From the IMG/VR virus record IMGVR_UViG_3300032156_002407, positions 1-35,069 of that record: a DNA stretch of 35,069 nucleotides; one strand, written 5' to 3'. A program made the position numbers and the translations under genes. Positions 1 to 35,069 of this stretch are shown here, in pieces. The stretch's first letter is position 1. Every line of letters starts with the position of its first letter. Below the pieces are notes generated by a model. The model searched no databases and was not told where the DNA came from. It saw only the letters and a list, made by a program, of their open reading frames with translations. Source of the DNA: a virus.

Positions 1-513
1 GCCAGTTCATGTACATGTAACGGCCCTCTAGGTTTTAAATTATGTAATGGTGAAAGCGGTGTATGCGGTGCTTTGACTGGGACGTGCTCATACACCTGCA
101 GTTCTGGTTGGTGGAATTGTGATGGCAATACTGCAAATGGTTGCGAACATTCGGGACCTTGCAATACCACATGGTCTAACGTAACTAAAACTGTAAATTC
201 AACATCAGGTGCAACTATCGCTTGGTGCGTTTACGCCAATGATACTTCTAACAATTGGAATACTTCTTTGACTTATTCTTATGTTACAACATCAGCAGGT
301 ACCACTTGCGACTGCTCGAGCATACAGGTTGGAACGTCTATAAACTGCGCGGAGAACTGCGACATAGGGGCGTGCAACGTCGGGGGCATCGCTGTTGCTT
401 TCATAAACACGGGGACGATAACGACGTCCGGGGACGTGACAAATATCTTAAGGACAAATTGGTCGCCCGGATGCAAAGTAGTAATAGGATCAGGCAAAAG
501 ATGGGGAGGATAA
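1..513 (+). CDS. Cys-rich exported surface protein, C-terminal part (5' end cut by window)
   Basis: The frame is open from the first base and no ATG or GTG occurs in frame before a TTG at 73, so the true start lies outside the window. The visible protein has a Cys-rich segment with the motif NCDGNTANGCE, a repeat type common in extracellular archaeal and bacterial proteins. An Ig-like stretch (WCVYANDTSNNWN) and a second Cys-rich part (CDC, NCAENCDIGAC) follow. Several NxS/T sequons fit an extracellular location. From about 301 to 480 the DNA is clearly richer in G+C than the bases before it. The stop (TAA at 511) lies 2 bases before the next start. Its place between portal and minor head genes suggests a late gene, but the function is unknown. 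Confidence 0.7.
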   Translation, partial: ASSCTCNGPLGFKLCNGESGVCGALTGTCSYTCSSGWWNCDGNTANGCEHSGPCNTTWSNVTKTVNSTSGATIAWCVYANDTSNNWNTSLTYSYVTTSAGTTCDCSSIQVGTSINCAENCDIGACNVGGIAVAFINTGTITTSGDVTNILRTNWSPGCKVVIGSGKRWGG

Positions 514-515
514 GT

Positions 516-758
516 ATGTTAGATAGAAAAAGTTTAGCTATAGTGATACTCTCGATAGTTCTAGCAATAGTTTTGATTTATTTTGTTGCAGGCAACGCTT
601 GGACAAATTATTATAACAGTTGCAGACAGGAAGGAGCAAATAACGCGCTGATCAGTCTGGTGCAGATCATAAACAACACCGGCAAACCAGTAGCTATAAA
701 AGTTGAAAACGAAGAACTAATATGTAGTACAAAAGCATTATTAAACAGTGGAACATAA
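516..758 (+). CDS. Small single-pass membrane protein (80 aa)
   Basis: The ATG at 516 is chosen because a GGGGAGG-type ribosome site sits about 6 bases upstream, inside the end of the preceding gene. The reading frame extends further upstream but only through that gene. Residues 7-25 form one hydrophobic helix (LAIVILSIVLAIVLIYFVAG). A short soluble C-terminal part with two Cys and one NNT sequon follows. A signal-anchor with the C-terminus outside is likely. No family is recognised; it may belong with the Cys-rich protein just before it. Confidence 0.65.
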   Translation: MLDRKSLAIVILSIVLAIVLIYFVAGNAWTNYYNSCRQEGANNALISLVQIINNTGKPVAIKVENEELICSTKALLNSGT

Positions 759-808
759 ATTTATTGATGAAACAAAAGTAAACGAAGAAAATGTGAGAGG
801 TATTATTG

Positions 809-1765
809 ATGGCAATATTAAATCTTAAATTTGATACGTTCCTAGAATTGCTGAATAGATGGCACCTGCAGCCATTCTACATAGAGAGCCCTACGGAGTT
901 CAGGGCCTTTGTTTTTATGGAGGCGCAGGTATTCGAAACAGAAATTTCTATCAACGAAATAAAAACCAGGTTCGGAGATTCTATATACGTTTTGGATTTG
1001 TTCAAAACAACTTACTTTAGGAACGCCATTAAGATAGAATCAATAGAGGGAGAAGTTGCTAGCATTTATAAGGACATAAAGATAGACGCAACAGAATTAA
1101 AAATTATTCTAGACAACTTTCTAAAAGGCCTTAACAAGATAACGCTGACAAACATGGGGGATCAGGGGACGGCCGGCTATGCTTTGATACCGGTTACGCC
1201 AGGATCAGGCAAGATAAGACGCTGCGAGAGTTGTGGACAGATTTTATTAAGCGGAGAGGCTGCGTGTCCTGCATGCGGTTCTGAAAAAATAACAGACAAA
1301 AATACAGAAATAGAAATGAAGAAATGGGTTGGATGGGATTTCGAGGGCACTGTAAAATGGATTCTTATGTTTCTAGAAAAGTATGCTCTATCGCAGATCA
1401 CTGACATAACACACGAGCAGAAGATTTCAATAAAGGACGCATTAATAAAAAGCATAACTGAGGGATGGACTTTAAACAAACTGGAAAATACTATCTTAAC
1501 GGTAGTAAATGATGAGGACAGGGCCCGTATGATTGCAAGGACGGAAGTGATCAGGGCCGCGAACGAGGGAGCATTGCTGCATTATAAGGATCAGGAAATA
1601 GAAAAGGTGAAATGGATAGCAACGCCGTCAGCTCCAGGCGGAAGAACATGCGATAGATGCCTGGCATTGAACGGGAAAGAGTTTCTTTTGAAGGATGCTA
1701 AAGGTAAAATTCCCTTACATGTGTTTTGCAGATGTACTTGGACGCCTTTAATTTCACAAGCATAG
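809..1765 (+). CDS. MuF-like minor head protein with zinc ribbon
   Basis: The C-terminal third has the Phage Mu F-like pattern: RTEVIRAANEGALLHY, then TCDRCLALNGKEF, then PLHVFCRCTW. This family lies next to the portal in capsids of many tailed viruses. Residues 120-129 read GTAGYALIPV, identical to a peptide in the major capsid protein. They are followed directly by a zinc ribbon (C139, C142, C153, C156). The N-terminal 115 residues are unfamiliar. ATG 809 is preferred over the adjacent TTG 806 because GAGAGG lies 8 bases upstream. The order MuF, protease, capsid protein is canonical. The N-terminal part may be removed by the neighbouring protease, which is inference. Confidence 0.88.
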   Translation: MAILNLKFDTFLELLNRWHLQPFYIESPTEFRAFVFMEAQVFETEISINEIKTRFGDSIYVLDLFKTTYFRNAIKIESIEGEVASIYKDIKIDATELKIILDNFLKGLNKITLTNMGDQGTAGYALIPVTPGSGKIRRCESCGQILLSGEAACPACGSEKITDKNTEIEMKKWVGWDFEGTVKWILMFLEKYALSQITDITHEQKISIKDALIKSITEGWTLNKLENTILTVVNDEDRARMIARTEVIRAANEGALLHYKDQEIEKVKWIATPSAPGGRTCDRCLALNGKEFLLKDAKGKIPLHVFCRCTWTPLISQA

Positions 1766-1766
1766 A

Positions 1767-1776
1767 TTTATAAATT
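1767..1776 (+). promoter_or_regulatory. TATA-box promoter upstream of the protease-capsid genes
   Basis: TTTATAAATT starts two bases after the stop of the minor head gene and matches the archaeal TATA consensus. Transcription would begin near 1797-1802, giving a leader of about 90 bases before the GTG at 1889. The 123-base gap (1766-1888) holds no supportable gene. It is long for this compact genome, in line with a separate promoter boosting capsid expression. Confidence 0.5.
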
Positions 1777-1888
1777 GAGATTACCATAGAAATTAATAGA
1801 ACGATGATGTATTGGCGTCTGAGACAAGAAAAAGTGTGTGTTTGAGTACAGTATAGTAATTAATTCTTAGGTCCAGGCGTGGTCAACG

Positions 1889-2956
1889 GTGATTTTTATA
1901 TTTGAAAAATTCGAACACACATTCGACATAAAATCTATAGACAAAGATCGCAGGATAATCAGAGGAACCGCCTCTTTAGAAGAGGAAGATAGAGACGGGG
2001 AAATAATTGCCATGCCTGCAATAGCTGATTCTTTAAAAGGATGGCTACAAAATCCAGTTATTAGATTCAAACACGAGCATCCTATAGGCAAGGGCCTAGA
2101 ATTTATTGACGGCCAGCCGGCATGCTTTGTAACAGAAAAAGAGTTTATCGTTACCGCTTATATTTCTGACAAGACGCAGGCTGCAAAAGAGGCCTGGGGA
2201 TTAATTGAGGACGGAATTATAAAATCTTTCAGCGTCGGCGGAAAGGTTTTAGAAAAGATGGCCGTCAAGGAGAACGGAAGAGAACTTAAGAAAATAACCA
2301 AGATGGAACTTTACGAGGTTTCTGTTGTTGACATTCCTTCCAATCGTAAATCATTTTTCTCAGTCATTGCCAAATCTATAAAAAAACAGGATGATGATTT
2401 TGAGTGCCCATACTGCGGAGAAGAGTTTGATTCGCAAGAAGATCTTAATGATCATAAAAAAGATTGCCCAAAAAAGAGTGCAAAACAAAATGTAAACAAG
2501 CAATCAAGGGACGATGTTGCACAGGAATTATTTAACAAACCTTATGATGAGCTGGACGATGATCAAAAGGAAAAGGTAAATGCAAAATTAAAGCCTAAAG
2601 AGGACGCAGCTGCGCAGGACATTTCTAAACCTGGAGCTGGAACGCATTCAGATAAGTGGGACAGATGCGTTGCAGATGTTAGAGCCAGAGGAGGAGTTGA
2701 CAGTCCGGAAGCTGTTTGTACTGCATCATTAGGCGAGGAAAGTTTTAGAGGATTAGATCGCGGTAAGTGGTCCGAGAAGGATTCTAAAAATGTAACTGAT
2801 CTAATCAACAAAATTAATGCTCCTAAGACAGAGGGCGAAAATCCTTTGTCTAGAGAAAAAAATATAGAGGAACAAAAATGTCAGAACCAATTCAAACAGA
2901 CAAATCTGGAAGTGTCACTGAAAACGAGTCTGTTGAGCAAGTTACAGAAAAGATGA
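1889..2956 (+). CDS. Prohead maturation protease (S78/HK97 gp4-like) with zinc-finger tail
   Basis: Residues 10-160 match the HK97-type prohead protease: RGTAS near 25-29, the His region FKHEHPIGKG (H62/H64), and the Ser region KSFSVGG (S115 the likely nucleophile). LYEVSVVDIPSNRKSF ends the domain. It would cleave capsid and scaffold peptides during head maturation. Unusually, a zinc finger follows (C173, C176, H189, C193). Then comes a KWDRCVADVRARGG...C segment (C260 to C277), a motif seen in other virion-associated proteins. GTG 1889 is the first plausible start and has only a weak ribosome site. The last 79 bases overlap the capsid gene in another frame, so the C-terminal 26 residues may be little constrained. 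Confidence 0.88.
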   Translation: MIFIFEKFEHTFDIKSIDKDRRIIRGTASLEEEDRDGEIIAMPAIADSLKGWLQNPVIRFKHEHPIGKGLEFIDGQPACFVTEKEFIVTAYISDKTQAAKEAWGLIEDGIIKSFSVGGKVLEKMAVKENGRELKKITKMELYEVSVVDIPSNRKSFFSVIAKSIKKQDDDFECPYCGEEFDSQEDLNDHKKDCPKKSAKQNVNKQSRDDVAQELFNKPYDELDDDQKEKVNAKLKPKEDAAAQDISKPGAGTHSDKWDRCVADVRARGGVDSPEAVCTASLGEESFRGLDRGKWSEKDSKNVTDLINKINAPKTEGENPLSREKNIEEQKCQNQFKQTNLEVSLKTSLLSKLQKR

Positions 2957-4110
2957 ACAAGGAAATTGATGCTAGAATAGCAAAAGGAATAGCCGAAGGC
3001 ATGGAGCAGCTTAAAAAATCTTTGCCAGTTTACAAAGCAACAAAAGAGAACACAGATACAACTTTGAATAAACCTACTGGCGTAGGTGCAGAGATTCAAA
3101 AGTTCGCGACATTCAATCAGCCATTCGAACTTGAAGAAGCATTGAAAACAATAAAGCCTGAATCTAGTCCATTAGGTACAGAATATTACGGCGGAGTTAT
3201 GAGTACATTGGACAAGCGTGCTAACGGTCTGACATTCAAAGAGGCGTATGACGAGTATATCCAAAAGTACACAGATACCACAACCGGTGGAGCTGGTACA
3301 GCTGGATACGCATTGATTCCAGTCTATGTAGATCCTGACATAATAGATAGAACGAGAAGAGAGATTCCGTTTATAGAAATGTTGCCGAGAAGGGCAATAC
3401 AGGGCCTAACATATGATTACAACGCGATAACAACGTTGACGAACGCTGTTACACTCAACCAGGACGCTTCGTTGGATGATCTAACTGACGTGTACGATAG
3501 GTTCAGCACGATAATGACATACATTTACTCAACAGGAAGAGTTTCCGGTCCGACAATAGCAGCAAGAAGAGGATACGTTGACGCATTGAATTTGGAAGTA
3601 CAAAATAGAACCATCGGCTTGAAAAGGTACGAGGATCAGTTGTGCTTACAGGCAGCGGCAACAAGCCCAGAGATGAGTTCGTTGAACGACTTGATTTCAA
3701 CTAACCAAACAGCTTTGAGCGGTCCTTTAACTGTTAGCGCATTAAGAACAGAGTTGGCCCAATGTGGTGATGCTGGCGGAGTAATAAACCTCATCGTGAC
3801 TACAAATACATTATCAAATTCTCTAAAAGGTTTGATGATGGACTACCAAAGATGGGTAGACACAACTAAGATCGCGTGGGGAATTGAGACTATGAGTTTT
3901 GACGGAGTTCCAGTTATCGTGGACAGGTACGTTCCAAGCGGATACGTGTACATGTTAGATATGTCCGTAATCTTTATGGCCGTGCTGCAGGACATGGTAT
4001 ACGAAGAACTAGCCAAAACAAACGACTCAGTTAAGTTTACTTTGAAAGCATACGAGGCATTAGTTTGCAGAGCAGAAGCATTTTGTTCCATATTGACAGG
4101 ATGTACTTAG
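2878..4110 (+). CDS. HK97-fold major capsid protein
   Basis: The protein has 410 residues. The first 139 are charged and helical, as expected for a scaffolding delta domain (EQVTEKMNKEIDARIAKG). GTAGYALIPV at 140-149 then resembles the start of the mature shell domain in HK97-type proteins. About 260 residues follow (DPDIIDRTRREIPFIEM, FDGVPVIVDRY, VKFTLKAYEALVCR), typical of the HK97 fold and of its usual mature size. The start is supported by GAGG about 7 bases upstream, although it lies inside the protease gene. It stands directly after the protease and before small beta-rich genes, the normal place for this protein. Confidence 0.92.
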   Translation: MSEPIQTDKSGSVTENESVEQVTEKMNKEIDARIAKGIAEGMEQLKKSLPVYKATKENTDTTLNKPTGVGAEIQKFATFNQPFELEEALKTIKPESSPLGTEYYGGVMSTLDKRANGLTFKEAYDEYIQKYTDTTTGGAGTAGYALIPVYVDPDIIDRTRREIPFIEMLPRRAIQGLTYDYNAITTLTNAVTLNQDASLDDLTDVYDRFSTIMTYIYSTGRVSGPTIAARRGYVDALNLEVQNRTIGLKRYEDQLCLQAAATSPEMSSLNDLISTNQTALSGPLTVSALRTELAQCGDAGGVINLIVTTNTLSNSLKGLMMDYQRWVDTTKIAWGIETMSFDGVPVIVDRYVPSGYVYMLDMSVIFMAVLQDMVYEELAKTNDSVKFTLKAYEALVCRAEAFCSILTGCT

Positions 4111-4120
4111 TGGTGATTAA

Positions 4121-4411
4121 ATGGGTGAAGTAACTTCAGTATGTACGTTTAAAAGAGATATACCAGGTAAGTTGCTAAGAATAGAATCAGATGCAACCGT
4201 TGACGATGGTGACACCATTCTTGTAACTCTTGCCGATTATGGATTCAAAACTGTAGAAGCAGTCGCAGGCTATGCACACACAACAACAGACAGCATAATC
4301 GTAGCTGAGCAACCAACAACTTCTGTAACAGCAGGCGTTCTAACAATAACAGTCGGCGGAGCAACAGACAACTTGAAAAGAGTTTATCTTGTTTACGGTG
4401 ACAGCAACTAA
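4121..4411 (+). CDS. Small beta-rich protein, candidate capsid decoration protein
   Basis: This is a 96-residue, Thr- and Val-rich protein with alternating beta pattern (GDTILVTLADYGF, VTAGVLTITVGG) and no membrane segment or signal peptide. GGTGAT lies 5 bases before the ATG, a strong archaeal ribosome site. Its position right after the major capsid gene, its size and its beta content fit a cement or decoration protein. I recognise no family, so the role is inferred from place and composition. Confidence 0.6.
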   Translation: MGEVTSVCTFKRDIPGKLLRIESDATVDDGDTILVTLADYGFKTVEAVAGYAHTTTDSIIVAEQPTTSVTAGVLTITVGGATDNLKRVYLVYGDSN

Positions 4412-4521
4412 ATTTTACTTTGATGATTTAGCAAACTAATTTTGTGTTTGTACCGTTCAGGGGTTGTGTGAGGTCGGGTAACGGTTAGTAATTCGTAATA
4501 AAAAACAAAAGGCAAAAAATT
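4412..4521 (+). other. 110-bp non-coding gap with a possible hairpin
   Basis: No gene is visible. ACCGTT (about 4452) and AACGGT (about 4479) are inverted copies around a GT-rich stretch and could form a weak 6-bp hairpin. There is no T-run, so it is not a convincing terminator. It might moderate read-through from the very abundant capsid transcript. Confidence 0.3.
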
Positions 4522-4770
4522 ATGGTAGCAGCAACGGAAATAGCTTATATCGAAGTCGCAGATCCGAGTAAGGAAGTTGTTACGCTGGAAGTAACAGACG
4601 GCGAGACGTTCAAATCAAGAAAATTTACAACAATATTGGCAGCGACAGCATCAGGAAATGAAGACATAGATGCTCACATAAACGTTACGTTCTCAGGACA
4701 GACTGCAACAATAAATTACGCGGCTCAAACCGACAAAGATATAACGCTAACCTTGTACGGAAGACACTAG
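4522..4770 (+). CDS. Second small beta-rich capsid-region protein
   Basis: The 82-residue protein has an alternating polar/hydrophobic pattern (EVVTLEVTDGETF, INVTFSGQTATINYA, DITLTLYG), predicted all-beta, with no signal peptide or Cys. It sits two genes after the capsid protein and resembles the preceding 96-residue protein in size and style. Sequence similarity between them is too weak to call paralogy. It is a candidate decoration or minor head protein. The ribosome site (AAAGGC) is weak. Confidence 0.55.
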   Translation: MVAATEIAYIEVADPSKEVVTLEVTDGETFKSRKFTTILAATASGNEDIDAHINVTFSGQTATINYAAQTDKDITLTLYGRH

Positions 4771-4790
4771 AGTACTTCTGAGGTAATTAT

Positions 4791-5027
4791 ATGAAGAAGT
4801 ACAAAAATTTTAGTGGGAAAGATATAGGCTTTATAGTAGACGGCAAAACATTAGACTTTCAGAACGGCCAGATAGTAAGCGTTCCTGACAACTTTAAGGA
4901 AGACATCCAGAAAGTAGTCGATAGCATCGTGCTAATGGAGGAAGTAAAGGCTGCTCCGGTTGTGGCTCCGGTAATAGTCACGGCTGAAACGCCTAAAAAA
5001 ACAACAAAGAAGACGGTTAAAAAATGA
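4791..5027 (+). CDS. Small head-region protein with basic tail
   Basis: It has 78 residues: a compact beta-like N-terminal part (KNFSGKDIGFIVDGKTLDF), a short helix, then an Ala/Pro/Val linker and a Lys/Thr-rich end (KKTTKKTVKK). GAGGTAAT lies just before the ATG. The last four bases overlap the next ATG (ATGA), suggesting coupled translation. I recognise no family. Small proteins of this build are frequent between capsid and connector genes. Confidence 0.5.
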   Translation: MKKYKNFSGKDIGFIVDGKTLDFQNGQIVSVPDNFKEDIQKVVDSIVLMEEVKAAPVVAPVIVTAETPKKTTKKTVKK

Positions 5028-6295
5028 ACAAAAAACTTATTTTCCTAATAGTGGTCATAGCGGCAATTATAATCATTCTTTTAAGTACTATGGCTTTTGC
5101 TTCGGTAACAATGCAACAGCCAGTAAATTATTCTGTTCTTAATTCTAAGACAGTGTGGTTCAACATCTCAGGTTTGGCTAACGGTACAGCAGGCAATTAC
5201 ACTTATATTTTAAAGATAGGATATTCTAACGGGACAGCCTTAGCTAATAAAACTATGGTAAACGATTCTACAACTCACTTCTTCAATCAAACTGTTTTAG
5301 AAATAGACTCTGGATTCGGATTGTATCATAACTGGACAGTATACGAGAACGGAACTGTCGCAGGGTTTGGATACTTCAAAGTGGATTCTACCGTACCTAC
5401 TTTTCCAGCAACTCCTAGTTTCACTTTAGGTAACAAGAGCACTGGCGGAAATTATATTAACGTTACTGCTAACATATCGGACGTGAATCCCGGCGGATGC
5501 TATGTAACGCTTTACTGGGGAGACGGAACTAATACCAATGTTTCTTCGGAGATTTCATACAACATGTCTATTCAGAACGGCGTATGCATGGCCAATGTAA
5601 CACCTTCTGACATAACAAAGGACGGCTACGCAGAGGTAGCTATGGGATCTAAAGACCAGGCAGGGAACTCGGCTATAGAGACGAACCAATCTTATATTTT
5701 TTACAGACTTAAAACAGGATGGAACACGATAACCGGTTATGAGAACAAAACTCTCAGTCAGATAGCGGCTGAGTTTACAAACATAACATACGTCAGCGTG
5801 TGGGACAACGCTAACAAAGTTTTCGCTACTTTTACTGTTGGAGGATCTACTAACTCGGGTATAGGAGCAAACTTTTCAAGCAACTACAGCTCAGGAGCAG
5901 CATTCATTTATGTAAATGCTGACGTGGTAGCAATGAGAAGATACTACGCGCCTCCGGCAGCATGGTTGAACGCATCATTGTACACGAATAACACTACAAA
6001 CACGCCGTGGAATTTGATAGGCGTAACAAAACAATTAACAGACTTAAATGCTACCATAATGCAAAACGTCTGTACTAACTTGACAGGAGCCATTGTAGGC
6101 GCTAACTGCGCAAACTTAACCTGGGTAAGTTTTTGGAGTTCGACAGAAAATAAATTCTGCTCGTTCTACAGAAACAGATTGGCCACTAGCTGCAGCCTAA
6201 CTTCAAACCTATATAACTTGACAAGAGGCGATGCGTTATGGCTGGCCGTGCAGAGTGGAGCTAACGTAATAGTAATGAGAGGGAGTTGGTCATAG
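5024..6295 (+). CDS. Exported, membrane-anchored surface protein with duplicated C-terminal domain
   Basis: Residues 4-27 are a strong hydrophobic signal or anchor helix (LIFLIVVIAAIIIILLSTMA). Beta-rich Ig-like domains with many NxS/T sequons follow, as expected for a glycosylated extracellular protein. The C-terminal half contains two related units. The first begins GWNTITGYENKTL and continues ITYVSVWDNANKVF. The second begins PWNLIGVTKQLTDL and continues LTWVSFWSSTENKF. Each ends in a membrane-proximal-type beta run (VVAMRRYY, VIVMRGSW). A virion structural role is possible. A true signal helix, however, argues that the protein goes to the host membrane. Confidence 0.7.
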   Translation: MNKKLIFLIVVIAAIIIILLSTMAFASVTMQQPVNYSVLNSKTVWFNISGLANGTAGNYTYILKIGYSNGTALANKTMVNDSTTHFFNQTVLEIDSGFGLYHNWTVYENGTVAGFGYFKVDSTVPTFPATPSFTLGNKSTGGNYINVTANISDVNPGGCYVTLYWGDGTNTNVSSEISYNMSIQNGVCMANVTPSDITKDGYAEVAMGSKDQAGNSAIETNQSYIFYRLKTGWNTITGYENKTLSQIAAEFTNITYVSVWDNANKVFATFTVGGSTNSGIGANFSSNYSSGAAFIYVNADVVAMRRYYAPPAAWLNASLYTNNTTNTPWNLIGVTKQLTDLNATIMQNVCTNLTGAIVGANCANLTWVSFWSSTENKFCSFYRNRLATSCSLTSNLYNLTRGDALWLAVQSGANVIVMRGSWS

Positions 6296-7059
6296 TGAAT
6301 AAAATATTTTTATCAACAATAATATTTTCATTGGCCTTGATGGCCTCAGGAGTTTTAGCCTTAGAACCGTGTCCTTTGGCTTTTAACTTTTTAACTAGTC
6401 CGCCAGGCGCAGCTGTAGGCCTTAATGTTCAGATAAATTATTTGAACAACCAGGTTTACAGCGGAACGGTAAACGAGTACGGAGAAATAGTAATGGACCT
6501 GGGAGACCAGGGAATTTCAAACTGTAATGTTCAAAACTTTATTCTTACTGTTCTAGAGTGCAAGGATGATCCTATTTGTAGTCAGACTGTTTCTTTCAAT
6601 CCTAACGGCTACACTACGATAGATCTTAGAGAAGCTAATTTGTTTTCTGAATGTCTAACGACTGATCAGTGTACGGCCATTTGTCCAACATGTCCGGATT
6701 GTAAATGTCCGGAGTGCATATGCCCGGCGTGCCCGATATGCTGCAGTTATGCATGGTGCGAAGAGAACGGTTTCATAAAGCCGGAAGAATGTCCGGTCCA
6801 GGAAGATACTACAATAGATACTGTAATAATAGCCATAGTGACTTTGATAGCCGGCCTGGGGATAGGAAAATACAAGTTAGGAGTTAAGATTTACACCAAC
6901 GAAAAAGGAGAGGTAGTAAAGCAGCACAAACACAGAAACATAATAGGATACCATTCTATTAGCACGATGCACCAAAGCCAGCCGCACAAGAAAGGCGAGA
7001 TAGCTCCTAGTTATTCTGACGAAAAAGATGAGAAAGGAAAATACAAGTACATAGGGTGA
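6295..7059 (+). CDS. Exported Cys-rich type I membrane protein
   Basis: The GTG at 6295 overlaps the previous stop (TAGTG) and has GAGGGAG 9 bases upstream, so it is preferred to a TTG three codons earlier. A signal peptide (about residues 1-22, ending ASGVLA) is followed by a beta domain. Next is a run of CPxC pairs (CPTCPDCKCPECICPACPIC) that would form disulfides outside or bind metal. Near residue 170-190 a second hydrophobic helix (TVIIAIVTLIAGLGIGKY) precedes a basic, His-rich tail. The layout predicts an ectodomain outside and a short tail inside. It is probably translated together with the previous exported protein. The function is unknown. Confidence 0.68.
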   Translation: MNKIFLSTIIFSLALMASGVLALEPCPLAFNFLTSPPGAAVGLNVQINYLNNQVYSGTVNEYGEIVMDLGDQGISNCNVQNFILTVLECKDDPICSQTVSFNPNGYTTIDLREANLFSECLTTDQCTAICPTCPDCKCPECICPACPICCSYAWCEENGFIKPEECPVQEDTTIDTVIIAIVTLIAGLGIGKYKLGVKIYTNEKGEVVKQHKHRNIIGYHSISTMHQSQPHKKGEIAPSYSDEKDEKGKYKYIG

Positions 7060-7066
7060 TTAAGAA

Positions 7067-7609
7067 ATGCCGAGAACACCTTATCCAATAACCGGAACAG
7101 TAAAAGACGTTGATGGTTCAACTACCTTTTATCCTGGTTCAATAAAAATATATGATGTAACGCTAGGAGAAAGCATAAGCGGTTCTATTGCATCGGACGG
7201 ATCATTTTCTGTAGACATAGCAAACTTAACATCATCTTATTCTAATGGAGACGCGCTGCAAGTTGTTATTTATAATTCTAGATCAACAAAATCAACTGAG
7301 TTTAGGCATATAGTGAACACCGGATTACCAGGTTACGAGGCAGGAACTCTTTACATGCATTGGACGAAACCGCTTCTAGGAACAGCAACAGTGATAGGAG
7401 GAGTGATGTCAAACAAAAGCACCGGAGCCTTAACAGTTGATTTCTACGATAGAAAGTATGATGATAAAAAATTATCCTGCGATGTGCCAGCCACGAACAC
7501 AATTCCAATACCAATGCTTTTCAAGGGAGTTGAGTTCGAAGAGGGCATATGCATAATCAGGGAAAGTGATGCAGCCAATTCTGTAGAAGTTCAACTGGTG
7601 GTCAAGTAA
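7067..7609 (+). CDS. PITG-domain (carboxypeptidase regulatory-like) structural protein
   Basis: The N-terminal 95 residues form an Ig/carboxypeptidase-regulatory-like beta domain: YPITGTVKDVDGST, ASDGSFSVDIANL, YSNGDALQVVIYN. They align along their length with the start of the tail-terminator-like protein at 10102 (YPITGIVYASNGTT, SDGSFTFDLANF, YANGDSLKLEAIL). The remaining 85 residues are beta-rich and unfamiliar. No signal peptide is present. It is probably a virion surface or adaptor domain. The stop overlaps the next start (TAATG). Confidence 0.6.
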   Translation: MPRTPYPITGTVKDVDGSTTFYPGSIKIYDVTLGESISGSIASDGSFSVDIANLTSSYSNGDALQVVIYNSRSTKSTEFRHIVNTGLPGYEAGTLYMHWTKPLLGTATVIGGVMSNKSTGALTVDFYDRKYDDKKLSCDVPATNTIPIPMLFKGVEFEEGICIIRESDAANSVEVQLVVK

Positions 7610-7878
7610 TGCCAAAGCAAGAAGATTTTACAGATCCAACAAAGCAGAATCCTTTCGTGCATCTGGAGTTCTGCGACGCCAGGCACATTGAAGTTAACAA
7701 GAAATTAGATCAGATATTGTTTGCAGTAAAAGGAAATCCCAACACACCGGAAGATATGGGAATGATGGGAACTCTAAGAGACATAAAGAGGGACAAAAAA
7801 TGGATATACGCGCTGTTAGTAACAATAGGAGTACCGACCATATTTTTGATAATCAATTTTCTAGTAAAGGGAGGCTGA
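7609..7878 (+). CDS. Small membrane protein with C-terminal helix
   Basis: It has 89 residues: a soluble N-terminal part with a short amphipathic helix (HIEVNKKLDQILFAV), a basic segment (RDIKRDKKW), and one membrane helix at 64-85 (IYALLVTIGVPTIFLIINFLV). The build recalls XhlA/holin-like accessory proteins, but similarity is only general. It starts within the stop of the previous gene and ends 4 bases before the connector gene. Confidence 0.5.
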   Translation: MPKQEDFTDPTKQNPFVHLEFCDARHIEVNKKLDQILFAVKGNPNTPEDMGMMGTLRDIKRDKKWIYALLVTIGVPTIFLIINFLVKGG

Positions 7879-7882
7879 CAAT

Positions 7883-8782
7883 ATGAACTACTCAACAGTC
7901 CTGGACGTTGTGAGGCTCACTGGTATTTTCAATGGAGTTGTTAACGAATCTGTTGGGACTGGTGACGGAACAACCGCAAATTTCAGTTTGGATAATGACA
8001 ACATAGTCGACGATTCCGAGACGGTATATGTCAACAACACAGAAAAGGCGCAGGGAACAGATTATACAATTAACAACTCAAGCGGAGTAATAACTTTTTT
8101 ATTAAAGCCTGCGCAGGGCCAAACAATAACAGCAAACTACAAATATTTTTCTGATAACGCCAACATAACTAACGAGGATATAGATTCTCTGATAGAGGAC
8201 GCAGATGTAGAGATAGACAACTGGACAGGTAAAACATGGTCCAACGCAAACAGCCAGACGGACTACTTTCCTGGACGCGCTGAAAAAATAACCGCAGAAA
8301 ATAGCAAAACCTACGGCCAGTATCATTCTGAAACTCAAGACGAGCAGTATGTTATTCTTTTAACAAAGTACCCGGTGCAATCTATAACAACACTACAATT
8401 CTTAGATGATGATGGAACAGTTAGCGATACATTGGTAGAGAACACTGATTATCATTATTGGTCTAGCGGTAAGATTCAACTGATAGGAAACACTATACCG
8501 GTAGGACTGGGGAAGAAAAAAGTAAAAGTAGTTTATACTTACGGCACGACTTCCGTGCCCAGGAACGTCAAAACTCTTTCGTCAGCTCTAACAGGAATTA
8601 TGGTTTTATGCAGTATGACCGGAGGAGCTTTCCACGATGTTAAAAGTTTTACTCTAGGGCCTAAGTCAGTATCATTCGAAGATACAAGCATCACTCTTTC
8701 TAAATGTTTGGAAAAGTTGGAAAACATCAGAGACAGAATACTAGATGAACTAGGAAGAGAGTTAAGACAAGTGGTGATCTGA
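7883..8782 (+). CDS. Head-tail connector (gp6-like adaptor) with inserted beta modules
   Basis: The ends of the protein have the helical look of connector adaptors: YSTVLDVVRLTGI at the start, ITNEDIDSLIEDADVEIDNWTG near 95-115, and a C-terminal helix pair (LEKLENIRDRILDELGREL). Between them lie beta modules of the pattern GDGTTANF...VYVNNTEKAQGTDYTIN...GVITF...ANYKYF and NTDYHYWSSGKIQL...VKVVYTYGT. These occur as add-on domains in many phage structural proteins. The position between head genes and head-closure/gp10 genes supports an adaptor joining the portal to the tail. The stop overlaps the next ATG. Confidence 0.75.
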   Translation: MNYSTVLDVVRLTGIFNGVVNESVGTGDGTTANFSLDNDNIVDDSETVYVNNTEKAQGTDYTINNSSGVITFLLKPAQGQTITANYKYFSDNANITNEDIDSLIEDADVEIDNWTGKTWSNANSQTDYFPGRAEKITAENSKTYGQYHSETQDEQYVILLTKYPVQSITTLQFLDDDGTVSDTLVENTDYHYWSSGKIQLIGNTIPVGLGKKKVKVVYTYGTTSVPRNVKTLSSALTGIMVLCSMTGGAFHDVKSFTLGPKSVSFEDTSITLSKCLEKLENIRDRILDELGRELRQVVI

Positions 8783-9144
8783 TGCCTAGAATAGGACCTC
8801 TAGCCAACGCAATGAAAATAATATTTAACGACAGCAAAAGGACTGTTACATTGTACAGAGCAACTAAGACGGAATCCAACATTACTGGATCAGAAGAATT
8901 GACATACGCAGCTGCGGAAGAAGTAGAATTAATATTTTTCAAAACAGAATCTAAATTCGAGTGGGATACTGAGGGCATGCTAGAGAAAGGCGATGCAGTT
9001 GTTTTCGACAAACCGGGCAATATCAACATAGCTAGAAACGATAAGATCGTTGTTGACGGTGAGACTTTCTTAATAAAGAAAGTTGTGGCCTGGTACGATA
9101 ACGATAGACACGATTACGATGCAGCAGTGGCGTATAAGATATGA
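8782..9144 (+). CDS. Head-closure (stopper) protein
   Basis: The 120-residue beta-rich protein has the pattern of head-tail joining proteins: TVTLYRATKTESNITG near the start, then KGDAVVFDKPGNI, then DKIVVDGETFLIKKVVAWYDN at the end. The usual length of this family is 100-120 residues. It lies between the connector and the gp10-like gene, exactly where a stopper is expected, and overlaps both by 1-4 bases. The call rests on style and place rather than on a diagnostic motif. Confidence 0.65.
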   Translation: MPRIGPLANAMKIIFNDSKRTVTLYRATKTESNITGSEELTYAAAEEVELIFFKTESKFEWDTEGMLEKGDAVVFDKPGNINIARNDKIVVDGETFLIKKVVAWYDNDRHDYDAAVAYKI

Positions 9145-9473
9145 CAGAATTTAACACAGAGAACATAAAGAAATTTATAATTTTTCCTTTGTTAAATAGA
9201 ATAGGATTTGTTGTTGAAGACAAAGCAAAACAGTTATGCCCTGTAGATACAGGAAGGTTAAGAGCATCAATACAACATAAAATATTACCTGAGGAGTTGG
9301 CGGTAGTAATAGGAACCAACGTGCCATACGCTAAGCATGTAGAATATATGTACCCTATGAACGCACCACATCCAGGAAGAGAAACCGGTCAGATGCCATT
9401 CTTGAGGCCGGCACTGTTCCAATTAAAAGATAAAATAAACAGTATGATCAAGGAACAATTCAAAGGTAAATAG
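9141..9473 (+). CDS. HK97 gp10-like neck/tail-completion protein
   Basis: The motif set is diagnostic for the HK97 gp10-like family: CPVDTGRLRASIQHKI near 34-49, VIGTNVPYAKHVEY near 59-73, and a terminal MPFLRPALFQLKDKI. The length of 110 residues is typical. The family acts at the head-tail joint or in tail completion. The ATG overlaps the previous stop by 4 bases. Confidence 0.85.
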   Translation: MTEFNTENIKKFIIFPLLNRIGFVVEDKAKQLCPVDTGRLRASIQHKILPEELAVVIGTNVPYAKHVEYMYPMNAPHPGRETGQMPFLRPALFQLKDKINSMIKEQFKGK

Positions 9474-9474
9474 A

Positions 9475-9735
9475 ATGACGCATAGGCCCGTTATAGTAGA
9501 CGAATGTTGCTCGCCGGACGTTGCTAAATATCTAGAGGAAATGGGCCAGGAAGTAATTGTTGTTAATAACGGAATGTCAGACAACACAATAAAGAGAATG
9601 GGCCGTAAGACCAATGCTTATATAATAACAAAGGACAAAGGTTTCCTAGATTATCAAAAAGCAATCATAATAAGGAAGGACTCGCCGGAAGCGGTGTACG
9701 AGAGGCTGATGGAATGCTTGAAGAGCGAAAGGTAA
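9475..9735 (+). CDS. PIN-like domain protein (DUF5615 type)
   Basis: The 86 residues carry the spaced acidic motifs of small PIN-like domains: VDECCSPDVAKYLEEMGQEV (D9), MSDNTIKRM, then YIITKDKGFLDY. In bacteria and archaea this type is mostly found as a presumed RNase toxin beside an antitoxin. Here it stands inside the neck genes, 1 base after the gp10-like gene, and overlaps the next small gene by 22 bases. It could be an addiction or anti-host nuclease, or a domestic RNase. No activity can be shown from the sequence. Confidence 0.65.
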   Translation: MTHRPVIVDECCSPDVAKYLEEMGQEVIVVNNGMSDNTIKRMGRKTNAYIITKDKGFLDYQKAIIIRKDSPEAVYERLMECLKSER

Positions 9736-9965
9736 AAACGATTACTAATTTAGAAAAAGTTTTTGTTATTGTAGACTATGAGGCATTTAAAAATAAATGC
9801 GATTATAGATTCAAAGAAAAAGAGTTCAGCGATGCAGCCGAGTTCTGCGGAACGTTCGGAAGAGAATCCTTAAAAAAATGCAGGGAAGATAACTGTCCTT
9901 ATGTTTATGCTATAGTAACAGAAGCGAGGGAGGAATGTGCAAAAAAACCAACGTACGTTCAATAA
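9714..9965 (+). CDS. Small Cys-rich protein, possible partner of the PIN-like protein
   Basis: It has 83 residues with six Cys (KC, FCGTFG, KCREDNCPYVYA, EEC), suggesting metal binding, in a mostly helical, charged background. The ATG lies inside the end of the PIN-like gene, so the two are likely translationally coupled. A partner or antitoxin role is suggested only by this arrangement. I recognise no family. It ends the neck cluster and a 136-base gap follows. Confidence 0.55.
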   Translation: MLEERKVKTITNLEKVFVIVDYEAFKNKCDYRFKEKEFSDAAEFCGTFGRESLKKCREDNCPYVYAIVTEAREECAKKPTYVQ

Positions 9966-10101
9966 GAAACTAAACCAGGACGTGCCTTTCTTTTTAATAT
10001 TTTACACAAAGAACAACTGATACATATAAGAATTGAGATAAACAAATTTAAAGTAGGATTGAGGAAGCTGTGAGATCCTAATTAAGTCAAAGGACGATAA
10101 A
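9966..10101 (+). promoter_or_regulatory. 136-bp gap with a weak TATA-like box
   Basis: No gene is visible. TACATATAAG at 10021-10030 is a moderate TATA-like box and would place a transcript start near 10050, about 50 bases before the next ATG. An AGGATTGAGG stretch (about 10055-10064) is purine-rich. It is plausibly a secondary promoter for the tail genes. Confidence 0.3.
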
Positions 10102-11061
10102 ATGCCAATAAATCAATACCCAATTACAGGGATAGTATACGCGAGCAATGGTACGACTGCTTACCCGGAAGTTAGCATTACACTTAGAAACCTGACTAAA
10201 AAATCTTCTGAGACAAAAACAACAGAATCGGACGGATCCTTTACTTTTGATTTGGCTAATTTTGTTGGAGGATATGCTAACGGGGATTCATTGAAACTGG
10301 AAGCAATATTAGGATCGTTCTATCAATATGCAACATTAACAGTTAATACACAACTGCCAGGTATAAATCAGAATCTAACTCTAGCAGCTGAAACTGTAAA
10401 CAGAATAATGGATCCTTACAAACTAAAAGAAGAGTTAATTATTTTCTTTAGAAAAAAACTGAATGATCCGCTTTCTAGAGGCACAATAAAGACGAATACT
10501 CAAAGCGGAACCGGCAGTAAGGTTAAATTTGAACTGCCTGACGATGATGTAAAATTCATAGACTGCATCTATGTTAACGGCACACTGCAGACAAACTACG
10601 CAGACTACTATGTTAATTACAACGATTCGATGCAGCTTTCTAATCCTGTAGTTTATTTCCTATCACCTCCGGCCAGCGGCGCGATAGTTGAAATAAAATA
10701 TTCATACGGCACGTCCTGGATATACCCGGACACGCCTAGAACTGACCTAAGCATAAACTCGTATCCTAGAGTAAATGTAAACTTTATTTCAATGAGAACA
10801 ATGGAAGACGGTTTAGGTTCACTAGGAAATATAACAGACATTCTAGGATCTGTTGCTGTTTGGTCAAGCAAACAGAACGAGTTGGCCAGCATAGTAAAGG
10901 ATGCAAGGACTTTAATTATGCAGAACAAAAAAGATTTTCATTACTTTAAAATAATAATTCCTCAAAGCACCGGGCCAGTATTGACACCGCCGAATAGAGA
11001 AGATAAAGTATTGCAGCAGAACCAGGACTTTGAGATAAAAACAATTTTGGAGATAATATAA
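10102..11061 (+). CDS. Tail-terminator-like protein with N-terminal PITG domain
   Basis: The first 95 residues are a PITG/carboxypeptidase-regulatory-like domain paralogous to the protein at 7067. The rest looks like a tail-completion/terminator protein. It opens with MDPYKLKEELIIFFRKKL, has a beta module (IYVNGTLQTNYADYYVNY...IVEIKYSYG), then YPRVNVNFISM, VAVWSSKQNELASIVKDART and a final YFKIIIPQS strand. It directly precedes the tail tube gene, the normal terminator position. The added surface domain makes it about twice the usual size of a terminator. Confidence 0.65.
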   Translation: MPINQYPITGIVYASNGTTAYPEVSITLRNLTKKSSETKTTESDGSFTFDLANFVGGYANGDSLKLEAILGSFYQYATLTVNTQLPGINQNLTLAAETVNRIMDPYKLKEELIIFFRKKLNDPLSRGTIKTNTQSGTGSKVKFELPDDDVKFIDCIYVNGTLQTNYADYYVNYNDSMQLSNPVVYFLSPPASGAIVEIKYSYGTSWIYPDTPRTDLSINSYPRVNVNFISMRTMEDGLGSLGNITDILGSVAVWSSKQNELASIVKDARTLIMQNKKDFHYFKIIIPQSTGPVLTPPNREDKVLQQNQDFEIKTILEII

Positions 11062-11078
11062 AATAGGAGGGGATAAAC

Positions 11079-12062
11079 ATCGTAGACTTTCCAATAAGCG
11101 GATCGCAAAACTATATTCAAGTCGGAAAAGAAGGAACATACGGATCTGTAGCCGCATCTATAACAGTAGCTTTCGGGCACAACACTTCAATAACGCCAGA
11201 TGTTTCAATGAACGAGACACCGGTTTACGGACTAGGTTCTCCGTACGCATCAAAGACCTACGCAGGATTATTCGAAGGGAAATTGACAATAAATTTCGAC
11301 ATGGCCTCAACGTACTTTTGGGAACTAATTATGGGTAGTTGCAATGATACAGATGATCCAACTTACGGTTACGCTCACACATACGTAGACAATACGGGAT
11401 ACGCAGTAAGTTCATTCAGCGTTGAAGACGGATCTGATTTAGATGAGGATGTTGTTATAAAATATTTGGGATGTGTTGTAGATAGCGCAGAATTAACATT
11501 TAGAGTTGGAGAAACAACACCAGTAACACTCAACTGTCTTTACGCAAGCGAAACAAAAGCCAATGCGGGATTAGACACAACGCCGGCAGCGGACACAGAA
11601 GAACTTTTAATATTCAGCGAGGGATCAGTACAAATACCGTCAGGTGTAACACTGGCCAGGATACAAGGCGGAACATTGAGGCCTTTAAAAAATGCTCAGT
11701 TAGTATGGGGACTAGGAAGCAGAATAGCAAGCAAGGCCATATGGAAAACAATGATATTCGAATTAGACTTAGACATGGCCTTTGAAAATGATAATCTGTT
11801 AGAAACATTCTACGGACAAGCGACAGGGCCTTTGACAGCAACAAATCCAACCGGAGCAGCATCAGCAGTATTAACATGGAGCAACGCAGCGGCAACAACG
11901 GCAAGAAGAAGTCTAACAATAACATTGTCAACAACGCAAATTATATCGTACTCAATTCCTAAGAAAATTGGAGAGATGACAGTATTAAGCGTTAAATGCT
12001 TCTGTATAGGAGCTCCGACCAGCATAGTTGGAATAGATAATACAACACTTAATCCGTTGTGA
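11079..12062 (+). CDS. Major tail (tube) protein, apparent ATC start
   Basis: The frame is open from just after a TAG at 11064. It encodes VDFPISGSQNYIQVGKEGTYG, the style in which major tail proteins usually begin. The first in-frame ATG (11208) would delete this 43-residue part. A perfect AGGAGGGG lies at 11065-11072, 6 bases before ATC 11079, whereas ATG 11208 has none. I therefore place the start at ATC, either a rare start codon or a G-to-C change or error in ATG. The remaining beta-rich sequence (LTFRVGETTPVTLNCLYAS, PLKNAQLVWG, FELDLDMAFENDNL) fits a tube protein of 327 residues, and tail chaperone genes follow. Confidence 0.78.
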   Translation: MVDFPISGSQNYIQVGKEGTYGSVAASITVAFGHNTSITPDVSMNETPVYGLGSPYASKTYAGLFEGKLTINFDMASTYFWELIMGSCNDTDDPTYGYAHTYVDNTGYAVSSFSVEDGSDLDEDVVIKYLGCVVDSAELTFRVGETTPVTLNCLYASETKANAGLDTTPAADTEELLIFSEGSVQIPSGVTLARIQGGTLRPLKNAQLVWGLGSRIASKAIWKTMIFELDLDMAFENDNLLETFYGQATGPLTATNPTGAASAVLTWSNAAATTARRSLTITLSTTQIISYSIPKKIGEMTVLSVKCFCIGAPTSIVGIDNTTLNPL

Positions 12063-12067
12063 TATAG

Positions 12068-12196
12068 TTGAACAAGTATAAGGCAATGTTTTTCATAGAA
12101 GTTGAAGCAGTTGATAGAGCCTCTGCTGAAATAGAGGCCAACAAAAAAATATCAAAAAAGTTGAAAGCAACTTTAATAAAAATAGAGGAGGCGTAA
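12068..12196 (+). CDS. Small charged helical protein (42 aa) between tube and chaperone
   Basis: A TTG-initiated frame fills the gap between the tube and chaperone genes. It reads NKYKAMFFIEVEAVDRASAE and continues with a Lys-rich amphipathic helix, ending 4 bases before the next ATG. GTGAT lies about 5 bases upstream of TTG 12068. A second possible start is the ATG at 12086. No family is recognised. Confidence 0.42.
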   Translation: MNKYKAMFFIEVEAVDRASAEIEANKKISKKLKATLIKIEEA

Positions 12197-12200
12197 AAGT

Positions 12201-12593
12201 ATGCCGGAAGATATAGTAGAAGAGAAAGAAGAAGTTGAAGTTACAGAAAAAATTGAAGTCCTCAAAGGAGGATATAGAGAATTGGAAGAGAAGAAGGAAA
12301 TTCCAATCGAGTGGGAAGGATCGAAAGATTCAGTGATTATAAAGAAACTCAGCGATGGCGAGATAGCAGACATGAGAAGGCAGACAAATACAGTAATGAC
12401 TATTGGAAGATCAGTTCAAATAAAATCTGACGTTGAAACATTCAGGCACCTAATTATGTTTAAGGCAATAATAAAGGCTCCGTTCAAGATAAGCCTGGAG
12501 GATATAAGAAGGCTGCCGCATAAGTTTGCTGAAAAATTGTTTGCTATAATATACGACTTCGAGGAGCTGAGCGAAGAAAAAAAATCAGACTGA
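12201..12593 (+). CDS. Tail assembly chaperone, first frame (G-like)
   Basis: It has 130 residues, strongly acidic at the N-terminus, then IPIEWEGSKDSVIIKKLSDGEIADMRRQT, and a helical C-terminal half. Position immediately upstream of the tape measure gene, size, and an overlapping second frame are the hallmarks of the lambda G/GT chaperone arrangement. The chaperone coats the tape measure during tail assembly. The gene ends GAA GAA AAA AAA TCA GAC TGA. The A-run is an ideal place for a -1 shift into the next frame. GGAGG lies 8 bases upstream of the ATG. Confidence 0.75.
   Translation: MPEDIVEEKEEVEVTEKIEVLKGGYRELEEKKEIPIEWEGSKDSVIIKKLSDGEIADMRRQTNTVMTIGRSVQIKSDVETFRHLIMFKAIIKAPFKISLEDIRRLPHKFAEKLFAIIYDFEELSEEKKSD
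12577..12584 (+). other. Slippery A-run for programmed -1 frameshift
   Basis: Eight A bases include A AAA AAA in the zero frame, three codons before the TGA at 12591. A -1 shift after the second AAA leads into the frame of the gene at 12593 with no stop between. The product would have 199 residues (128 from the first frame plus 71). Confidence 0.65.
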
Positions 12594-12799
12594 TGTGGGC
12601 GATAAATTCCAAACAAGTATCGCCTGAAGTTGCGGATGATTTAAAACTTTGGAGGATGGCCAAAGAGTTCGGGTTCACGGAAGAGCAAGTAAGAAGGATG
12701 AGCCACGTTAGAGTGCAGACTTATCTATTCATAGAGGATACTGTGAACGAGAAGGAAGAAAGAGATTCAAAGAAAAATAATTTTAAGGTGAACAACTGA
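12593..12799 (+). CDS. Tail assembly chaperone, second frame (T-like), frameshift-fused or separate
   Basis: It has 68 residues if started at ATG 12593, which overlaps the previous stop (TGATG). Codons upstream to 12584 are open, so a -1 frameshift fuses it to the first chaperone. The sequence VSPEVADDLKLWRMAKEFGF...EEQVRRMSHVRVQTYLFI is helical and ends in a charged tail, as in T-domains that bind tube protein. The last base is shared with the tape measure ATG. Both a free and a fused form are possible. Confidence 0.7.
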   Translation: MWAINSKQVSPEVADDLKLWRMAKEFGFTEEQVRRMSHVRVQTYLFIEDTVNEKEERDSKKNNFKVNN

Positions 12800-14058
12800 T
12801 GGCAGACGTGTTTGAGACAAGCGTTAAACTAAAATTCATAGTTCCTACAGCGGAAGCTGATAGGATTAAAAAAATAGTTAACGCGTCAATGTCCGGAGGA
12901 TTAAAGGATCGTTTAGGCGGAGTAGCCTCAATGATAGGAGGCAAAGGAATGGCCCTAGCTGGAGGCCTGGCCGCAGCCGGAGCTGTTGTTATGTCAAGCC
13001 CTTCTCTGCAGGGAACTTTGAAAAGATTACTTCGAATGGTAGAGTTAATTATAAAACCGATCGGAGACATAGTGGCCGTAGGTCTAAGGCCAATAATAGA
13101 CATTCTAAGGCCAATAGGACAATTCTTTAGGATTCTTATTCAACCGTACATAAGAAAGGCAACGGAAGCCATGCGACTAGGAAAACAATTCGCAATGAAA
13201 GGTCAGTACGCAGAAGCAGGAGCAGCATACGCACTGGGAGCAGCATATTTATTAAAGCCGTTCTTTGATATGATGATTACAGTTACTACAGTTTCCGTAC
13301 AAGGAATTTTAGCCGGCATAAAACTTCTAGGAAGCGCATTAATTTCTCTAGTACCATTTACAGAAGACGTTAACAAAAGTTTTCAAAAAATGATGGATGG
13401 CGCTATACTTAACGTTGGAATTGGAGGAGCAACCATAATAACAGAAACATCAATTATGATGGAAACATGGCTGACTGACCTTAAGTTAGGTTATAAAAAA
13501 ATAGAAAACCTAGCCAACGTTTCAATGGGAATAACATCAGGATTCGTAGGCGAAGGATTTGTAAGAATAGTACAGGCTGCTACAGACTTCTTCGCACCGC
13601 AAATGAAAGAAACAACCGGCAAGATGTTTGACAGTATAGTAGAATACGGAAGAACTAAAGTAGCTGAGTTGAATGCGTTGTTGAACAAACCAGCGCCGAC
13701 ATATACAACTGGAGGAGGAGCATACATAGGAGGCGTTTACGTAAGCGCCATAGAACAACAGTTGCAGATGTGCATAGATCCGTTAATGGCAGCGAAAGCG
13801 GCGTTTAATAATCTAGCGAAAGGATTGTACACTTTTAAAAATCCTTTCCAGGATTTTATATGGAGGTCAGGAACCAAACCGGTAGCGATAAGTTCTAAAG
13901 ACACCATAGTAGGAACAAAGGGAGGAGCCGGTTTAGGAAACATCATTGTAGAAGTTGGCGGAATAAGAATAGACAAAATAAGTTCTGATTATGATGTCGG
14001 CAAGATCGCTGACAAGATAACTGAAAGGGTAATAGATAATTTGAGGTCGAGAGCATGA
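12799..14058 (+). CDS. Tape measure protein (short)
   Basis: Several features fit a tape measure. There is a Gly/Ala-rich hydrophobic part (MIGGKGMALAGGLAAAGAVV), long helical stretches with two or three very hydrophobic helices, and a typical end (VGGIRIDKISSDYDVGKIADKITERVIDNL). It follows the chaperone pair directly. At 419 residues it is short. With about 1.5 angstrom per residue the tail would be near 60 nm, an estimate and not a measurement. The hydrophobic segments could enter the host membrane at DNA delivery. Confidence 0.82.
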   Translation: MADVFETSVKLKFIVPTAEADRIKKIVNASMSGGLKDRLGGVASMIGGKGMALAGGLAAAGAVVMSSPSLQGTLKRLLRMVELIIKPIGDIVAVGLRPIIDILRPIGQFFRILIQPYIRKATEAMRLGKQFAMKGQYAEAGAAYALGAAYLLKPFFDMMITVTTVSVQGILAGIKLLGSALISLVPFTEDVNKSFQKMMDGAILNVGIGGATIITETSIMMETWLTDLKLGYKKIENLANVSMGITSGFVGEGFVRIVQAATDFFAPQMKETTGKMFDSIVEYGRTKVAELNALLNKPAPTYTTGGGAYIGGVYVSAIEQQLQMCIDPLMAAKAAFNNLAKGLYTFKNPFQDFIWRSGTKPVAISSKDTIVGTKGGAGLGNIIVEVGGIRIDKISSDYDVGKIADKITERVIDNLRSRA

Positions 14059-14447
14059 CATACACGCTAAACGGCATAGACATAGGACAGGTGCAAACAG
14101 AGGAGCACGATGTAAGGTCGCCTTTGGACACGGAGGTACATCCCTATAGCGTATCAAAAGATATGGAAGCAGTAGATGAGGGAAACGTATTAAGAAAGAT
14201 AACAGTAGAGGGCAAAGTTGTTGATACCAAAGCCAACATAATGAACAACTACGTTCAGCCGTTGGACGCGCTGCAGAACGGGGACCAGATGGCCATTACT
14301 TTTCATTCAGACATGTGGGATCTTACAACAGTAGGTGACTATACTGACGGCAATTTCTCCGTCAAGGTAGAAAGCTTTAGGCATAAGATACATATAGGCG
14401 AGGAGACTGCGCTTACATACACGCTCGTGTTAGTCGAAAGCACATAG
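14055..14447 (+). CDS. Small distal tail protein (Dit-like position)
   Basis: The 130-residue beta-rich protein begins TYTLNGIDIGQVQTEEHDV and ends with paired strands (FSVKVESFRHKIHIGEE, TYTLVLVES). Proteins of this build, 'one beta-sandwich after the tape measure', link the tube to the baseplate. It overlaps the tape measure stop by 4 bases. No diagnostic motif is seen, so the Dit label rests on position. Confidence 0.55.
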   Translation: MTYTLNGIDIGQVQTEEHDVRSPLDTEVHPYSVSKDMEAVDEGNVLRKITVEGKVVDTKANIMNNYVQPLDALQNGDQMAITFHSDMWDLTTVGDYTDGNFSVKVESFRHKIHIGEETALTYTLVLVEST

Positions 14448-14454
14448 TGATAAA

Positions 14455-17334
14455 ATGGTAGACCAAAAAATAATAGGAGTACTGATATTAACTATTTTAG
14501 TGGGAGCTGTTGTTATTTCTATGCAGGGAGTAAGGATACGCGTAGACAATGACAAGAGCACATTTTACGTCAAGCAGAACAATATCTGGACTGTTTCAGG
14601 AAGAGAGTACGTAAAATTGTTTGACGGATCAACGCAGCTAAACAGAAATGTTACCGGCATTGTCATTGATAATGTCATTGATGATGTCAACAAAAAAGTT
14701 AACATAACGAAAACCACGCCTTACATCACAGGCCCTTTGATCAAGGAGACTTATAATTTTGATGGAACGATAGACGATGTTTCAATATTTCCAATAAATC
14801 ACAAGATAGAAGTAATCAACGCATCAGGAAAGTTATTTAGATACGAAGTAAAGTACCTGGTTTATTCAGGGCCAACTTACAAACTTAACGGAGAGACAGA
14901 ATTATCTTTCGGCAAGAATATGAAATTGCAGTTGCAGCCAGGCTACAGATGGGCATGGGTATACTCTAACGGCGTAGTAAAGGCACAGTATGATGTGAAC
15001 TCGGACTATGAAGTTTTTAACGTAAGGTTCTATGATCCTGTAATTACTCTTTATCTTAACGGTAGCTCAGTAGACAGATTCTATGAGTACGGTGAGCCGG
15101 TTAACATAACTGCTACTGCAGACACCGGGAGCGTATGCGTTTCTATAGACGCTTACGGTTACGGATGGAACTACAGTTGCGCAGTCGGCAACGTGAAGAT
15201 TTATCTTAATGCTTTTGCTAACCAGTTCAAACTTAACAATACAGAAGCGACAGCATTAAACTTAACGGCTAACAGCACGATAAACATAAGTTTCCACAAC
15301 AAATCTATTACGCTGGCAGACGCGTACATTAATCTTACTGGTTATCTTAGTACGAACTACCCGGAGGATCTAAAGATAGACATAGGAAACAATGGAGTAG
15401 TAGACATAAACATTCCTGGACAGATAATTAACAAAACTCTTTACAACACAAAATTAAACAATAGTGCAACTTCTAACAAAATAAACTTCGATGCATCAGA
15501 AGCCAGCACTGTTTACGTTAGACACTGGAAAGACTGGAACTCTACTTCTGTTCTGTTTGACGTAGAAGGAACGTCAGGAACTAACATAACTTATTTTTAT
15601 GATGATAAAACACTCTACACGTCAAGCATTTACAATTACTTATGCTACGCGCCGGCAGGAGGGTATAGAGGGTCCTACGTTTATTCAATGGGAGGGAAAT
15701 GCCTAAATCAAACATTCTATGATTACAATACAACTATGGCTTACGATACAACTACCGGAAAGTGGTCCATTCTGACAACTAAGGATGTGCCTTACGAAGC
15801 TGGTAACAATCCATGCGCCGCTACAAACGAAACAACAAACACAATATATTTATCAGGCGGAGGAGGTACAAGCCCTCCAGGAACAGCATCACAAAGTTTC
15901 TATCTGTACAACGGTACATGGTACGTGTTGGGTAATATGCCGGCAGCAAGGTACATACATTCCTGTTTCCTGGCTGATAATAAATTCTTCGCAATAGGAG
16001 GTTACAACTCGACAGGGACCGCAACATCAACAGTTTACATTTACAATTTTTCAGATAGCACGTGGTACACTAGCGGAACAGCAACGCCGACATCTTTCGC
16101 TTCTGCTGGTATGGCTGTAATTAATTCTACGCATGCATTGAAAGTAGCTGGTTACACAACCACATGGGCACCTCAAACTTATTACTACAATTATGTTACT
16201 GACACGTGGGTTAACCCAGCAGAAAACTTTTACAGGTACGGCCACACTGTAGTTAGTATAGACGGCATAATTTATTCTATTGGAGGATATGATAATACAG
16301 GAACATATCAGAGCAATGTCCATTATTGGAACGATACAGACACAGAGTGGTACCAACATGTAAATTATATGAAGTACACAAAGTGGGGAGTAACAAACAA
16401 TCTAACAACCTACATGTCGCCTAACGAGGGAATAAATCTAAACGGAACTGTCTTTATGTTCTTTACAAACAGTTACGGCTACGGCGATGAAATGACAATA
16501 GCATATTTCAAGCCAACGAATTCAATTCTGCAAGTGGGTTATCCGCCTACGCCTTCTTGGAGTTTTTCAGGTTACTTGGATCAAAAGATAACGACAGGAA
16601 ACCTGGCAACTGACTTTAATAATTATCTGGCTACAGAATGCGATACCGATACGTGCGATGTTCCTATTACTGTTTCTTCCGCGTCTGCAGGAGCTCTCAA
16701 CGTTTCTAACATAAGAATAAACTCAACAATAGACAGGCTGCAGCTGCCGGTCAGCACAATTCAAAGTTTCATAAGCAGCAACAACCAGGTAGCGTTCAGA
16801 TTCAACGCTACTAACTGGGGAACTCTGCAAGTCAACGGCGCTAACTTTCCTTACAACGGATCGCAGAACATAACAGTAAAGGCACACACACCAGATTACA
16901 CAACAAACGATACGCAATATTTGTATACAGTATTCTCTAATTTTAGTTTAGCTTTTCCAAAATCATTTATAATAGAACCGATATTTTTACCAGACACCAA
17001 CAATAGTAGGAACGTAAGCATGTGGGGACAGACTGCTACGATACCAGGCTACAATATAACCGGCAAAGGATACGATAGAGATTTCAATTTGAGCATACGC
17101 ATCAATCAGTCTATGGATAACTGTATGAATGCAAGCGTCGGTACATCTAACACGGTTTACAACATAACAAAGTTAAACACTACCAGGCAACAGATTCTTT
17201 CAGGAATTTCTTTAAACGAATCTTTAGGTTTATGGATCAAACTTAACCTGTATAATTGTAACAGCTCGACAATCTATAGAAATTGGTGGATAGAACTAAA
17301 ATCCTGCTGCGACCAATGTATGAGATGTTATTAA
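14455..17334 (+). CDS. Large membrane-anchored kelch-repeat surface protein
   Basis: It has 959 residues. An N-terminal hydrophobic anchor (residues 5-23, KIIGVLILTILVGAVVISM) precedes a beta domain of a type common in archaeal surface proteins (STFYVKQNNIW...FPINHKIEVINASGK). Residues about 390-690 hold kelch-like blades: YDTTTGKWSIL, LYNGTWYVLGNMPAARY, FFAIGGYNSTG, IYSIGGYDNTGTYQSNV, HYWNDTDTEWY. These suggest a sugar- or protein-binding propeller. NxS/T sequons are frequent throughout. It lies between distal tail and hub genes, where receptor-binding genes often sit. The anchor helix, however, suggests export to the cell membrane. The end (CCDQCMRCY) is Cys-rich and close to a homing endonuclease insertion. 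Confidence 0.75.
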   Translation: MVDQKIIGVLILTILVGAVVISMQGVRIRVDNDKSTFYVKQNNIWTVSGREYVKLFDGSTQLNRNVTGIVIDNVIDDVNKKVNITKTTPYITGPLIKETYNFDGTIDDVSIFPINHKIEVINASGKLFRYEVKYLVYSGPTYKLNGETELSFGKNMKLQLQPGYRWAWVYSNGVVKAQYDVNSDYEVFNVRFYDPVITLYLNGSSVDRFYEYGEPVNITATADTGSVCVSIDAYGYGWNYSCAVGNVKIYLNAFANQFKLNNTEATALNLTANSTINISFHNKSITLADAYINLTGYLSTNYPEDLKIDIGNNGVVDINIPGQIINKTLYNTKLNNSATSNKINFDASEASTVYVRHWKDWNSTSVLFDVEGTSGTNITYFYDDKTLYTSSIYNYLCYAPAGGYRGSYVYSMGGKCLNQTFYDYNTTMAYDTTTGKWSILTTKDVPYEAGNNPCAATNETTNTIYLSGGGGTSPPGTASQSFYLYNGTWYVLGNMPAARYIHSCFLADNKFFAIGGYNSTGTATSTVYIYNFSDSTWYTSGTATPTSFASAGMAVINSTHALKVAGYTTTWAPQTYYYNYVTDTWVNPAENFYRYGHTVVSIDGIIYSIGGYDNTGTYQSNVHYWNDTDTEWYQHVNYMKYTKWGVTNNLTTYMSPNEGINLNGTVFMFFTNSYGYGDEMTIAYFKPTNSILQVGYPPTPSWSFSGYLDQKITTGNLATDFNNYLATECDTDTCDVPITVSSASAGALNVSNIRINSTIDRLQLPVSTIQSFISSNNQVAFRFNATNWGTLQVNGANFPYNGSQNITVKAHTPDYTTNDTQYLYTVFSNFSLAFPKSFIIEPIFLPDTNNSRNVSMWGQTATIPGYNITGKGYDRDFNLSIRINQSMDNCMNASVGTSNTVYNITKLNTTRQQILSGISLNESLGLWIKLNLYNCNSSTIYRNWWIELKSCCDQCMRCY

Positions 17335-17366
17335 TATTTATGAATCATAAGACACAACAATATATT

Positions 17367-17849
17367 ATGCCATTACCAAAAGGATTCAGACATACAGAAG
17401 AAACTAAAAGGAAAATAAGAAAGAGAATCATAAAATTGATGGATAAAAAGCATTTGAAAGAGATAGGATTCAAGAAAGGTTATATGCCTTGGAACAAAGG
17501 AACTAAAGGACTAAGCAAAGGTGGAGGATGTAAAGGTTTTAGGCACTCTAAAAAAACAAAATTGAAGTTGAGTAAGATGAGAATAGGAGAAAATAATCCA
17601 CATTACAAGAATGGTATAGGAAGTTATAGGCAGAGGGCTTGGAAAATGTTACCTCACAAGTGCAGGAAATGTGGTATTGAAAATGATAAAATTCTTATCA
17701 TACATCACAAAGACAGAGATAGAAAAAATAATAAAATGGAAAATCTTGAGATTTTATGCCTTAATTGCCACTTTTTAGCTCACGGATTCAATACAACACT
17801 TAATCTTGGTAAGTATGCGATTAAGGGATTGAAGAGGAGGTGCTGGTAA
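17367..17849 (+). CDS. HNH homing endonuclease with NUMOD3 repeats
   Basis: Two NUMOD3-type DNA-binding motifs (KGFRHTEETKRKIRK, KGFRHSKKTKLKLSK) precede an HNH nuclease domain: C99/C102, HHKD at 113-116, N127 and C131/C134-H135. Such proteins cut and copy themselves into related genomes. I choose ATG 17367; ATG 17340 is also possible. A TATA-like AATATTTATG at 17333-17342 lies about 25-30 bases upstream of 17367 and would give a leaderless message. The gene fits snugly between two tail genes. Its end contains the ribosome site (GAGGAGG, 17834-17840) of the next gene. Confidence 0.88.
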   Translation: MPLPKGFRHTEETKRKIRKRIIKLMDKKHLKEIGFKKGYMPWNKGTKGLSKGGGCKGFRHSKKTKLKLSKMRIGENNPHYKNGIGSYRQRAWKMLPHKCRKCGIENDKILIIHHKDRDRKNNKMENLEILCLNCHFLAHGFNTTLNLGKYAIKGLKRRCW

Positions 17850-19321
17850 TGGTCATAAGGTTGGATAGAGGGTTTGTGTGGGTACCGAAGCCTTCTTACA
17901 TATTAAGCGGAAGTGTTTTAATCAACAGTATAGAAATGAGAGAAGTTGTTCTAGATTCTAGTATAGAGAGGGCCGTAACAGATCGTGCCGGAACATGCAC
18001 CATAAAAATAAAAAACAAAGACGGCGCTTACACTAATTCCTTTAGCAAGAAGGATGAGATAAAAATTTATGCTGATTACGAAAGCGGGACAACGCAGATA
18101 TTCGGAGGCTTCATAAGAGACATCAATCCCGGCCTGGACAAAATTTCTTTTCTAGAAATAAAAGGTTACGACTGGGCCGGTGAGGCTTTGCAGAAAATAG
18201 TTAACAAAGAATACACAACGCCTACAGTAATTTCTGCAGTATTTATAGAATTGATAACAGATTTTTTGCCTGGTCATACAACAACAAACATAAGCACTAC
18301 CGGGTATATGGCAACGCTTATAACACCAACATTCAACAACAAAAAACTTCTAGACTGTTTAAAAGAACTTATGGTACTGACAGGAAATAACTGCTGCTTC
18401 TATTGCGACTTCAATAAAGACTGGCATGCCTTTGAAAAGGGATCAGTTTTCAATTTGTACGAACCGATAATTTACACGAAGAATTTGATAAGCATTCAGA
18501 CAGAGGACACTCTTTCGGACGTGGCCACAAAGATAACGCTTTACGGATCGCCGCAGGGAGGCCTTCCAATGATGATTACAGTAAGTGACGATCCTGAGGG
18601 ATATGGGGAAATAGAAGAAGTAATAAAGGACAATAATATAACAACATACGAGGCGCTGGTAGAGAAGACCAATGAACTATTAAACAGCAAAAAAACCAGC
18701 GAGATTAAAGGAAAGAGCGCAATCGTAAGAGGTATGATAGGACTGTCGCCAGGAGACAGTGTTTATATTTTCGCTCCGGACCAGGGATTACAGGGAGAAT
18801 TTTTCATACCGGAATTCACGCACGATATAGAAGGAGGAAAAATAATAAAGACAACATGCAAGTTTCAGATACAGTATAAGACGGTGCAGAACATATCGAC
18901 GTTGATAAAAGATAGAATTGATGATCAGCAAAAATCTTTAGACATAGAAAATCCTAACGACCTGGAAAATTCTTATAACTTTACTTTTGACAATGATACG
19001 AACTGCAACCACTCGAGCACAGAAACATCGGACGGAAAGCTGCAATTAACTTACGGATCTACAACTGGAACTATGACGTCAAATGCCAGGACAACAACAG
19101 ATTTAATAACTCAAGCAGAGCTGCGCATCAACGGATCAGATTTAAGATATTCTACTTTTAAAATATCAGCCGATGGAGGCACGACCTGGGAAGCAATTAC
19201 AGCAGATCATCTTTACATTTTGGTTCATACCGGCAAGCAGCTGAAGGTAAGAGTAAATTTAGTAAAAAGTTCTAGTACACCGGATCCTTCAGTTGACTCT
19301 TTAGCCGTTTTATATAAATAA
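17849..19321 (+). CDS. Baseplate hub / tail-associated protein with C-terminal beta domain
   Basis: The ATG at 17849 overlaps the previous stop (TAATG) and is 8 bases from GAGGAGG. A GTG nine bases upstream is less likely. Residues 30-350 resemble tail hub proteins of the gp27/late-control-D type: AGTCTIKIKNKDGAYTNSF, FGGFIRDINPGLDKISFLE, KGYDWAGEALQKIV, a helical LLDCLKELMVLTG, then VRGMIGLSPGDSVYI and FTHDIEGGKIIKTTCKFQI. Residues 370-490 form a separate beta domain (SYNFTFDNDTN...STFKISADGGTTWEAI), probably for contact with the cell surface. The protein would form the tail tip beneath the distal tail protein. Confidence 0.75.
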   Translation: MVIRLDRGFVWVPKPSYILSGSVLINSIEMREVVLDSSIERAVTDRAGTCTIKIKNKDGAYTNSFSKKDEIKIYADYESGTTQIFGGFIRDINPGLDKISFLEIKGYDWAGEALQKIVNKEYTTPTVISAVFIELITDFLPGHTTTNISTTGYMATLITPTFNNKKLLDCLKELMVLTGNNCCFYCDFNKDWHAFEKGSVFNLYEPIIYTKNLISIQTEDTLSDVATKITLYGSPQGGLPMMITVSDDPEGYGEIEEVIKDNNITTYEALVEKTNELLNSKKTSEIKGKSAIVRGMIGLSPGDSVYIFAPDQGLQGEFFIPEFTHDIEGGKIIKTTCKFQIQYKTVQNISTLIKDRIDDQQKSLDIENPNDLENSYNFTFDNDTNCNHSSTETSDGKLQLTYGSTTGTMTSNARTTTDLITQAELRINGSDLRYSTFKISADGGTTWEAITADHLYILVHTGKQLKVRVNLVKSSSTPDPSVDSLAVLYK

Positions 19322-19339
19322 CGAGGAGGTGAAAAAGGA

Positions 19340-19618
19340 ATGCCAATATTCGAAGATTTAATTTCAAATCCAGCGGTGCTAGGCGGGCTGACAGTAATAG
19401 GAAGAAACATCTACGGATGGTTTATGAACTCGATAGCTGACGGAAAGATACAAGACTACGAATGGAAGCAGCTAGGAGCAACGTTCATAAAACTAGGAGG
19501 ACTGGCAGCGTTCTTGTTCTTCGGAATAAACGCAGTAGTACCAGGGATCAGCGTAGAGCAATCTACCGCACTGGCCGCATTGATAGACGTGTTGAGAAGC
19601 GAGTTCAAAAGAAAGTAG
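19340..19618 (+). CDS. Small membrane protein, holin-like by position
   Basis: The 92-residue protein has a weak hydrophobic stretch near 10-25 and a clear membrane helix near 48-70 (KLGGLAAFLFFGINAVV), followed by a charged end (LRSEFKRK). A very strong ribosome site, GAGGAGGTGA, lies about 8 bases upstream. It is the last gene of the late block and is followed by a terminator. Place, size and topology would fit a holin or other exit protein. No lytic enzyme accompanies it. Confidence 0.5.
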   Translation: MPIFEDLISNPAVLGGLTVIGRNIYGWFMNSIADGKIQDYEWKQLGATFIKLGGLAAFLFFGINAVVPGISVEQSTALAALIDVLRSEFKRK

Positions 19619-19636
19619 CCCTGCAACGTTTAAGCT

Positions 19637-19695
19637 GAGGTTTGGGCGTGCAGAAAGGTTATCATTTCTTTGATACCAGCACGCGCCTCTTTTTT
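19637..19695 (+). terminator. Strong hairpin terminator of the late block
   Basis: GAGG (19637) pairs with CCTC (19686-19689), GCGTGC (19646) with GCACGC (19679), and GGTTATCA (19657) with TGATACC (19671). Six T bases follow (19690-19695). This stacked hairpin plus T-run lies 18 bases after the last late gene. Confidence 0.75.
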
Positions 19696-19827
19696 GTTTT
19701 GTCTAGATAGCAGTATATTCTTAGGGCCTGAATTGACTAAATGGGCTAGGTAAAAAGAAAAGATTTTCACTCGTAAAATTAATGTAAGTGATGGTGCACC
19801 GACCGGAACTAGAACCAGGTTACCTAC

Positions 19828-19857
19828 AGTAACTTCTAGTAACTTTAAGTAACTTTT
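19828..19857 (+). repeat. Three tandem decamers (iteron-like)
   Basis: AGTAACTTCT, AGTAACTTTA and AGTAACTTTT follow one another without gaps. One unit per helical turn would place a bound protein on the same face three times. Confidence 0.75.
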
Positions 19858-19896
19858 TAGAAATTATTAACTTTACATATTTACTTTAATTTTACG

Positions 19897-19940
19897 TATA
19901 TATAATATATAATATATAATATATAATATATAATATATAT
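19897..19940. repeat. AT-only heptamer array
   Basis: The unit AATATAT recurs every 7 bases about five times, giving 44 bases without G or C. It would melt easily and lies between two copies of the TTACTTTAATTTTA element. Confidence 0.8.
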
Positions 19941-20007
19941 TTCTATACTACTACACTACTAGAGAAAAAACATGCACGTCCACTTACTTTAATTTTATGA
20001 CTGCTAA

Positions 20008-20017
20008 TTTTATATAT
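20008..20017 (+). promoter_or_regulatory. TATA-box promoter of the first early genes
   Basis: TTTTATATAT would start transcription near 20037-20042, just at the GAGGTGATT ribosome site (20039-20047) of the GTG-initiated gene at 20050. The leader is therefore very short. Confidence 0.6.
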
Positions 20018-20049
20018 CGAGGACGAGCAATTGAATTAGAGGTGATTCC

Positions 20050-20274
20050 GTGAGAACAGTAGGATCATACGAGTACGATGAGAAGACAGAAAAAATAATT
20101 CTAGACCACGTTGACGTTTACCCAAAGTCTACTAGATCAATAACAGAAGAATTGAGGGATTCTAAGTTTGCTAAAATATCGCCGCAAACAGTTAAGAGAC
20201 TGCTGGAAAATCTAAAAAATAGAGGACTGATAAGATGCATGCCGTTGAAGAATACGCTACTCTGGACAAAGTAA
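20050..20274 (+). CDS. Winged-helix DNA-binding protein
   Basis: It has 74 residues. The helical core (KIILDHVDVYPKSTRSITEEL...ISPQTVKRLLENLKNRGLIRC) followed by a short beta wing (PLKNTLLWTK) is a typical winged helix. TVKRLLENLKNRGLI is the recognition-helix region. The GTG start is fixed by GAGGTGATT 3 bases upstream. As the first gene after the putative origin, next to repeated sites, it is a good candidate for an early regulator or origin-binding protein. The next winged-helix-like gene overlaps it by 40 bases. Confidence 0.7.
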   Translation: MRTVGSYEYDEKTEKIILDHVDVYPKSTRSITEELRDSKFAKISPQTVKRLLENLKNRGLIRCMPLKNTLLWTK

Positions 20275-20504
20275 TAATTCCTATGCCTTTGTTTAGCAGA
20301 GGTAAGGAGCTGCTGCAACTGGAAATAATTAAAGTGCTGGCCAATGAACCAGGCAGGCTTTTTTCTATTGACGACTTTCTAAACTTAACAACCAACAAAA
20401 GAAAGATAAGAGTGGCCCTGGACGCGCTAGTTGCTAGAGGCCACGTAAAGAGACTTAACAGCTACCCTCGTTTTTATTGCTTTATAGTGGCAATTAACCG
20501 GTAA
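20235..20504 (+). CDS. Second small winged-helix-like protein
   Basis: The 89-residue protein has the pattern LLQLEIIKVLANEPGRLFSIDDFLNLT...KRKIRVALDALVARGHVKRL...YPRFYCFIVA, a helix-turn-helix plus wing like the preceding gene. ATG 20235 has GAGG 9 bases upstream but lies inside the first gene. ATG 20283 is an alternative that would shorten the protein by 16 residues. The tandem, overlapping arrangement suggests the two proteins act together or form alternating repressors. Confidence 0.6.
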   Translation: MHAVEEYATLDKVIIPMPLFSRGKELLQLEIIKVLANEPGRLFSIDDFLNLTTNKRKIRVALDALVARGHVKRLNSYPRFYCFIVAINR

Positions 20505-20523
20505 ATTTGTAGTGACATCATAA

Positions 20524-20531
20524 TTTATATA
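20524..20531 (+). promoter_or_regulatory. TATA-box promoter
   Basis: TTTATATA lies in the 66-base gap before the ATG at 20571. The predicted transcript start (about 20555) falls just before the AGGTGAT ribosome site (20560-20566). Confidence 0.55.
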
Positions 20532-20570
20532 GGCATAAAGTTAATGATTAATTAAGGCTAGGTGATATAA

Positions 20571-20855
20571 ATGGTAGTTAAAAAAATTGAAGAGCAAGCA
20601 CACGACAACAAAACAATTGAAACCGAGTTCGAAGTCAGCAAAGGCTTAGTTTCTAGAACAGAACTTAGAGAGCACATTCTAGGCCTTTTTGACGAGTTAA
20701 ATGAGCAGGACTTTCACGCGCTGTACGAAATTCTTTGGAGCTTAACAGCAAAGGGATTAATCATAAAACTAGACGATGTAAACAGCAACGCAGCAAAGAA
20801 AGTAAAACGAAAAAGGTTACGTAAGGAGCTTACATATTTGGGATGGAAAGCCTGA
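20571..20855 (+). CDS. Small helical early protein, unknown function
   Basis: The 94-residue protein contains VSRTELREHILGLFDELNEQDFHALYEILWSLTAKGLIIKL, an all-helical pattern ending in a short strand that could be a degenerate winged helix. A very basic tail follows (KKVKRKRLRKEL). AGGTGAT stands 4 bases before the ATG and the gene has its own promoter. The basic end suggests nucleic acid binding, and this is as far as the sequence goes. Confidence 0.55.
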   Translation: MVVKKIEEQAHDNKTIETEFEVSKGLVSRTELREHILGLFDELNEQDFHALYEILWSLTAKGLIIKLDDVNSNAAKKVKRKRLRKELTYLGWKA

Positions 20856-20885
20856 GTATGTGAGTTGGTACGCATAGGGGATTTT

Positions 20886-21380
20886 ATGGAAACAACAAAA
20901 TTAATTTCACGCAACGAGCAGATAAATTTTTTGATGAAGTCCGGCCTTTTTGATTTGGCCACTCTTCAAAGAATGGATCCTGCAAAGCTAGAGACGCTTT
21001 TCGAGGCAGGCCTGGAAGCAACCGGCTTTAAAGAAAAAGGAGGCTGTCCGTTTTGCGGCGGCCGACTTAAACCTATCAACGACAAGCCGGAAGACCAACA
21101 CTTTCAACAATGTAACAACTGCGGCAACGCTTACAATGTAAATTATAATCCGCCTCAGATTTACTACAGAGAAAGAAAACTTAGGTGCAGAAAATGCGGC
21201 TGTACTAACGGTTGGGGATTAGAAAAATGCACGTGCGACGTGCCTGAGTGGATACCTGAGAAAGTTTGGAAAGCAGAAGACCAGGTCAGTTACAAAGCCA
21301 GCGGCAAAATAACAATTCCTTCAAACAACAATAAAAGGCCAACACCGGCCAGAGAAATAGATTCTAGGAGACTGGTTTAA
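20886..21380 (+). CDS. Double zinc-ribbon protein
   Basis: ATG 20886 is preferred to upstream starts because GGGGATT lies just before it. After an N-terminal helical part, two metal sites are visible: CPFCGGRL with CNNCGNAY, and CRKCGCTNGW with CTC. The C-terminal part is Lys/Arg-rich and polar. Double zinc ribbons of this kind are found in nucleic-acid-binding and transcription-related proteins. No more specific role can be given. The stop lies directly before the ATG of the next small gene. Confidence 0.62.
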   Translation: METTKLISRNEQINFLMKSGLFDLATLQRMDPAKLETLFEAGLEATGFKEKGGCPFCGGRLKPINDKPEDQHFQQCNNCGNAYNVNYNPPQIYYRERKLRCRKCGCTNGWGLEKCTCDVPEWIPEKVWKAEDQVSYKASGKITIPSNNNKRPTPAREIDSRRLV

Positions 21381-21512
21381 ATGAGAATACCTTTTTCAGA
21401 AAATAGACAAAGACAAGAGGCGTTTTTGGCTGCCGGCGGATTAGTTTATAAAAAAGAATTTTTTGACCTGGCAGACAAACCGCAGATAAACGCATTGGAG
21501 GGATCAGCGTGA
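21381..21512 (+). CDS. Small protein (43 aa)
   Basis: This short frame begins at the base after the previous stop and ends in a GTGA overlap with the next gene. It encodes RIPFSENRQRQEAFLAAGG and then a short helical end. Tight packing on both sides and normal codon use support it. No function is recognised. Confidence 0.5.
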   Translation: MRIPFSENRQRQEAFLAAGGLVYKKEFFDLADKPQINALEGSA

Positions 21513-21904
21513 ACAAGACAGATAAAATATTAAACGTTCTAGTTGCTGCAGTAAGTCCAACAATAGTTTTACATCCTGAATGGAAAGACAGTTGCCCGGA
21601 CTGGCTGCTAGAGGAAATAAAACTACAAAGATTAAAAGACGCAGCAACGCAAGCAACAACAGCATCGGACCTCGAGGCGCTGGCCTATATGATGACTGCA
21701 AGTTTAGCCGGGCCAATGACAGACACCGGTTTTAAAATCTACATTCATTTATTTTTTAAAGTTTTTCCAGACAAGGCTTTAGATGCTGGCTTGAAAGATG
21801 TTGAGTTCACGGACTATGAAGAAATGGAACTTAGAAAATTAAAGGACTGGATTTACAAAAAGAGATCAGAACAAGAGAAAGAAAGGTTTAAGGAGAAACG
21901 ATAA
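21509..21904 (+). CDS. Helical early protein, unknown function
   Basis: It has 131 residues and starts at a GTG overlapping the previous stop, with GGAGGGATC upstream. The sequence is mostly helical: DKILNVLVAAVSP, WLLEEIKLQRLKDAATQA, TDTGFKIYIHLFFKVFPDKAL, and a highly charged end. No metal site, membrane helix or family is recognised. Confidence 0.5.
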   Translation: MNKTDKILNVLVAAVSPTIVLHPEWKDSCPDWLLEEIKLQRLKDAATQATTASDLEALAYMMTASLAGPMTDTGFKIYIHLFFKVFPDKALDAGLKDVEFTDYEEMELRKLKDWIYKKRSEQEKERFKEKR

Positions 21905-21906
21905 CT

Positions 21907-22017
21907 ATGGAAGTAGAAGCAGAAGTAGAATGCACATGTCCGAAGTGCGGCTGGACGTTTACAGAAACAACAACAGTAAACGTTGAACCGGGAGAAAATG
22001 GAAGGGATCCGGATTAG
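21907..22017 (+). CDS. Tiny acidic zinc-binding protein (36 aa)
   Basis: MEVEAEVECTCPKCGWTFTE has a CxCxxC knuckle in an acidic background. The ATG is 2 bases after the previous stop. The short remainder is polar. It is one of many one-knuckle proteins in this genome. Confidence 0.5.
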   Translation: MEVEAEVECTCPKCGWTFTETTTVNVEPGENGRDPD

Positions 22018-22168
22018 CATGTTATACACGTGGATAGCATTTACAAGAAAGCAGATAAAACATATTGCAGAAAAAGGTTTGAACTCTACAACGCATGCAG
22101 AAGAACTATGCGGTGTATGTCCAGGAATAGAAGACAAATTCAAAAAGAAGTGGGAGGCTATAAAATGA
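21998..22168 (+). CDS. Small helical protein (56 aa) with CxxC
   Basis: The frame starts inside the previous gene at ATG 21998 (GGGAG upstream) or at ATG 22019. It encodes LYTWIAFTRKQIKHIAEKG, then ELCGVCPGIEDKFKKKW. The stop overlaps the next ATG by 4 bases. The start remains uncertain and no family is recognised. Confidence 0.45.
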   Translation: MEGIRISMLYTWIAFTRKQIKHIAEKGLNSTTHAEELCGVCPGIEDKFKKKWEAIK

Positions 22169-22281
22169 AATGCTTTACAGTAGATTCAAAAGATTTGTTT
22201 GATAAGAACAAAAACCCTAAACTCAGTTTGTCAGTCAAAGAAGTTTTAAAAAATAAAAAAATCAAGAAAAGGAAGTTGTAA
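22165..22281 (+). CDS. Small basic protein (38 aa)
   Basis: ATG 22165 overlaps the previous stop (ATGA) and has GGGAGG 9 bases upstream. It encodes KCFTVDSKDLFDKNKNPKLS followed by a strongly basic end (KNKKIKKRKL). The role is unknown. Confidence 0.45.
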   Translation: MKCFTVDSKDLFDKNKNPKLSLSVKEVLKNKKIKKRKL

Positions 22282-22301
22282 TTGGGAAAGGAGGAATCAA
22301 C

Positions 22302-22646
22302 ATGCAAGGAAAAATAGAGTTTAAAAGTTTTAAGAAAGAGAGCCTGAGAATAGACGGCATATGGTACCAGGCAGAGAAAGTGTGGGACGTTGCGCAAACA
22401 ATGCGCGAGGGCCAGCTGGTAGACTTTGAAACAGACAGTTACAAAAACATCACTGCAATTTTGCCAGTGAAGGAAGTGGATCAGAACGAGATAATCTTGA
22501 GAGAGAACGTTCTGAGAACGGCCGTGATGTGGGCAGAAATAAAGAAAGAGGACATACCAAATATGAACCTTAACGGATTGTTTGGCATAGCTGCACTGAT
22601 GGAGAAAGGCGTTAAAAATGGATTCGACAAAGCCCTCAGCGAGTGA
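22302..22646 (+). CDS. Putative OB-fold protein, ssDNA-binding candidate
   Basis: It has 114 residues. The first half has the strand pattern of a small OB fold (GKIEFKSFKKESLRIDGIWY, GQLVDFETDSYKNITAILPV), similar in style to viral ssDNA-binding domains. The second half is helical (ILRENVLRTAVMWAEIKKEDI). AAAGGAGG stands 8 bases upstream of the ATG. If it binds ssDNA it would serve replication or recombination. The evidence is pattern only. Confidence 0.45.
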   Translation: MQGKIEFKSFKKESLRIDGIWYQAEKVWDVAQTMREGQLVDFETDSYKNITAILPVKEVDQNEIILRENVLRTAVMWAEIKKEDIPNMNLNGLFGIAALMEKGVKNGFDKALSE

Positions 22647-22959
22647 TCAGCAGAAGACCACGATAAGAGCAAATATTATCAAACTTTTAAAGGAGGACGA
22701 ACGCTGCAGGAACGATGATAAATGGTTAATTTTTAGATACGTTAGAGAGGTACAGGGAATAGACCTCTACATACCGTTCGATGACTTTAAAAGAATGATA
22801 CCCTTTGAAAGTGTTAGAAGAATAAGGGCCCTAATTCAGAACACGGAGAAAAAGTTTTTGCCAACAGACGCGGAGATTAGAAAGCGCAGACTAATAAACG
22901 ATGAAGAATGGCGTCAATGGTTAGCACAAGCTAAGGAGCTGTACGGATTAAAATGTTAG
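22618..22959 (+). CDS. Conserved-looking early protein of unknown function
   Basis: The 113-residue protein starts inside the previous gene (29-base overlap). The core, LKEDERCRNDDKWLIFRYV, then FESVRRIRALIQNTEKKFLP and TDAEIRKRRLINDEEWRQWL, resembles a small helical protein that I have seen in phage early regions without a known function. Many Arg and Lys suggest nucleic-acid contact. Confidence 0.5.
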   Translation: MDSTKPSASDQQKTTIRANIIKLLKEDERCRNDDKWLIFRYVREVQGIDLYIPFDDFKRMIPFESVRRIRALIQNTEKKFLPTDAEIRKRRLINDEEWRQWLAQAKELYGLKC

Positions 22960-23066
22960 GCTTTAAAATTTATAATACAATGAGAAATAAAGCAATAAAG
23001 TTAGTAGTATGGCTTTGTTTAGAATTTGACATAGAGATAGACGACATCAAAGACAAAATAAAATAA
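22953..23066 (+). CDS. Small protein (37 aa), tentative
   Basis: A short frame overlaps the previous stop by 7 bases and ends right where the structured RNA begins. It encodes MLGFKIYNTMRNKAIKLVVW and a short acidic helix. An internal ATG (22980) is also possible. A TATA-like AATTTATAAT lies at about 22967, so this stretch may instead be a promoter for what follows. Confidence 0.35.
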   Translation: MLGFKIYNTMRNKAIKLVVWLCLEFDIEIDDIKDKIK

Positions 23067-23136
23067 CTCGAAACAGCAGTAGGCCGGAAGGCCGCGTCTA
23101 GGATTCGCACCTAGCCTTTCCTGGAGCTGCTGCGAG
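23067..23136 (+). ncRNA. Structured RNA, three-way-junction fold, unknown class
   Basis: CTCG-AAA-CAGCAG (23067-23079) pairs with CTGCTGCGAG (23127-23136), leaving an AAA bulge. Inside are GGCC-GGAA-GGCC, a hairpin with a GNRA tetraloop, and CTAGG-ATTCGCA-CCTAG. The GNRA loop exists only on the + strand. The element lies 13 bases before the ATG at 23150, so it may be a 5' leader control element. Loop bases TCGCA could pair with TGCGA at the 3' edge, offering an alternative fold. It does not match a tRNA or any riboswitch that I know. Confidence 0.6.
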
Positions 23137-23149
23137 TAATGGTGAGAAA

Positions 23150-23452
23150 ATGAAAAAATTTGATTATAACATAGAATTAAAGAATATGCAACGCGACAAG
23201 CAACAATGGATTTCTTTAAACTGTTTTAAGAATTACGGTGACATGGCCAGCTCAGGTACAGCAGTAAAAACTCAGAAAAAGGCCTTTGATATGATCTTAA
23301 ACTGGTTCAGGCCGCAGTTCAAAACAGACTATAGAGATTTATGCAAGCATAGAATACCCACTTTAAAAAATACTAACCTGGTTAACACAACAAAATTCAA
23401 ATCAATAACTCTAGAATATATTTTTAAGGCAATAGAAGGCGAGCAACAATGA
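23150..23452 (+). CDS. Basic early protein behind the structured RNA
   Basis: It has 100 residues with GGTGAG just before the ATG. Helical and basic, it contains KQQWISLNCFKNYGDMASSG, KKAFDMILNWFRPQFKTDY and a C-terminal helix. No family is recognised. The unusual structured leader suggests its translation is controlled. The stop overlaps the next ATG by 4 bases. Confidence 0.5.
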   Translation: MKKFDYNIELKNMQRDKQQWISLNCFKNYGDMASSGTAVKTQKKAFDMILNWFRPQFKTDYRDLCKHRIPTLKNTNLVNTTKFKSITLEYIFKAIEGEQQ

Positions 23453-23979
23453 GCATACTATACCAGGTAGATAAAAGCCAGGGATTTCATAAGCAAGGAT
23501 GTTTAAGATTCCATGCCGAGAGTCTGGCGCATAGAAAAGCTAAATATGATAAGTGCTGCGAACTGTTTGAAATGGGCCATAAGTTCGGAACTGAAATAAA
23601 ACTAGAGAACGGAGATTTTGTAGACGTTGTAGATTTTGAAACTGGTGAGTGCTGGGAATTTGAGACTGATCCTAAAATAGATAAACAACGTGGCGAGCGC
23701 GTGCAGATAATAGACGAGCAGGAACTTTACAAAAAGGCCCTGGAGTTTTGGGGATTAAATCCGCAGCTGGACATGGCAATAGAAGAAATGTCTGAGTTGA
23801 CAAAAGAGATATGTAAATACAAAAGACGCGGCAGCACTTATAATTTTGAATACATGGCTAACGAAATAGTTGACGTGGAGTTGATGTTAGAGCAACTTAA
23901 GTTTATTTTTAACTTGAACCATAGAGTAAAAGAAATAAGATTAGAAAAACTAGAAAAATTAAGAGGTATGTTAAAATGA
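23449..23979 (+). CDS. MazG-like pyrophosphatase domain fused to a nuclease-like N-terminal domain
   Basis: Residues 105-155 carry the MazG metal site: EEMSE (E112, E113, E116) and NEIVD (E139, D142). This is the EExxE...ExxD pattern of all-alpha NTP pyrophosphatases, which hydrolyse nucleoside triphosphates to monophosphates. Residues 20-75 (HAESLAHRKAKYDKCCELF, TEIKLENGDFVDVVDFETGE, WEFETD) resemble a PD-(D/E)xK nuclease-type fold with D59/D62/E70/E72 as possible acidic residues. The combination suggests a nucleotide-pool or alarmone enzyme with DNA or RNA targeting. The first half is less certain than the second. Confidence 0.72.
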   Translation: MSILYQVDKSQGFHKQGCLRFHAESLAHRKAKYDKCCELFEMGHKFGTEIKLENGDFVDVVDFETGECWEFETDPKIDKQRGERVQIIDEQELYKKALEFWGLNPQLDMAIEEMSELTKEICKYKRRGSTYNFEYMANEIVDVELMLEQLKFIFNLNHRVKEIRLEKLEKLRGMLK

Positions 23980-24257
23980 ACAAACCTATACATATATTCG
24001 TTATGATAACAGTAACGAATCGGGGAGCAAAAGAAATAAAGCCTAATGTGGCTTACAGAATAACTCAAGAAGTGGGATTATTTACTGCATCTGCAGTTTT
24101 TAAATTCTATACACGCAGAGTTAGAAAGGATGGATTAATAACATTGTTTGGAAAAAGTTGTGCTGCAAAAGAAGTTATAATATTTCCTAGAGTTCACGTG
24201 TGGAGTTATGAAGATTTAACTAAAAGTGAGAAACAATGTCTTATGCACCGCAAGTAA
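23976..24257 (+). CDS. Small basic beta-rich protein
   Basis: The ATG overlaps the MazG-like stop (ATGA). The 93-residue protein has strands IHIFVMITVTNRGA, VAYRITQEVGLFTASAVFKF and a C-terminal acidic helix. No motif is diagnostic. It could be a small OB or SH3-like protein. Confidence 0.45.
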   Translation: MNKPIHIFVMITVTNRGAKEIKPNVAYRITQEVGLFTASAVFKFYTRRVRKDGLITLFGKSCAAKEVIIFPRVHVWSYEDLTKSEKQCLMHRK

Positions 24258-24394
24258 GAAGAGTTTATGTTAAGTGCCCTAATTGCATCAATGGGCCGCA
24301 GGCCTGCAGTCCAACACAAAAGACCAGGCTATGCGCGTTCTGCGGCAGTAAGATAGACGTCAAAAGTCACATAGTAAAAAAAGATGTATACTAA
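24236..24394 (+). CDS. Small zinc-ribbon protein (52 aa)
   Basis: The frame starts 22 bases inside the previous gene with GTGAG upstream. Metal ligands are CPNC and CAFCG with an extra C between them, in a Lys/Arg-rich chain that ends KSHIVKKDVY. The protein is probably nucleic-acid-binding or a protein-contact module. It ends 9 bases before the first repeat-bounded cassette. Confidence 0.55.
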   Translation: MSYAPQVRRVYVKCPNCINGPQACSPTQKTRLCAFCGSKIDVKSHIVKKDVY

Positions 24395-24403
24395 TGACAT
24401 ACT

Positions 24404-24429
24404 CACACAACCTAAAGGATGTGGTATCT
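24404..24429 (+). repeat. Repeat A, copy 1
   Basis: The 26-base sequence is identical to 25481-25506. It folds as CACA-a-CC / GG-a-TGTG with a TAAA loop. It lies just upstream of the cassette 1 start codon (ATG 24431). Confidence 0.85.
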
Positions 24430-24430
24430 T

Positions 24431-24754
24431 ATGATTAAAAACAGAGGATTTCAAGTAACAAAAGGAAAACCAACTATACCAGTAGTTCAGGCTGTAACAG
24501 ATTCAAAAGAAGAAGCAAAGTTCTATCTGTTCGGAGAATTAGAAACCAAGAAAATACTACCTATCGAGGAAGCTTGTGCTAAATGCATCTTTTGGAAAGG
24601 TAGGTTTGATAATATTAAAGCTTGTCAAAAATGTCAAGGCGGAGATGCAATAATTAGAGGATTTTCAACAGTTATATGTCCGGAACAATTCATAGAAGAA
24701 AGCCCACTTCCTCCCAAGCCTAAAGTCTTGGGTATCCGTGGTGAAAATTTATGA
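24431..24754 (+). CDS. Cassette 1 zinc-binding protein with repeat-encoded tail
   Basis: The 107-residue protein has a beta-rich start (FQVTKGKPTIPVVQAVTDS), then a Cys cluster (CAKCIFWKGRF, CQKCQGG, VIC) that likely binds zinc. It ends in PLPPKPKVLGIRGENL. This end is encoded by repeat B and recurs almost unchanged at the end of the cassette 2 protein. ATG 24431 follows repeat A by 1 base; an in-frame ATG at 24419 lies inside the repeat. The function is unknown. Confidence 0.6.
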   Translation: MIKNRGFQVTKGKPTIPVVQAVTDSKEEAKFYLFGELETKKILPIEEACAKCIFWKGRFDNIKACQKCQGGDAIIRGFSTVICPEQFIEESPLPPKPKVLGIRGENL

Positions 24755-24755
24755 A
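24703..24755 (+). repeat. Repeat B, copy 1
   Basis: It is 53 bases long and matches 25615-25667 at 52 positions. It contains the hairpin CCCAAG-CCTAAAGT-CTTGGG (24713-24732). It encodes the C-terminal tail and stop of the cassette 1 protein. Confidence 0.85.
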
Positions 24756-24769
24756 ATCGGTGATAAAGC

Positions 24770-25492
24770 ATGACTGAAGAGAAAATCAAACAAGAAAATT
24801 TAGAAAAATCCTTAGAGCAGTTTGAAAAGGAAAATCCAGCTATAAACAATCAAGCAATAACGGATTTTAGTGTCGGCTTCAGCCATGGCTGGAGAAGATG
24901 CCGGGAAGAATTTGAGAAAGTTGGAAAAGAACCATTCAATCAGATTATTGAAAGTGTGAAACAGCAAGAGCGATGGAAAATCCTAAACATTATAAGAGAA
25001 GTCCTATTTGATTATGGCTTGACTATAATAGAGTCAGACAGAATTTTAGATGATAAAGAATCATTCAGATTAGCCATAGAAGATATTGATGAAAAGGCGA
25101 AGAAAGATGGTTTTAGTGAAGGTTTTGTCGAAGCAAAAAGTTCAATCACAGGCATAATCAAGCAGAAGATTGATGAAAATATAAAGAAAATAACCAAAGA
25201 ATTAGAGCTTCAATTTGATTGTAAAAATCTCAAAATTACAGATAAAGATGATTTATGGAATGATATTTTCTGGAGTCAATATGTCATAGAAGCAGAATTA
25301 TCAAACACCAAAAAACTTGAAATATTGAATTGGATAATTGGTTATGAAGAATTGCAACAGCTTTTAGATGAATGTTCTTTGCCTACGGAAAAAAGTAATG
25401 CTCTCGGAAAGAAATTGCCTTGTGGTGAAGGAGAAAATTCTAATTCCGAAATAGACAAAGAAAATTCGTTAGATGAACTACACACAACCTAA
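24770..25492 (+). CDS. Coiled-coil-rich protein between the cassettes
   Basis: It has 240 residues, acidic and helical throughout (EEKIKQENLEKSLEQFEKEN, KIDENIKKITKELELQF). GGTGAT stands 6 bases before the ATG. Its stop codon lies inside repeat A copy 2 (last residues DELHTT), so insertion of that repeat may have truncated it. Occasional CGG and CGA Arg codons are unlike most virus genes here, and together with the flanking repeats this suggests a recent acquisition. No family is recognised. Confidence 0.55.
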   Translation: MTEEKIKQENLEKSLEQFEKENPAINNQAITDFSVGFSHGWRRCREEFEKVGKEPFNQIIESVKQQERWKILNIIREVLFDYGLTIIESDRILDDKESFRLAIEDIDEKAKKDGFSEGFVEAKSSITGIIKQKIDENIKKITKELELQFDCKNLKITDKDDLWNDIFWSQYVIEAELSNTKKLEILNWIIGYEELQQLLDECSLPTEKSNALGKKLPCGEGENSNSEIDKENSLDELHTT

Positions 25493-25506
25493 AGGATGTG
25501 GTATCT
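25481..25506 (+). repeat. Repeat A, copy 2
   Basis: It is identical over 26 bases to 24404-24429. It contains the stop codon of the 24770 gene and lies 1 base before ATG 25508. Confidence 0.85.
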
Positions 25507-25507
25507 A

Positions 25508-25666
25508 ATGAGATGTGATTATTGTAAAAAACATGGTTGGGCAGGTATATCAGTTAAAAACAATTATTTTTGTAATTGGAGTTGTTATAAAAAGTGGAAA
25601 CTTAAACAAGGTCTCCCACTTCCTCCCAAGCCTAAAGTCTTGGGTATCTGTGGTGAAAATTTATGA
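25508..25666 (+). CDS. Cassette 2 zinc-binding microprotein with repeat-encoded tail
   Basis: The 52 residues comprise a CDYC and FCNWSC metal site followed by a basic helix and the tail PLPPKPKVLGICGENL. The tail is the same as in the cassette 1 protein except for C in place of R. The frame fits exactly between repeats A and B and ends in an ATGA overlap with the next small frame. Its function is unknown. Confidence 0.55.
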   Translation: MRCDYCKKHGWAGISVKNNYFCNWSCYKKWKLKQGLPLPPKPKVLGICGENL

Positions 25667-25667
25667 A
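25615..25667 (+). repeat. Repeat B, copy 2
   Basis: It differs from copy 1 at one base (TATCT instead of TATCC), which changes the encoded Arg to Cys. It has the same CCCAAG/CTTGGG hairpin. Confidence 0.85.
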
Positions 25668-25782
25668 GAAAATAGAAAAGCTCATAAACAGAACTGACAA
25701 ACTTATAGCGGAGATCAGAACGGCCAACAATGAGGCCGATAAAATTGGAGGTAATAGAGATGTACGTAAAAGCAAAGTTTAA
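25663..25782 (+). CDS. Small helical protein (39 aa), tentative
   Basis: The frame begins within the end of repeat B copy 2 (ATGA overlap). It encodes a charged helix (KKIEKLINRTDKLIAEIRTA) and runs 23 bases into the next gene. It may be a true gene or the remnant of one displaced by the cassette. Confidence 0.4.
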   Translation: MKKIEKLINRTDKLIAEIRTANNEADKIGGNRDVRKSKV

Positions 25783-26119
25783 CCTGGATAAGATGGGATT
25801 TGTTTTTGAACCGGAAGCTATGAAGAACCTGGAAGTAATAGGCGTGCCGGTTATAGACGATTTTAAAACTAGAAAGCCGCTGGGATATATAACAGAAAGT
25901 AAGTTTGATGGTACTAACTGGAATGTGACAGCCATTGTAGAAAATAATTCTATATTAAGCGAGACAGAAATTTTAAATTTTTATCCTGGCGTGCATATTC
26001 AAGACATAGAAATTAGGGATAGAAAAAGTTTTGTTAAAAAATTCAAGCTGGTAGAGTTATCAGCAAAGAATAGATTAAAAGGGAGGATTGAGAAAGATGA
26101 GCGACCTATTAAAGTTTGA
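25760..26119 (+). CDS. Unknown early protein
   Basis: ATG 25760 is preceded by GGAGGTAA at 7 bases, so an in-frame ATG ten codons earlier is not used. The 119-residue protein has a strand-rich middle (PVIDDFKTRKPLGYITESKF, WNVTAIVENNSIL, FYPGVHIQDIEIRD). It ends in a basic stretch that overlaps the next gene by 23 bases. It may be a small beta-barrel. No family is recognised. Confidence 0.5.
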   Translation: MYVKAKFNLDKMGFVFEPEAMKNLEVIGVPVIDDFKTRKPLGYITESKFDGTNWNVTAIVENNSILSETEILNFYPGVHIQDIEIRDRKSFVKKFKLVELSAKNRLKGRIEKDERPIKV

Positions 26120-26507
26120 GGGAATATTGAAAGACGTAGAACCTAGAGTGACAGAAAATACAAACAGAGAATGGGCATTGATAACCTTTGAAGAAACAGA
26201 AGAAACATTCAGCACTTTTTCAAAGACACATATGGACAAACTTAAAGGCAACGAAGGCGAGAAGTTTACAGTGCAGTACAGAAAATCAAAAGACCTTAAG
26301 TGGAATAATTTAGTAAGTGTAAATCTCAGCGAAGAGATACCGCAGGCAGAAAACGTTGAGGCCAGGATACTAGCAAAGATGGATAATACAACAACAGAAA
26401 TGCAAGCAACAATAATCAGTATAGATCAAAAGATGGATAAAATAATAGACGGTAACAGCAAACTAATAGATTTACTGAACAGATATTTAGCAACAAAACC
26501 GGCTTAA
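26097..26507 (+). CDS. Putative OB-fold protein with C-terminal coiled coil
   Basis: ATG 26097 lies 10 bases after GGGAGG. Residues 1-80 have OB-like strands (LKFEGILKDVEPRVTEN, WALITFEETEETFSTF, GEKFTVQYRKSKDLKWN). Residues 90-130 are a coiled-coil segment (MQATIISIDQKMDKIIDGNS) that may oligomerise. This architecture is compatible with a replication-linked ssDNA-binding protein, but the evidence is pattern only. It ends the early block before the promoter at 26546. Confidence 0.5.
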   Translation: MSDLLKFEGILKDVEPRVTENTNREWALITFEETEETFSTFSKTHMDKLKGNEGEKFTVQYRKSKDLKWNNLVSVNLSEEIPQAENVEARILAKMDNTTTEMQATIISIDQKMDKIIDGNSKLIDLLNRYLATKPA

Positions 26508-26545
26508 GCTGTGCCCATTTCAGTATTTAAACCTATCGCAAAAGG

Positions 26546-26555
26546 TTTATAAATA
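26546..26555 (+). promoter_or_regulatory. Strong TATA-box promoter of the tRNA-like/ParB/radical SAM block
   Basis: TTTATAAATA, preceded by the purine-rich AAAAGG, is the best TATA match in the window. The start would be near 26578. About 110 bases of leader follow before the tRNA-like element. Confidence 0.7.
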
Positions 26556-26689
26556 ACTGGTTATTGACGAAAGAACGCAAATCTCAGTCGTTTGGTTAGG
26601 ATGAAACAGCCTTAGAAGCCTGGAAAAATAGAAAAAAATAGAAACATAAGCAAGAGAACATAATAAATATTAGAAATCCTGATGAGAAA

Positions 26690-26772
26690 CCGTGTTGTAG
26701 TTTAGCCAGGTCGAACATCCAGACGAATTGATCGCGTAGGGAAGGAAGCAGGTTCAAATCCTGCCAGCATGG
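26690..26772 (+). tRNA. tRNA-like element with non-standard anticodon arm
   Basis: CGTGTTG (26691-26697) pairs with CAGCATG (26765-26771) over 7 bp, two of them G-U. TA, then a D-arm follow (GTTT...GAAC, 26700-26716, loop AGCCAGGTC). The T-arm is GCAGG-TTCAAAT-CCTGC (26748-26764). D and T loops match archaeal tRNAs, and C1-G72 recalls archaeal tRNA-Tyr. The middle 31 bases do not form a normal 5-bp anticodon arm; the best fold is TCC-AG-ACG / CGT-AG-GGA with a 9-base loop. No anticodon can be assigned. It may be a tRNA mimic, a decayed tRNA, or an attachment-site remnant. Confidence 0.55.
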
Positions 26773-26792
26773 CTCATAATTGAGGTGATGTA

Positions 26793-27428
26793 GTGGAAGA
26801 GATGAGTATTGAAGATATGATAATTGCCGGTTACAATCCTAGAAAAATAAAAAAATCAGAACTAGACAAATTAAAGAACAGCATAAAAGAATTTGGATTT
26901 GTTGAACCGGTAGTAGTTAATTCTAACAAAGAGAGAAAAAATATTTTGATAGGAGGACACCAAAGAATCCTAGCTGCAAAGATGCTAGGAATAAAAGGTG
27001 TGCCGGTAGTATTTGTTGACCTAGACGAGGACAAGGAAAAGGCCCTTAACATTGCACTCAATAAAATTATGGGCGAGTGGGATGAAACTAAATTAGCGGT
27101 TCTGCTACAAGAAATAGAAAAAGATAATAAACTTCTAGTTAAGATAACTGGATTCGAAGCTGCAGAAATAAACAACTTAAGAATGTTTTTAAATAAGGAA
27201 TTTCAAAGGCCAGCATTCGAAGAAGTTATTGATCAGTTTAAAGTTGATCGCGGTAAGACAGAAAAAAATGAGAACTGGTTCTATATAGAATTTTATGGAG
27301 ACGAGAAGAAGTACAAAAAATTAGTAGCGCTTTTAAAACCACATATGAGAGGCAGATCACCGCACGAGATAGATGGTAACTTTTTTTATAAATTAGTAAC
27401 AAAAGGTAGTAAGAATGGCTCTAACTGA
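26793..27428 (+). CDS. ParB/Srx-fold protein
   Basis: The GTG start follows GAGGTGAT by 3 bases. Residues 10-120 are a clear ParB N-terminal (ParB/sulfiredoxin-fold) domain: NPRK at 15-18, LDKLKNSIKEFGFVEPVVV, then the conserved GGHQR at 54-58, and a helix-rich part (KALNIALNKIMGEWDETKL). The C-terminal 90 residues (NWFYIEFYGDEKKYKKLVAL) are beta-alpha and unfamiliar. In viruses such domains occur in partition proteins, nucleases, CTPases and partners of DNA-modifying enzymes. There is no parA or HTH domain here. The overlap with the radical SAM gene (14 bases) suggests a functional pair. Confidence 0.82.
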   Translation: MEEMSIEDMIIAGYNPRKIKKSELDKLKNSIKEFGFVEPVVVNSNKERKNILIGGHQRILAAKMLGIKGVPVVFVDLDEDKEKALNIALNKIMGEWDETKLAVLLQEIEKDNKLLVKITGFEAAEINNLRMFLNKEFQRPAFEEVIDQFKVDRGKTEKNENWFYIEFYGDEKKYKKLVALLKPHMRGRSPHEIDGNFFYKLVTKGSKNGSN

Positions 27429-28920
27429 AAAAGAAATAAGATGCAGACAGAAAGATGTATGCTCAGAATGCTTTAAACATAAGGCTACGTGCGGTAAGCA
27501 AGGAGCCTGTAACATTGTTAAGAAACAACTTAGAGACTATGCTGGCATAAGATTTACCAGTGACGGCTTTGACTGCGCGCTGCCGGTAACTTTAGATTCT
27601 CATTCAGTCTGTAGTTTCAGTTGCCTTTATTGTTTTGCGCCTAATCTGATAATGAGAAGAGAAGAACACGCGATGCCAGTGGGCCAGACTAGCTTAAAGA
27701 CTGTTGAAGATTTGTTTGCCGGCAAAAATAAGCACTGGGATATTTACAGACGCGCATTGAAATATCACGATAGAAAGAACGGCTACCCATGTCCAATACA
27801 GATAGGAGGACTGACTGATCCTTTAGACAATATAGAACGTAACCAGGGATGGTTTTTAAAATTTGTTGAGATAGCAAAAAAATATAATCAGCCTGTAAGG
27901 ATTAGCACGAAAGGAAATCTATTTCTAGAGCAAGAATATTTAGACGCGCTAGCAGATAGACCTGAACTATTTTGGGTAAACTTTTCAATAATTTCATCGG
28001 ACGACAAAGTTATACAAGAAGTAGATAGAAGAGCACCGCCGACCAGCGAAAGAATACAGTGCATAAAAAATCTAACAGAGATAGGAGTTAAGGCCGGCTT
28101 AAGATTTAGGCCAATAATACCAGGTATAAGTGACAGTACAGACAGTTATCCTACAGCCTATAGAACATTAATTGAAATGGCTGCAGAAGCAGGCGCTAGA
28201 AATATTAGTTATGAAGTTGCATTTATGCCGGGTAGAATGACAGCAGACCTGGTAGATCGCTGGACAGAGATAGAAAAAATAGCTAAGCTGCCTTTAATAT
28301 CTATTTACAAATCTTTCGGAAAGAACCAGGCATGCATAAGGCCCTCACATCAGTGGACAGAAGAAATAATGCACGCTATCTACAATGTAGCCAAAGAAAA
28401 CAAAATGAATATAGGAATATCAGATCCTAATTGGAAGCAATTAACAGAATGTGGTTGCTGTTGCGGCATATCTGAGAGTGATCCTATTTTTGGAAACTGG
28501 CAACGCGAGAGCTGTACGAATCAACTTATGATAGCAAAAAATACCGGTTGTACGTTATGTTCTAAAAATATAATTCCTAAATGGGCTTACGATGCAGACG
28601 CTGGCCTGCTAGTAAATCCTGGCGTAGGGCCTACGGTTAGATTCAAAAGAAAACATCTAAAGTGGAGCGATAAACTAAAGGACGTATGGAACAACGTAGA
28701 CAAAGAAAGAAGTCCGCTAATATATTTCCAGGGAGCTCTTATGCCGGTAAGCAAAAAGAACGGAGAAATAATTTATAAGTATGTTGGGCTGAAACGCCGC
28801 AACAAAACAGATACGCCTTACTGGAAAATAAAAGGAGAGGATAGTAGTGATAGAAGAGTTGAAAATAAAAACCTTAGAGATCGCAATAAGAACAATGGGA
28901 AAGGAAGTAACAGACCTTAA
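27415..28920 (+). CDS. Radical SAM enzyme
   Basis: CSFSCLYC (C66, C70, C73) is the CxxxCxxC site that binds the catalytic 4Fe-4S cluster with S-adenosylmethionine. The TIM-barrel pattern follows (PIQIGGLTDPLDN, VRISTKGNLF, FWVNFSIISSD, GLRFRPIIPGISD). It resembles SPL-like (spore photoproduct lyase-type) radical SAM proteins. Extra Cys groups occur at 10-32 and at 346-382 (CGCCC...C...CTLC), possible sites of further clusters. At 501 residues it is longer than a minimal radical SAM protein. The substrate is unknown; coupling to a ParB-like protein makes DNA or a nucleotide attractive. The last 24 codons overlap a coiled-coil gene. Confidence 0.85.
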   Translation: MALTEKEIRCRQKDVCSECFKHKATCGKQGACNIVKKQLRDYAGIRFTSDGFDCALPVTLDSHSVCSFSCLYCFAPNLIMRREEHAMPVGQTSLKTVEDLFAGKNKHWDIYRRALKYHDRKNGYPCPIQIGGLTDPLDNIERNQGWFLKFVEIAKKYNQPVRISTKGNLFLEQEYLDALADRPELFWVNFSIISSDDKVIQEVDRRAPPTSERIQCIKNLTEIGVKAGLRFRPIIPGISDSTDSYPTAYRTLIEMAAEAGARNISYEVAFMPGRMTADLVDRWTEIEKIAKLPLISIYKSFGKNQACIRPSHQWTEEIMHAIYNVAKENKMNIGISDPNWKQLTECGCCCGISESDPIFGNWQRESCTNQLMIAKNTGCTLCSKNIIPKWAYDADAGLLVNPGVGPTVRFKRKHLKWSDKLKDVWNNVDKERSPLIYFQGALMPVSKKNGEIIYKYVGLKRRNKTDTPYWKIKGEDSSDRRVENKNLRDRNKNNGKGSNRP

Positions 28921-29011
28921 AAAAGTTGTTGGCGAGCAGACAAAACTTCTAGAAAAAGTTGTAGAGCTAGAAGGTAGACTGTTAACCGTTATTGAAAAAA
29001 TAAAAAAATAG
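28847..29011 (+). CDS. Small coiled-coil protein (54 aa)
   Basis: GTG 28847 has GGAGAGG 6 bases upstream. The protein is one heptad-type helix (IEELKIKTLEIAIRTMGKEV, LLEKVVELEGRLLTVIEKI). It overlaps the radical SAM gene by 74 bases in another frame and ends 29 bases before the next gene. It may be a small dimerising partner of the enzyme. Confidence 0.5.
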   Translation: MIEELKIKTLEIAIRTMGKEVTDLKKVVGEQTKLLEKVVELEGRLLTVIEKIKK

Positions 29012-29040
29012 TTTAGTAAAAAAATGGAGGAAAGATAAGT

Positions 29041-29274
29041 ATGAGTATAGATTTCGAGAAAGAAGCAAGAGAGTTATTTGCCAAACTAACTGGAAACCCA
29101 GGAACGAGTGCAACACAGAAAGATATAGACATTATTGTACCGAGGCTTAAGAAATGCTACAACTATGGCGTAGGTTATAAAAGAGATAGGGCCTTTGTAA
29201 GTAAAGAGAAATACGAACAGAAGCACAAGAGAAAAACGCCTGGCAAAATTTATAAAAAGAAAGGGCGAAAATAA
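29041..29274 (+). CDS. Small basic protein (77 aa)
   Basis: GGAGG stands about 9 bases before the ATG. The chain starts acidic and helical (SIDFEKEARELFAKLTG) and ends very basic (YEQKHKRKTPGKIYKKKGRK), so it may bind nucleic acid. The stop shares a base with the next ATG (TAATG). No family is recognised. Confidence 0.5.
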   Translation: MSIDFEKEARELFAKLTGNPGTSATQKDIDIIVPRLKKCYNYGVGYKRDRAFVSKEKYEQKHKRKTPGKIYKKKGRK

Positions 29275-29396
29275 TGGGATTACTAGATTTTTTCAAAAGT
29301 GGAACAAAATGCAGTGTATGTGGTAAGAAGAATATATTGCACCGAAGAAATCCGCCAGTTTGCGAGAAATGCTACTGGCGCTGGTACATAGAGTAG
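29274..29396 (+). CDS. Zinc-ribbon microprotein (40 aa)
   Basis: A helical start (GLLDFFKSG) is followed by CSVCGKKN and CEKCYWRWYI, two CxxC knuckles 17 residues apart. Start and stop overlap or adjoin the neighbours. This is a minimal treble-clef or ribbon protein with no assigned function. Confidence 0.55.
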   Translation: MGLLDFFKSGTKCSVCGKKNILHRRNPPVCEKCYWRWYIE

Positions 29397-29434
29397 ATAC
29401 ATAAAAACACAGGATTGGTTAAGGAGAGGGGAAC

Positions 29435-29890
29435 TTGACGCTAAAAGAAAGATTCAGAATAGAAAAAGAAGGAGAGAACTACAAGATAGTACAACATACA
29501 ATAGATACAAGGAACGCAGCGTTTATGAAACAGATATACAATGAGATCAAAGCCAAGAGAGACGCTATGCTGGCCCAAATAGACGACATACCTAAGAAGC
29601 ACGAGCTGATAGACAAGCAAAAAGAAAACATGGAAGAGAACATAAAGACGCTGGGCAAAAGGATAGATGCTATAAAGCCATTCCTAAGTGAGATAGACGA
29701 GAAAATAAAGAAAGAGGAAGAGAAATTAAAAGCGGAAGCTGAGAAAAACAAAGAAGACTCAATGAAAGATGTTAATGTTGTAGTCCCGTTCAAAGGCGGC
29801 GTAGCTGCGATACCTATAAAGGAAGCTGAAAAGACTAAGGAAGAACCAGAAGCAATAATACCAACACCGATGGTCAGAACAAACCAGTAA
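29435..29890 (+). CDS. Coiled-coil protein of unknown function
   Basis: TTG 29435 follows GGAGAGGGG closely. The 151-residue protein has a short N-terminal strand part and a long charged coiled coil (about residues 30-105; YNEIKAKRDAMLAQIDDI, IDEKIKKEEEKLKAEAEK). A short beta piece follows (VNVVVPFKGGVAAIPIK), then a Pro/Glu-rich end. It could be a scaffold or structural component; its place ahead of the terminase genes gives no firm clue. Confidence 0.5.
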   Translation: MTLKERFRIEKEGENYKIVQHTIDTRNAAFMKQIYNEIKAKRDAMLAQIDDIPKKHELIDKQKENMEENIKTLGKRIDAIKPFLSEIDEKIKKEEEKLKAEAEKNKEDSMKDVNVVVPFKGGVAAIPIKEAEKTKEEPEAIIPTPMVRTNQ

Positions 29891-29902
29891 AGTAGTGATT
29901 AT

Positions 29903-30115
29903 ATGGCTACCGGGATAGGGCCGCTGGAGTGCCCTTTTTGCAGCAACAGATTTTTAACTACAGCGAGCCCTAAATCTCGGAGACTTAGAAAGTGTACCAG
30001 GTGCAAAGGCCAGTTCTTCTTCTACAAAAACACATACTTCATAGCTGTAAGAGATATAAGCAAGCTTAGAACAGTTCTATCGTCAAGAGAGAAGCTATAT
30101 AAGATGAGAAAATAG
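29903..30115 (+). CDS. Small zinc-ribbon protein (70 aa)
   Basis: CPFCSNRFLT and CTRCKGQFFFY are two CxxC knuckles separated by a basic loop (SPKSRRLRK), followed by a basic helix. GTGATT lies before the ATG. The fold resembles transcription-factor-type zinc ribbons. Nucleic-acid binding is likely but unproved. Confidence 0.6.
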   Translation: MATGIGPLECPFCSNRFLTTASPKSRRLRKCTRCKGQFFFYKNTYFIAVRDISKLRTVLSSREKLYKMRK

Positions 30116-30237
30116 AATAGATAATAGGTTAGTTTGAGTAAAGTACTGTGAGTTTTATGCAGAAAGGCCGTTGTTTTGAACTAGGTTATCTAATTCTCTA
30201 AGTGCTTTGAATCAAATTGACGCAATTTCGTGATAGT
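30116..30237 (+). other. 122-bp gap before the packaging genes
   Basis: There is no gene. TTTGAGTAAAGTACTGTG near 30135 loosely resembles TTTGAGTACAGTATAG near 1840 in the other head-gene gap. No clear TATA box or terminator is visible. GTGAT just before ATG 30238 is the ribosome site. Confidence 0.3.
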
Positions 30238-30825
30238 ATGGCTGAACCAACAACTACACCAACGGAGGTACCGGCAACTGTACCGGTAGAAGTTAAGACA
30301 AAGAAAACCTATACGCAGGCAAAGACAAAGGAGCGCAGAAACAGACTTAAGAAATTAATAATGCGCGGTTATCATTCTCAAGAAACTCTAGCTAAGGCCC
30401 TGGAATGTTCTAGAAGTACAATAGAAAGGGATTTAATAATTATACACGAAGAGATTGATGCGGAACTGGCCAAAGAAAAGGTAGACGATATATTAAAAGA
30501 TTTTATGCTACAGACGCGCGGATCTTATGAGGACATACAAAATATGTATTCTGCTAGCAATGATGATTTTATAAAACTCAGGGCTCAGAAGCAGCTGCAG
30601 GAACTAAGAGAAGCTAAGATTAAAATATTGCAGTCTCTAGGAATGATAAAAGAAGTTGCACCGGCACAACGCGAACCGCTAGTATTTGAATTTATTAAGC
30701 CTGAATGGAAAGAAGAAAAAGAGCCGGCAGCAGAAAAAGAAGAAGAGGTTAAAAATGAAAATAAATCTAGCGTACCAGCCCTGGGGACCTCAGATACGGT
30801 TTCACAACAGCCCGGTCAAGTTTAG
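30238..30825 (+). CDS. Terminase small subunit-like HTH protein
   Basis: ATG 30238 follows GTGAT; an in-frame TTG upstream is less likely. After a Thr/Pro/Val-rich start comes a helix-turn-helix (YHSQETLAKALECSRSTIERDLIIIHEEI, about residues 52-80), then an oligomerising helical part (KLRAQKQLQELREAKIKILQ). The acidic tail is partly encoded over the start of the large subunit gene (71-base overlap). The position and build fit the small subunit that recognises viral DNA for packaging. Confidence 0.75.
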   Translation: MAEPTTTPTEVPATVPVEVKTKKTYTQAKTKERRNRLKKLIMRGYHSQETLAKALECSRSTIERDLIIIHEEIDAELAKEKVDDILKDFMLQTRGSYEDIQNMYSASNDDFIKLRAQKQLQELREAKIKILQSLGMIKEVAPAQREPLVFEFIKPEWKEEKEPAAEKEEEVKNENKSSVPALGTSDTVSQQPGQV

Positions 30826-32017
30826 AGGATTCATTGGAGGACTAGGATCTGGTAAAACTTTATGTGGCGCAATCGAAAGTCTAATTGTTGCTTTAGATCA
30901 TCCTGGCAGCCTGGGAGTTATACTAGCGCCAACATACCCAATGTTGCGTGACAGTACGATAAAAACATTTCTAGAAATATGTCCTTATGATTCAATTGAA
31001 TTCTATAATAGATCTGAACAAAGATTAAGATTAAAGAATGGAACAGAAATTTTATTCAGACCTGGTAACGATATGGCTGCAATAGATAGATTAAGAAATA
31101 TAAATGTTGACTGGTTTTGGGTAGATGAAGGAAGTTTATTTCTAGAGTACGCGTGGAAAGTTTTGATTGGAAGATTAAGAGGACAGAAAGGGCCTAGAAG
31201 AGGATGGGTAACGACCACGCCAAAAGGTTACAACTGGACATGGAGAAAATTTGTAAGCCAGTCAACAGAAGACTATGAATATTTTACTGCGAGTTCGTTG
31301 GACAATCCTTACCTACCTGCAGATTATAAAAAATCTTTGAGGGCAGAATATACTGGCGTGTTTGCTAAGCAAGAAATATATGGCCTCTTTGTTGGCTTTG
31401 AGGGATCTGTTTATCCTGAGTTCAATAGAGTAACGCATGTTATAGACACAACTGAAATAAAGTTCGAGGCTATTATTGCCGGCGTTGACTTTGGTTTTAC
31501 TAATCCTAGTGTTATTTTAAAAATTGGAATAGACTACGATGGCCGTCTTTATGTCATTGATGAGTTTTACGAGAAGCATATAACAGACAGTGACCTGGCT
31601 GCATGGGCCAAAGAAAATATGAAAGACGTTGAGTTCTTTATTGCCGATTCAGAAAATCCCAGCGGCATACAGGAATTTAAAGATAGAGATATGGAATGCA
31701 AGGGAGTTAAGAAAACTGTTGCAGAACCTAAAGAAACTTTTGTTATCTCAGGCATAAAGAGAATAACAAATTTATTAATAATTAGAGGCGATAACAGACC
31801 TAGACTTTTTGTAGATAATAAATGTGTTAACACGATAATGGAGTTTGAAAACTACAGATACCCAGAAAAGGAAGAAGAGAGGCCAATGAAAGAAGCACCT
31901 TTGAAAATACACGACCACGCGATGGACGCCTTAAGATATATTGTAACAACATTAGGAGAAGAGTTCGATAGAATAATTTTCCTGGAGGGCGAAGAGAACG
32001 TCAAGAAAAAAAGCTAG
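30755..32017 (+). CDS. Terminase large subunit
   Basis: ATG 30755 follows GAGG closely; a longer frame upstream would only repeat small-subunit DNA. The ATPase has Walker A GGLGSGKT (28-35), Walker B WFWVDE (D124, E125) and the coupling motif TTTPKG (153-158). The nuclease has D245 in GVDFG, D298 in ADSENPSG and D391 in HDHAMDALRY, the three metal-binding acidic residues. The length of 420 residues is normal. It drives DNA into the prohead through the portal and cuts concatemers. Confidence 0.94.
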   Translation: MKINLAYQPWGPQIRFHNSPVKFRGFIGGLGSGKTLCGAIESLIVALDHPGSLGVILAPTYPMLRDSTIKTFLEICPYDSIEFYNRSEQRLRLKNGTEILFRPGNDMAAIDRLRNINVDWFWVDEGSLFLEYAWKVLIGRLRGQKGPRRGWVTTTPKGYNWTWRKFVSQSTEDYEYFTASSLDNPYLPADYKKSLRAEYTGVFAKQEIYGLFVGFEGSVYPEFNRVTHVIDTTEIKFEAIIAGVDFGFTNPSVILKIGIDYDGRLYVIDEFYEKHITDSDLAAWAKENMKDVEFFIADSENPSGIQEFKDRDMECKGVKKTVAEPKETFVISGIKRITNLLIIRGDNRPRLFVDNKCVNTIMEFENYRYPEKEEERPMKEAPLKIHDHAMDALRYIVTTLGEEFDRIIFLEGEENVKKKS

Positions 32018-32087
32018 AGTAATAATGTTAGATCCTGACAAGTGTAGAAACTTAAAAGAATATGAATCAGAAAACAAAAAATAGACT

Positions 32088-32261
32088 ATGAAATATAGGG
32101 AGTGTCCACATTGTAAGGGCTGTATGAGTTCAGGGCGAGGTATATTTGGAAAGAGTAAAAACCATAAATGCCCATACTGCAAAATATATAGTCCAGGATA
32201 TATGTTTAGAGCAGTAGAAAAGGTTATGTGGTCAGGTAATAAGTTGGTGGCGATAAAATGA
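32088..32261 (+). CDS. Zinc-ribbon protein (57 aa)
   Basis: CPHCKGC and CPYCK knuckles lie 16 residues apart in a basic chain (GRGIFGKSKNHK), with a hydrophobic C-terminal strand. The ATGA overlap with the next gene supports the frame. It is too short for the usual gene-length cutoff but fits the dense run of zinc proteins here. Confidence 0.52.
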   Translation: MKYRECPHCKGCMSSGRGIFGKSKNHKCPYCKIYSPGYMFRAVEKVMWSGNKLVAIK

Positions 32262-32407
32262 ATGATAGATTAATTTGCGGTTGGTGTATAGAACCCTGGA
32301 GCATGGGCCACACGTGCAATCCGGAAGAGCACGGTTGGGAGCAGACGGGCGAGTACGAGGGCATAAAGATAATGAGGCGCAAGAATGTACCAAAAGAAAT
32401 TATTTGA
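32258..32407 (+). CDS. Small Cys/His/Trp-rich protein (49 aa)
   Basis: ATGA overlaps the previous stop and GGTGGCGAT lies upstream. Likely ligands are CGWC and HTCNPEEH (C7, C10, H18, C20). The end is basic. It is a probable zinc microprotein of unknown role. Confidence 0.48.
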   Translation: MNDRLICGWCIEPWSMGHTCNPEEHGWEQTGEYEGIKIMRRKNVPKEII

Positions 32408-32504
32408 TAGGAACTGCGACGTGTGCTGGATGAGGGATGACGGATGCTCGACTCATTTGGCAGGAGATTGTTTTAGTTGCAGGTTCTTCAGGAGGAAGAA
32501 TTAA
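32385..32504 (+). CDS. Small Cys-rich protein (39 aa)
   Basis: The frame overlaps the previous gene by 23 bases and touches the next start. Cys occur as CDVC, GC and CFSC (five in 25 residues), with a basic end (RFFRRKN). A TTCAGGAGGAAG stretch at its end supplies the ribosome site of the next gene. Confidence 0.45.
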   Translation: MYQKKLFDRNCDVCWMRDDGCSTHLAGDCFSCRFFRRKN

Positions 32505-32837
32505 ATGTTCGAAGTAGTTGGTATACGACTTGAAATTTTAAAAAAAGCTAAGACAGTCATAGTTACAAAGTTTGATCCGCAAGAGAAGACGGTTTTTATT
32601 GATATGGTTTATATAGATAATGACGGCCGGCACGAGCATACTGTAAGTTGTGATAGAAGCGTTAATCCTTTAGTTAATTTGATAGACGCGCTATGGTGCG
32701 ACTGTACTGGATGCAGCTCTTTCAAAATAAAAACAAAGGAATGGTGCAGACTTAAGACTAGAGCCGCACAAGAATTAATTAAAAGAGGATTCTGGCCAAA
32801 GGAAGTAGAACATTACCTTTATGGAGATAGTATATGA
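32505..32837 (+). CDS. Unknown protein with CDCTGC motif (110 aa)
   Basis: AGGAGGAAG lies 8 bases upstream of the ATG. A beta-rich first half (IRLEILKKAKTVIVTKFDP, KTVFIDMVYIDNDGRHEHTV) leads to WCDCTGCSSFKIKTKEWCRLK and a helical end. The pattern resembles SWIM-type zinc fingers (CxCxnC with a following basic residue), but the match is partial. The stop overlaps the next ATG by 4 bases. Confidence 0.5.
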   Translation: MFEVVGIRLEILKKAKTVIVTKFDPQEKTVFIDMVYIDNDGRHEHTVSCDRSVNPLVNLIDALWCDCTGCSSFKIKTKEWCRLKTRAAQELIKRGFWPKEVEHYLYGDSI

Positions 32838-33025
32838 TAGACGAACAGAAAAGTAAGGTTAGAATAGCAATAGACAATCTTATTAACAACGTTATCATTT
32901 TCTTAAAGGGCGAGGACGAAGAAAAGTATGATCCTCAGCCTCCGCTTTACACGAAGGAAGAGAAACAGCAGCTCTACGGAATCAAGAAAGACATAGAGAA
33001 GTATTCTAAACGCTGCTCAGAGTAG
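32834..33025 (+). CDS. Small helical protein (63 aa)
   Basis: It starts in an ATGA overlap. Two charged helices (KVRIAIDNLINNVIIFLKGE, TKEEKQQLYGIKKDIEKYS) are joined by a Pro-rich turn. No family is recognised. Confidence 0.45.
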   Translation: MIDEQKSKVRIAIDNLINNVIIFLKGEDEEKYDPQPPLYTKEEKQQLYGIKKDIEKYSKRCSE

Positions 33026-33081
33026 AAATATAAGGCGAGATAAACAATTAAATTATAGATTAGTTATGGAGGATTGATTAG

Positions 33082-33540
33082 ATGAGTAAGTTCGCGACAT
33101 TGATGCACCTATTGGATTTTGAGAACTCGGAGATTCAGAAAAGAGAATACACTGGAAACACTAAACCGTTCTACGACCAGTTCGTAGCGGTGATCAAGTT
33201 AAACCTACCGAAGCTGAATCCAGTGTGCGAGAACTGCAGATTTTGCGATGTAATAACAACGCAAGGAAAGATAGACGAGCTGGGAGTTGGAGGCTACGCT
33301 TCGAACCAACTAGATACGGAAATAAAAGATGAGAAAGGAAACAAAATAAAAATAGGTTTGAAGCCAGTAATTCATAACCCGACAGTAGGAATAAGACTCA
33401 GAGAACCTCGAACAATAATAATGGGAGCTGGTCAGGTCTTTTGCTGCAGGAACAAAAAGCAAGTAAGCACGTTTTTCTTAACCGAGAAGGATCCGGCGTG
33501 TGCAGAGTTCCAGGAAAAAATAAAAATCAAACAAAAATAA
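33082..33540 (+). CDS. Protein upstream of portal, Cys-containing (152 aa)
   Basis: GGAGG lies about 10 bases before the ATG. The protein has a CENCRFCD metal-binding type motif near residue 48, a beta-rich middle (NKIKIGLKPVIHNPTVGIRL, TIIMGAGQVFCC), and a basic end. It sits between terminase and portal, where small head-assembly or packaging genes occur. No family is recognised. Confidence 0.5.
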   Translation: MSKFATLMHLLDFENSEIQKREYTGNTKPFYDQFVAVIKLNLPKLNPVCENCRFCDVITTQGKIDELGVGGYASNQLDTEIKDEKGNKIKIGLKPVIHNPTVGIRLREPRTIIMGAGQVFCCRNKKQVSTFFLTEKDPACAEFQEKIKIKQK

Positions 33541-33563
33541 AAAAATAAATTAAAGGCGTTAGA

Positions 33564-35069
33564 ATGCCAACTTTGAGAGAAAGAGTATCAGCCTTTATGA
33601 GGCCTGCGGGAAGCGTTACAGAAACTTTTGCGCAGCTGACGCCAATTTACGCGGACACTGGAAGACGTGCGTTGATGCCTGAGTGGTATTTCCAGGCTCC
33701 TTACGGCCAACCTAGAAAAGTTGACATAACTGAAATAAGGGATCTGGCCAAACAGCCTTTTATACATATCTGCATAAAGACAATAATTGATGATTTCGCA
33801 ACAACACCTTACGAGATAGTGCCGATAGACACGCACGAATTTAATCAAGTCAATATAGACGCAGTGAAAGAATTTATAAATCATCCTAATCAAAACAAAG
33901 AAACTCTTTCTGACATAATGAGACAATGGGCATACGATGTTCTGACTGTTGACGCAGGAGTTATTGTAAAAGTTTTTGACGAAAGTAGCTATGCTGATAC
34001 TGATGCTAATTATACAACTATGCAGTATGAGTACTATCAGCGCGGAAAAATGGTAGACGAGGTTAAATTAACCAAAGAGATTGATATTTCTAAAGAGATA
34101 ACTGGACTGGACGGAAAAATAGAAAAAGGATTCAGGCCCTTAAAGCCATTGGGCACAAGAAAGTTATTAGAAATTTATTGCCGTGACGGTTCAACATTCT
34201 TAGCAGACGGAGACTACACCGGATTCGTGCATAGATATTTTCAATACAGTTTCAAACTTCCTAGAAGAGCGCCTGCAGTTTTTGATAGAGATGAAATTGT
34301 TTATTCTATGATGAGCCCTAGAAGTTATGCTTTCTACGGTTGGTCGCCGGTGCAATCACTGGAAGATATTATTAGAACATTAAAGGAAGCCGTGATCTAT
34401 AGTTTAACTGGCCTGACGGAAAAAGGAATACCTGAAGGAATTGTTTCTTTGCTGGACATTTCTAAAACAGAACTAGAAAGATTACAAACATACTGGCAAA
34501 AAGAAATCCAGGGCAAACATCACAAGTTTGCTGTTCTAGGACGTGATGCAAAGTTTACAAATCTGCAAGTAACAGCTAGGGATATGGAATATTTAGCAAC
34601 TCAGCAATGGTTCATACGATTAGTGATGGCCATTTTTAATATTGATATACCGGTCCTAAGTCTTAGAGGAGAAGCACCAAAGGCCGGATCACTGGCAATT
34701 CTCAGAAGGGAAAGAATGAAAGCGATATTGCCTTTGCTGCAATTATTCGAGTATGAAATGAACGCTGAGATAATTTCAGAATTTGGATTGGACGATGTTA
34801 AGTTCGAGTTTAAAACTTATGATCTAGAAGAGGACAAAATAAAAAGAGAGATGGACATAGCGGATATAAACGCAGGGGTAATGACTATCAACGAAATAAG
34901 AACACTCAACAGAGGGATGGATCCGGTAGCGTGGGGAGACGAGCCGTTTAATCCTATTCTAAACACTATGCAGACCGGAGGATTTCCAGCTACATCAATG
35001 CCAAAGTCATTAGAGAAGAGGCCTACGCTGGAAGAGTTTAAAAAAATAATAACGCAGGTGACTACATAA
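33564..35069 (+). CDS. Portal protein
   Basis: The 501-residue protein follows the phage portal pattern. The wing and stem begin with FIHICIKTIIDDFATTPYEI and IMRQWAYDVLTVDAGVIVKV. RRAPAVFDRDEIVYSMMSPRSYAFYGWSPVQ is a conserved portal region. The helical stem is ILRRERMKAILPLLQLFEYE, with a crown-like end after DLEEDKIKREMDIADINAG. The dodecameric portal is the DNA entry gate and docking site for the terminase. It lies after the terminase as usual. The stop codon is the last base triplet of the window. The protein looks complete. Confidence 0.92.
   Translation: MPTLRERVSAFMRPAGSVTETFAQLTPIYADTGRRALMPEWYFQAPYGQPRKVDITEIRDLAKQPFIHICIKTIIDDFATTPYEIVPIDTHEFNQVNIDAVKEFINHPNQNKETLSDIMRQWAYDVLTVDAGVIVKVFDESSYADTDANYTTMQYEYYQRGKMVDEVKLTKEIDISKEITGLDGKIEKGFRPLKPLGTRKLLEIYCRDGSTFLADGDYTGFVHRYFQYSFKLPRRAPAVFDRDEIVYSMMSPRSYAFYGWSPVQSLEDIIRTLKEAVIYSLTGLTEKGIPEGIVSLLDISKTELERLQTYWQKEIQGKHHKFAVLGRDAKFTNLQVTARDMEYLATQQWFIRLVMAIFNIDIPVLSLRGEAPKAGSLAILRRERMKAILPLLQLFEYEMNAEIISEFGLDDVKFEFKTYDLEEDKIKREMDIADINAGVMTINEIRTLNRGMDPVAWGDEPFNPILNTMQTGGFPATSMPKSLEKRPTLEEFKKIITQVTT

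Follow-up and report, generated by a model that had tools for sequence, protein, structure and literature searches.

Results

The minor head (MuF-family) protein and the HK97-fold major capsid protein of a tailed virus carry a common block of about 20 residues, and we put at roughly two in three the probability that one S78 prohead protease cuts both proteins at this block as a shared maturation-cleavage module. The block is conserved in both proteins, lies at a fold border, and is accompanied by a protease whose catalytic residues can be aligned with those of a known S78 enzyme. The window, by which we mean the whole stretch of DNA analysed, is the linear contig of IMG/VR record IMGVR_UViG_3300032156_002407 (35,069 bases), with 50 predicted proteins (10,800 aa). 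The positions of the relevant features are listed in Table 1.

Table 1. Features of the window that bear on the shared block.
Feature	Position	Strand	Details
Minor head (MuF-family) protein gene	809..1765	+	318 aa; PF04233, PHROG
Predicted N-terminal pro-region of minor head protein, residues 1-110	809..1138	+	putatively removed
Block in minor head protein, residues 110-129	1136..1195	+	K110-ITLTNMGDQ-GTAGYALIPV; K110 = predicted P1
Decapeptide GTAGYALIPV, minor head copy	1166..1195	+	translation
Zinc ribbon C139-x2-C142 ... C153-x2-C156	1223..1276	+	weak Pfam zinc-ribbon matches
MuF domain of minor head protein	1430..1741	+	PF04233 match
Prohead serine protease, family S78	1889..2956	+	PF04586 E=1.4e-8
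S78 catalytic residues H62, S115, E143	2072-2074, 2231-2233, 2315-2317	+	alignment
Major capsid protein gene, SU10_MCP family, HK97 fold	2878..4110	+	410 aa; PF17236 E=1.6e-13
Predicted delta domain of capsid protein, residues 1-130	2878..3267	+	AlphaFold2; fast-evolving; removal expected
Block in capsid protein, residues 130-149	3265..3324	+	K130-YTDTTTGGA-GTAGYALIPV; K130 = predicted P1
Decapeptide GTAGYALIPV, capsid protein copy	3295..3324	+	translation
Large terminase	30686-32017		far end of record
Portal	from 33564		far end of record

The minor head and capsid proteins share a block under protein-level selection

A preliminary description of this DNA had reported the decapeptide GTAGYALIPV in both proteins, and both translations contain it. 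The decapeptide forms the right part of a block that reads K-[YFI]-T-x-T-x-x-G-[GD]-x-GTAGYA[LM]IPV and begins with a conserved Lys at position -10 relative to the decapeptide. Comparison of the minor-head and capsid profiles with hhalign gave E=1.9e-8 over 44 columns, and the likeness was limited to the block and a short stretch preceding it. Homology of the whole N-terminal regions was rejected because the block-free profiles were unrelated (hhalign probability 0.6%). In two related viruses (L003 and L004), local alignments of the minor head with the capsid protein reach across the delta domain. The block was found in no other protein of the window, the protease included, and an auto-cleavage site in the protease was rejected on this ground. 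Portal-MuF fusions contain KA-x-TTDSP stretches that resemble the left half of the block; inspection by eye led to rejection of the portal as a third substrate, since the window portal reads AKFTNLQVTARDMEYL there, an ordinary portal segment.

The two DNA copies of the decapeptide are identical at 21 of 30 nucleotides and, as had been claimed, differ in nine of their ten codons, every difference lying at the third base. When the decapeptide was independently back-translated twice with the codon usage of this genome, a mean of 6.5 codons differed and the probability of at least nine was 0.08. The observed difference thus fits independent codon choice and leaves no trace of a recent DNA copy. 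In a six-frame comparison the decapeptide scored 51, against 24 for the next-best 10-mer. The longest word common to the 50 window proteins had 10 residues and the second-longest match did not exceed 6; in 500 shuffled proteomes the longest common word had 5-7 residues, reaching 8 in three and 9 in none.

Conservation of the minor-head copy was evaluated in five sequences, which are all the block-bearing minor heads found. Their pairwise amino acid identity was 96% in the decapeptide and 84% in the block, compared with 70% in the downstream region and 56% in the upstream region, the predicted pro-region, which is the least conserved part of the protein. Among the amino-acid-identical codon pairs in the decapeptide, 60% were synonymous differences. 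Such high identity combined with free synonymous change indicated purifying selection on the peptide. The earlier proposal that selection at the protein level maintains both copies, with no recent DNA copying, was thereby supported. Moreover, all five minor heads kept the Lys at -10 and a Thr at both -8 and -6. The window copy is the weakest of the set, with MGDQ in place of the TGGQ of its relatives, and the other four minor heads have GTAGYAMIPV. The tenth identity in the window is therefore a conservative Leu/Met substitution and not a constant of the family.

The capsid copy marks the delta/shell border

It had also been put forward earlier that the decapeptide stands where the delta domain of an HK97-type capsid protein gives way to the shell, and this placement was supported by AlphaFold2, by Foldseek and by a border in conservation. 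The AlphaFold2 model of the capsid protein has a confidently predicted helix (19-48), a disordered stretch (52-150) and the HK97 shell fold from about residue 151. With this model Foldseek matched SU10 (E 1.7e-16) and HK97 1ohg (E 7.8e-14, TMt 0.71), and a PDB sequence search with the capsid profile returned weak capsid matches only. The -10 Lys was present in 40 of 41 non-redundant capsid proteins; in the same set the information content was 4.2 bits and dropped to <2 just upstream of this Lys, with mostly <1.5 bits at the upstream positions. The border also includes T at -6 and GG at -3/-2, followed by the strongly conserved start of the shell. Judged from these alignments, such a sharp border is as expected for a protease border.

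The protease gene was confirmed to lie between the minor head and capsid genes and belongs to family S78, and its H62, S115 and E143 are invariant in the alignment with HK97 gp4. A C2H2-type zinc finger follows its catalytic domain (window 2399-2467); it is also found in L004 and is absent from L003 and L005.

The minor head gene starts at ATG 809, with TTG 806 as another possible start. Its product matches Phage_Mu_F (PF04233) with E=5.6e-14 and 53.3 bits, against a curated cut-off of 29.6, and a PHROG minor head protein with E=3.4e-24; from its family and gene position, the protein probably sits inside the virion head. In its AlphaFold2 model the MuF domain is the only confident part and the block falls in a low-confidence link region after helix 94-112; Foldseek found no matches with this low-confidence model. 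The zinc ribbon begins where it had been described, its first Cys (C139) lying 9 residues past the decapeptide. Its cysteines are kept across the clade of viruses with block-bearing minor heads, and the ribbon is absent in the sister viruses L044 and L037. In L037 (799-2574) the minor head protein has its MuF domain split by an intein-like insert (HVNC|YDKETEVYTSKG...), and in L044 (783-1883) a small N-terminal domain of the minor head protein (FD-x-F...FYTE...RF) is present twice.

The minor-head copy is confined to one clade

Both copies are present in the window, L003, L004 and L005; in L085 the minor-head copy was seen, and the contig stops before the capsid gene. The reverse strand of L085 (1-1077) also carries an intein-like insert that splits the terminase (MFDH|CLVGDTLVETIKG). 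A search for the DNA pattern of GTAGYA-x-IPV gave 103 stretches in viral contigs, nearly all of them in capsid proteins, and in about 90 other viral contigs the capsid protein alone carries the block, where the delta domain meets the shell. No block was found among the approximately 60 MuF ORFs checked outside the clade, and less closely related contigs encode MuF either as a short protein or fused to the portal. In the capsid tree, the viruses with block-bearing minor heads group into a single, fully supported clade, with L037 and L044 as the nearest neighbors. From these sequences, a single clade-specific gain is the simplest reading of the minor-head block. In addition, the capsid proteins of the window clade read K-[YF]-T, compared with K-A in most others, and the minor heads of the clade read K-[FI]-T, so that the copy matches the site of its own clade.

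The preliminary description had named relatives with the peptide in only one protein, both proteins still being incorporated, as evidence against joint cleavage. Half of this was found: a block-bearing capsid protein is combined with a block-free MuF protein in L044 and L037 and in over 50 further contigs. These capsid-only relatives point to a clade-specific gain and argue against an obligatory MuF docking signal, and they do not refute cleavage in this clade. In L044 (2999-5005) and L037 (2935-4899), the protease and the capsid protein are encoded together in one ORF (about 655-669 aa), and the K-x-T...GTAGYALIPV block sits where the two parts meet, which implies that the shell protein must be freed near the block.

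Both proteins are predicted to be cut after a conserved Lys

The capsid protein would have an HK97-type layout, with an N-terminal delta (scaffold) domain, a putative scissile site after K130 and the N-arm start GG-x-GTAGYA[LM]IPV. The minor head protein of the clade would have gained this module between its N-terminal region and the zinc ribbon/MuF domain, with K110 as the corresponding Lys. We infer that the S78 protease would enter the prohead and there cut both proteins with Lys as P1, taking about 110 residues off the minor head protein and about 130 off the capsid protein. The retained N-arm segment GTAGYA[LM]IPV may line the inner shell surface in both proteins.

The cut had previously been placed at or near the decapeptide, with about 120-140 residues removed. 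In the present analysis the predicted site moves to the upstream Lys. A cut after K110 and K130, and not inside the decapeptide, is expected from HK97 and T5. HK97 gp5 is cleaved between K103 and S104 (PMC10275583), AG and P recur at comparable spacing in the sequence that follows this bond (SLGSDADSAGSLIQP), and K103 is similarly spaced before AGSLIQP. T5 pb8 has LK159-A at its border, which was reported at about 160 residues (PMC11313276). The T5 portal model begins at residue 11, just past a Lys, which fits a Lys cut that is itself putative.

The strongest conservation (GTAGYAxIPV) is found 10-19 residues past the predicted scissile bond, farther than proteases usually read. Its conservation would therefore need a different cause, for example the structure of the N-arm or docking. 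A structural role of GTAGYA[LM]IPV in the capsid N-arm is suggested by the sequences. In the minor head protein the segment may serve in docking, which would be compatible with the N-arm role.

Alternative explanations

The minor head protein might have copied the N-arm segment as docking mimicry, binding the inner shell and so entering the prohead with no need to be cut. The most conserved residues do fall after the predicted cut, in the N-arm start; the HK97 N-arm takes the place of the scaffold after cleavage (PMC10275583), and P1 DarA binds the inner surface of the hexon beside the capsid cleavage site (PMC12810830). However, none of the five minor heads has lost Lys -10 or Thr -6, which docking would not require, and the MuF proteins of the sister viruses and of more distant contigs lack the block. 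Furthermore, SPP1 gp7, a MuF protein, reaches the prohead via the portal (PMC6316719), and MuF is fused to the portal in many relatives. We therefore consider a pure docking signal unlikely, and less likely than cleavage. Only tentatively do we consider a combined reading, in which the minor head protein would partly mimic a capsid subunit, dock at the N-arm site, be recruited by the shell and be cut together with the delta domains by the same protease. If it were true, recruitment would proceed via the shell and not only the portal, the cut would free the zinc-ribbon/MuF part, and one common peptide would time both prohead recruitment and release.

The restriction of the block to one clade, beside a zinc ribbon that is likewise missing from the sister clade, could reflect past recombination in which the minor head gene received a copy of part of the capsid gene, now functionless and not yet decayed. 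This is very improbable given the nine differing codons and given that synonymous sites vary freely while the peptide keeps 96% identity, against 56-70% in its flanks. Chance or convergent likeness of short peptides does occur: the exact GTAGYALIPV is also found in low-molecular-weight-phosphatase-like proteins (RSAGTAGYALIPVTEDL) of six viral contigs (L032, L033, L035, L042, L100 and L107). Nevertheless, the left half of the block is missing from these matches (PSSM 19-22 vs at least 44), and they were rejected as a related site, being coincidence or convergence. For the head proteins, chance has a negligible probability, as even nine common residues were never reached in the shuffles and the pair recurs in three related genomes.

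Comparison with known head-maturation systems

The cutting of several head proteins by one protease is known from T4, SPN3US, 80alpha and P1 DarA, and a MuF protein with a capsid-type cleavage site appears to be new. Literature searches, which covered mostly open-access papers, found neither a capsid-type site in a MuF protein nor the peptide string GTAGYA in a phage context.

In HK97 (gp4/gp5), as in the window, the gene for an HK97-fold capsid protein with an N-terminal delta domain directly follows that for an S78 protease, a Lys stands at the border, and the spacing from this Lys to the N-arm is similar. By sequence and structure prediction, the window has the protease residues, the separate delta region and the border Lys of the HK97 (S78) type. 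The site described in HK97 is in the capsid protein, whereas the window adds a near-copy of the site and N-arm start in a MuF protein. Similar to the proposed processing, Pro of P1 is one prohead protease that trims the N-termini of the MCP and of the internal head protein DarA, and the two cleavage sites adjoin in the head (PMC12810830). DarA is not a MuF protein, unlike the predicted second substrate of the window.

In 80alpha, CP, SP and ribosomal L27 share a motif at which they are cleaved by Prp, a host protease, and some phages carry this motif on further structural proteins (PMC5744158). The motif lies at the extreme N-terminus and 13-14 residues are removed, whereas in the window a viral S78 protease would remove more than 100 residues at a different motif, about 110-130 residues from the N-terminus. 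The Prp-type features (host Prp, short N-terminal motif and F/A cut) were not found in the window. T4-type prohead protease sites have a short, Glu-based motif. The block of the window, with about 20 residues and a Lys, differs from such SPN3US/T4-type motifs. SPN3US gp245 takes N-terminal propeptides of 20-254 residues off eight head proteins at a common motif (PMC10052503). SPP1 gp7 resembles the window protein in having a MuF domain and a gene between the portal and capsid genes; it is brought in by the portal (PMC6316719), whereas the MuF protein of the window has a capsid-type block.

In virions, the minor head and capsid proteins are thus predicted to have new N-termini, after K110 and K130, respectively. 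The block can serve as a signature by which capsid maturation sites are recognized in a large group of viral contigs that has been little studied, and its pairing would illustrate the spread of a protease substrate site between unrelated head proteins of one virus. Some MuF proteins carry toxins in other phages. A capsid-type module in one MuF protein offers a directly testable case for the entry of MuF proteins into heads and their release.

Likely host and other features of the record

The host of this tailed virus is likely archaeal, as its significant named-phage capsid matches are to an archaeal virus and its best listed MuF match is to a Halorubrum phage. The only named-phage capsid matches with significance were two records of Haloarcula hispanica tailed virus 2, and the Halorubrum phage had the lowest E-value among the MuF matches listed. 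A scan of genome contigs for the GTAGYA pattern matched only two MAG contigs and gave no host.

Two further gene arrangements were observed in the record. An HNH/NUMOD3 homing-type endonuclease gene (window 17283-17849) overlaps the end of a Kelch-repeat protein gene (14455-17334) in the tail region. At window 26793-28920, a radical SAM gene is overlapped by a gene for a ParB N-terminal domain, and the two are possibly one functional pair.
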